From an uncultured Bacteroidota bacterium (GTDB lineage: Bacteria > Bacteroidota > Bacteroidia > AKYH767-A > OLB10), in NCBI GenBank assembly GCA_903847585.1, contig CAINEC010000131.1:1-37497 (forward strand): 37,497 nt of DNA. The letters run 5' to 3'. The position numbers were made by a program, and so were the translations under genes. Numbering within the stretch: position 1 is the first letter of the stretch; every line of letters starts with the position of its first letter. The notes below the pieces were generated by a model. The model saw only the letters and a program-made list of their open reading frames with translations, ran no database searches and had not been told where the DNA came from. This document shows, piece after piece, positions 1 to 37,497 of this stretch.

Positions 1-61
1 AGTATATTCAGCAATTCAATTAAAAGAAGCTGCTGAATTAGTGCAGAAGGTGGTAGCGTAA
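1..61 (+). CDS. 3' end of an unidentified gene (partial)
   Basis: An open frame enters from the left edge and ends at TAA 59-61. It gives the last 19 residues, ending …AAELVQKVVA, which look like an amphipathic helix. A strong hairpin terminator follows 25 bases after the stop, which supports this being a real gene end. Too little is present to name the family. Confidence 0.6.
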   Translation, partial: VYSAIQLKEAAELVQKVVA

Positions 62-86
62 TTAAATTAATTAAAACATATTCCGA

Positions 87-118
87 GCAGTTTGTTATCT
101 TTAACAAACTGCTTTTTT
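87..118 (+). terminator. Rho-independent terminator of the left-edge gene
   Basis: An 11-bp perfect stem (87-97 with 102-112, sequence GCAGTTTGTTA) has a 4-base loop and is followed by six T (113-118). It closes the partial gene at 1-61. It lies only about 10 bases upstream of the tspO start codon, so tspO is either transcribed from within or just after this hairpin, or reads through it. Confidence 0.88.
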
Positions 119-127
119 ATTTCTACT

Positions 128-595
128 ATGCCGAAATCAATCAAACTCATTATTGCTATTTTGCTTCCAATGGTTATTGGTGGCTTCTCAGGATTCTTAA
201 CTGCTAATTCAATTAATGATTGGTATACAACACTAAATCAGCCTTCTTTTAATCCTCCTAATTGGGTATTTGGGCCTGTATGGACAACCCTCTATTTAAT
301 AATGGGGATTTCGCTTTATCGTATTTGGATATTGCCAGTTTCTGAAGACCGTGATAAAGCAATTGGGATATTCGCTTTGCAAATGATTTTAAATTTCTTT
401 TGGAGCCTGATCTTTTTTAGATGGTACTTGATCGGTTTTGCTCTTGCAGAAATTATTCTGATGTGGGTAATGATTGCTACTATGATTCATCTATTTAAAA
501 AGCTAGATAAGGTCGCCGGAATAATGAATGTTCCTTATTTACTTTGGGTCACCTTTGCATCTGTCCTAAATGCTGCTTATTTTGTTTTGAATTAG
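128..595 (+). CDS. tspO: TspO/MBR family tryptophan-rich sensory protein
   Basis: The product is 155 residues with five hydrophobic segments, the normal size and topology for the TspO/translocator-protein (peripheral benzodiazepine receptor) family of small membrane proteins that bind porphyrins and related ligands. The family signature is clear: WYTTLNQPSFNPPNW at about 32-46, FGPVWT at about 48-53, and an aromatic-rich NFFWSLIFF segment in the fourth helix region. I chose ATG 128 (MPKSIKLII…). The in-frame TTG at 92 lies inside the terminator stem and would add residues not expected for the family. The gene stands alone, ending convergently with the toxin-antitoxin remnant. Its physiological role in Bacteroidota is not settled; tetrapyrrole or stress-linked functions are proposed for homologues. 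Confidence 0.93.
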   Translation: MPKSIKLIIAILLPMVIGGFSGFLTANSINDWYTTLNQPSFNPPNWVFGPVWTTLYLIMGISLYRIWILPVSEDRDKAIGIFALQMILNFFWSLIFFRWYLIGFALAEIILMWVMIATMIHLFKKLDKVAGIMNVPYLLWVTFASVLNAAYFVLN

Positions 596-597
596 TA

Positions 598-632
598 AAT
601 TCGACTCAGTTATATGTTTTACAAGTCGAATT
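598..632. terminator. Inverted repeat between convergent tspO and toxin remnant
   Basis: A 9-bp perfect inverted repeat (AATTCGACT 598-606, AGTCGAATT 624-632) encloses a 17-base loop. It sits directly between the stops of tspO (595) and the reconstructed toxin (631). A bidirectional terminator is the simplest reading, but the flanking T-runs are weak. Confidence 0.45.
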
Positions 633-913
633 ATCTTATACGTCGCGCAGAATTGTGAATTCTTAGAATAGTAATATGCGATTTGTTTATTTTATAAATA
701 ATTCGGTAGTTACCATTTATCAACTCCCTTATTGCTGGATTGTTTTTTTTCAGGTACAATCCTTCCAGAAAGAGGGTATTTTGAAAGCTGATCTACTCTT
801 GAAATTATAGAATCGATAAATCTTGCAGCATAAAATTTGGAATCAATAGAAACAAATTCAAAAATGGATTTCAAGTCCTTAATTGCCCACTTAGTCCAAA
901 TTATTTCAGCCAT
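631..913 (-). pseudogene. ParE/RelE-family toxin, frameshifted in an A8 tract
   Basis: The 5' part from ATG 913 encodes MAEIIWTKWAIKDLKSIFEF… through LSKYPLSGRIVPE, typical of ParE/RelE-type toxins. The frame then runs into a stop at 710. The missing C-terminus is intact in the next frame: …NPAIRELINGNYRIIY, then …ILRIHNSARRIR, stop at 631-633. The switch falls at a run of eight A (minus strand; T8 near 743-750 on plus). With seven A the frame would read VPEKNNPAIREL…, a normal full-length toxin of about 93 residues. The total span is 3n+1, which fits a single inserted base. It overlaps the antitoxin gene by 13 bases, the usual coupled arrangement. It is either a decayed or phase-variable toxin or a homopolymer sequencing error; the sequence alone cannot decide. 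Confidence 0.85.
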
Positions 914-1080
914 TTTTTTACTTGCTTTTTAACCATTTCATGGCTAACCGTTTTTCCTTCCTTTTCTTGAATAAGAGCTTTGTCGATTTTATCAATGACT
1001 ATTAGCTCTTCTAGGAGGCGGTCAAGTTCAAAATTATTAGGCATTTTATTCAAAGCATCGATAGCAACATTTTTTTTCAT
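901..1080 (-). CDS. Antitoxin of the ParE/RelE-type module
   Basis: A 59-residue, highly charged protein (MKKNVAIDAL … VKKQVKKWLK) lies immediately upstream of and overlaps the ParE/RelE toxin gene by 13 bases (the toxin ATG lies in the last codons, in another frame). The pattern …MPNNFELDRLLEELIVIDKI… followed by a basic C-terminus resembles small antitoxins found beside Bacteroidota RelE/ParE toxins. The role is inferred mainly from position and size. I chose ATG 1080; the TTG two codons upstream (1086) is a less likely start. The predicted promoter box ends three bases before the ATG, so the message may be leaderless. Antitoxins of this kind usually repress their own promoter. Confidence 0.75.
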   Translation of the reverse strand: MKKNVAIDALNKMPNNFELDRLLEELIVIDKIDKALIQEKEGKTVSHEMVKKQVKKWLK

Positions 1081-1083
1081 ATT

Positions 1084-1109
1084 CAAATATAACTATGTTA
1101 GAAGTCAAA
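1084..1109 (-). promoter_or_regulatory. Predicted promoter of the ParE/RelE-type module
   Basis: On the minus strand TTTG (1109-1106), a 14-base gap and TATATTTG (1091-1084) resemble the Bacteroidota -33/-7 pair (TTG…TAnnTTTG), with a spacer shorter than the usual published range. The ATG follows three bases later. Confidence 0.45.
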
Positions 1110-1225
1110 TTCCAATTCTTTTTTAAATTTAAATACTGAAAATAAAAAAGAGTAATAAGTATTATGACTTCCATTGTATATTTTTGATATACACCGATTT
1201 GTTAATTTCTTTTTTTGAAGTTAAA

Positions 1226-1247
1226 CGTTTGTAAATGCTTATAAACG
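1226..1247. promoter_or_regulatory. Possible operator upstream of the DUF6364-PIN module
   Basis: An imperfect inverted repeat (CGTTTGTAA 1226-1234, TTATAAACG 1239-1247, one mismatch) lies about 100 bases before the antitoxin start. Nearer the gene, ATACGTAT (1316-1323) and ATACGTGT (1340-1347) are spaced 24 bases apart. Autoregulating antitoxins bind such sites, but which repeat is used, if any, is a guess. Confidence 0.25.
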
Positions 1248-1348
1248 AATAATCTAAAAATTCTTTTGTTGTTTTGCCGAAAAATTTAAAAATGCAAACA
1301 ACATTTAATCATCCAATACGTATCTTTGATGCTCAAAATATACGTGTT

Positions 1349-1597
1349 ATGAATGTCAAATTAACTTTAACGGTAAACAAGGTAACCATCGAGAAAGCTA
1401 AAAAATACGCTCAGAAAAATGGTAAAAGTATTTCTTCACTAGTTGAAAATTATCTTAATGCACTTGTCATAAAAGATGGTCAGAAAGAAGCCTATTCTCC
1501 TGCTATTATGAAATTGCTGGGCTCGGTTAATGTACCTGCTGGTTTTGATTATAAGTCGGAAATAAGTTCATCTATCAATGAAAAATATTCGAAATGA
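1349..1597 (+). CDS. DUF6364-type ribbon-helix-helix antitoxin
   Basis: The 82-residue protein begins MNVKLTLTVNKVTIEKAKKY, then …NGKSISSLVENYLNALV. This is the pattern of the DUF6364 antitoxins: a short beta strand (KLTLTV), then two helices, as in ribbon-helix-helix DNA-binding dimers, followed by a variable C-terminal toxin-binding tail. I chose ATG 1349 because family members start with this strand; an upstream in-frame start at 1274 would add 25 unrelated residues. The stop overlaps the start of the PIN toxin (ATGA 1594-1597), so the two are translationally coupled. The expected role is neutralising the PIN nuclease and repressing the operon. Confidence 0.85.
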   Translation: MNVKLTLTVNKVTIEKAKKYAQKNGKSISSLVENYLNALVIKDGQKEAYSPAIMKLLGSVNVPAGFDYKSEISSSINEKYSK

Positions 1598-2013
1598 TAC
1601 ATCTCGGATTAGACACCTGTGTGGTCATCGATTTTTTAAATGATCGAAAACCTTTCTCGCGCGAAGTTGCTGAGTTATTCGAGCTTTCTCAAAATGGAAA
1701 AGCCAAACTTTATATTACGGCTTTGTCGTATAATAATACCTACTATATCATAAGAAAGTTGACGAATCATCAGTCGGCAATAAAGATATTACGCAATTTG
1801 CACATGATTTCAGAAACAGTTGAAACGGATGAAACCGCGATTCATGATTCACTTAATGCGGGGTATTCTGATTTTGAAGATGCCGTAACAATTCACTCAA
1901 TGATGAATAACAAAAAAATTAGTGGGTTTGTGACTCGTAACACAAAGGATTTTAAAAAATCGAAGATTCCAGTTATGACTCCTCATCAGGCTTTGGGGTT
2001 GTTCAAGGTTTAA
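1594..2013 (+). CDS. PIN-domain toxin (VapC-like ribonuclease)
   Basis: The 139-residue single-domain PIN protein contains the first acidic metal ligand in LGLDTCVVIDFL (Asp7), the conserved SYNNTYYIIRK segment at about 45-55, the acidic cluster SDFEDAV (Asp93, Glu95, Asp96), and the closing TRNTKDF (Asn116, Asp119). These residues form the Mg-dependent RNase site of VapC-type toxins; all the expected ones are present, so it looks active. The Asn at position 48, where classical VapC has Glu, is normal for the PIN branch that pairs with DUF6364 antitoxins. It overlaps the antitoxin by four bases. The target RNA is unknown. Confidence 0.9.
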   Translation: MIHLGLDTCVVIDFLNDRKPFSREVAELFELSQNGKAKLYITALSYNNTYYIIRKLTNHQSAIKILRNLHMISETVETDETAIHDSLNAGYSDFEDAVTIHSMMNNKKISGFVTRNTKDFKKSKIPVMTPHQALGLFKV

Positions 2014-2029
2014 TTCACATTTTAATTTG

Positions 2030-2159
2030 AATAATCAAACCTTTTGTAATGGCCTTCGCGCTTCGAGTCCCGATGCATCGGGATCAGCGACCAAGGCCTT
2101 ATGTTCTGCAAAAATGATACGCACGGCTCGAGTGCGATTTATAGTAACTTTTGATTATT
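2030..2159. repeat. Structured repeat-like (MITE-like) element between toxin and accC
   Basis: AATAATCAAA (2030-2039) and TTTGATTATT (2150-2159) are perfect terminal inverted repeats bounding a relatively GC-rich block. Inside are the 16-bp perfect palindrome TCCCGATGCATCGGGA (2068-2083), nearly concentric arms GGCCTT (2051-2056) and AAGGCC (2093-2098), CGCT/AGCG (2059-2062 with 2086-2089), and a second hairpin CGCAC/GTGCG (2120-2124 with 2132-2136). No reading frame is convincing. I saw no clear target-site duplication. It could be a miniature mobile element, a REP-like intergenic repeat, or the terminator region of the toxin operon. Confidence 0.45.
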
Positions 2160-2237
2160 GAATAGATTTAATACTTACACGTAGGATTATGAGCCGTTCA
2201 ATCCCTTTAATCAAACAAATTTGAAGTCGATAATTAT

Positions 2238-2245
2238 TATCTTTG
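2238..2245 (+). promoter_or_regulatory. Predicted -7 box upstream of accC
   Basis: TATCTTTG matches TAnnTTTG and lies 19 bases before ATG 2265. TTTG at 2220-2223 is a possible upstream element with a 14-base gap. Confidence 0.4.
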
Positions 2246-2264
2246 ACACTCAAATTTGTGTCTG

Positions 2265-3764
2265 ATGAAATTTACGAAAATATTAATAGCGAATAGAGGA
2301 GAAATTGCTTTACGCATTATGCGTTCGGCGCGTGAAATGGGAATTAAAACAGTTGCTGTTTACTCAGAAGCTGATCGCGATGCATTGCATGTACGTTATG
2401 CAGATGAAGCAGTGTGTATTGGTCCTGCTGCATCTAGCCAGAGTTATTTAGTAATTGATAAAATTATTGATGCTGCTAAGAAAACAGGGGCACAAGCAAT
2501 TCACCCGGGTTACGGATTTTTAAGTGAGAATGCTTCTTTTGCTCGTGCTTTACGTGAGGCTAATATTACACTCATTGGACCATCGCCTGAGTCGATGGAA
2601 ATGATGGGTGATAAATTATCAGCGAAAGCGGCTGCAAAAAAGTATAATATTCCATTAGTGCCAGGAACTGATTATGCAATTACAGATGTTGAAGAAGCGA
2701 AGAAGGTAGCAGCACAAGTTGGATTTCCAATCTTGATTAAAGCATCTGCCGGTGGCGGTGGAAAAGGAATGCGCATCGTAGAGAAGGCCGAACAGTTTGA
2801 AGAAAATCTGCAACGTGCAGTGAGTGAAGCGCAATCTGCTTTCGGCGATGGTTCTGTTTTTATTGAGCGTTATGTTGGATCACCGCGTCATATTGAGATT
2901 CAAGTGTTGGGTGATACACATGGAAATGTTGTTTATTTATTCGAGCGTGAATGTTCGGTACAACGTCGCCATCAGAAGGTAGTAGAAGAAGCGCCAAGTT
3001 CAGTTCTTACTCCTGAAATAAGGAAAGCAATGGGTGAGTGTGCCGTGATGGTAGCGAAGGCGTGCAATTACGTAGGTGCTGGAACGGTAGAGTTTTTACT
3101 GGACGAAAACAAGAATTTCTATTTCTTAGAAATGAATACGCGTTTGCAAGTAGAGCATCCGGTAACGGAAATGATAACAGGAAAAGATTTAGTAAAGGAG
3201 CAAATATTAGTTGCGCAAGGGGAGAAGTTATCATTCACACAAGATGATTTAGCAATTAACGGACATGCGATTGAAGTACGTGTTTATGCTGAAGATCCTG
3301 CAAATAATTTCTTACCTGATATTGGAAAGTTAGTTCGTTATGTTCGTCCGCAAGGCTCAGGAGTACGTGTAGATGATGGCTTTGAAGAGGGAATGGACAT
3401 TCCAATCTATTATGATCCGATGATTGCAAAGTTGATTACTTGGGGGGAGAATCGTGAACAAGCAATGGAACGTATGATTCGCGCAATTGATGAATATACG
3501 ATTGTTGGTTGTCAGACGACTTTAGCATTTTGCAAATTTGTAATGAAGCATGATGCTTTTCGTAGTGGTAATTTCGATACGCATTTTGTGAAGCATTATT
3601 TTACTCCAGAAGTATTACAAGAGCATCCAACAGATGACGAAGCTATTGTTGCAACCTTTATGGCCCAACATCTTCAAAAGGCAGCAGCAAAAAAAATTAC
3701 GCCTTCTTCACAACAAACAAATGCAGGTTCCGTTTCTAAATGGAAGCTGAATAGGTTAAATTAA
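2265..3764 (+). CDS. accC: Biotin carboxylase subunit of acetyl-/propionyl-CoA carboxylase
   Basis: This 499-residue ATP-grasp enzyme uses ATP and bicarbonate to carboxylate biotin on a carrier protein. The N-terminus FTKILIANRGEIALRI (3-18) is the biotin carboxylase signature. The Gly-rich ATP loop SAGGGGKGMR (161-170) and the catalytic segment EMNTRLQVEHPVTE (289-302) are intact, followed by the C-terminal domain (HAIEVRVYAEDP…). It has no biotin-carrier (MKM) domain, so it is a separate subunit. About 50 residues beyond the usual 450 form a low-complexity tail, as in acyl-CoA carboxylase alpha subunits of Bacteroidota. ATG 2265 was chosen over TTG 2256. No BCCP or carboxyltransferase gene is adjacent, so the partner subunits are elsewhere and the acyl-CoA substrate (acetyl or propionyl) cannot be fixed from this gene. 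Confidence 0.92.
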   Translation: MKFTKILIANRGEIALRIMRSAREMGIKTVAVYSEADRDALHVRYADEAVCIGPAASSQSYLVIDKIIDAAKKTGAQAIHPGYGFLSENASFARALREANITLIGPSPESMEMMGDKLSAKAAAKKYNIPLVPGTDYAITDVEEAKKVAAQVGFPILIKASAGGGGKGMRIVEKAEQFEENLQRAVSEAQSAFGDGSVFIERYVGSPRHIEIQVLGDTHGNVVYLFERECSVQRRHQKVVEEAPSSVLTPEIRKAMGECAVMVAKACNYVGAGTVEFLLDENKNFYFLEMNTRLQVEHPVTEMITGKDLVKEQILVAQGEKLSFTQDDLAINGHAIEVRVYAEDPANNFLPDIGKLVRYVRPQGSGVRVDDGFEEGMDIPIYYDPMIAKLITWGENREQAMERMIRAIDEYTIVGCQTTLAFCKFVMKHDAFRSGNFDTHFVKHYFTPEVLQEHPTDDEAIVATFMAQHLQKAAAKKITPSSQQTNAGSVSKWKLNRLN

Positions 3765-3777
3765 AATTCAGCCATAC

Positions 3778-4404
3778 TTGAAAACTGTTTGTCGTCATCG
3801 GATATTTTTTACGCTAATATTAGCTACGATGACTTTTTTGTGTAAAGCCCAAACGGTAATGCCGGACGGTAGAATTAAATTATTAGGTACGATCATCAAT
3901 GGTGATACGATTCCAACTGTTTATTTAGCGGGAGTAGAAATTGTTGCTCCTTTATCTCCGGAAGCTGCAGCACGACAACAGGCGTATTTAAAATTACGTC
4001 GCGATGTAATTCGTGTATATCCTTATGCAAAGTTAGCTTCCACGAAGTTAAAATATATCAATGACCAGGTTGCTACGATGACCAACGAGCGTCAGAAGAA
4101 AAGATTTATTAAAGAAACAGAGCGCGAGTTAAAAGATCAGTTCGAGCAAGAGTTGAAAAAACTGACAATGACGCAAGGAAGAATTTTAATTAAACTTATT
4201 GATCGAGAAACAGGGAGTAGTAGTTATTCGCTCGTTAAAGAGTTAAGAGGTAGTTTGCAAGCATTTTTCTGGCAAGGATTAGCTCGTTTATTTGGCTCTA
4301 ATCTTAAAACCGAATATGATGCTGAAGGACAAGATCAAATGATTGAACAAATTGTAAGGCAAATTGAAACTGGTCAGTTGCCAGTTCAATCAGTAAGTAA
4401 ATAA
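3778..4404 (+). CDS. DUF4294 family secreted protein
   Basis: The product is 208 residues: a hydrophobic signal peptide (FFTLILATMTFLCKAQ) then the DUF4294 core: INGDTIPTVYLAGVEI, VYPYAKLASTKLKYIN, a Lys/Glu-rich helical stretch, LTMTQGRILIKLIDRETG, and SSYSLVKELRGSLQAFFWQ through LARLFGSNLKTEYD. The family is conserved in Bacteroidota and has no established function; a periplasmic location is inferred. The start is unusual: no ATG precedes the signal peptide, so TTG 3778 is used. The first ATG (3829) would remove most of the export signal. It lies 13 bases after accC on the same strand, so co-transcription is likely. Its stop abuts the stop of the opposing ompH-like gene with no base between. 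Confidence 0.82.
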   Translation: MKTVCRHRIFFTLILATMTFLCKAQTVMPDGRIKLLGTIINGDTIPTVYLAGVEIVAPLSPEAAARQQAYLKLRRDVIRVYPYAKLASTKLKYINDQVATMTNERQKKRFIKETERELKDQFEQELKKLTMTQGRILIKLIDRETGSSSYSLVKELRGSLQAFFWQGLARLFGSNLKTEYDAEGQDQMIEQIVRQIETGQLPVQSVSK

Positions 4405-4962
4405 TTACTTCTTAAATCCTTTCGTTAATGCTTTGGTGATATCTAGCGAATCATTCGTGTAAAGGATGCCACCACCGCGAGTATATCCAAAGATAAAATC
4501 ATAACCATGCTTTTTGTTGAAAGACTTTACATACGTCATTAATTCGTTGTGTAAACTATCTGTCATCGTATCTTCTTCTTTCGATAATTTTTCAAGTGTC
4601 GCGTCACGATCAGTAACATAAGCTTGCTGGCGACGCGTTAAATCTTCTTCCCTGCGAGCACGGTCTGCTTCTGATAACATAGCACCCGTTTGCTGATAGT
4701 TCTCAATTTCCTTTTGTAGAGATTCACCACGCTGACGAAAAACTAAATCAAGACTGTCGCGCTTTTTCTCCATCGATTTTTTTATCGTTTGATACAATGG
4801 ATAATTTTCCATTAAGGAATCAGAATTAACATACACGATTTTCGATTGTGCAGCCTGTCCTGTAATCACCACATTTGACTCTTCTGAGCTATAAACTTTA
4901 TAGTATAAAAATCCAACAGCGACTAATAAAACGATATTTAATGCAATCGATAAGTTTTTCAT
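4405..4962 (-). CDS. OmpH/Skp-family periplasmic chaperone
   Basis: The 185-residue protein has an N-terminal membrane or signal segment (LNIVLLVAVGFLYYKVY). The OmpH opening motif IVYVNSDSLMENYPLY follows (about 42-57), then a long charged coiled coil (about 60-135, rich in Lys, Glu, Arg, Gln) and the short return strand YDFIFGYTRGGGILYTNDSLDIT near the end. This is the layout of Skp/OmpH, which holds outer-membrane proteins in the periplasm. Here the N-terminal segment could remain as an anchor since no clear cleavage site is visible. It is divergent from prfC across 89 bases with a TATCTTTG box on its own strand. Confidence 0.85.
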   Translation of the reverse strand: MKNLSIALNIVLLVAVGFLYYKVYSSEESNVVITGQAAQSKIVYVNSDSLMENYPLYQTIKKSMEKKRDSLDLVFRQRGESLQKEIENYQQTGAMLSEADRARREEDLTRRQQAYVTDRDATLEKLSKEEDTMTDSLHNELMTYVKSFNKKHGYDFIFGYTRGGGILYTNDSLDITKALTKGFKK

Positions 4963-4982
4963 AGGTTTTTAAAATTGAAGCT

Positions 4983-4990
4983 CAAAGATA
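4983..4990 (-). promoter_or_regulatory. Predicted -7 box of the ompH-like gene
   Basis: TATCTTTG on the minus strand matches TAnnTTTG and ends 20 bases before ATG 4962. It lies in the shared divergent region with prfC. Confidence 0.4.
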
Positions 4991-5007
4991 ATCATTGTAC
5001 TTGAATG

Positions 5008-5035
5008 GCATTGTGCTTAACAAATCGTAAATTTA
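5008..5035 (+). promoter_or_regulatory. prfC upstream block shared with mutS2
   Basis: GCATTGTGCTTAAC (5008-5021) followed by GTAAATTTA (5027-5035) recurs nearly unchanged upstream of mutS2 (31604-31633). It resembles a promoter whose -7 box is TAAATTTA, but the function is inferred from the duplication only. Confidence 0.4.
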
Positions 5036-5051
5036 CCCCTCAATTAATGGT

Positions 5052-6647
5052 ATGAGTGTAAATCAGGAAATTCAGAAGCGCAGAACCTTCGCTATTATTA
5101 GTCACCCCGATGCAGGTAAAACAACCTTAACAGAGAAATTCCTCTTGTTCGGTGGTGCTATTCAAACTGCAGGCGCTGTTAAGTCGAATAAGATTAAAAA
5201 AAGCGCTACCTCCGACTTTATGGAGATAGAAAGACAGCGTGGTATCTCAGTAGCTACTTCAGTTATGAATTTCGAATACAACGATACACTCATTACATTA
5301 CTCGATACTCCTGGTCACAAGGATTTCGCGGAAGATACGTATCGTACGCTTTCTGCTGTTGACTCTGTAATTCTTGTGGTAGATTGTCAGAAAGGGGTAG
5401 AGGAGCAAACGTATCGATTAATGGAGGTTTGTCGTATGCGCGATACGCCGGTAATTATTTTCGTTAATAAAATGGATCGCGAGGGAAAGTATCCTTTTGA
5501 TTTGCTAGATGAATTAGAAGAGAAATTAAAGATTAAAGTTCGTCCGTTAAGCTGGCCGATTAGTGTGGGTTCGACATTTAAAGGCGTTTATAATTTGTTT
5601 GATAAGAGTTTGTATGCTTTTACACCTGGAAGCGATAAAAAGCCAGAAGGAGTTGCTATCACGGATTTGAATGATCCGATGATTGATCAATTAGCTGGGC
5701 AATATGCAAATCAACTTCGTGAAGATGTAGATTTGATTGAAGGTGTTTATGGAGACTTTGATCGTTCAACTTATTTATCAGCAGAAGTAGCACCTGTGTT
5801 TTTTGGTTCTGCAATTAATAATTTTGGAGTGAAAGAAATGTTGGATACATTTATTGAGATTGCTCCTAATCCTGGTACTCGTCCAACAGACAAACGCGAA
5901 GTGACTCCAACGGAAAATAAATTCTCAGGTTTTGTTTTTAAAATCCATGCGAACTTAGATCCTCGTCACCGCGACCGTATTGCATTCTTACGTGTCTGCA
6001 GTGGAAAGTTTGAACGCAGCAAATTTTATCATCACGTTCGATTAGATAAGGATATGCGCTTTAATAATCCTGCAACGTTCTTAGGACAGAGTAAAAATAT
6101 TATTGATGAAGCGTATCCGGGAGATGTGATTGGATTATACGATTCAGGTAACTTCAAAATTGGTGATACGTTGACAGAAGGGGAGAACATGATGTTTCAA
6201 GGAATACCGAGCTTCTCGCCTGAGATTTTCAAGGAGTTGATCAATACAGACCCCATGAAAACAAAGCAACTTGAAAAAGGTATTACGCAGTTGACAGATG
6301 AAGGAGTTGCGCAGTTATTTATTATGGGAGGTGGAACACGTAAAGTTGTTGGAACAGTAGGGGAACTTCAATTCGAAGTAATTCAATATCGTTTACAACA
6401 CGAGTATGGTGCGTCTTGTAAGTTCAATGCGATGAGTGTTTATAAGGCTTGTTGGGTTACTTCTTCCGATAAAAATAAGCTGGATGAATTCGTGAAGTTC
6501 AGACAACATCAGGTTGCGATTGATAAAGATGGCTTGCTGGTTTATTTAGCCGACTCACAATGGATGTTAGATCAGATGATCAAAAATCATCCGGATGTTG
6601 AATTCCATTTTACGAGTGAGTTTAAGAGAAAAACGGTAGGAGTTTAA
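5052..6647 (+). CDS. prfC: Peptide chain release factor 3
   Basis: This 531-residue translational GTPase recycles RF1/RF2 from the ribosome after peptide release. The G domain has the P-loop SHPDAGKT (17-24), [13 protein letters not shown] (switch I region), the G3 motif DTPGHKDF and the G4 motif NKMD. RF3-specific features include [14 protein letters not shown] and the full C-terminal domain ending …[14 protein letters not shown]. Length and domains are standard, so it should be functional. ATG 5052 gives the canonical N-terminus [18 protein letters not shown]. It is a single-gene unit on plus, divergent from the ompH-like gene and convergent with the downstream unknown gene. Confidence 0.96.
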
Positions 6648-6658
6648 TAGTCGTTTAA

Positions 6659-7261
6659 TTACTCAATTTCCCTATAGTACTCCGTAAAAGTTACTAATTG
6701 TTGTAGAATGCTTTTCTTATTTCCATTCTTATACTCAAACTCAATTAGTAATTGATTAAACCCATTACATTTTTGAATGAAGTCGTAGGGCTTTCCATCT
6801 TCAAGTTTCAATAGACCATCAGGAATTGCGGCAACACTTTTCCCTTCTTTAGAGGCAACTAAATCTAAATGAACTGGACCATCACCATCCCATATTATGC
6901 TATCTTCTAGATTTGGCTGTTGTAAAAAAATGATATCAAGTCCCTTTGATGAATTAATTGAAGCAGGCGCAATTAATTCAATTTTTGGTTTTATGTTTTT
7001 TTCTTTAGGATTTGAAATGATTATTTCAAAAGTGTCGATTTTACTATCTGGGTTTTCAGCAAATGGAATAAGCGCTTTCATAGTCGCATATTGATCATTC
7101 TTCTGTATACTCCAATCTAATCTTTTTGTCAGGTTTTCTACATCGCTTGAGTCAAGTTGGATTCTCTCTTCAGGGGTTTCGGGAAATTCAACTTTAGCAG
7201 GTTCTATTAATATAGATAAAATAAAAATGGTGGTGCAGCAAAATAAAAAGAAATGTTTCAT
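6659..7261 (-). CDS. Secreted protein of unknown function
   Basis: The 200-residue protein starts with a hydrophobic export segment (FFLFCCTTIFILSILIEP). The rest is acidic and soluble, with likely beta strands (FEIIISNPKEKN, IKPKIELIAPASI, HLDLVASKEG, LLIEFEYKNGNKKS) suggestive of an immunoglobulin-like sandwich in the second half. I recognise no family or catalytic motif. It lies 19 bases downstream of the FkbM methyltransferase gene on the same strand and may be co-transcribed. Two adjacent Cys in the signal region (FCCT) could suggest a lipoprotein, but the lipobox is poor. Confidence 0.6.
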   Translation of the reverse strand: MKHFFLFCCTTIFILSILIEPAKVEFPETPEERIQLDSSDVENLTKRLDWSIQKNDQYATMKALIPFAENPDSKIDTFEIIISNPKEKNIKPKIELIAPASINSSKGLDIIFLQQPNLEDSIIWDGDGPVHLDLVASKEGKSVAAIPDGLLKLEDGKPYDFIQKCNGFNQLLIEFEYKNGNKKSILQQLVTFTEYYREIE

Positions 7262-7280
7262 TAAGAAAACGAGAATTAAA

Positions 7281-8033
7281 TCAGACTAAATCAAGGTTAG
7301 TAATAATAACGTTTTCACCTAACGTTGAATAACTGTATTTAGTATAGCATTTATTAATTGCCGAGAAAAATGATTTCGCACAACCTTCTTCCATTCGATC
7401 GTGAAGTTCAATAATAATAACCTTTGTTTTGGGTAGCCAATGTTCAAAATTGGAAGAGAATAATTGTTTTTCACTCGTCTCGATATCTATTTTTAAAATA
7501 TCGATTTGATCAATTTTATATTTATCAAGCAAGGTATCAATAGCGATTGCTTTGATTGATCCGTTTGTTATGTCTTCTTCAACCACCATTCCCCATTTAC
7601 CACAGTTGTATTTATCATACACTTTTAGCTGTGTATCTTTATTCCAAATTCCAGCATTTTCAAAATCAACTTGCGAGTAGGGAGCTAAGTTCTTTTGAAG
7701 TAGTTGGAAGTTTTCAGGATCAGGTTCTATGCTGATGATTTTGGCATTAGGAAATTGCTTCTTCATTTGAAGTGCAAACAACCCAATATTTGCTCCGCCA
7801 TCAATAATAACTTTCGGGTTTTGAATAAAATTTAAATTGTATTCATCATTCAAAAAAACCTGTTCAAAAGTGGATTGATCAGATGTGTTTTTTCGAAGTG
7901 AAAAAGGATGATTAAATGAAGGAAGTTTTATGGATTGAGTATTTTCAAAAACAAATTGTAGTTGTAGCTTAAGTCCGTGCCAAATACCAAAAAAGGAAAT
8001 TAGTTTAAACAGTACTTTTATTTTGTGTTTCAT
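7281..8033 (-). CDS. FkbM family methyltransferase
   Basis: The 250-residue SAM-dependent methyltransferase has motif I VIIDGGANIGLFALQ (about 75-89), the acidic strand-2 end IISIEPDP that binds the SAM ribose, and the FkbM-typical IDTLLDKYKIDQIDILKIDIE segment, read here as IDTLLDKY followed by IDILKIDIETSE. C-terminal …VIIIELHDRM and …YSTLGENVIITN complete the fold. FkbM enzymes O-methylate sugars or small molecules; the substrate cannot be inferred. No glycosyltransferase or polysaccharide cluster is adjacent, so it may act on a surface glycan encoded elsewhere. The N-terminal 50 residues are hydrophobic and basic, not a clear signal peptide. Confidence 0.9.
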   Translation of the reverse strand: MKHKIKVLFKLISFFGIWHGLKLQLQFVFENTQSIKLPSFNHPFSLRKNTSDQSTFEQVFLNDEYNLNFIQNPKVIIDGGANIGLFALQMKKQFPNAKIISIEPDPENFQLLQKNLAPYSQVDFENAGIWNKDTQLKVYDKYNCGKWGMVVEEDITNGSIKAIAIDTLLDKYKIDQIDILKIDIETSEKQLFSSNFEHWLPKTKVIIIELHDRMEEGCAKSFFSAINKCYTKYSYSTLGENVIITNLDLV

Positions 8034-8096
8034 TTTAAATGTACTGCTGTATTAACTTTCTTAAATCTGTGAAAGGAAGTAATTGCTTCGTTGGAA

Positions 8097-8732
8097 TTAA
8101 AACAATCCGTTTAATTCACCATTGATCTTATTAATGACCATTCCTAAGTGCTCAGGATTTTCTGCGAAGTTGATATCATCAATATCGATCACTAATAACT
8201 TACCAGCTTCGTATTGTGAAATCCAAGCCTCGTAACGCTCATTCAAACGCTTTAAGTAATCTAAACGAATAGAATTCTCATAAGGACGACCACGCTTCTG
8301 AATTTGATTTACTAACGCAGGAACACTTCCTCTTAAATAGATCATTAAATCTGGCGGTGCGATGAATGTTGACATCAAATTAAATAACTCCATGTAATTA
8401 TTAAAATCACGCGTAGTCATTAATCCCATTGCATGTAAGTTAGGAGCAAAGATGTAAGCATCTTCGTAAATAGTTCTATCTTGAATAATCGTCTTACTAG
8501 ATTTACGAATATTTACTACCTGGTTGAAACGGCTGTTCAAGAAATAAATCTGTAAGTTAAATGACCAACGCTGCATGTCCTCATAGAAATCATTCAAATA
8601 CGGATTATCATCTACATCTTCAAAATGAGGTTCCCACTTTAAATTCTTTGCTAATAAACTGGTAAGTGTAGTCTTTCCCGAACCGATATTGCCTGCAATT
8701 GCAATATGTAAACCTTTCTGTTGTGTTGCCAA
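8097..8732 (-). CDS. Deoxynucleoside kinase
   Basis: This 211-residue enzyme of the deoxynucleoside kinase / deoxyguanosine kinase family phosphorylates deoxynucleosides for dNTP salvage. The P-loop is GNIGSGKTT (14-22). The substrate-binding region FEDVDDNPYLNDFYED, the DRTIYEDAYIFA segment (the DRS-equivalent motif), and the lid-like QIQKRGRPYEN with its Arg residues are present. Length is normal. The start is not ATG: TTG 8732 is the only plausible codon before the P-loop strand, since no in-frame ATG occurs nearby. A TATTTTTG box lies at 8790-8783 on the minus strand, and a small hairpin AAGGAA/TTCCTT (8761-8766 with 8769-8774) falls in the leader. Confidence 0.92.
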   Translation of the reverse strand: MATQQKGLHIAIAGNIGSGKTTLTSLLAKNLKWEPHFEDVDDNPYLNDFYEDMQRWSFNLQIYFLNSRFNQVVNIRKSSKTIIQDRTIYEDAYIFAPNLHAMGLMTTRDFNNYMELFNLMSTFIAPPDLMIYLRGSVPALVNQIQKRGRPYENSIRLDYLKRLNERYEAWISQYEAGKLLVIDIDDINFAENPEHLGMVINKINGELNGLF

Positions 8733-8782
8733 TGGAGTAAAATTTTGATTTGATTGGATAAAGGAAAATTCCTTCTTCGAAT

Positions 8783-8790
8783 CAAAAATA
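8783..8790 (-). promoter_or_regulatory. Predicted -7 box of the deoxynucleoside kinase gene
   Basis: TATTTTTG on the minus strand matches TAnnTTTG and lies about 50 bases before the TTG start. No clear -33 element is visible. Confidence 0.35.
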
Positions 8791-8827
8791 ATCGGTATTT
8801 ATTACTCTCCAAAAAAATGTTAATAAG

Positions 8828-9634
8828 TTATTTTTTAGAGGGAGAAATCCTTAAAATGTCGCCTTGTAATAATTCGTATAACTTATTGCTGGTAACTACC
8901 GATTTTCTCAAGTTATTATTGCCAATAGCAGCATATTTGGTGGGGGCAGATAAGTATCTTATATCGCAGGCATAAACGCTGTTTTGGGTGCTAGCATTCA
9001 CCATTGTTCCCTCTATGCTTACCGTAATAGGTGTGCTATCCAACTCGATTTTACGAATGTATGTACCGTAACGATCAAAAACGTAGATTAGATTATCATT
9101 ACCTAAGATCAAATAATTTCCATCTGTAAGCAATTGCTGAGGATTAAGTTCAATAAAAAGAATTTGTCGTAAGTCGATGGCGCCAGAAAGCTGAGCTCCC
9201 GTTGAATTGATGCTAACTTTGTTCAACGTGCCATTTCCTCTGTCGAATACCCAAATGCTGCCATCAAAGGAGTTTGCCACAAGGGTAGGGTCGGTAAATC
9301 CTAATAGTTTCAAATCAATCTCAAACTGAAATGCTAATTGATTATCAGCAATAATTAGCCAACCTTGCTCTCTATAAAATATTAAAATTCGTAATGGGTT
9401 TTCTGCATTAATGCTAGTTGGTGCTCCAAGATCTTTACGACTATTAACTCTAAGTGTTTTTCCTTCTGAATTTATTTTGATGAATTCGGAATTTTTCTTT
9501 GCCACATATAAATTCCCAAATCCGTCAATTGAAAAATCGATTACATTGCTAATGCTATCCGTTTGTCCGAAGCAAAAATTGATTTGCATGCAACCGAAAA
9601 AAATGAAGAGTGCAATTAAATACTTTCGAAACAT
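8828..9634 (-). CDS. Secreted beta-propeller-like protein, function unknown
   Basis: The 268-residue protein has a clear signal peptide (IALFIFFGCMQINFCFGQ). The mature part is made of repeating strand units such as VIDFSIDGFGNLYVAKKNSE, then PTLVANSFDGSIWVFDRGNG, LLTDGNYLILGNDNLIYVFD and RYGTYIRKIELD. The D-x-x-G-N/S-x-h-x-V/I pattern resembles NHL or six-bladed propeller repeats, usually ligand- or protein-binding. The start lies inside the end of the GH3-family gene (19-base overlap), so it is probably translated from the same message. No catalytic motif is seen. Similar small propeller proteins occur across Bacteroidota without assigned roles. Confidence 0.75.
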   Translation of the reverse strand: MFRKYLIALFIFFGCMQINFCFGQTDSISNVIDFSIDGFGNLYVAKKNSEFIKINSEGKTLRVNSRKDLGAPTSINAENPLRILIFYREQGWLIIADNQLAFQFEIDLKLLGFTDPTLVANSFDGSIWVFDRGNGTLNKVSINSTGAQLSGAIDLRQILFIELNPQQLLTDGNYLILGNDNLIYVFDRYGTYIRKIELDSTPITVSIEGTMVNASTQNSVYACDIRYLSAPTKYAAIGNNNLRKSVVTSNKLYELLQGDILRISPSKK

Positions 9635-11136
9635 TGTTTTAAAATTTCATCTACAAATGTTCGGTTGTTTGAGAGGCGCGGAACTTTATGTTGTCCACCT
9701 AATTTCTCTCTTGATTTCATCCAGTTGTAAAAACTTCCCGAAGGCAATACTCTAACAATTGGAGCATTTAATACTTTGTCTTTATATCGCTTCGCTTCGT
9801 AATCGCTATTTAATTTTTTTAACGCCTCATCCAATTTATTTCGGAAATCATCAATATCATTCGGTAAAGCATCAAATTCAATTAACCATTCATGTGCTCC
9901 TGATGCTTCGTCAGAAAAATAAACTGGAGCAGCTGTATAATCTTTAATGTGAGAACCTGTTGCAATGCATGCTTCGAATAAAGCTTTCTCTGCATTGTCA
10001 ATAATCATCTCTTCACCAAAAGCATTAATGAAATGAGCGGTTCTTCCGGTGATTTTTATTCTGTAAGGACTCAAAGAGGTAAAGCAAACAGTATCGCCAA
10101 TTTTATAGCGCCATAAGCCTGCATTTGTAGTAATTACTATCGCGTAGTTCTGATTTAGTTGAACTTCATCCAATGTAAGTGTCTTCGGATTTTCATTATT
10201 CCATTCACTCATTGGAATAAATTCGTAGTAGATGCCATAGTCGAGCATCAACAACATTTCATCTGAATTACGTTGATCTTGTATTCCGAAAAATCCTTCT
10301 GATGCGTTGTATGTTTCGAGATAATACATATCATCTCGAGGGATTAATTTTTTGAATTGATCTCTATACGGACTAAAATTCACAGCGCCATGAACGAACA
10401 ATTCAAGATTAGGCCAGACTTCAAGAATATTATTTTTACCACTTAATTCTAAAACTCTTTTTAGCAATACTAACGTCCATGAAGGTACGCCATTTAAATT
10501 GGTGACGTTTTCATTCATGGTTGCTAAAGCAATCTTTTCGATTTTTGATTCCCATTCATCCATTAACGCAATTGAACGCTCTGGTGTTTGAAATAACTGA
10601 ATCCAGAATGGAAGGTTCTCAATTAATATAGCGCTTAAATCACCATAAAATGATTCGTTGTTGGTCGTATTAATCTGGTGGCTTCCTCCAAGGGATAATA
10701 ATTTGCCATCGAATAATTTCGTCTCAGGATTATTATGGAAATAAATACAAAGCAAATCTTTCCCACCTTTATAGTGACAATCTTCTAATGATTCAGGACT
10801 AACAGGAATAAATTTCGATTTATCGGAAGTAGTACCAGATGATTTAGCAAACCATTTTATTTCAGAAGGCCAAAGTAATTGTTGCTCTCCGTTTTTAAGT
10901 CGATTGATATAAGGCTTTAAGGATTCGTAATCTTGAAGCGGTACACGATCTTGAAATTCTTTTGTTGACGTAATAGAAGAAAAGTCGTATTTCTGTCCGA
11001 ATTCAGTATGACGAGCAAAGCCAATTAGTTTCTTCAATAAATCTTCCTGCACTTCATTCGGATAACGCATGAATGTCTCAATCTGATGATTGCGTTGCAT
11101 CATGAACCATGAAAGTACCGAATTGATGATTGGCAT
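9616..11136 (-). CDS. GH3 auxin-responsive promoter family protein (acyl-adenylating)
   Basis: The 506-residue protein is similar across its length to the GH3 family, acyl-acid-amido synthetases of the ANL adenylating superfamily. Visible family features are the N-terminal FARHTEFGQKYDF, the ATP-binding SSGTTSDKSKFIPVS at about 95-109, YNASEGFFGIQD in the centre, GLWRYKIGDTVCF, and ITGRTAHFINAFGEE before the C-terminal domain. Plant members conjugate amino acids to hormones. Bacterial homologues, common in Bacteroidota, have no established substrate, so only adenylation of a carboxylic acid followed by amide formation can be inferred. It lies downstream of the PolX/PHP gene on the same strand and overlaps the next gene by 19 bases. 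Confidence 0.9.
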   Translation of the reverse strand: MPIINSVLSWFMMQRNHQIETFMRYPNEVQEDLLKKLIGFARHTEFGQKYDFSSITSTKEFQDRVPLQDYESLKPYINRLKNGEQQLLWPSEIKWFAKSSGTTSDKSKFIPVSPESLEDCHYKGGKDLLCIYFHNNPETKLFDGKLLSLGGSHQINTTNNESFYGDLSAILIENLPFWIQLFQTPERSIALMDEWESKIEKIALATMNENVTNLNGVPSWTLVLLKRVLELSGKNNILEVWPNLELFVHGAVNFSPYRDQFKKLIPRDDMYYLETYNASEGFFGIQDQRNSDEMLLMLDYGIYYEFIPMSEWNNENPKTLTLDEVQLNQNYAIVITTNAGLWRYKIGDTVCFTSLSPYRIKITGRTAHFINAFGEEMIIDNAEKALFEACIATGSHIKDYTAAPVYFSDEASGAHEWLIEFDALPNDIDDFRNKLDEALKKLNSDYEAKRYKDKVLNAPIVRVLPSGSFYNWMKSREKLGGQHKVPRLSNNRTFVDEILKQCFESI

Positions 11137-11186
11137 TGCGAAAATTTTATGTTCTAAATATACGGAAAGAAATTATTCAAACTAAA

Positions 11187-12860
11187 TCATCGACTTTTCT
11201 TTTTCTGAAACCAATTGTTAATTTCTTCCAATGTTAATGCGTTGAAAGTATGTTCTTTCGTAAGTCCGCCTTTACGAGCAGCATATACACCGTAATGCAT
11301 ATCGAGTAGACCTGCAGTTTCATGCGCGTCGGGATTAATGGATATCATCACATTTTTATCCATGCAGTAATCTATCCAGCGCCAATCAATATCTAAACGA
11401 TAAGGATGTGCATTTAACTCGACAACAACATTGTTAGCAGCACACGCGTCAATCACTTTTTTATGATCAATAGGATAACCTTTACGAGCTAATAACAAAC
11501 GTCCTGTAGGGTGACCAAGAATAGTTGTAAAAGGATTTTCAATTGCATTAATTAAACGAGTCGTTGCTTTTTCTTCGTCCATTTTTAATCCTGAATGCAC
11601 AGATGCAACAATGAAATCGAAAGATGCTAAAATTTCATTTGGATAATCAAGACTACCATCGGATAAAATATCACTTTCAATGCCTTTGAATATTTTGAAG
11701 GAAGTATATTCTTTATTTAGCAAATCAATTTCCTGATGTTGCTGCAGTACGCGCTCGATGGATAATCCGTTTGCATAGCCAGCACTTTTAGAGTGATCAC
11801 AAATGCCGAAATAGGTAAGTCCTAAATCTAGTGCTGCATTAGCCATTTCTTTTAGTGAATGAATTCCATCGCTGTATGTACTATGATTATGCAAGCATCC
11901 TTTTAAGTCAGTATACTCGATAAATAGAGGTGTTTCTTTTTCGGTTGCGTATTTTGCTTCCAAAAGACCTTCACGAATTTCCGGAATGTAATAGGGTAGT
12001 GAAAGCGTTTGGTAAATTTCTTCTTCGGATGTGCAAGTCGTTAGGTTGATACTATTTTTATTATCAAGACAAAAAGCAAGATGTTTTTCATTTCCTGTAT
12101 GCTTCCATGTTTCATAGATAAAATCATTATCAGCAACTATTTTTATAACGATAGGTAATCCGATAGATGTATTTAGTTCAATACTCGTTTCGTTAGATTT
12201 TAGTTCTGTTAATTCTTTATTCGAAGAATAGAAGGTTTTAAATTCGTCAGTGAAACTGTTTTTTATAATCAGATCAATATTCTGAAGTATCTCACATTTT
12301 CTTCTGAATTCACCACAATAATTCCAATTTACTCCAATCGACTTATTTATTTTTTGAAAAAGAGTGTACGCTAATTGTTCTGCGGTAGCATAATGAAAAT
12401 ATCCTTTGCTGGCTAGTTTGTATTGAACAGCTTCTTTGATTTGTTGTTGCGTTTTAGCTCCAAACCCTTTGATTTCTATCAGGCGATTTTCATTGCAAGC
12501 ATAGAGCAATTCTCCTAATGACTCGATGCCCATTTCTTTCCAGATGATAGCCGTCTTTTTAGGTCCGATGCCTTTCACATGCATGATGTCTAAAACACCT
12601 TCGGGAGTATCGTTTAATAATTTTTGATAATCTTCTATTTCTCCTGTTGTGAAGTAAGTCGACAGTTTAACACTTAGGCTTTTTCCAATTCCATCAATAT
12701 TTTCTAGTTCTTCTTTCGATAATCCGTAAATAGGAGTCGTTAGTCGATCAAGTTTGAAGGCCGCATTCTGATAGGATTTTATTTTAAAGGAATTCTCCCC
12801 GTGAAGTTCCAATAAACGCGCAATGTCCTTAAGTAAATCAGCAATTTGATAATTCTCCAT
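11187..12860 (-). CDS. polX: PolX-type protein: HhH, degenerate nucleotidyltransferase and PHP domains
   Basis: The 557-residue protein has the family X polymerase layout: N-terminal helical region, three helix-hairpin-helix loops (IDGIGK 55-60, VKGIGP 95-100, IKGFGA 130-135), a palm/nucleotidyltransferase region (about 160-300) and a C-terminal PHP domain (about 317-550). The PHP metal ligands look complete: HNHSTYSD (324-331), CDHSKSAGYANG, GIESDI, VASVHSG, LGHPTGR and NPDAHE. This domain is a 3'-5' exonuclease or AP-type nuclease in bacterial PolX. The palm motif is degraded: GEFRRKCEILQNID replaces the usual GS…RR…GDID, so the first catalytic Asp is Asn194. DNA binding and nuclease activity are likely, polymerisation unlikely. 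Confidence 0.9.
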   Translation of the reverse strand: MENYQIADLLKDIARLLELHGENSFKIKSYQNAAFKLDRLTTPIYGLSKEELENIDGIGKSLSVKLSTYFTTGEIEDYQKLLNDTPEGVLDIMHVKGIGPKKTAIIWKEMGIESLGELLYACNENRLIEIKGFGAKTQQQIKEAVQYKLASKGYFHYATAEQLAYTLFQKINKSIGVNWNYCGEFRRKCEILQNIDLIIKNSFTDEFKTFYSSNKELTELKSNETSIELNTSIGLPIVIKIVADNDFIYETWKHTGNEKHLAFCLDNKNSINLTTCTSEEEIYQTLSLPYYIPEIREGLLEAKYATEKETPLFIEYTDLKGCLHNHSTYSDGIHSLKEMANAALDLGLTYFGICDHSKSAGYANGLSIERVLQQHQEIDLLNKEYTSFKIFKGIESDILSDGSLDYPNEILASFDFIVASVHSGLKMDEEKATTRLINAIENPFTTILGHPTGRLLLARKGYPIDHKKVIDACAANNVVVELNAHPYRLDIDWRWIDYCMDKNVMISINPDAHETAGLLDMHYGVYAARKGGLTKEHTFNALTLEEINNWFQKKKSR

Positions 12861-12934
12861 GGTTTAAAAATACAGCTTAATTTGAAGTGCGATAAATATC
12901 AGCAATAAAATATTTTTCAAATGATGTAAACTAC

Positions 12935-12942
12935 TAATTTTG
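12935..12942 (+). promoter_or_regulatory. Predicted -7 box abutting the barrel-protein start
   Basis: TAATTTTG matches TAnnTTTG and ends five bases before ATG 12948, predicting a leaderless or near-leaderless transcript. Confidence 0.45.
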
Positions 12943-12947
12943 CTTGT

Positions 12948-13778
12948 ATGAAACGCACCTCACTTATAGCACTAATTGTTGCACTATTTTCTTTCAATTA
13001 TCTTTTTGCTCAAGATGCAGTAACACCATCAAGTCCTTATAAATTCAATACTGCCAAATACAATTGGTATTTTTCGTGGGGTTATAATTTAGACTGGTAC
13101 ACTAAAAGTGATATACACTTTAGTGATAGTCGCCGAAACGGTTATTACGACTTCGTTATTGAGGATGCAAAGGCAGAAGATCGTCCAGGTATCAGAGATA
13201 TTTTTTCAACTGATTTAGCCATTCCACAATATTCATTTCGAATTGGATTTTTTGGTGGAGCAAAACGTGATTGGGGATTTGAATTTAATTATGATCACGC
13301 AAAGTATGTGGTTACTAATGGCCAGACCGTAAAGATGAAAGGGAAGTTTTTTGGAAGGGAGGTTGATACTTCAATTGTGGTAGGTCCTGATAAAGATGGA
13401 AATACTTTATTATCCTTTGAGCATACTAACGGTGCTAACTTCGCAATGTTCATGGCTACAAAGCGTATGGATGTTATGCATAGTAAAAATGGAAATCATT
13501 GGTTAAGTTTAATTGGTAGAGCAGGGGGAGGATTTGTTTTTCCTCGTACTGATTGCACCATCAACAATCTCCGTCGCGATGATCAGTTTCATGTAGCGGG
13601 ATACCTTGTTGGTATCGATGCTGGTTTACGTTACGATTTTCATCATCGTATCTTTTTTGAGAATGAAGCGAAATGGTCATTCGTAAATTATACATCTGCC
13701 TTATTACCCTATCAAGGTCGCGCACGACATCATTTCTGGGCGTTCGAATATATCTTTACGCTAGGATATAATTTTTAA
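12948..13778 (+). CDS. Putative outer-membrane beta-barrel protein
   Basis: The 276-residue protein has a signal peptide (LIALIVALFSFNYLFAQ, cleaved after FAQ). The mature sequence alternates short amphipathic strands rich in aromatic residues with polar turns: YNWYFSWGYNLDWYTKSD, PQYSFRIGFFGGAKRDWGFEF, HWLSLIGRAGGGFVF, YLVGIDAGLRYDF, and a final strand FWAFEYIFTLGYNF with terminal Phe. A C-terminal aromatic beta strand is the outer-membrane insertion signal recognised by the BAM complex. The predicted barrel would be 8-10 strands. I do not recognise a specific family. It is monocistronic, bounded by the palindrome at 13817-13840. Confidence 0.7.
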   Translation: MKRTSLIALIVALFSFNYLFAQDAVTPSSPYKFNTAKYNWYFSWGYNLDWYTKSDIHFSDSRRNGYYDFVIEDAKAEDRPGIRDIFSTDLAIPQYSFRIGFFGGAKRDWGFEFNYDHAKYVVTNGQTVKMKGKFFGREVDTSIVVGPDKDGNTLLSFEHTNGANFAMFMATKRMDVMHSKNGNHWLSLIGRAGGGFVFPRTDCTINNLRRDDQFHVAGYLVGIDAGLRYDFHHRIFFENEAKWSFVNYTSALLPYQGRARHHFWAFEYIFTLGYNF

Positions 13779-13798
13779 GTTCTGAATAGAATTTTCGT

Positions 13799-13840
13799 GC
13801 GGTGAAAAAACTGTTTATTCACCGCAAATTTGCGGTGAAT
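13799..13840. terminator. 24-bp perfect palindrome plus a third arm between convergent genes
   Basis: ATTCACCGCAAA (13817-13828) and its exact complement TTTGCGGTGAAT (13829-13840) form a perfect palindrome just after the barrel gene and one base beyond the DUF559 stop. A further GCGGTGAA copy (13799-13806) can pair with the same TTCACCGC arm, giving two mutually exclusive hairpins. A bidirectional terminator is the simplest role. No strong T-run follows on either strand. Confidence 0.55.
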
Positions 13841-13841
13841 G

Positions 13842-14552
13842 TCATCTGCTTTTAGTCCTAAAAAGCCTGCCTTTGTAAACTGTATTCCAAAATTCAAATT
13901 TGTTGTTGGGTATTATCTCTTCTAAACTACTAATTTCAATAATGTTGGATTCAAAATATCCTACTAAATATTCTTCAAGATCGAATAGTGTTAAATAATG
14001 CAGATCCCCTCTTAAAAGAGGAGGGGGCAGGGGGTGGTCAAAATGCTTTTTAATTTCAGAAATAACATAATCAAGCGCATCAAATACCAATTGGTTTTCA
14101 AATCTCACTACATTTATTCCGTAGCTATTTAAAAAGTGAGTTCTTATAGCATCATTTTCTTCTGTATCAGGAGTAGAATGGACTTCTCCATCTAATTCAA
14201 TAGCTAATTTCTCTGAAGGGCAATAAAAATCTAAAATGAAATTTCCAATACTATGTTGTCGTCTGATTTTTTTACCACTAACCTGTGATTTTTTTAAATA
14301 ATTCCACAGGTAGGCTTCTGCACATGTAGAATTATTACGCAGCTTCCTTCGGAAAGCTTTTAAATATTGTCGATTGTTTATTGTCACTAAACCACCCCGT
14401 CCTTCGGACACCCCTCCAAAAATCGGATGGGAACTTTTTTGTGGAATGAAAGTTAAATTTAACTTACTTGCAATGCTTAAAATCTCATCATGATTTAAGG
14501 ATTGGATTAATTTGTTAATTCTACTATTGATAGAAAAATAATTTTGTGTCAT
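13842..14552 (-). CDS. DUF559 (Vsr/PD-(D/E)xK-like) endonuclease-domain protein with internal repeats
   Basis: This 236-residue protein contains a DUF559 core: FRRKLRNNSTCAEAYLW, KIRRQHSIGNFILDFYCP, LAIELDGEVHSTPD and GINVVRFENQLVF (about 68-165). The DFYC…IELDG…H residues match the Vsr-like nuclease fold used by this family. Outside the core the gene is odd. Two GC-rich tracts of a type common as interspersed sequence in Bacteroidota are read in frame: 14003-14040 (encoding HPLPPPLLRGD) and 14391-14417 (encoding GGVSEGRGGLV). The C-terminal about 50 residues and N-terminal about 55 residues are not part of the known core. A TATTTTTG box precedes it at 14576-14569 (minus). Function is unproven; nuclease activity is inferred. 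Confidence 0.8.
   Translation of the reverse strand: MTQNYFSINSRINKLIQSLNHDEILSIASKLNLTFIPQKSSHPIFGGVSEGRGGLVTINNRQYLKAFRRKLRNNSTCAEAYLWNYLKKSQVSGKKIRRQHSIGNFILDFYCPSEKLAIELDGEVHSTPDTEENDAIRTHFLNSYGINVVRFENQLVFDALDYVISEIKKHFDHPLPPPLLRGDLHYLTLFDLEEYLVGYFESNIIEISSLEEIIPNNKFEFWNTVYKGRLFRTKSR
14003..14040. repeat. GC-rich interspersed repeat inside the DUF559 gene
   Basis: The tract begins GATCCCCTCTTAAAAGAGG (a CCTCTT/AAGAGG hairpin) and continues AGGGGGCAGGGGGTGGTC. It stands out sharply from the AT-rich surroundings and is read in frame as a Pro-rich peptide. Tracts of this type recur in Bacteroidota and cyanobacterial genomes; only this copy and the related one at 14391 are seen here. Confidence 0.5.
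14391..14417. repeat. Second GC-rich repeat tract inside the DUF559 gene
   Basis: ACCACCCCGTCCTTCGGACA followed by CCCCTCC contains a small hairpin GTCC-TTC-GGAC (14399-14409). It is read in frame near the N-terminus (GGVSEGRGGLV). Its composition and style match the tract at 14003-14040, in reverse orientation. Confidence 0.45.
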
Positions 14553-14568
14553 ATGAAAAATTAAATGA

Positions 14569-14576
14569 CAAAAATA
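14569..14576 (-). promoter_or_regulatory. Predicted -7 box of the DUF559 gene
   Basis: TATTTTTG on the minus strand, 16 bases before ATG 14552, matches TAnnTTTG. No -33 element is obvious. Confidence 0.35.
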
Positions 14577-14624
14577 TTTAGCTAAAATTAAAATAGGTTG
14601 ATTTTATTGATTTGTTAGTAACTA

Positions 14625-15260
14625 TCACTTCAAACGATAAACACTTAAACGCTTATCATTAATTAATAATCCAGGATTAATTCCAAGTTTGCCTTCAGGG
14701 ACATCCATCTGAAAATACTTTTGATAGTAATTAATCCAGCCAGGGAATAATTCATGTGTTTCCGGATCTTTAAATGTCATGGGTTGCATCTTGAAAAAAT
14801 CCTTTTGATGATTTACTTCTTTGAAAACATAATAAATTAATTCAGCACAGTAAATCTGATTGCTATCAGGTAAATACTTTTCATCGTATTTAATGCCACG
14901 GTAATTTTTAACAAGTTCTGATGCATTGTTTACTTCAGATTTATATTTTCTATCTAATCGACCAACGTAAATCGTTTCTTTTGATCGATTAATAAAAGCT
15001 GAAATTGATACGGTATCGGCGACATTATCATATGCTTCCATCACAACTAACTTTCCATTGTATGACGTAAGCATTCCTACATGCGAAAAGTAGTGTCCGT
15101 TGTAGTGAGGAGTAACCTTCTTAATTGCATTCGATAAATCACCACCACCTAAATCTTCAAATAAAAAATCGCCAGCTTTAAGTTCTTGTAAACCGATTTG
15201 CTCTTGAGCAAAGGATATTTGAAATAAAAAACTGGCGATTATAAATAATTTATAACGCAT
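14625..15260 (-). CDS. YiiX-like permuted papain-fold (NlpC/P60-type) hydrolase, exported
   Basis: The 211-residue protein has a signal peptide ending FQISFAQ. The circularly permuted NlpC/P60 (YaeF/YiiX, C92) motifs follow in order: LKAGDFLFEDLGGGDL (about 27-42), the His motif YFSHVGMLTSY (about 57-67), VVMEAYDNVADTVS, and the Cys motif IYCAELIYYVF (about 136-146). His and Cys are both present, so hydrolase activity on amide bonds (peptide or lipid-linked substrates) is likely; the substrate is unknown. It begins one base before the SppA stop ends (TAATG overlap), so it is translationally coupled to sppA. Confidence 0.85.
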   Translation of the reverse strand: MRYKLFIIASFLFQISFAQEQIGLQELKAGDFLFEDLGGGDLSNAIKKVTPHYNGHYFSHVGMLTSYNGKLVVMEAYDNVADTVSISAFINRSKETIYVGRLDRKYKSEVNNASELVKNYRGIKYDEKYLPDSNQIYCAELIYYVFKEVNHQKDFFKMQPMTFKDPETHELFPGWINYYQKYFQMDVPEGKLGINPGLLINDKRLSVYRLK

Positions 15261-17023
15261 TAAAACGATAGGTTGTAAAATGTTCTTGCTTGAACGCCTT
15301 GTTTATTTTTGATTGATTGAAGTTCTTTCAGGATATAATACTGATCACCTAATGTAGTTTGGAAATACCAAACCTTCGCTTCTTCTGAAATGCCACTCAT
15401 CAATTCTTCAAATGGCTCTTTTTGTTCAGGCATTGATTTAATTCTATATTCCTTGATTTTTGCTAAGTCAGCTGCAATTCGTATTGCATCATTGATATTT
15501 CCAATTTCATCAACCAGTCCAATGCGTTTCGCATCTACACCCGACCATACGCGTCCTTGACCGATACTATCCACATCAGCTTGCTTCATTTTTCTTCCTT
15601 CTGCAACGCGAGATGTAAACGTATTATAAACCTGATCAACGCTACGTTGAATAATTAGTCGCTCGCTTTCAGTCATTGGTCGACTCATTGTTCCGATATC
15701 ACCGTAGGTATTTGTTTTATAAGTATCGAATGTGATTCCTAGTTTATTCTTAAACATATTTTGTGCATTGAACATTAATCCAAATACACCAATCGACCCC
15801 GTTAATGTTGTTGGTTCTGCAACGATTTTATTAGCAGCGCAAGAGATATAATATCCACCAGATGCAGCTAAGTCGCCCATTGATACAACAACAGGTTTTA
15901 CTTTCTTGGCTAATATTACTTCTCTCCAGATAACATCTGAAGCTAATGCATCACCACCAGGAGAATTTACTCTTAATACAATCGCTTTTATTTTATCATC
16001 CTTACGAGCATCAGCAATTGTTTTTGCTAATGTTTCAGATCCAATTTTTTCATCGTCGCCTTCGCCACCTGAAATTTCTCCATTTGCATAAATAACAGCA
16101 ATCTTATCTGAAGCAGTCGATGTGGCAATCGCTGCATTTTTATACTTATTCAAAGTGATAAATTCAGGAGCTTCGCCTTTTTTCTTTCCTGCTACCACGC
16201 TTAAGTCATCCATGAACTCATCATAGTAAGCAAGCTTGTCAACTAGTTTATTGTCCAATGCGTCTTTTGCTTCATTAATCTTTAAGCTATCAGCCATTAA
16301 ATTAATTGCATCTGGAGTAATCTTTCTTGAAGATGCAACATTAGTAACAATATGATTCCAGATTGGATTAATAAATCCTGCAATCTGTGCACGATTTTCT
16401 TCACTCATGTTCTCACGGATGTAAGGCTCTACAGCACTCTTAAATTTACCGTGACGGATAATCTGTGGTTCAATTTCTAATTTATCTAAGGTGCCTTTTA
16501 AAAACATGATTTCAGTCGAAAGTCCTGTAAGTGCAAGACTACCTTGTGGATTCAGATAAATTTTATCAGCTACACTGGCAAGGTAATAAGCTCCTTGCGT
16601 ATAGTTTTCTGCGTAAGCGTAAATAAATTTTCTTGACTTTTTGAAATCGATGAGGGCATTACGAATTTCTTCCATCGTAGCCATACCCATTGAAACCGAA
16701 GGAACATCAAGGTAAATTCCTTTGATGTGCTCATCAGTTTTAGCAAACTTTATTTCTTGTAAAATATCATTTAAGCCTGGCTGTCCTTTTTTACTACTGA
16801 AGCTTGCAATGTCAAAATTTTCAAACGGATTTTTTGATGTGCGCTCGGTAACTTTTTCAGATAGTTGAATATGTAATACAGAGCCATCTTTAACGGTTAC
16901 TTCTTTGCTATCTCCAGAAGAAACAATTGCAGCAATTAATGCAATGAATAAAAAGAAGCCAACTATCGAAGCCAATAAGACTCCAAGCATTGCGGCTAAG
17001 ACAGATTTTAAGAATGATTTCAT
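15260..17023 (-). CDS. sppA: Signal peptide peptidase SppA, 67 kDa type
   Basis: This 587-residue membrane-anchored serine protease degrades cleaved signal peptides in the periplasm. The N-terminal membrane helix spans about 11-35. Two tandem S49 domains follow, the tandem (E. coli-like) form. The catalytic Lys sits in HGKFKSAVEP (Lys195) and the nucleophile in GDLAASGGYY (Ser388). LRVNSPGGDALASD, TGSIGVFGLMFN and GRVWSGVDAKRIGLVDEIG complete the second domain. All key residues are present. A TATATTTG box on the minus strand (17049-17042) with TTG at 17067-17065 lies 18 bases before the start. It is co-transcribed with the YiiX-like gene. Confidence 0.95.
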   Translation of the reverse strand: MKSFLKSVLAAMLGVLLASIVGFFLFIALIAAIVSSGDSKEVTVKDGSVLHIQLSEKVTERTSKNPFENFDIASFSSKKGQPGLNDILQEIKFAKTDEHIKGIYLDVPSVSMGMATMEEIRNALIDFKKSRKFIYAYAENYTQGAYYLASVADKIYLNPQGSLALTGLSTEIMFLKGTLDKLEIEPQIIRHGKFKSAVEPYIRENMSEENRAQIAGFINPIWNHIVTNVASSRKITPDAINLMADSLKINEAKDALDNKLVDKLAYYDEFMDDLSVVAGKKKGEAPEFITLNKYKNAAIATSTASDKIAVIYANGEISGGEGDDEKIGSETLAKTIADARKDDKIKAIVLRVNSPGGDALASDVIWREVILAKKVKPVVVSMGDLAASGGYYISCAANKIVAEPTTLTGSIGVFGLMFNAQNMFKNKLGITFDTYKTNTYGDIGTMSRPMTESERLIIQRSVDQVYNTFTSRVAEGRKMKQADVDSIGQGRVWSGVDAKRIGLVDEIGNINDAIRIAADLAKIKEYRIKSMPEQKEPFEELMSGISEEAKVWYFQTTLGDQYYILKELQSIKNKQGVQARTFYNLSF

Positions 17024-17041
17024 AGGTCAATTAAATTTCTG

Positions 17042-17067
17042 CAAATATAATTGCTAATAAGATTCAA
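17042..17067 (-). promoter_or_regulatory. Predicted sppA promoter
   Basis: On the minus strand TTG (17067-17065), a 15-base gap and TATATTTG (17049-17042) precede ATG 17023 by 18 bases. The -7 box matches TAnnTTTG; the spacer is shorter than usual. Confidence 0.45.
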
Positions 17068-17097
17068 TATTGCTAAAATTTAATTTTGGAGGTTGGA

Positions 17098-17361
17098 TTA
17101 GTGTTTTGCACCTTCAATAATGTGATAATATTCCGGATCTTTTAATCGTTCTTGTTCATATAAATATCCCGCTGAATAACCACAGCTTGTTCTTACGTTA
17201 TATCGGGTTTTATTAAACTCCTTTTCTTCCTCTGTAAGTGGTTTACTAAAAATGGCATCTAATATTAAGTAAGGTAAGATGATAATAAAGAATATCACCA
17301 ATAATAATAATGTTAAACTAGCAATAAGATTCTCTTGGACATTAAATAAAAACACTCTCAT
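17098..17361 (-). CDS. Small membrane protein of unknown function
   Basis: The 87-residue protein has one long hydrophobic stretch (about 12-36, SLTLLLLVIFFIIILPYLIL). A charged soluble tail with KPLTEEEKEFNKTRY, RTSCGYSAGYLYEQER and DPEYYHIIEGAKH follows. It resembles no family I can name. Its own upstream region carries a 12-bp inverted repeat (17365-17394) with TAAATTTG in its centre. It is on the same strand as the large YCF48-repeat gene upstream and sppA downstream, separated from sppA by 74 bases. Confidence 0.6.
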   Translation of the reverse strand: MRVFLFNVQENLIASLTLLLLVIFFIIILPYLILDAIFSKPLTEEEKEFNKTRYNVRTSCGYSAGYLYEQERLKDPEYYHIIEGAKH

Positions 17362-17364
17362 AAA

Positions 17365-17394
17365 ACAAATATTTAATCAAATTTAAATATTTGT
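17365..17394 (-). terminator. 12-bp perfect inverted repeat between the YCF48-repeat gene and the small membrane protein
   Basis: ACAAATATTTAA (17365-17376) and TTAAATATTTGT (17383-17394) pair around a 6-base loop, followed on the minus strand by TTTT. It can be an AT-rich terminator of the large upstream gene. A TAAATTTG box across its centre also fits an operator/promoter for the small gene that starts four bases later. Confidence 0.4.
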
Positions 17395-17406
17395 CTTTTT
17401 ACCAAC

Positions 17407-20007
17407 TTAATTTTTGAAGATTTTTATTACTGCCTGCTGACTTTCGCTGATTTTCAATAAGTAAAATCCTTGAGCAAGGTCTTTCATAGGAATTGTAATA
17501 GTACCCGTAAAATCTCCTGTTGAATTGGTTAGCTCTTTTCCTTCAAGATTTAAAACCTGAATTTGGTTAAAATGTAAATCCCCCATTTCAATAGTTACAT
17601 TATCGGATATAGGGTTCGGATAATATTTTAAACTCACATTATTCATAGTTGAAATTCCTGAAGCTCCATTGACAATTACATCAATAGAATTGGAATTGCC
17701 ATCGCAGATTCCATCATTAATATTCAACAAGTAAGTGCCAGGGGTATAAACTACCAATGAGTCGTTTGTAGCACCTGGAATCAGAAGTCCGTTTTTATAC
17801 CATTGGTATGTTCCAATCACTCCACTCAAATTGATTAAAGTTACAGAGTCGCCATTATTAAAAGTGGTATTTCCATTTGCGTATATTAATCCTTGAGGGG
17901 AGTCATGTACATCAAGCACTGTTAAAGGAATGTTGCTGTACATAGGAGGATTGGTCGATGCAATTCGCATTCGGTAAAGAGAAGAAGGAGGAATGCCCGC
18001 AGGAATGGTAGCGGTGATACTATTCATTATAGTGGCCTGCACAACTGCCATGGTTGTTGGGTAATCAAAGTTCCCCAAGTCGTCGGATAGTTGCGCGATA
18101 AAGGTGTTTCCATTGTTGAATGTTCCGAATGTAAATGCTCCAAACGAATATTCATGTCCTGAGCAGTAGGCGCCTGCTCCAACAAATGCTTGTATGTCAA
18201 CATCTCGGCCTATTATCTTTCCCTGACCGGCTCCAACTGCTAATGCCGAATAGTTTCCAGTGAAATCGATCCCACGTACATCATTGCAAGGAGAAAATTC
18301 TTTTTCCCAGGTTAAACCATTGTCAGTTGTTTTGAATATACCTTGATCAGTAAATGCCCATCCAATATTGACATCTATAAACTTCAATCGATGAATGTTT
18401 CCAGTAAAGCCAACCATTGATCGATCTGTCCATGATTGTCCTCCGTTATCCGTATAAAATATTTCTCCATTACTGCTTCCAATCCATCCGTTCAATCCAT
18501 CTGAAAAATTAAGGCAGGTCATAGGTGCAAATAATCCTGTCATGCGTAAGTACCAATTTTGACCTCCATCATCCGTAGTTAAAATTTCAGCGCTATTAGT
18601 AGCGATAAATCCGGTATCGTTCGAAGTAAAATAAACATCCGTGAAGTTGTATTGAAACCCAGTAAAAGAAGTTGTTTCAAAAGTCCATGTGCTACCATCA
18701 TTCGTTGATTTTAAAATCAAGTCATTATTTCCAACTGCGTAAAGTATTCCGTTGGGAAGTCGATGGATTATACTAATATCATCTGAGTAGCCAGTACTTA
18801 CTAACGACCATGTAGTACCTCCATTGGTTGTTCTTATTATAGAACCACCATTTCCTACAGCAACAGCAATGTTATTGTTTATGGCTACAACGCTTTTTAA
18901 ATTATCTGAACTCCCAGAGTTCAAATTCGTCCATGATTGTCCGCTATTCGATGACTTAATAATAGTCCCTGCATCACCAACTGCGTAGCAAAGAGTCCCT
19001 GTATGATGAATCCCCCATAGTTCCTGATTTGTAACGCGTGTATCTAAAGAGGTTAAACTTGTTCCTGCATTATTACTGAAACCTATTTTTCCATTATCGC
19101 CAACAGCAATGATCTTCGTTGGACTTAATCCGATACAGCTATTTAAAGGATTACCAATAAGACTCGTATTGGAATTCCAGGTATTTCCTCCATCAGAGGT
19201 AAAGAATAATTCGCCATCGCCATTTGTTGCTAGATAAACATTGGCATAAACGATTTTTACGGAAGTAGGAGCAGAGCTGCTAAAAGAAGACGGTGTATTG
19301 ATGGGTGCATTCCAGGTTGCCCCATTGTCGGTCGATTTATACAGTGTGTTATTGAAAGCTACGATTGCGGTAGCATAAAATGTCACGATATCCATCGCAT
19401 TAAACACTCCCGAAAAATTGGAATTGATTGTCCACGTTTGGCCATAGTCAGTTGTGTGCAACACGCTACCTAATTCAGTCGCTGCAATTCCATTCCCGTT
19501 GCTCTCTATTTTAATGGAAGTTAAATTATCGCCACTCACCGTGTACTGGTTATTCCATGTATTGCCTCCATCTGTGGTATGTTGAATATTGGTACCCACA
19601 CATGCCCAACCTTCGTTCAGCGATATGAATGAAATAGATGATGCATTAGCACCAAAGAAACTGCTTTTTAATGTCCATGAATTACCTCCATCAGTACTCA
19701 AATAAAGTTTATTGACATTGTTCAGATAGTAGATGTGATTTGTATCAATGACATTTAAGTCGATGATATCATCATTTTGGAAGCTGTACTGATTGGTCCA
19801 TGTATTTCCAGCATCGGTAGTTTTTAAAATTGTTCCTGATTCTCCGGCTATCCATCCAATGTTATTATCCGCAAAAGCTATTTTTCGCAGGTTGTTTCCT
19901 GTTGGATTAGCATGTTTATATTCCCATTGTGCAAATGATGAATTGCTGAACAAAAGAGAAATCAAAAAGAAAGAAAAAAGAGTTTTAAAGATTAGATACT
20001 TTTTCAT
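17407..20007 (-). CDS. T9SS-exported YCF48/BNR-repeat beta-propeller protein
   Basis: The 866-residue protein has a signal peptide (FFLISLLFSNSSFAQ). About a dozen Asp-box/BNR-like units of the type TTDGGNTW follow (about residues 65-590: KTTDAGNTWT, LSTDGGNSWT, HTTDGGNTWN, KSTDNGATWN, FTSDGGNTWN and others), as in YCF48/photosystem II stability factor-like propellers. An immunoglobulin-like stretch comes next (about 690-780, GTYQWYKNGLLIPGA). The C-terminus YYPNPISDNVTI … QGFYLLKIS … VIKIFKN is a type A sorting domain for the type IX (Por) secretion system, so it is exported across the outer membrane. Such proteins are probably surface or adhesive; no enzyme motif is seen. It is downstream of the bifunctional nuclease gene but separated by a terminator. 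Confidence 0.9.
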   Translation of the reverse strand: MKKYLIFKTLFSFFLISLLFSNSSFAQWEYKHANPTGNNLRKIAFADNNIGWIAGESGTILKTTDAGNTWTNQYSFQNDDIIDLNVIDTNHIYYLNNVNKLYLSTDGGNSWTLKSSFFGANASSISFISLNEGWACVGTNIQHTTDGGNTWNNQYTVSGDNLTSIKIESNGNGIAATELGSVLHTTDYGQTWTINSNFSGVFNAMDIVTFYATAIVAFNNTLYKSTDNGATWNAPINTPSSFSSSAPTSVKIVYANVYLATNGDGELFFTSDGGNTWNSNTSLIGNPLNSCIGLSPTKIIAVGDNGKIGFSNNAGTSLTSLDTRVTNQELWGIHHTGTLCYAVGDAGTIIKSSNSGQSWTNLNSGSSDNLKSVVAINNNIAVAVGNGGSIIRTTNGGTTWSLVSTGYSDDISIIHRLPNGILYAVGNNDLILKSTNDGSTWTFETTSFTGFQYNFTDVYFTSNDTGFIATNSAEILTTDDGGQNWYLRMTGLFAPMTCLNFSDGLNGWIGSSNGEIFYTDNGGQSWTDRSMVGFTGNIHRLKFIDVNIGWAFTDQGIFKTTDNGLTWEKEFSPCNDVRGIDFTGNYSALAVGAGQGKIIGRDVDIQAFVGAGAYCSGHEYSFGAFTFGTFNNGNTFIAQLSDDLGNFDYPTTMAVVQATIMNSITATIPAGIPPSSLYRMRIASTNPPMYSNIPLTVLDVHDSPQGLIYANGNTTFNNGDSVTLINLSGVIGTYQWYKNGLLIPGATNDSLVVYTPGTYLLNINDGICDGNSNSIDVIVNGASGISTMNNVSLKYYPNPISDNVTIEMGDLHFNQIQVLNLEGKELTNSTGDFTGTITIPMKDLAQGFYLLKISESQQAVIKIFKN

Positions 20008-20065
20008 AGCTGGATTATAGAGGCCGTTTGTACGAAGATATCTATTTAGGGTTGTTATCAGGCAT

Positions 20066-20088
20066 AAAAAATCCTGCGCTAGGCAGGA
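20066..20088 (-). terminator. Rho-independent terminator of the etfB-etfA-BFN operon
   Basis: On the minus strand TCCTGC (20088-20083), a 5-base loop, GCAGGA (20077-20072) and then six T (20071-20066). It begins eight bases after the BFN stop. Confidence 0.85.
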
Positions 20089-20096
20089 CTTTTAAA

Positions 20097-20753
20097 TTAA
20101 TCTATAGTGTCGGAAGAATGCTCATCCGCTTTTCTTCTTGTAATTTCATCTCTGATTTTGGAAGCCGTCTCGTAATCTTCATCCTCTAATGCGTTGTTAA
20201 GCGCATTGTCTAATTCTTCGTCATCCATTCCACGATAGACATCTACAATCTTTTTATTACCCGATTGCGGAGCTGGTGTATGGTTTTGAGGATAGTGCTC
20301 AGTTTCATCTGTTGAATCTAAGTCCTGCCGATCTATTTCTTCTAGATTAACCCCCGCGGCATTAAGGATTTTATCATAGGTATAAATAGGAGCATCGAAG
20401 CGAACCGCTAGTGCAATAGCATCTGATGTTCTAGAGTCTATTTGGTGCTGAGTACCATCTTTCTTAGACGTGCAACAAAGCATAGAATAAAATACTCCCT
20501 CTTTAAAATTATAGATGATTACTTCATCAAGAGTAATTTCGAAAGCGTTGGCAAATGTTCTGAAAAGGTCATGTGTCAAAGGACGGACAGGAGCAATTTT
20601 TTCGATCTCTACGGCAATTGCTTCAGCTTCCACTTTGCCAATAATGATTGGAAGGCGACGCATTCCATCAACTTCTAATAAAGTAAGGACGTAAGCACCT
20701 GTAGTGGTCTGACTGTTTTTAAGCCCGTAAATGTCAAGTCTGTGTTTTTTCAT
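20097..20753 (-). CDS. Bifunctional nuclease (BFN/DUF151) with C-terminal UVR motif
   Basis: The 218-residue protein has an N-terminal BFN/DUF151 domain (about 1-135). Conserved parts are YVLTLLEVDGMRRLPIIIG, EAEAIAVEIE, RPLTHDLF and the signature DSRTSDAIALAVRFDAPIY. A linker follows, then a UVR (UvrB/UvrC-type) helical hairpin near the end (LDNALNNALEDEDYETASKIRDE at about 181-203, cited in two parts: LDNALNNALE and DYETASKIRDE). BFN domains have been linked to DNase/RNase activity in plants, and this domain pair is common in Bacteroidota. UVR hairpins mediate protein contacts. It is the last gene of the etfB-etfA operon (24 bases after etfA). The cellular role here is not known. Confidence 0.9.
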   Translation of the reverse strand: MKKHRLDIYGLKNSQTTTGAYVLTLLEVDGMRRLPIIIGKVEAEAIAVEIEKIAPVRPLTHDLFRTFANAFEITLDEVIIYNFKEGVFYSMLCCTSKKDGTQHQIDSRTSDAIALAVRFDAPIYTYDKILNAAGVNLEEIDRQDLDSTDETEHYPQNHTPAPQSGNKKIVDVYRGMDDEELDNALNNALEDEDYETASKIRDEITRRKADEHSSDTID

Positions 20754-20759
20754 AAGCCT

Positions 20760-20777
20760 TCGAAATCTAAATTTCGA
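20760..20777 (-). other. Small hairpin between etfA and the BFN gene
   Basis: TCGAAAT and ATTTCGA pair around a 4-base loop in the 24-base etfA-BFN spacer. With no T-run, an mRNA-processing or stability role is more likely than termination, but this is a guess. Confidence 0.3.
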
Positions 20778-21755
20778 TTAAGCATTAACAGCTTTAAATT
20801 CTTTTATAGCACTAATTAATTGAGGAACTACTTCAAAGGCATCACCTACAATTCCGTAATCAGCTGCCTTGAAGAAAGGAGCTTCTGGATCTTTATTAAT
20901 AACCACGATAACCTTTGATGAACTAACGCCCGCCAAATGTTGAATGGCTCCAGAGATTCCAATTGCTATATACAAATTAGGACTAACTGCGATACCCGTC
21001 TGACCAACGTGCTCGCTATGCGGACGCCAATGAGCATCAGAAACTGGTTTTGAACATGCGGTAGCAGCACCTAATAATTGCGCTAATTCTTCAATCATTC
21101 CCCAGTTCTCTGGACCTTTCATTCCACGTCCTGCAGATACTACAAGCTCAGCATCTGGTAACGAAACTTTGTCCGACGCACGCACGATTTCTTTAATCAT
21201 TGTAGCGAAATCATTACTTCCAGCAACTGGTGTAAATGCTTCTACGTTAGGATTCTGTGAATTTTCAACAACCTTATATGCATTGGGCATTAAAGCGATT
21301 ACTTTGTTCTCACTGCTGATAGAAACATCAGCGAAAGCCTTACCTGAAAAGGCTCCTTTACGTACCATAAAACCGTTTGTAGTATCGGGCAATGAAACAG
21401 CTCCATCAACGTAAGCAGCATTTAATTTAACTGCCACACGTGGTGCTAATCCTTTTCCTGAAAACGAAGCAGACAATACAACCACGTTCGCTCCTTCCTT
21501 TTGAGCAGCCTGTGCGATTACAGCACCGTAAGCCTGATTAACAAATGATTTATAAGCATCTTCCGATACTGATAAAATCTTTGACGCTCCATATTGAGCT
21601 AATTTGTTTAATTCGTCGGATGATACATTGCCAATTGAAAGGGCAACCAGGTTTGTTCCTAATTGCTGAGCAATAGCAGCTCCGTAAGAGACAACTTCAA
21701 AACTTGATTTTTTGAATTTTCCTTCTGCGTGTTCTGTATATACTAAAACTGACAT
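20778..21755 (-). CDS. etfA: Electron transfer flavoprotein alpha subunit
   Basis: The 325-residue EtfA/FixB holds the FAD of the ETF heterodimer, which carries electrons from acyl-CoA and related dehydrogenases to the quinone pool. The N-terminal domain starts SVLVYTEHAEGKFKK. The C-terminal FAD-binding domain is intact: SAGRGMKG (207-214), RPHSEHVGQTG (245-254 region), IAIGISGAIQHLAG (263-276 region) and DYGIVGDAFEVVP (299-311). It is 26 bases downstream of etfB and co-transcribed. Length is standard for the short two-subunit ETF, the type that works with beta-oxidation rather than bifurcation. Confidence 0.96.
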   Translation of the reverse strand: MSVLVYTEHAEGKFKKSSFEVVSYGAAIAQQLGTNLVALSIGNVSSDELNKLAQYGASKILSVSEDAYKSFVNQAYGAVIAQAAQKEGANVVVLSASFSGKGLAPRVAVKLNAAYVDGAVSLPDTTNGFMVRKGAFSGKAFADVSISSENKVIALMPNAYKVVENSQNPNVEAFTPVAGSNDFATMIKEIVRASDKVSLPDAELVVSAGRGMKGPENWGMIEELAQLLGAATACSKPVSDAHWRPHSEHVGQTGIAVSPNLYIAIGISGAIQHLAGVSSSKVIVVINKDPEAPFFKAADYGIVGDAFEVVPQLISAIKEFKAVNA

Positions 21756-21781
21756 ATCGTTTTGGGTGTTTATGTTCTGAA

Positions 21782-22522
21782 TTAAATAACTTTTGCTTCC
21801 TGGTTAAGTAGGGTTACTAAACCTTTCACATCATCTACATTTACCAGTTTAACCTGACTTCTAGGCGCTGGCTTATCATAGTTAGTGATGGTTTGTAATG
21901 CTGGAACATCAGATGGTTCTATTACCGCTAATGTTTTAGTTCTTGCGCTCATAATGCCACGCATTCCTGCAATTCTTGGTTCTGCCATTCCTTCGGATGC
22001 ACTCGCAACTAAAGGTAAAGGACAGCTAATAACTTCTTTTCCACCTTCAATTTCTCTTTCCAATGTTACTGTTGTACCATCTAAAGTCAACGACTTAACA
22101 ATTGAAATAGACGGAATGTTCAATAACTCTCCAATCATCGATGCTACCTGAGCACCATTATAGTCAATCGACTCACGACCAGTTAAGATCAAGTCGAAAC
22201 CTTGTTCTTTTGCATAATTAGCAATCTGAGAAGCTACAAAAAAGGCGTCTCTTGCATTGGCATTAATACGAACCGCATCCGTAGCTCCAATCGCTAGTGC
22301 TTTACGAATAGTCGGTTCTGCTGAAGCATCACCCACATGAATAACAGTAACTGTTGATCCTGCATTGGCTTCAGAAATTTCTAAAGCTCTTGTAAGTGCT
22401 ATTTCGTCGTAAGGGTTAATAATAAAGGTAACTCCGTTGGATACAAACGACTTATGGTCGTCGGTAAAATTGATTTTGGTAGTAGTGTCGGGGACGTTGC
22501 TGATGCAAACTAAAATTTTCAT
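21782..22522 (-). CDS. etfB: Electron transfer flavoprotein beta subunit
   Basis: The 246-residue EtfB/FixA binds AMP and forms the ETF with EtfA. Family features are MKILVCISNVPDTTTKINF at the start, INPYDEIALTRALE, VIHVGDASAEPTIRKALAIG, the AMP-site region DLILTGRESIDYNGAQV, and the recognition loop LPLVASASEGMAEPRIAG near 190-207. ATG 22522 gives the canonical N-terminus; an upstream in-frame start would add 16 residues lacking homology. It is the first gene of the etfB-etfA-BFN operon and divergent from the TPR gene. The box TATCTTTG (22555-22548, minus) lies 25 bases upstream. Confidence 0.95.
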   Translation of the reverse strand: MKILVCISNVPDTTTKINFTDDHKSFVSNGVTFIINPYDEIALTRALEISEANAGSTVTVIHVGDASAEPTIRKALAIGATDAVRINANARDAFFVASQIANYAKEQGFDLILTGRESIDYNGAQVASMIGELLNIPSISIVKSLTLDGTTVTLEREIEGGKEVISCPLPLVASASEGMAEPRIAGMRGIMSARTKTLAVIEPSDVPALQTITNYDKPAPRSQVKLVNVDDVKGLVTLLNQEAKVI

Positions 22523-22547
22523 AATTGTCTCGTTACTTTCAATGCTG

Positions 22548-22555
22548 CAAAGATA
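22548..22555 (-). promoter_or_regulatory. Predicted -7 box of the etfB operon
   Basis: TATCTTTG on the minus strand matches TAnnTTTG and ends 25 bases before the etfB ATG. It lies in the divergent etfB/TPR region. Confidence 0.4.
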
Positions 22556-22610
22556 CTTACCCAAGTCCACTAAAAAAAGAAAATAAGCTGATAATACATT
22601 ACAAAATACC

Positions 22611-22639
22611 TTGATATCAGCCGACGAATATTACTTTTG
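22611..22639 (+). promoter_or_regulatory. Predicted promoter of the TPR gene
   Basis: TTG (22611-22613), an 18-base gap, and TACTTTTG (22632-22639) match the Bacteroidota -33/-7 consensus with near-standard spacing. The TPR gene starts 21 bases later. This is the best promoter match in the window. Confidence 0.55.
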
Positions 22640-22660
22640 TGCGCACAGGAAAACACAATC

Positions 22661-22984
22661 ATGAACGACCGCATAAAAATGCTTCAGGAGTATATACAAG
22701 ACGACCCCTCTGATACCTTTTCGCGCTATGCATTAGCCTTGGAATATGCTAAAATAGGTGAGGCTTCAAAAGCAATTGAGTATTTGAAGCAACTTCGGAT
22801 AATTGATTCCGAGTACCTTGCGCTTTATTATCAATTAGGTAAGCTACTTCAACAAATTGGATTACTAGATGCTGCAGTTGAAGTGTTTAAGGCGGGAATC
22901 GTGGTCGCGCAAAAGCAACAAAATCGTCATACTGAGAGTGAATTGCGAGGGGCATTGTTGCTATTAACAGACGATAATGAATAG
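22661..22984 (+). CDS. Small TPR-repeat protein
   Basis: The 107-residue, soluble, helical protein has about two tetratricopeptide units: DTFSRYALALEYAKIGEASKAI then YLALYYQLGKLLQQIGLLDAAVEVFK (spanning about 17-82). The C-terminal helix contains ESELRGALLLL. The family is found in Bacteroidota next to the etf genes, but its partner is unknown. ATG 22661 was preferred to a GTG/TTG start 24 bases upstream, which would lie inside the predicted promoter region. It precedes pdhB on the same strand by 78 bases, and pdhB has its own promoter-like box. Confidence 0.8.
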   Translation: MNDRIKMLQEYIQDDPSDTFSRYALALEYAKIGEASKAIEYLKQLRIIDSEYLALYYQLGKLLQQIGLLDAAVEVFKAGIVVAQKQQNRHTESELRGALLLLTDDNE

Positions 22985-23013
22985 TTTTTTGGTTTTATTA
23001 CCGCTTTTCTTTT

Positions 23014-23040
23014 TTTGTTAGGTGGTTAACTTTATTTTTG
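23014..23040 (+). promoter_or_regulatory. Predicted pdhB promoter
   Basis: TTTG (23014-23017), a 15-base gap, and TATTTTTG (23033-23040) lie 22 bases before ATG 23063. The -7 box matches TAnnTTTG; the spacer is short. Confidence 0.45.
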
Positions 23041-23062
23041 TCATTCGAAAAAAACAATAAAC

Positions 23063-24049
23063 ATGAGAGAACTACAGTTTCGTGAGGCCTTAAGAGAAGC
23101 AATGCAGGAAGAAATGCGCCGCGATGAAAGCATCTTTTTAATGGGAGAAGAAGTAGCAGAATATAATGGAGCTTACAAGGTTAGTCAGGGAATGCTGGCT
23201 GAATTTGGTGCTAAGCGAATTATCGATACTCCAATTGCTGAATTAGGATTTGCTGGTATCGGTGTAGGTGCTGCGATGAACGGATTACTTCCAATCATCG
23301 AATTCATGACCTTTAACTTCTCATTAGTTGCGATTGATCAGGTTATCAACTCAGCTGCTAAAATGAAAAGTATGTCGGGTGGGCATTTCGGTTGTCCGAT
23401 TGTATTCCGTGGACCAACTGCCTCTGCAGGTATGTTAAGTTCTCAGCATAGCCAGGCTTTCGAGAGCTGGTATGCCAACTGTCCGGGATTAAAAGTGATT
23501 GTTCCTTCTAACCCTGCTGATGCTAAGGGATTATTAAAGTCAGCTATTCGTGATAACGATCCAGTTATTTTTATGGAATCGGAGCAGATGTATGGCGACA
23601 AAGGCATGGTGCCTGATGGCGAGTATTTAATGCCAATCGGAGTTGCTGATATTAAAAAGGCCGGTACTGATGTGACGATTGTTTCTTTCGGTAAAATGAT
23701 GAAAGTAGCGTTAAAAGCTGCTGAAGAATTAGCTGCTGAGAATATCAATGCAGAAGTAATTGACTTAAGAACGGTTCGTCCGATTGATTATGCAACGGTA
23801 ATTAACTCTGTTAAGAAAACAAATCGTTTGGTGATTGTAGAAGAGAGTTGGCCGCTAGCTGCAATCGCTACAGAGGTTGCATTTAAAGTTCAGCGCGAGG
23901 CGTTCGATTATTTAGATGCTCCTGTGTTACGTGTAATGGGTGGCGACGTTCCACTACCGTATGCACCAACGTTAATTGAAGCGTACCTTCCAAATCCTGC
24001 TCGTGTTATTAAAGCAGTGAAAGAAGTGATGTACTTACAAAAAGCATAA
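23063..24049 (+). CDS. pdhB: Pyruvate dehydrogenase E1 component, beta subunit
   Basis: The 328-residue E1-beta pairs with E1-alpha to decarboxylate pyruvate with ThDP and pass acetyl to the E2 lipoyl domain. Visible features: MRELQFREALREAMQEEM, the ThDP-activating Glu region IDTPIAELGFAGIGVGAA, EFMTFNFSLVAIDQ, SSQHSQAFESWY, PGLKVIVPSNPADAKGLL, and the C-terminal domain with DLRTVRPIDY and VEESWPLAAIATEV. The sequence could also be a branched-chain 2-oxoacid E1-beta, but the GEEVAEYNGAYKVSQG N-terminus favours pyruvate dehydrogenase. E1-alpha and E2 are not in the window. It ends at a strong terminator and is a separate unit from DUF1016. Confidence 0.93.
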   Translation: MRELQFREALREAMQEEMRRDESIFLMGEEVAEYNGAYKVSQGMLAEFGAKRIIDTPIAELGFAGIGVGAAMNGLLPIIEFMTFNFSLVAIDQVINSAAKMKSMSGGHFGCPIVFRGPTASAGMLSSQHSQAFESWYANCPGLKVIVPSNPADAKGLLKSAIRDNDPVIFMESEQMYGDKGMVPDGEYLMPIGVADIKKAGTDVTIVSFGKMMKVALKAAEELAAENINAEVIDLRTVRPIDYATVINSVKKTNRLVIVEESWPLAAIATEVAFKVQREAFDYLDAPVLRVMGGDVPLPYAPTLIEAYLPNPARVIKAVKEVMYLQKA

Positions 24050-24070
24050 TTGAAATAAGAAATAGTAGGA

Positions 24071-24104
24071 ACGGAGGCTGAGAGGTCTCCGTTTTTTATT
24101 TTTT
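24071..24104 (+). terminator. Rho-independent terminator of pdhB
   Basis: ACGGAG (24071-24076), a 10-base loop and CTCCGT (24087-24092) are followed by a T-rich tract (GTTTTTTATTTTTT). It starts 21 bases after the pdhB stop. Confidence 0.8.
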
Positions 24105-24144
24105 AACAAATCGGGTAATTTCTTATTTAGATTTAATTTGAATT

Positions 24145-24152
24145 TACTTTTG
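24145..24152 (+). promoter_or_regulatory. Predicted -7 box upstream of the DUF1016 gene
   Basis: TACTTTTG matches TAnnTTTG, about 80 bases before ATG 24234. The leader contains a palindrome AAGGCCTT (24166-24173) within the imperfect repeat AATCGAAGG/CCTTTTGATT. No -33 element is clear. Confidence 0.35.
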
Positions 24153-24233
24153 CGATTATAAATCGAAGGCCTTTTGATTTTTATTGGTTCGTAATAGAAT
24201 TTAATATTCAGGGCTCTAATAAATTTTAATGCT

Positions 24234-25244
24234 ATGTCAAAGCAGAATTCTTATCATGGATTGGTAAGTCAAATTTGTAATTTACTTGAAGTAGGGCAGG
24301 TAAATTCAGTAAGAAATGTAAATACCATCTTGGTAAATACTTATTGGAAAATTGGAAGGCACATTGTTGAATTTGAGCAGCAAGGAAATTCACGCGCTGA
24401 CTATGGGACAGAGATTGTGGATCGTTTGTCAAAGGACTTAACGATTAGACTTGGAAAAGGATTTAGTCGTTCTAATTTATTTCAAATCAGGCAGTTGTAC
24501 ATAAAATTCAAGAAAGTCCAGACACTGTCTGGACAATTGAGCTGGAGTCATTATATAGAACTAATGAAGGAAGAAAATGATTTGGCAATTGGATTTTACC
24601 TGAAGCAATGCGAGCAAGAAAATTGGAGCGTTCGCGAATTAAAGCGTCAGATGAAAAGTCACTTGTTTTATCGGTTAGCAAAGAGTCGAAATAAAGAACT
24701 GCAACTAGAGCTATCGCAAAATGGTGCTGAAGTGATAAAGCCCATCGATATTATAAAGGATCCATACATATTTGAATTTTTAGGAATTCCGCAAAAAGAG
24801 ATTTTCTTAGAAGGGGAATTAGAAGAAAAGCTTATTGTTAACCTTGAAACGTTTTTACTTGAACTAGGTAAGGGATTTACATTTGTTGGTCGTCAATATA
24901 AAATTTCAATTTCAAATAGGCATTTTTATGTTGATCTTGTTTTCTACCATAGGATTTTGAAGTGTTTTGTTTTGATTGATTTAAAGCGCGGGGAGATTGA
25001 TTATAATGATATTGGTCAAATGAATTTGTATTTGAATTATTTTGCAAAAGAGCAAAATGTAGAGGGGGATAATGCTCCGATAGGGATTATATTAGGAGCA
25101 TATAAAGATCAAATCCTGGTTGAATATGCACTAGAAAATATAAGTAATCAGCTTTTCGTAAGTAAATATCAATTATACCTTCCGGAGAAAAAACAATTAG
25201 AATTACAACTTGAGCGCTTGTTAGAAAATAATTCTCAAATTTGA
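24234..25244 (+). CDS. DUF1016 / YhcG-type PDDEXK nuclease
   Basis: The 336-residue protein has the DUF1016 N-terminal helical domain (about 8-150; NVNTILVNTYWKIGRHIVEFE, GFSRSNLFQIRQLY, LSWSHYIELM, VRELKRQMKSHLFYRL) and a C-terminal PD-(D/E)xK domain (about 170-325). Candidate catalytic residues are Glu211 near LETFLLELGKGF, Asp234 in HFYVDLVFYH, and Asp249-Leu-Lys251 in VLIDLKRGE. E. coli YhcG belongs here. Members often lie in defence or restriction contexts, but the function of solitary copies is unclear. It has its own promoter-like region and is followed two bases later by an unrelated secreted-protein gene. No adjacent restriction or methylase gene is present. Confidence 0.92.
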   Translation: MSKQNSYHGLVSQICNLLEVGQVNSVRNVNTILVNTYWKIGRHIVEFEQQGNSRADYGTEIVDRLSKDLTIRLGKGFSRSNLFQIRQLYIKFKKVQTLSGQLSWSHYIELMKEENDLAIGFYLKQCEQENWSVRELKRQMKSHLFYRLAKSRNKELQLELSQNGAEVIKPIDIIKDPYIFEFLGIPQKEIFLEGELEEKLIVNLETFLLELGKGFTFVGRQYKISISNRHFYVDLVFYHRILKCFVLIDLKRGEIDYNDIGQMNLYLNYFAKEQNVEGDNAPIGIILGAYKDQILVEYALENISNQLFVSKYQLYLPEKKQLELQLERLLENNSQI

Positions 25245-25246
25245 AT

Positions 25247-26875
25247 ATGCAAAATATACGTTCAAATGCATTTAAATGCTTGACAGCAGTAATGTTTTTT
25301 TTCTTTTGTTCTCAAGTTGCGTTTAGTCAGTCGCTAGTACGTAAGTTCGATATGACCATTGGAGGTATCGGTAGCGAGTATCCTAAGAAACTAATACGTA
25401 CCAGTAATCACCAATTTGTGATGGTGGCTCCTTCTTCTTCGGATACGTCAACATACAAATCAGAACCTAATCGCGATGCATCTTTAGCAACATATGATTA
25501 TTGGGTTGTATGCTTTGATTCGTTGGGTGCTATTGTTTGGGAGCATACCTATGGAGGAACGGGCAACGATATTCCTACAACGGTTGTTGAATTAGCTGGT
25601 GGAGGATTTCTTATAGGTGGTTATTCTGATTCGCCGATTTCAGGAGAGAAGTCAGATAGCTGTAGAGGATATATTGATTTTTGGATGCTTCGCATTTCTG
25701 CAACAGGACAAAAAATATGGGATCATACATGGGGAGGTAATTCGTTTGATCAGTTAACCGATATTTCAGTTTCTGCATCAGGAGAAATATTTACTGTGGG
25801 TACAACGCTTAGCGGAATTAGTGGAGATAAGACATCTCCTGCTTATGGAAGCTTTGATTTTGTAATGGCTGTTTTTAATTTGAATGGTCAGTACTTATTT
25901 GATAAAACCTATGGCTCCACGTTAAATGATAATTGCTATGGTATTGCGTATAATGGTAGTGGAGGATTCCTCTTAGCTGGACTTAGTGATAGTCCTGCAG
26001 GATTTACGAAAACTCAAAATGCGAGAGGATTAAATGATTACTGGATGGTGAAGATAGATAGCTCCGGTAAAAAACTCTGGGATTTAACCCAAGGTGGTGT
26101 TGCTGAAGATTACGGTTATACCTGCCGTTATAAAGACGGGTATTACTACGTAGGTGGTGATTCTTATTCTCAGGCTGGATTAGACAAATCAGCGGTTAAT
26201 AAAGGAGTCTGCGATTATTGGGTAATTAAAGTGAAAGATGCGGGAATTAAAATGTGGGATAAAACATTTGGAGGAAATGATGTCGATGAATTACGACAAT
26301 TGGATTTTACCTCGAATGGAAAATTACTTTTAGGAGGTAGTTCGTATTCGCAGGTCAACAACGATAAAACAGAGAGCAATCTAGGCGTAGAGCAAATCTG
26401 GCTAGTTGTAGCAGATACTGGTGGAAATAAATTGTATGATAAAACTTTCTTTTCTCCTGGCCACGATGAAGATGGATTAGTAGTAGAAATGAATCCCGGG
26501 ACCTATGTCGGCGTTGTGAATTCTTCTTGTTCTATCGGTGGTTATAAAACACAAGACTCCTTAGGAATGGGAGATGTGTGGATTTGCGCCGTATCGCCAG
26601 CAGTAAGTGGGGTGGAGGATTTAGACTTTGAAAATCGTGTTAGGGTATATCCGAATCCATTAGAAGGTGAAGAAATTTCTATTTCTTTTGAAGATTATTT
26701 TGATTGGATTGAATTAGTATCTACAGAGAATAAACTAGTGTTATATCGTGATAATACGTACAACACTAAAGAATTTCAATTTTCTATCGGAAATATAAAA
26801 CCAGGAATTTATTTCCTACGATTGGGAAACAAAAATCAAATGGTGACTAAAAAAATTGTAGTAGTAAATAACTAA
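25247..26875 (+). CDS. T9SS-exported repeat protein
   Basis: The 542-residue protein has a signal peptide (LTAVMFFFFCSQVAFSQ), then six to seven degenerate units of roughly 55-60 residues. These show the pattern …DYW-hydrophobic-hydrophobic-K/R-D/x-G…WD-x-T-x-GG (WEHTYGGTGND, WDHTWGGNSFD, FDKTYGSTLND, WDLTQGGVAED, WDKTFGGNDVD). This is a propeller-like or delta-type repeat seen in many Bacteroidota secreted proteins of unknown role. The C-terminus (RVYPNPLEGEEISI … GIYFLRLG … TKKIVVVNN) is a type A T9SS sorting domain, so it is exported. ATG 25247 was chosen over TTG 25241. The stop abuts the transketolase C-terminal gene stop on the other strand with no base between. Confidence 0.87.
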   Translation: MQNIRSNAFKCLTAVMFFFFCSQVAFSQSLVRKFDMTIGGIGSEYPKKLIRTSNHQFVMVAPSSSDTSTYKSEPNRDASLATYDYWVVCFDSLGAIVWEHTYGGTGNDIPTTVVELAGGGFLIGGYSDSPISGEKSDSCRGYIDFWMLRISATGQKIWDHTWGGNSFDQLTDISVSASGEIFTVGTTLSGISGDKTSPAYGSFDFVMAVFNLNGQYLFDKTYGSTLNDNCYGIAYNGSGGFLLAGLSDSPAGFTKTQNARGLNDYWMVKIDSSGKKLWDLTQGGVAEDYGYTCRYKDGYYYVGGDSYSQAGLDKSAVNKGVCDYWVIKVKDAGIKMWDKTFGGNDVDELRQLDFTSNGKLLLGGSSYSQVNNDKTESNLGVEQIWLVVADTGGNKLYDKTFFSPGHDEDGLVVEMNPGTYVGVVNSSCSIGGYKTQDSLGMGDVWICAVSPAVSGVEDLDFENRVRVYPNPLEGEEISISFEDYFDWIELVSTENKLVLYRDNTYNTKEFQFSIGNIKPGIYFLRLGNKNQMVTKKIVVVNN

Positions 26876-27829
26876 TTACTTTCTCTTCAATACCTTCTCG
26901 GCAGCTTCAACAATATTTATGGTATCTAAACCATACTTTGTCATCAGCTGATCAGGAGTACCACTTTCTCCGAAACTATCATTTACCGCAACATATTCTT
27001 GAGGCACTGGTGTGTTTTTAATAATCACCTGAGCAACTGCATCGCCTAGTCCTCCAAAGCGATTATGCTCTTCACAAGTGACAACACATTTTGTTTTTGC
27101 TACCGATTTCAAAATTGCTTCTTCGTCGATTGGTTTAATCGTGTGGATATTGATAATCTCTGCTGAGATTCCTTTTTCAGCTAATTGTTCTCCTGCTTCA
27201 ATCGCTTTCCAAACTAAATGTCCGGTTGCAATGATGGTCACATCCGATCCTTCATTTAACATCACTGCTTTACCAATTTCAAAGTTCTGATCAGCAGGAG
27301 TGAAGTTGGGTACCGATGGCCTTCCGAAGCGTAAATAAACAGGTCCGTGATATTTTGCAATCGCAATAGTTGCTGCTTTTGTTTGATTGAAATCACAAGG
27401 ATTAATTACCACCATCCCTGGTAGCATACGCATCAATCCGATGTCTTCTAAAATCTGATGGGTGGCACCATCTTCACCTAAAGTAAGTCCTGCATGTGAT
27501 GCGCAAATTTTCACGTTTTTGTCGCTGTATGCAATCGACTGACGAATTTGGTCATATACACGACCAGTACTGAAGTTAGCAAACGTACCTGTGAAAGGGA
27601 TTTTCCCTCCGATAGTTAGTCCTGCAGCGATACCCATCATATTCGCCTCAGCAATCCCTACCTGAATAAAACGTTCAGGGTGATCTTTGGCAAAAGCATC
27701 CATTTTAAGTGAGCCCGTTAAATCAGCACAAAGAGCAACTACATTTTCGTTTTCTTTTCCAAGCTGACTTAATCCAGCTCCAAATCCAGAGCGAGTATCT
27801 TTCTTTTCTGTGTAGGTATATTTTTTCAT
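26876..27829 (-). CDS. tktB: Transketolase, C-terminal half (split subunit)
   Basis: The 317-residue protein comprises the Pyr and C-terminal domains of a split transketolase. Features: the N-terminal [34 protein letters not shown] with the catalytic Glu that activates Th[17 protein letters not shown]; and the C-terminal domain with [24 protein letters not shown] and [16 protein letters not shown]. It needs the N-terminal subunit encoded upstream. The cognate N-half is not adjacent but lies beyond a VWA gene in the same run of genes. Transketolase moves two-carbon units in the pentose phosphate pathway. A 1-deoxyxylulose-5-phosphate synthase-like role is less likely since the two halves match the split transketolase family. 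Confidence 0.93.
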
Positions 27830-27836
27830 TCGGCAA

Positions 27837-29228
27837 TTAATTAATTACGACACTTACGCTAGTGCCAGAGGTTATTTTAAATGATTTCTCAATAGTGTAT
27901 TGCGAAGACTGTGAATTCTTCGGACGATAAACTACACGGTAATTTCCTGGTTGTAAAACCACTGATTCGCGCGTGGCCTGATTAGATAATGTATGTACTA
28001 AATTCAATTTGTTATTTACTTCTTGCACGATGTATCCGTAACCTGGATTATTATATTGGAAGTTAACAATACCAGGACTAGGAATCTGGATTGTAGTTGT
28101 TTTACTTTGATCGATACGAACATTGCTCGCATAGATACGAGGTGTAGAAAGAATTTCGAGGTCATACTCACCTACAATGTAGCGCTGCGATGTATTGAAG
28201 TCTTGCGCATGCACTGTATTCATATCCCCCGACTTTCGAACGATCGCTTTTAATTCGCGATAATCGTTTTTGCCATCAATCTTTAAAATCAAATCACCTT
28301 GTGGTGCATCAATTCCAATGATGTTATGTATTCCCGGAACTAATACAATTGAATCTTTACTTACTGGCGGAACTGTATGCACAACAATATTGTAAGAGCC
28401 TAACGGATCGATGTTAATCGTATCCGGATTGCCCTTCACATTCATCGTATGCATGATGTTATAACGCACATCACCTGAGTACTTATCATAAAATGTCATC
28501 GGTACATTCGTCTCTGTTGCCTTACCGAATGCATCAATCAAATTCACTTGAACAGTAGTGTTGTTTAAGGCTTGAGAGATGATAATATTTAAAGCATTCT
28601 CGAATTGCTCTTCATTCGCAGCATCAAAATAATTTCCTACGCAATCAAATTGTTTTAAGAAATCTTTATTACCACCTAATCCGATGACAAATGGTTTTAA
28701 AATTACACCCTTACGTTGAAGGATAGCCGAAATCGCGCAAGGGTCACCACCACATTCTTCAATACCATCCGTAATTAAAATGATGATATTTCTTGAAGGG
28801 TCTGATGGGAAATCACCACCACACTTTTCTAATGACATAGCAATTGGCGTTGTTCCATTCGGACCAATTGCATCCATTCGTTTTTTTATCTGAGCTCCAT
28901 TCTTTTTACCAAAAGGAACTTCCAAACGTGTATCATCGCAATCTTGTGGAGGATAATGTTTGGTATGTCCATAAACGCGTAATGCTAATTCTAAGTTATC
29001 TAATCGTTGGAGCGAATCCACCATATTGCCCAATAAGCGACGAGCTACTTCAAATTTTGTATTTGATTCCCATTTAGCAATCATACTTTGTGATGCATCA
29101 AACAAGAATAAAATTCTCGTTGGCTGATCTTTCGAAAATTGCGCATTACTTTCCGAAGAAAATAAAAGCATGCATCCCGCAAGGAAAACGCCTAATAAAA
29201 GTGAAGAAGTGCTGATGGATTTTTTCAA
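27837..29228 (-). CDS. Secreted VWA-domain protein inside the transketolase operon
   Basis: The 463-residue protein has an N-terminal export segment ([21 protein letters not shown]). Both a lipobox (LAGC, Cys19) and a type I site after NAQ are possible. A von Willebrand A domain follows (about 36-215) with an intact MIDAS: DASQSM (Asp44, Ser46, Ser48), GTTPIA (Thr126-127) and ITDG (Asp154). About 250 residues of beta-sandwich-like sequence come after this ([37 protein letters not shown]), probably PEGA- or carboxypeptidase-regulatory-like domains. Metal-dependent protein binding in the periplasm or at the surface is inferred. It is separated by 12 bases from the upstream transketolase N-half and by 7 from the downstream C-half, so it is in the operon. 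A link to transketolase is not evident. Confidence 0.88.
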
Positions 29229-29240
29229 TGAAAGTGGATA

Positions 29241-30086
29241 TTAGTAATCTCCTAAAGTTGCTTCGTTTTGAGAAAGTGCAGATGCTAATTGCTCATCATT
29301 CGGAGCTACACCATGCCATTTGTGTGAGTGCATCATAAAGTCAACGCCATTGCCCATTTCTGTCTTCATTAAAATCACAACAGGCTTTCCTTGTCCACTT
29401 TTTGATTTCGCATCTTGCATCGTTTTCATGATATCATCTACATCATTTCCATTCATCGATAAAACAGTCCAGCCAAACGCTTCCCACTTTGCTCCCCAAT
29501 CGCCACTGTTCAATACTTGTGCAGTAGAACCATCTATCTGTTGACCATTAACGTCAATTGTTGCAATGATATTATCTACTTTTTTAGCGGCTGCAAACAT
29601 GGCTGCTTCCCAAACTTGTCCCTCTTGAATTTCACCATCTCCCATAAGAACATAAACATGGTGATTATCATTGTTTAGTTTTTTAGCTAGCGCAGCTCCA
29701 ATAGCAACTGATAATCCTTGTCCCAAAGAACCCGAAGCCATACGCACTCCTTCTAATCCTTCATGCGTTGTTGGATGTCCTTGAAGTCGCGTATTTAATT
29801 TACGAAACGTACTTAATTCCGAAACTGGAAAATATCCTGAACGTGCTAAAACGCTATAAAAAACAGGAGAGATATGTCCGTTCGATAAAAAGAAAACATC
29901 TTGATTCGTTGCGTTCATATCCCATTTCTCTGGATGATGCTTCATCACTCCATTGTAAAGTGTGCATAAGAATTCAGTACAGCCCAATGATCCACCTGGG
30001 TGTCCACTTTGCACGGCATGTACCATACGAACGATATCGCGGCGCACCTGAGGCACCATATTTTTGATTTTAGAAACAGTATCCAT
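29241..30086 (-). CDS. tktA: Transketolase, N-terminal half (split subunit)
   Basis: The 281-residue ThDP-binding half of a split transketolase. Visible features are HAVQSGHPGGSLGCTE (24-39), FFLSNGHISPVFYSVL, LQGHPTTHEGLEGVRMASG, SLGQGLSVAIGAAL, and the ThDP/Mg motif MGDGEIQEGQVWEA … IDVN (148-180). These match the N-terminal subunit. ATG 30086 (MDTVSKIKNM) is preferred to an upstream alternative start. A TATTTTTG box on the minus strand (30112-30105) lies 18 bases upstream. It is the first gene of the run tktN-VWA-tktC, so subunit stoichiometry depends on translation across the inserted VWA gene. Confidence 0.93.
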   Translation of the reverse strand: MDTVSKIKNMVPQVRRDIVRMVHAVQSGHPGGSLGCTEFLCTLYNGVMKHHPEKWDMNATNQDVFFLSNGHISPVFYSVLARSGYFPVSELSTFRKLNTRLQGHPTTHEGLEGVRMASGSLGQGLSVAIGAALAKKLNNDNHHVYVLMGDGEIQEGQVWEAAMFAAAKKVDNIIATIDVNGQQIDGSTAQVLNSGDWGAKWEAFGWTVLSMNGNDVDDIMKTMQDAKSKSGQGKPVVILMKTEMGNGVDFMMHSHKWHGVAPNDEQLASALSQNEATLGDY

Positions 30087-30104
30087 AATTGTAATTTTCC
30101 TCGG

Positions 30105-30112
30105 CAAAAATA
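30105..30112 (-). promoter_or_regulatory. Predicted -7 box of the transketolase/VWA operon
   Basis: TATTTTTG on the minus strand matches TAnnTTTG and ends 18 bases before ATG 30086. No clear -33 element. Confidence 0.4.
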
Positions 30113-30232
30113 ATAGATGTTCTCAGAGTGAATTTCACTTATGAACATCAAAACGCATTTTGTGAATAAAATAAATTTACTCAGCTTTTGATGCTTGATT
30201 GGAAAGGGGATTCCTTTTCCGATATTTGTCAC

Positions 30233-31600
30233 ATGTTTGCGATTGTAGATATAGAGACATGCGGAGGTAAATTCGAGTTTCAAAAAGGCAGAATCATAGA
30301 GATAGCGATTGTGGTGCACGATGGATTATCGGTTGTGAAATCGTTTTCTTCATTGATTAACCCCGAATGTTATATCGCACCCAACTTTACGCGTATTTCA
30401 GGTATTACGAATGAAATGGTAGCCGATGCACCAAAGTTTCACGAAGTAGCCAAAGATATTTTAGAGTTTACAGAAGGATGTATTTTCGTTGCGCATAATG
30501 TCAATTTTGATTATTCTTTCGTGCGTGATGAGTTTGCCTCTTTAGGTTATAAGTACCGTCGCGATACCATTTGTACTGTGCGATTAAGTCGTAAATTTTT
30601 ACCTGGAAAGGATTCTTATAGTCTTGGAAAGTTATGCGCTTCATTAGGTATTGAAGTCCAGAACCGCCACCGTGCTTTAGGAGATGCAGAAGCAACAGCT
30701 AAATTGTTTGATATATTATTGGAGGTTAAATCAACTCATCCTGTTTATAAGAATCAAGGAGCAGAGGCGCTGATGGTTCGTCGGATTGATAAAATCAAGC
30801 AGTATATTTTGAATAAAATTCCGGAGACGACGGGCGTTTATTATTTCCTGAATAACAAACATGAGATTCTTTACATTGGCAAAAGCACCAATATGTATAA
30901 TCGTGCAATCAATCATTTTAATCCCGCAGAGAATAAAGGAAAGAAATTGCTCAATGAATTATACAATGTAGATTTCGTTGAAACAGGTAGTGAACTCATT
31001 GCATTGTTACTCGAAAATAAAGAGATTAAAGCACATAAGCCGGAATTTAACACTCGTCAAAAAGCGGATGCATTTACTCATGCGATCGATTATTTTACGA
31101 ATGAAGAGGATATTTTAACTTTTAAAATTGTAACGCACGAAGAGGCTAAGCAACCATTACTGAGTTTTACTTCAATGGCCGCCGCAAGAGAGAAAATAGA
31201 ATATTTGTTGGATGAATTTAGTTTATGTCTTCGTTATTGTTCGCTTACTTCGGAAGATGCCGTTTGTTTTAATCATCAGATAAAAAAGTGCAACGGGATT
31301 TGTGCTGGAGAAGAAGCAGTTGAAGATTACAATTTTAGAGCGCAAAAATTAGTAAATCAGTTTACGTATGATAATCCCAACTTTATGATTTTGGGTAAGG
31401 GAAGAACCACCGAGGAGAAATCCTTTGTGCTGATTTTAAATCAACGTTATGCTGGTTATGGATATTTGATAAAAGATCAATCGTATTCAAACGTAGAAGA
31501 TATTCGTGCTGCTTGCATAGAAACGGTTTATCATCCCGATGCTGACCATATTATCAAGAGTTGGATGAGCAGAAACAAATTTGAGGTTAAAGTGTTCTAA
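30233..31600 (+). CDS. DnaQ-like 3'-5' exonuclease fused to UvrC/Cho-like GIY-YIG region
   Basis: The 455-residue fusion has an N-terminal DEDDh exonuclease (about 1-165): VDIETCGG (Asp6, Glu8), AHNVNFDYSFV (Asp93), HRALGDAEAT (His146, Asp151). A GIY-YIG domain follows (about 198-275): GVYYFL (201-206), LYIGKSTNMYNR (213-224, Arg224) and SELIALLLENKEIK with candidate Glu residues. After it a four-cysteine cluster, Cys336-x8-Cys345-x7-Cys353-x3-Cys357 (Cys332 an alternative first ligand), resembles that of UvrC, where the cysteines bind a [4Fe-4S] cluster. All catalytic residues of both domains are present. ATG 30233 gives the usual MFAIVDIET start. A role in nucleotide excision repair or DNA end processing is inferred. 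Confidence 0.9.
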   Translation: MFAIVDIETCGGKFEFQKGRIIEIAIVVHDGLSVVKSFSSLINPECYIAPNFTRISGITNEMVADAPKFHEVAKDILEFTEGCIFVAHNVNFDYSFVRDEFASLGYKYRRDTICTVRLSRKFLPGKDSYSLGKLCASLGIEVQNRHRALGDAEATAKLFDILLEVKSTHPVYKNQGAEALMVRRIDKIKQYILNKIPETTGVYYFLNNKHEILYIGKSTNMYNRAINHFNPAENKGKKLLNELYNVDFVETGSELIALLLENKEIKAHKPEFNTRQKADAFTHAIDYFTNEEDILTFKIVTHEEAKQPLLSFTSMAAAREKIEYLLDEFSLCLRYCSLTSEDAVCFNHQIKKCNGICAGEEAVEDYNFRAQKLVNQFTYDNPNFMILGKGRTTEEKSFVLILNQRYAGYGYLIKDQSYSNVEDIRAACIETVYHPDADHIIKSWMSRNKFEVKVF

Positions 31601-31603
31601 TCT

Positions 31604-31633
31604 GCATTGTGTTTAACGGATATTGTAAATTTA
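31604..31633 (+). promoter_or_regulatory. mutS2 upstream block shared with prfC
   Basis: GCATTGTGTTTAAC (31604-31617) and GTAAATTTA (31625-31633) repeat the prfC upstream block. The ATG follows four bases after TAAATTTA, so the mRNA would be near-leaderless if this is the -7 box. Confidence 0.4.
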
Positions 31634-31637
31634 ACCC

Positions 31638-33893
31638 ATGAAATTATTTCCCGACCATTCACTTTTAGTTGAAGAGTTTGAGCGCATCAAGCAGATGACG
31701 GCGGACTATTGTGCTGGATCATTGGGAAGAAAATTAGTGGTGGAGATTACCCCTTCAGATGATTTTACGGAGGTTGTAACACGTCTGGAGCAAACAGAAG
31801 AATTTCGAAAGATTATTTCAAACAGTGAACCTTTTCCGTTTGAAGTATATCCAGATATTTCTTCGGAATTAAAATTACTGGGTATTCGTAATTCGGTTCT
31901 TACGCTATCACAGTTGGTGATGGTCTATAAGGTGATGAATCATGCACGTGCGGTGTATGATTTTTTCAAAGAGCGTACACTTCGCTTTCCTTTATTGTTT
32001 GCAGTATTAAATGATATTCCATTTGAAAAATCGATTATCACTTCCATCGAAGAAGTTATTGACGATACAGGTAGCATAAGAAGTTCAGCATCTCCCGATT
32101 TAGCTCGTATACGAAAGCAGTTAGGAAGAAAGCGAATAGAGGCGAATCAGATTTATATGAGCGTGATTGCCAAGTATCGCAAGAGTGGTTGGCTAACGAG
32201 TGAAGCAGAGGAAAGCTGGAGAAATGGTAGACGCGTTGTGGCTATTGTTGCAGAGCAAAAACGTACTGCTAAAGGAATCGTTCACGATATTAGTGCTACG
32301 GGAAAAACTTGTTTTATAGAGCCAGAAGAAACGCTTGGAATTAATGCCATGTTGATTCAGCTAGAGCAGGAAGAACAAGAAGAGATTAGAAAGATTTTAA
32401 AAGAGCTAACAGAACATTTACGGAAGTACCATACCGTTATGAAGCATTATTTGAATTGCATTGTGCGATTCGATATGATTGCTGCTAAGGCTAAGTTAGC
32501 TATTCACCTCGATGCTCATTTACCTTATATTGAAAATAAGCCTGCTGTCGATTTAAAAGATGCTTATCATCCGTTGTTATATGCGATGAATAAGACAAAT
32601 AAAAAACAAACGATTCCCTTTAGTTTAAAATTAAATCAAGAGCAACGTATATTAGTAATCAGTGGACCCAATGCGGGAGGGAAGACGGTTTGCATGAAGA
32701 CCGTTGGTTTGTTACAATTACTCTTACAAGCAGGATTTTTAACGACCTGCGATGGTAATAGTCGTTTTGGATTTTTTAGAAAAATATTAGTTGATATCGG
32801 TGATTCACAGTCGTTAGAATTTGAGTTGAGCACTTATAGTTCGCGATTGCAGCATATGAAAGTATTTTTGCAGCAATCCAACCCTGATACTTTATTTTTA
32901 ATTGATGAATTTGGTACAGGTACAGATCCATCTTTAGGTGGTGCATTAGCTGAATCAATTTTGGAAGAAATGAATTTCAGAAAAGCGTTTGGAATTATCA
33001 CAACGCATTATATGAATTTAAAAGTGCTGGCAGATAAAACTCCAGGAATCATTAATGGTTCAATGGCTTTTGATGCGCAGCGGTTATTACCTCGATTTTA
33101 TTTGGAAGTAGGTAAGCCTGGTAGCTCCTATACATTTGTTGTTGCTGAGCGCAGTGGATTACCACCAGGCGTCATTAATCGTGCGCGAAAGAAAGTGAAG
33201 AAGAGTAGTTTGGTGTTAGAGGAATTGTTGAACAAAATGGAGCACGAAAAAGGGGAGGTGGCACGTTTACTTGACATCAATAAAAAGCAAGAACGAAAAT
33301 TAGAAGAGTTGATTAATAAATATGAGAAGAATGTTGCTAGTCAGGAAAAGCGAAGTGAAATGGATGATGAGCGTATTCGTCAGCGGGAATTACGATTAGC
33401 CAATCAGCTGGAAGAAAAGTTCAAGCGTTTTGTGAAAGATTGGAAAGAGTCCAAAAATAAAAAGGCTGTATTAGATCGTTATAATGCGGGCTTGTCCAAT
33501 AGAAAAAGCAAGTTAAGTGAGAAAGAGGTGTTGATTATTGAAGAGCAGATTAAATACACGCAGCAGCATATTCAAAAAGGTAAGAAAGTGTTTTTACGTG
33601 ATGGAAAAGTAGAGGGTGTTGTTGAGAGTGTTGATGGTAATAAGGTTAATCTTGTTTTCGGAAATATTAAAACAACTGCAGATATTTCGAGAGTATTATT
33701 AGCAGATATGCCGAAGGATACGGGTATTGTCACTGCTAAAATTGCTATTGACAAGAAAAAAGAAAATCATCCGAAGAAGCAAAATAAGCATGATAAAAGA
33801 TTGAATAAAAATCCAATTAACGAGCTTAGTAAGCAATCGCCTGCAGAAGAAAAGAAATCGAAGTTTTTACCGAGGAAGAAAGTGGATAATTAA
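31638..33893 (+). CDS. mutS2: MutS2-like protein lacking the Smr domain
   Basis: The 751-residue MutS-family ATPase of the MutS2 branch lacks the mismatch-binding domain. Features: clamp/lever core, the motif GIVHDISATGKTCFIEPEE (about 213-231), Walker A GPNAGGKT (343-350), Walker B DTLFLIDE, then FGTGTDPSLGGALAES, and ITTHYMNLK. A long coiled coil (about 520-680) and a KOW-like stretch (GKVEGVVESVDGNKVNLVFG) follow. The end is a Lys/Asn-rich tail instead of the usual Smr endonuclease domain. Family roles include suppressing recombination and rescuing stalled or collided ribosomes. Without Smr, nicking activity is not expected. It may be co-transcribed with the exonuclease gene, 37 bases upstream. 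Confidence 0.92.
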   Translation: MKLFPDHSLLVEEFERIKQMTADYCAGSLGRKLVVEITPSDDFTEVVTRLEQTEEFRKIISNSEPFPFEVYPDISSELKLLGIRNSVLTLSQLVMVYKVMNHARAVYDFFKERTLRFPLLFAVLNDIPFEKSIITSIEEVIDDTGSIRSSASPDLARIRKQLGRKRIEANQIYMSVIAKYRKSGWLTSEAEESWRNGRRVVAIVAEQKRTAKGIVHDISATGKTCFIEPEETLGINAMLIQLEQEEQEEIRKILKELTEHLRKYHTVMKHYLNCIVRFDMIAAKAKLAIHLDAHLPYIENKPAVDLKDAYHPLLYAMNKTNKKQTIPFSLKLNQEQRILVISGPNAGGKTVCMKTVGLLQLLLQAGFLTTCDGNSRFGFFRKILVDIGDSQSLEFELSTYSSRLQHMKVFLQQSNPDTLFLIDEFGTGTDPSLGGALAESILEEMNFRKAFGIITTHYMNLKVLADKTPGIINGSMAFDAQRLLPRFYLEVGKPGSSYTFVVAERSGLPPGVINRARKKVKKSSLVLEELLNKMEHEKGEVARLLDINKKQERKLEELINKYEKNVASQEKRSEMDDERIRQRELRLANQLEEKFKRFVKDWKESKNKKAVLDRYNAGLSNRKSKLSEKEVLIIEEQIKYTQQHIQKGKKVFLRDGKVEGVVESVDGNKVNLVFGNIKTTADISRVLLADMPKDTGIVTAKIAIDKKKENHPKKQNKHDKRLNKNPINELSKQSPAEEKKSKFLPRKKVDN

Positions 33894-33917
33894 TCCCTAA
33901 TTAAATTTTGTAATCAG

Positions 33918-34793
33918 TTAATATTTTCCGGATTCGATTTGAAAAAACTCGATTAATCCATTTTTACTTTTCTTAGTAACTGCGCATGTTCCGCCTGAAT
34001 TATATTCATACCAAGTAAGAAGTCGATCAGCATACCCGTCACCGTTTAAATCGGCTACAATTCCTAAGTCGTGAATCCAGAAATTGTCATTTTCTTCTTG
34101 AGAAATTTCATTAAATGGTAAGTAGTAACAATTATCTCCACTAGAACTATTTTTAAAAACACTGTCATTCGCACTTTCAAGAAATCTTTCCAATGGAACA
34201 TTATCGGTTGGTTCGTTAAAATTGAAATCATAATGAAATCTTGCAAAAGAGTAATTCTTTTTCTTTGCTTTTTCTACCTCCTCAAAATATTCTTGTAATC
34301 CAATTCCCCAACCCGCAATATCTACTGATATTTGATTAGCGTTCGTCTTGCACCATTCAATTTTACTTACAAAATCAAACTTGTAGTTTTTATTTGTTTG
34401 ATTACCATATTTCTTTTTTAAATAAGCAATATCGCCTTTTTGTCTTATATAACCATCACGGTCTATTGCTGCCATACAATGTGATAATGGATCGTAAGGG
34501 AGTTTTAAATATTCATTATAGGATATGACATGATGTGATTCTGAAGGGAATTTTTCAAAACTTAAAGTAGAATCAGGGCAAATAACTTCATCAATGCAAA
34601 TTGTATCCTTATTACAATCCAAAATCGTTAAATAAATCCTTCGCTCTTCAGGTTCTTTGGGTATTTCAGTAAGCGGTGTTTTTTCGACCTTTTTTCTAGG
34701 TTGAGCTAAGTCTAATGCATTATCATAGAGGATGAAAAAAGCAATTGATAATCCAAGTATAATTACAACCCCAGTTAATTTTTTAATAGACAT
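33918..34793 (-). CDS. Membrane-anchored or exported protein with DxNxDG motif, function unknown
   Basis: The 291-residue protein has one N-terminal hydrophobic segment (VVIILGLSIAFFILYD), then an extracytoplasmic part. VADLNGDGYADRLL near the end has the D-x-N-x-D-G spacing of a calcium-binding loop, as in FG-GAP/VCBS-type repeats. Several Cys (DCNKDTICIDEVICPD; NCYYLP; GTCAVT) could form disulfides. I recognise no family or catalytic motif. It is convergent with mutS2 (24 bases apart) and lies 21 bases downstream of the lytic transglycosylase gene, so it may be co-transcribed with it. Confidence 0.6.
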   Translation of the reverse strand: MSIKKLTGVVIILGLSIAFFILYDNALDLAQPRKKVEKTPLTEIPKEPEERRIYLTILDCNKDTICIDEVICPDSTLSFEKFPSESHHVISYNEYLKLPYDPLSHCMAAIDRDGYIRQKGDIAYLKKKYGNQTNKNYKFDFVSKIEWCKTNANQISVDIAGWGIGLQEYFEEVEKAKKKNYSFARFHYDFNFNEPTDNVPLERFLESANDSVFKNSSSGDNCYYLPFNEISQEENDNFWIHDLGIVADLNGDGYADRLLTWYEYNSGGTCAVTKKSKNGLIEFFQIESGKY

Positions 34794-34814
34794 TTTTAAA
34801 ATTTAATATGACTA

Positions 34815-36194
34815 TTATTTACCATTTTGTTTAGCGTATTTCTGCGATAACTCTAACTTTCCTAAATTCTTATAAGCTTTCGATAAGGAATCAGAGGTGG
34901 ATACTGAATTCGGGAATAAATCGAGATTGTTTTTTAATATTGCAACAGCCTCTTCATTCATTCGCTTAATCATAAGTTCGTTTGCTAGCGATACGTAGTG
35001 CGATTCGTTTACTGGATATTTACTATTTGTTTTTGCTAATTGATTTTTTAATGCCGTTGTTTTTGTTTGGTAGGTATTAAAATCAATAGTTCCATCAATC
35101 ATATCACGCTCATATTTTTCAATGCATGTCGTTAGCTGATCACTTTCTGATGCACCTTTCACCTGATTTCTATTCATCTTCGATTCATAGCGTGCGCCAT
35201 ATACGATAAACACGCTGTCGCCATCGGAGTTCATCAAATCATCGAAGTTTAGTAAAGATGCTAAGGCTAATTGAGAATAATTCTGACTTTCATTTTTAAA
35301 TCCACAAGCTTCAGTTGTCCATAGTTTAACAATCAACTCTTGACCACCCGTGGTAGGATTGATTTTATTAATCGCGCATTTTAAATTTCCAGGACCTGCA
35401 TGGTATGCGTGCATCACTAATAAGCGGAACCAGGTATCTGTTTCGTTGTACTTAATATTACGTTCGTTAAGCATTTTGCGAACTGCCGGAATGAATCCAT
35501 TCTTCAACGACATCGAAGCTGCATAGGCTGACTTTTTTAAATCACTGCGGTCATCGCGATTAGCATTTACGACCAATCCGTATTTCTGAGCTTCGTAAGG
35601 CATTAGCTGAAATGGTCCGCCAGCACCAGCATAGGAAACAGATTTGCTTTTACCTGGACTTTCAATCAGCAAAATAGCCTGCGCATAAAAAGGATCAACA
35701 TCATTATCGATAAAATATTGAACAGCTTTCGAAAGATATGGAATTGTTTTACGATGCTCGAAAAAGTGTCGCTTACCGCTGGTGATATAAAGTTCTTTAT
35801 CATTAGCAATATTATATCGGTCTCTTACTTTTGCTTTTTCTCGAGATAGTTCAGGCTCTACAATCGTTTTCCAATCGGTATAAGGTACCTGCTCAAGTGG
35901 TGTTCTTGTTTCTGCAATGTTTACAATGCATGAATCTGGACTCAAGCAAATAATTCTTTTCCAGAATGCAGGTTGAGCTAATTGGTCCCAGCGTTCGTTT
36001 TTTAACTTGTGGACATCTACAAAAGCCATTCTGCTTGTGTCGTCTTTGGTTGCAACAACTTTCTTTACTAAAATGGAGTCGTATTTACCTGGTATTATTG
36101 GAGCAGTTTCTACTGCAGGTTCTTTTCCTGAACAGCCAATTGAAAACAGTAGGAATGATGTTATATAAAATGCGTTGGTGATAATTTTTTTCAT
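34815..36194 (-). CDS. Lytic transglycosylase lipoprotein (SLT, GH23)
   Basis: The 459-residue peptidoglycan lytic transglycosylase is anchored as a lipoprotein: lipobox FSIGC with Cys21 when the start is ATG 36194 (an earlier alternative start would place the basic n-region wrongly). The GH23/SLT domain lies at about 155-330. The catalytic Glu is in AQAILLIESPG (Glu178), then SYAGAGGPFQLMPYEAQKYG (188-207), and HAYHAGPGNLK closes the fold. The C-terminal about 130 residues are helical with TPR-like units (ANELMIKRMNEEAVAILKN). Expected role is cleaving glycan strands for wall growth or remodelling. Confidence 0.92.
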   Translation of the reverse strand: MKKIITNAFYITSFLLFSIGCSGKEPAVETAPIIPGKYDSILVKKVVATKDDTSRMAFVDVHKLKNERWDQLAQPAFWKRIICLSPDSCIVNIAETRTPLEQVPYTDWKTIVEPELSREKAKVRDRYNIANDKELYITSGKRHFFEHRKTIPYLSKAVQYFIDNDVDPFYAQAILLIESPGKSKSVSYAGAGGPFQLMPYEAQKYGLVVNANRDDRSDLKKSAYAASMSLKNGFIPAVRKMLNERNIKYNETDTWFRLLVMHAYHAGPGNLKCAINKINPTTGGQELIVKLWTTEACGFKNESQNYSQLALASLLNFDDLMNSDGDSVFIVYGARYESKMNRNQVKGASESDQLTTCIEKYERDMIDGTIDFNTYQTKTTALKNQLAKTNSKYPVNESHYVSLANELMIKRMNEEAVAILKNNLDLFPNSVSTSDSLSKAYKNLGKLELSQKYAKQNGK

Positions 36195-36378
36195 GGTAAA
36201 AGTTAATATCAAAGTGTAACGGACAGAATCAATTTAAATTGCTCGTAAATCGATTTTCAAATTTAAGTTGGTTTACATCTGTTTACACATCGTCTGATTA
36301 ATTATTATGAACGATTTATTGTTAAACATCTTGCCATTTTCCGTTTGATAATCTGATTTAAAATGTTGGTTTTATTCC

Positions 36379-36386
36379 TATTTTTG
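36379..36386 (+). promoter_or_regulatory. Predicted -7 box abutting the helical-protein start
   Basis: TATTTTTG matches TAnnTTTG and ends four bases before ATG 36391, again predicting a near-leaderless message. No upstream TTG sits at the usual distance. Confidence 0.45.
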
Positions 36387-36390
36387 CGAT

Positions 36391-36855
36391 ATGTCATCTA
36401 CTCAATTCAAAGACTCTATCGAGATTACCGCTGCTAAGGAATTAAAGCTATTTGTTCGCTCTATGGCAGCATCATATCGTTTTATATTTCAGCAAATGGA
36501 AGTCGATTTTGTAAAACGCGCCGATATGCTCGAGTTAATTGAGCATGATGAAGTGAGTAAGTTGGCTGCACGATTTGCTGCTGTTGCAGATGGCGATAAA
36601 CTTGTCCTTTCAAGATTAGAGTTGTATCAATTATACACGATGATGGAATTGGTTTGCCGTAGTTTTTTAACGGAGATAGGCGACACCTACAAAGAAATCA
36701 CCATGCGCATCAATAAGGTGGACGAAGAAAAGTATAATGCTGTTCGTAATATTGAACTTAAAATTGCTCAAACATTAATCCAGCAAATAAGAGTCGATTT
36801 TGCTAAAGACCCCGACTTTGAAGAGATAGAGGAGAAGCTGGAAATGTTGGACTAA
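36391..36855 (+). CDS. Helical cytoplasmic protein of unknown function
   Basis: The 154-residue soluble protein appears almost entirely alpha-helical and acidic (SIEITAAKELKLFVRSMAAS, FIFQQMEVDFVKRADMLELI, LSRLELYQLYTMMELVCR, AVRNIELKIAQTLIQQIRVDF, the last two cited in part). There are no membrane segments, signal peptide or known motif. I do not recognise the family. It stands alone between a minus-strand transglycosylase and a minus-strand HAD gene. Confidence 0.65.
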   Translation: MSSTQFKDSIEITAAKELKLFVRSMAASYRFIFQQMEVDFVKRADMLELIEHDEVSKLAARFAAVADGDKLVLSRLELYQLYTMMELVCRSFLTEIGDTYKEITMRINKVDEEKYNAVRNIELKIAQTLIQQIRVDFAKDPDFEEIEEKLEMLD

Positions 36856-37073
36856 TTAATGGTTAAATTTATATTACCGAGCCGACCAATGTTAAGTGGG
36901 AATTAAAATAATAAGTTCTCCTTAATATTCAATTCCGAATTTCATAATAATCTAGTGACTGTTTTCTTAAACGAAATTAACCTTGCAAGTATTTCTTTGC
37001 AGTATTGTTTTGAATGGTTAATGTATAAGAACGGTTAAGAAAAAATTATTGGAAAATGTTAGTTTTGGGAATC

Positions 37074-37104
37074 AGGGAGGTGTAAGCTTCCCTTTCTCTT
37101 TTTA
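37074..37104 (+). terminator. Possible terminator in the 36856-37101 gap
   Basis: AGGGAGG (37074-37080), loop TGTAAG and CTTCCCT (37087-37093) make a 7-bp stem with one G-T pair, followed by TTCTCTTTTT. It is 220 bases past the preceding gene, so it may end a long 3' UTR or a small RNA. The rest of this 246-base gap shows no gene. Confidence 0.45.
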
Positions 37105-37497
37105 TAAGCTGTCTGTCCAATTGTAAAGGGAATTACTAATCTCATCCATTATTGAAGTTTTTTCTCCGCCGTATTTCTTTTTCTCATCAATAAATATAGT
37201 TCTCATTCCTGCATTTCTTCCGAATTCCATATCGGATATTGAATTACCAACAATTATCGATTTTGCTAAATCGATTTCCGGAAAATCTTTTTGAGCTTCA
37301 TAAGCCATTGTAGGGTTTGGCTTTCTTCGGATGTCGGAACGATCAGCAGCAGGAGCATAGTAAATAGCGTCAATACGTCCGCCAGTTTCTTGAATTGCAG
37401 CTACCATCTTTTCATGGATGTTGGATAAATCTTCATCCGTCATGAGCTCTATTCCAATTCCTCGTTGATTGGTTACAATAATTATTCTTCCGAAGAT
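37102..37497 (-). CDS. HAD-family phosphatase, GmhB/HisB-N-like (partial)
   Basis: The gene runs off the right edge; 131 C-terminal residues are present. They start FGRIIIVTNQRGIGIELMT (HAD motif II with TNQRG), then IHEKMVAAIQETGGRIDAIYY, RKPNPTMAYEAQKDFP (motif III Lys) and IIVGNSISDMEFGRNAGM (motif IV). This is the layout of D,D-heptose-1,7-bisphosphate phosphatase and histidinol phosphatase. The Cys-rich zinc loop seen in zinc-binding GmhB/HisB-N is missing (YYAPAADRSDIRRKPNP has no Cys), so it belongs to a zinc-free subgroup or a related sugar-phosphate phosphatase. Motif I (DxD) lies outside the window. Confidence 0.85.
   Translation of the reverse strand: MFGRIIIVTNQRGIGIELMTDEDLSNIHEKMVAAIQETGGRIDAIYYAPAADRSDIRRKPNPTMAYEAQKDFPEIDLAKSIIVGNSISDMEFGRNAGMRTIFIDEKKKYGGEKTSIMDEISNSLYNWTDSL

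Follow-up and report, generated by a model that had tools for sequence, protein, structure and literature searches.

A DUF559 nuclease gene between inverted GC-rich palindromes: a candidate REPtron-like element in an uncultured Bacteroidota bacterium

The window, meaning the whole stretch of 37,497 nucleotides analyzed here, contains a small DUF559 gene (13,842–14,552, minus strand) that we read as a cassette of a nuclease-and-palindrome element, decayed in part and probably of foreign origin, with a probability of about 60%. The element is best described as REPtron-like and built on a PD-(D/E)XK nuclease, its movement being suggested by patterns of occurrence and by analogy with REPtrons. The association of DUF559 loci with GC-rich tracts, their common architecture, and the matching of tract to nuclease are well supported. 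In-frame insertions into host genes are found together with uninterrupted alleles of such hosts, and the catalytic residues of the nuclease are intact. From this, we infer that DUF559 cuts at or near its tract and that the cutting drives copying.

The open reading frame (ORF) encodes 236 amino acids and matches PF04480 over residues 64 to 170 with an E-value of 6.4e-29, scoring 100.5 bits in the Pfam scan against a curated cut-off of 20.6. DUF559 and MTES_1575 are the only families called in it; neither a Y1 (HUH) tyrosine transposase nor a Hint splicing family is among them. Its parts follow one another in the order N-terminal part with a putative 23-residue host scrap, tract 2, nuclease, tract 1, and C-terminal part. 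The nuclease core (14,043–14,363, minus strand) contains the DFYC, ELDG..H, and RRQH residues and, with them, the nuclease residues (D of DFxC, E and D of ExDG, and H). The same residues are found in every one of 41 in-frame cores and in 99 or 100 of the other 100, the window included, in a set gathered by profile, which favors conserved residues. The closest solved structure to the window core by sequence is 3hrl, an endonuclease-like protein (E 3.2e-16). Within its own genome of 2.99 Mb, the window gene is the sole DUF559 match. The upstream neighbors on the same strand (14,625–17,023) are a C92 amidase-like gene and an S49 peptidase gene.

Tract 1 (about 14,004–14,039, minus strand) directs its head GACCACCCCCTGCCC toward the core and its hairpin CCTCTT/AAGAGG outward, and it is translated as DHPLPPPLLRGD in frame with the nuclease. 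Tract 2 (14,392–14,432, plus strand) consists of the tract proper, 14,392–14,417, whose head CCACCCCGTCCTTCGGACA also points toward the core, and a decayed outward hairpin (CCCCTCC/GGATGGG, by eye) that extends to about 14,432; its minus-strand translation SHPIFGGVSEGRGG is in frame as well. Judged by eye, both tracts show a head (ACCACCCC...) followed by a hairpin and are mutually inverted, heads inward and hairpins outward, like those of their relatives. The strict hairpin rule described below picks up tract 1 only, because the hairpin of tract 2 has decayed. An idealized tract 1 hairpin matches the window twice (0.22 expected; 3 of 100 shuffles reach two), both matches being registers of the one palindrome in tract 1. 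By eye, GTAG is present in neither tract, and the CGTC that tract 2 contains is not conserved in relatives. Heads of mini-hairpins like tract 2 occur in other genomes. When the ATG start is used, the palindrome is read in frame. Translation may instead start at an internal GTG (14,385–14,387, minus strand), inside tract 2 and about where the nearest relatives begin, in which case tract 1 alone would be translated.

With up to three mismatches allowed, no solo tract copies were found in the 2.99 Mb of the window's own genome. Tract 2 finds no copy besides itself, and the hairpin of tract 1 finds itself and one three-mismatch match, which is at the level of the reversed control with its two matches. 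A strict pattern for the tract family has no match in this genome either, and is uninformative there since it misses the window's own two tracts too. An earlier note had described the gene as having absorbed genomic repeats in frame. The tracts are real and in frame, but the genome-wide count found each of them once, so that their being repeats of this genome was not confirmed. Tracts confined to this one gene had been named as an outcome that would count against the idea; such confinement holds in the own genome but not elsewhere, where the family is multicopy beside DUF559 genes. Because the window core belongs to a clade of mixed phyla in which 7 of 13 members share a common head, it is more likely that the nuclease brought its tracts along than that they stem from the surrounding genome.

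This clade of 13 cores comprises rows from Calditrichota, Nitrospirota (L184), CPR, one from Melainabacteria, and six from the Bacteroidota sample. The nearest core to that of the window is L176 from Calditrichota with 62% identity, at a fork whose support of 99/53 is weak on one measure. The window-type head ACCACCCC, which was chosen after reading the flanks of clade members and corresponds to the head of tract 1 common among them, lies near 7/13 window-clade cores versus 2/128 others, and the commoner head CCTCACCCC near 0/13 versus 56/128. These counts bear on the simplest alternative, namely that the gene is a small DUF559 gene of the ordinary kind, with GC-rich sequence beside it by chance. 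The single occurrence of each tract in the own genome and the failure of tract 2 under the strict rule would agree with it. It is nevertheless very improbable, given that both tracts show, by eye, a head-hairpin form in the common orientation, with a head of the type seen in clade members from other phyla, and that a related cassette in another genome (G192) is preceded by a matching 23-residue flank.

The related cassette in G192 (L365) lies in frame within a 954-residue stretch of a Type ISP enzyme (PF18135, E 3.8e-91) and has matches on both sides to the same tract family as that of the window. The 23 residues SLNHDEILSIASKLNLTFIPQKS of the window ORF (14,433–14,501, minus strand) are 48% identical to the segment upstream of the Type ISP cassette; the two segments, each preceding its cassette or tract 2, align with a score of 59 against a shuffled mean of 19, which 0 of 2000 shuffles reached. 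The parts of the window ORF outside the tracts stay open more than shuffled sequence does: only 31 of 5000 shuffles stay open for the C-terminal part of 53 codons after tract 1 (13,845–14,003, minus strand), and 290 of 5000 for the N-terminal part. Compared with the same Type ISP host, the C-terminal part gave no significant match (local, 116/2000 shuffles; semiglobal, 669/2000), and the joined 93-residue host part has neither an uninterrupted homolog in 119 other genomes nor a Pfam match over cut-off. Type ISP genes occur in 3 of 31 genomes overall and 0 times in the window's own; hence, this assembly does not contain the former host. On our reading, the window gene is a relic, that is, a cassette carrying a scrap of an earlier restriction-modification host. 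The neighboring C92 gene is present in 5/6 congeners. One of these loci (L098) was considered as a syntenic empty site and rejected since the locus differs, the protein encoded beyond the C92 neighbor carrying what we take to be a Fic motif; it offers no clean empty allele.

The strict rule demands a GC-rich, strand-asymmetric hairpin. It was set after reading the first loci, and the 80 cross-phylum loci and both comparators were scored later with the rule unchanged. The Bacteroidota loci, 40 standalone and 20 long-ORF copies with regions of up to 16 kb each, form the top of the E-value list among the matches listed; three copies lying at contig ends were passed over, and contig ends also truncate some of the regions. 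The cross-phylum set holds the best 80 of at least 579 DUF559 loci from genome contigs of many phyla, and the comparators, 30 GIY-YIG and 30 Y1_Tnp loci, are top-scoring too. At 400 bp or less from the core, a strict hairpin is present in 34/40 standalone, 18/20 long-ORF, and 70/80 cross-phylum loci (best 80 of at least 579), as against 0/30 GIY-YIG and 1/30 Y1_Tnp loci. Pooled, these are 122/140 DUF559 loci versus 1/60 comparators, which bears out in several phyla the association that had been proposed for Bacteroidota. Around standalone cores, the density is about 4 hairpins per kb within 200 bp and 0.03 to 0.09 per kb beyond 500 bp; around long-ORF cores, it falls from 8.0 per kb within 100 bp to 0.03 to 0.35 per kb beyond 500 bp; and in the cross-phylum set (best 80 of at least 579) from 6.8 per kb within 100 bp to 0.08 to 0.09 per kb at 0.5 to 6 kb, with hairpins on both sides in 44 of the 80 loci. 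Generic hairpins are denser near than far from GIY-YIG and Y1_Tnp genes also, so that only the GC-rich asymmetric tract type is special to DUF559.

Two side observations belong to these loci. Six DUF559 loci (L020, L024, L058, L061, L064, and L071) are near contig ends, as would be expected if flanking repeats break assemblies. Among the GIY-YIG loci (L255–L284), the 9-mers ACTGCGCTC and CGCAGTCGA are found near 4/30 and in 0/30 far flanks; translated by hand, this repeat would give TERSRS, a peptide also seen in two inserts of a leucyl-tRNA synthetase (LeuRS) loop (L228 and L231).

At the level of whole genomes, DUF559 matches 170 of 296 Bacteroidota genomes, and strongly (E below 1e-15) 126 of them. 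A generic tract pattern occurs three times or more in 64/126 strong-DUF559 genomes versus 25/170 others (odds ratio 6.0, p 2.5e-11; stratified by family, odds ratio 7.5, p 2e-5), and has no match in 37 of the 126; its control averages 0.33 in DUF559 genomes and 0.90 in genomes without DUF559. The strict pattern of the window tract family, just outside which the window's own tracts fall, matches 32/296 genomes, with a maximum of 34 forward and 36 reverse matches in one genome (G011) and 0 for the reversed control among the matches listed. Strong DUF559 matches are present in 28/32 genomes with the window-family tract versus 98/264 others (odds ratio 11.9, p 4e-8). Seven window-family tract places lie within 400 bp of DUF559 among the matches listed, where roughly 0.13 would be expected by an estimate based on the tract places among those matches.

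The usual layout at DUF559 loci is hairpin, head, nuclease, head, hairpin. Of the upstream tracts nearest to a gene, 75 point their head toward it and 37 away from it, and the corresponding downstream counts are 61 and 37 (Fisher p 2.9e-5 for head orientation by side), nine upstream and five downstream tracts with an undecided head or the G-rich arm first being omitted. Within a locus, upstream and downstream tracts have a mean similarity of 0.61 (93 loci) versus 0.32 between loci; the pairs match better inverted in 48 loci and direct in 44, with one tie, a near equality due to hairpins matching themselves when reversed. Among the loci that have a tract (131 of 141), tract similarity rises with that of the nucleases (Mantel rho 0.304, p 0.001), the shuffle ignoring relatedness. 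Tract similarity is 0.30 between divergent cores of the same genome (8 pairs) and 0.57 between similar cores of different genomes (108 pairs); tract sequences thus go more with the nuclease than with the genome.

The main rival to nuclease-driven spread is homing. In this reading, something else would have spread the tracts as an older repeat family, and DUF559 would be a homing endonuclease that cleaves tracts standing alone, enters them through gene conversion, and so comes to lie between tract copies. Homing enzymes related to Vsr are known. The rival would also suit the paired tract units around some nucleases (L051 and L072), the clustering of same-site cassettes (MetH and HsdR) by host on the tree, owing to which spread at one site may be vertical, and the Vsr-relatedness of YcjD-like proteins as given in the available part of PMC1189080. 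However, in the eight same-genome pairs the tract type differs between divergent DUF559 copies, so that the tract is not simply a resident repeat, and the window's genome has no detected solo tracts to home into. We regard homing as unlikely. In favor of the nuclease-and-palindrome element, the tree, which is built from few columns, requires a minimum of 19 changes of the in-frame label over 41 rows (L365 excluded), and its well-supported branches force at least seven.

Cassettes in frame inside host genes are recurrent. Hosts recognized over curated profile cut-offs are LeuRS (L077, L079, and L094), MetH (L082 and L093), IcmF (L090), HsdR (L080 and L081), ValRS (L114, cut by the contig), PriA (L121), HydF (L136), and Type ISP enzymes (L127, L130, L140, and L365); by domains, L116 and L117 are also MetH. 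Below the whole-protein cut-offs but with a clear E-value are RecB/AddA-like helicases (L089 and L091), HsdM (L085), and PglX-like or other methylases (L076, L078, and L084). Pfam further gives DNA methylase domains in L115, L120, L139, L142, and L145, an HsdS domain in L129, RimM in L132, and a Mur ligase in L151. Five hosts were assigned by eye (L083, L086, L087, L088, and L092) and two by likeness to scanned rows (L075 and L159), and four in-frame rows (L118, L119, L134, and L152) are counted without a host name. No Hint family was found in 19 hosts by Pfam scan, 15 further hosts having been scanned with NCBIfam only. A chance reading of the tracts in long ORFs was considered and is ruled out where families match both sides of the cassette, as in LeuRS, MetH, IcmF, ValRS, PriA, HydF, and the Type ISP enzyme of L365. 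It may apply to L129, L130, L132, L151, and L152, where the core is near the ORF start; L129, L130, L132, and L151 could be front fusions. Among 51 tract copies, three pass the ORF test, two of them being those of the L365 cassette, and the other 48 are not deep in a long ORF. In two HsdR hosts (L081 and L083), a second tract-like peptide (KSSPTGRGQGEG and KSSPNGRG) lies tens of residues upstream without DUF559, perhaps as a tract-only in-frame insertion.

LeuRS provides a series of alleles. A query spanning the insertion site matches 146/149 genomes of one family, in one piece in 120 and in two pieces in 26. All 30 one-piece proteins that were read have a stretch of 35 to 39 residues between the motifs flanking the loop. 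Among 25 of the 26 split proteins (G461 left out), DUF559, intact or decayed, is present at one loop in 13, namely as ten cassettes with the catalytic motif, two DUF559-like domains without it, and one broken stretch with DUF559 remains; the other 12 have a longer loop only, several of which look like other repeat-derived peptides. In G103, both pieces belong to one ORF of 1142 residues with no second LeuRS among the matches listed, which suggests that this genome has no LeuRS copy but the occupied one. Mapped onto the LeuRS of Thermus thermophilus (1h3n), the insertion point is between residues 236 and 243. Empty and occupied alleles, which the earlier note had advised comparing, are seen for LeuRS at the protein level, and the window locus gave no clean empty allele; the note's broader suggestion that nuclease and repeats are linked gains from tract types that track the nuclease and from the recurrence of in-frame insertion in host genes. 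The loop itself, at the start of the editing domain (L225–L248), holds DUF559 cassettes as well as unrelated repeat-like peptides (such as VIASETKQS and VQHDxSERHSELVSES) and seems to be a landing site for several of these. In L244 and L245, the DUF559-like domain has lost the ExDG motif while the reading frame is open, possibly through decay or domestication.

The in-frame cassettes also bear on a passive or regulatory role, by which the hairpins would control a potentially harmful nuclease gene as terminators or translation blocks, and solo copies would be spread by another enzyme. The core often has a tract no more than 100 to 200 bp away, on one side or on both, and roles of REPs in termination and mRNA stability are proposed in the available part of PMC3733652, both in keeping with such control. 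It leaves unexplained the in-frame tract-nuclease-tract units in LeuRS, ValRS, MetH, and PriA, as well as the genome-level link of tract number with DUF559, and we consider it improbable.

In Escherichia coli K-12, ycjD is a DUF559 gene with tract-like hairpins on the 3′ side only (by eye). A ycjD query matches 3365/5426 E. coli genomes, and the E. coli tract occurs in 5375 genomes, at a median of 15 places in each. In three ycjD-less strains, a TetR gene and an efflux gene start beside fabI, and in one strain read through to sapF, an efflux operon lies in between. The ycjD locus was accordingly rejected as an empty site, its alternative allele being a replacement by the efflux operon. A solo tract at phnP-yjdP was rejected too, since its seven aligned alleles vary mainly by internal deletions, and the tract site at tusA-zntA gave no clean empty site either; none with a target duplication was found among the E. 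coli sites examined. In strain ETEC6 (NZ_CP041627.1), an IS1-like element with two DUF559 pieces occupies the place of ycjD. Among 15 pattern matches in viral contigs there is no relative, and among two phage and 39 plasmid records none covers 80% of the query.

The element proposed here would be a unit of hairpin and head, DUF559 nuclease gene, and head and hairpin. As related nucleases have related tracts, the nuclease is predicted to recognize its own tract, and the solo tracts of many genomes are presumed to be nonautonomous copies. It would land between genes or in frame inside them; in the latter case, the GC-rich tracts would be read as short linkers and the nuclease would become an extra domain. 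The window copy would then be a small ORF that keeps the scrap of an earlier restriction-modification host. More tentatively, and at somewhat less than even odds, these loci represent a widespread class of selfish elements in which a PD-(D/E)XK nuclease, in place of a transposase, and its clade-specific tracts spread as cassettes and solo tracts, with readable tracts as linkers that allow residence in frame even in essential genes such as that of leucyl-tRNA synthetase, in an intein-like manner without splicing. Other small nucleases, such as GIY-YIG, may likewise own further repeat families. For interspersed palindromes that lack an assigned spreading enzyme, DUF559 is a concrete candidate with matching tracts in several phyla, testable in the laboratory through its relative ycjD in E. 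coli K-12. It would also explain the DUF559 domains inside LeuRS, MetH, PriA, and restriction enzymes.

Inteins and homing endonuclease genes place a nuclease in frame in conserved, often essential proteins. The DUF559 cassettes resemble them in this respect; they differ in that the 19 Pfam-scanned hosts contain no Hint family, there is no sign that the insert is removed, and many host genes and sites are used. The same DUF559 domain is found in the Vsr-like proteins E. coli YcjD and Caulobacter VsrA. In the available part of PMC12907096, the DUF559 protein is treated as a repair-type enzyme and a repeat partner is not mentioned; deletion of VsrA is described there to abolish the SOS response in cells without cytosine methylase, which fits an active nuclease. 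In the literature search, no title or abstract opening was found that links DUF559 to interspersed repeats. Rickettsia palindromic elements and intragenic REPs, as far as the available descriptions go, are palindromes inserted without a frame shift into genes whose protein products probably still work, and the palindromes read in frame in LeuRS, MetH, HsdR, and other hosts are alike; here, however, a nuclease gene is inserted along with the repeats, giving a host protein with an extra nuclease domain. REPtrons are described in the available part of PMC3733652 as REP palindromes with RAYT tyrosine transposases, together with intragenic REPs and a CGTC superfamily apparently without a dedicated transposase. 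Compared with that account, the enzyme here is a DUF559 PD-(D/E)XK nuclease instead of an HUH/Y1 transposase, and the heads seen are C-rich (CCTCACCCC and ACCACCCC), with no GTAG tag noted by eye in the window's two tracts. Solo palindromes, a further REPtron trait, were not found in the window's own genome with up to three mismatches allowed, the tract family being multicopy in other genomes. Shared with REPtrons, to the extent they are covered there, are a single gene between palindromes that are often inverted, related solo copies elsewhere, and repeats that sometimes lie inside genes; the window gene itself sits between inverted palindromes, with the hairpin of tract 2 decayed.
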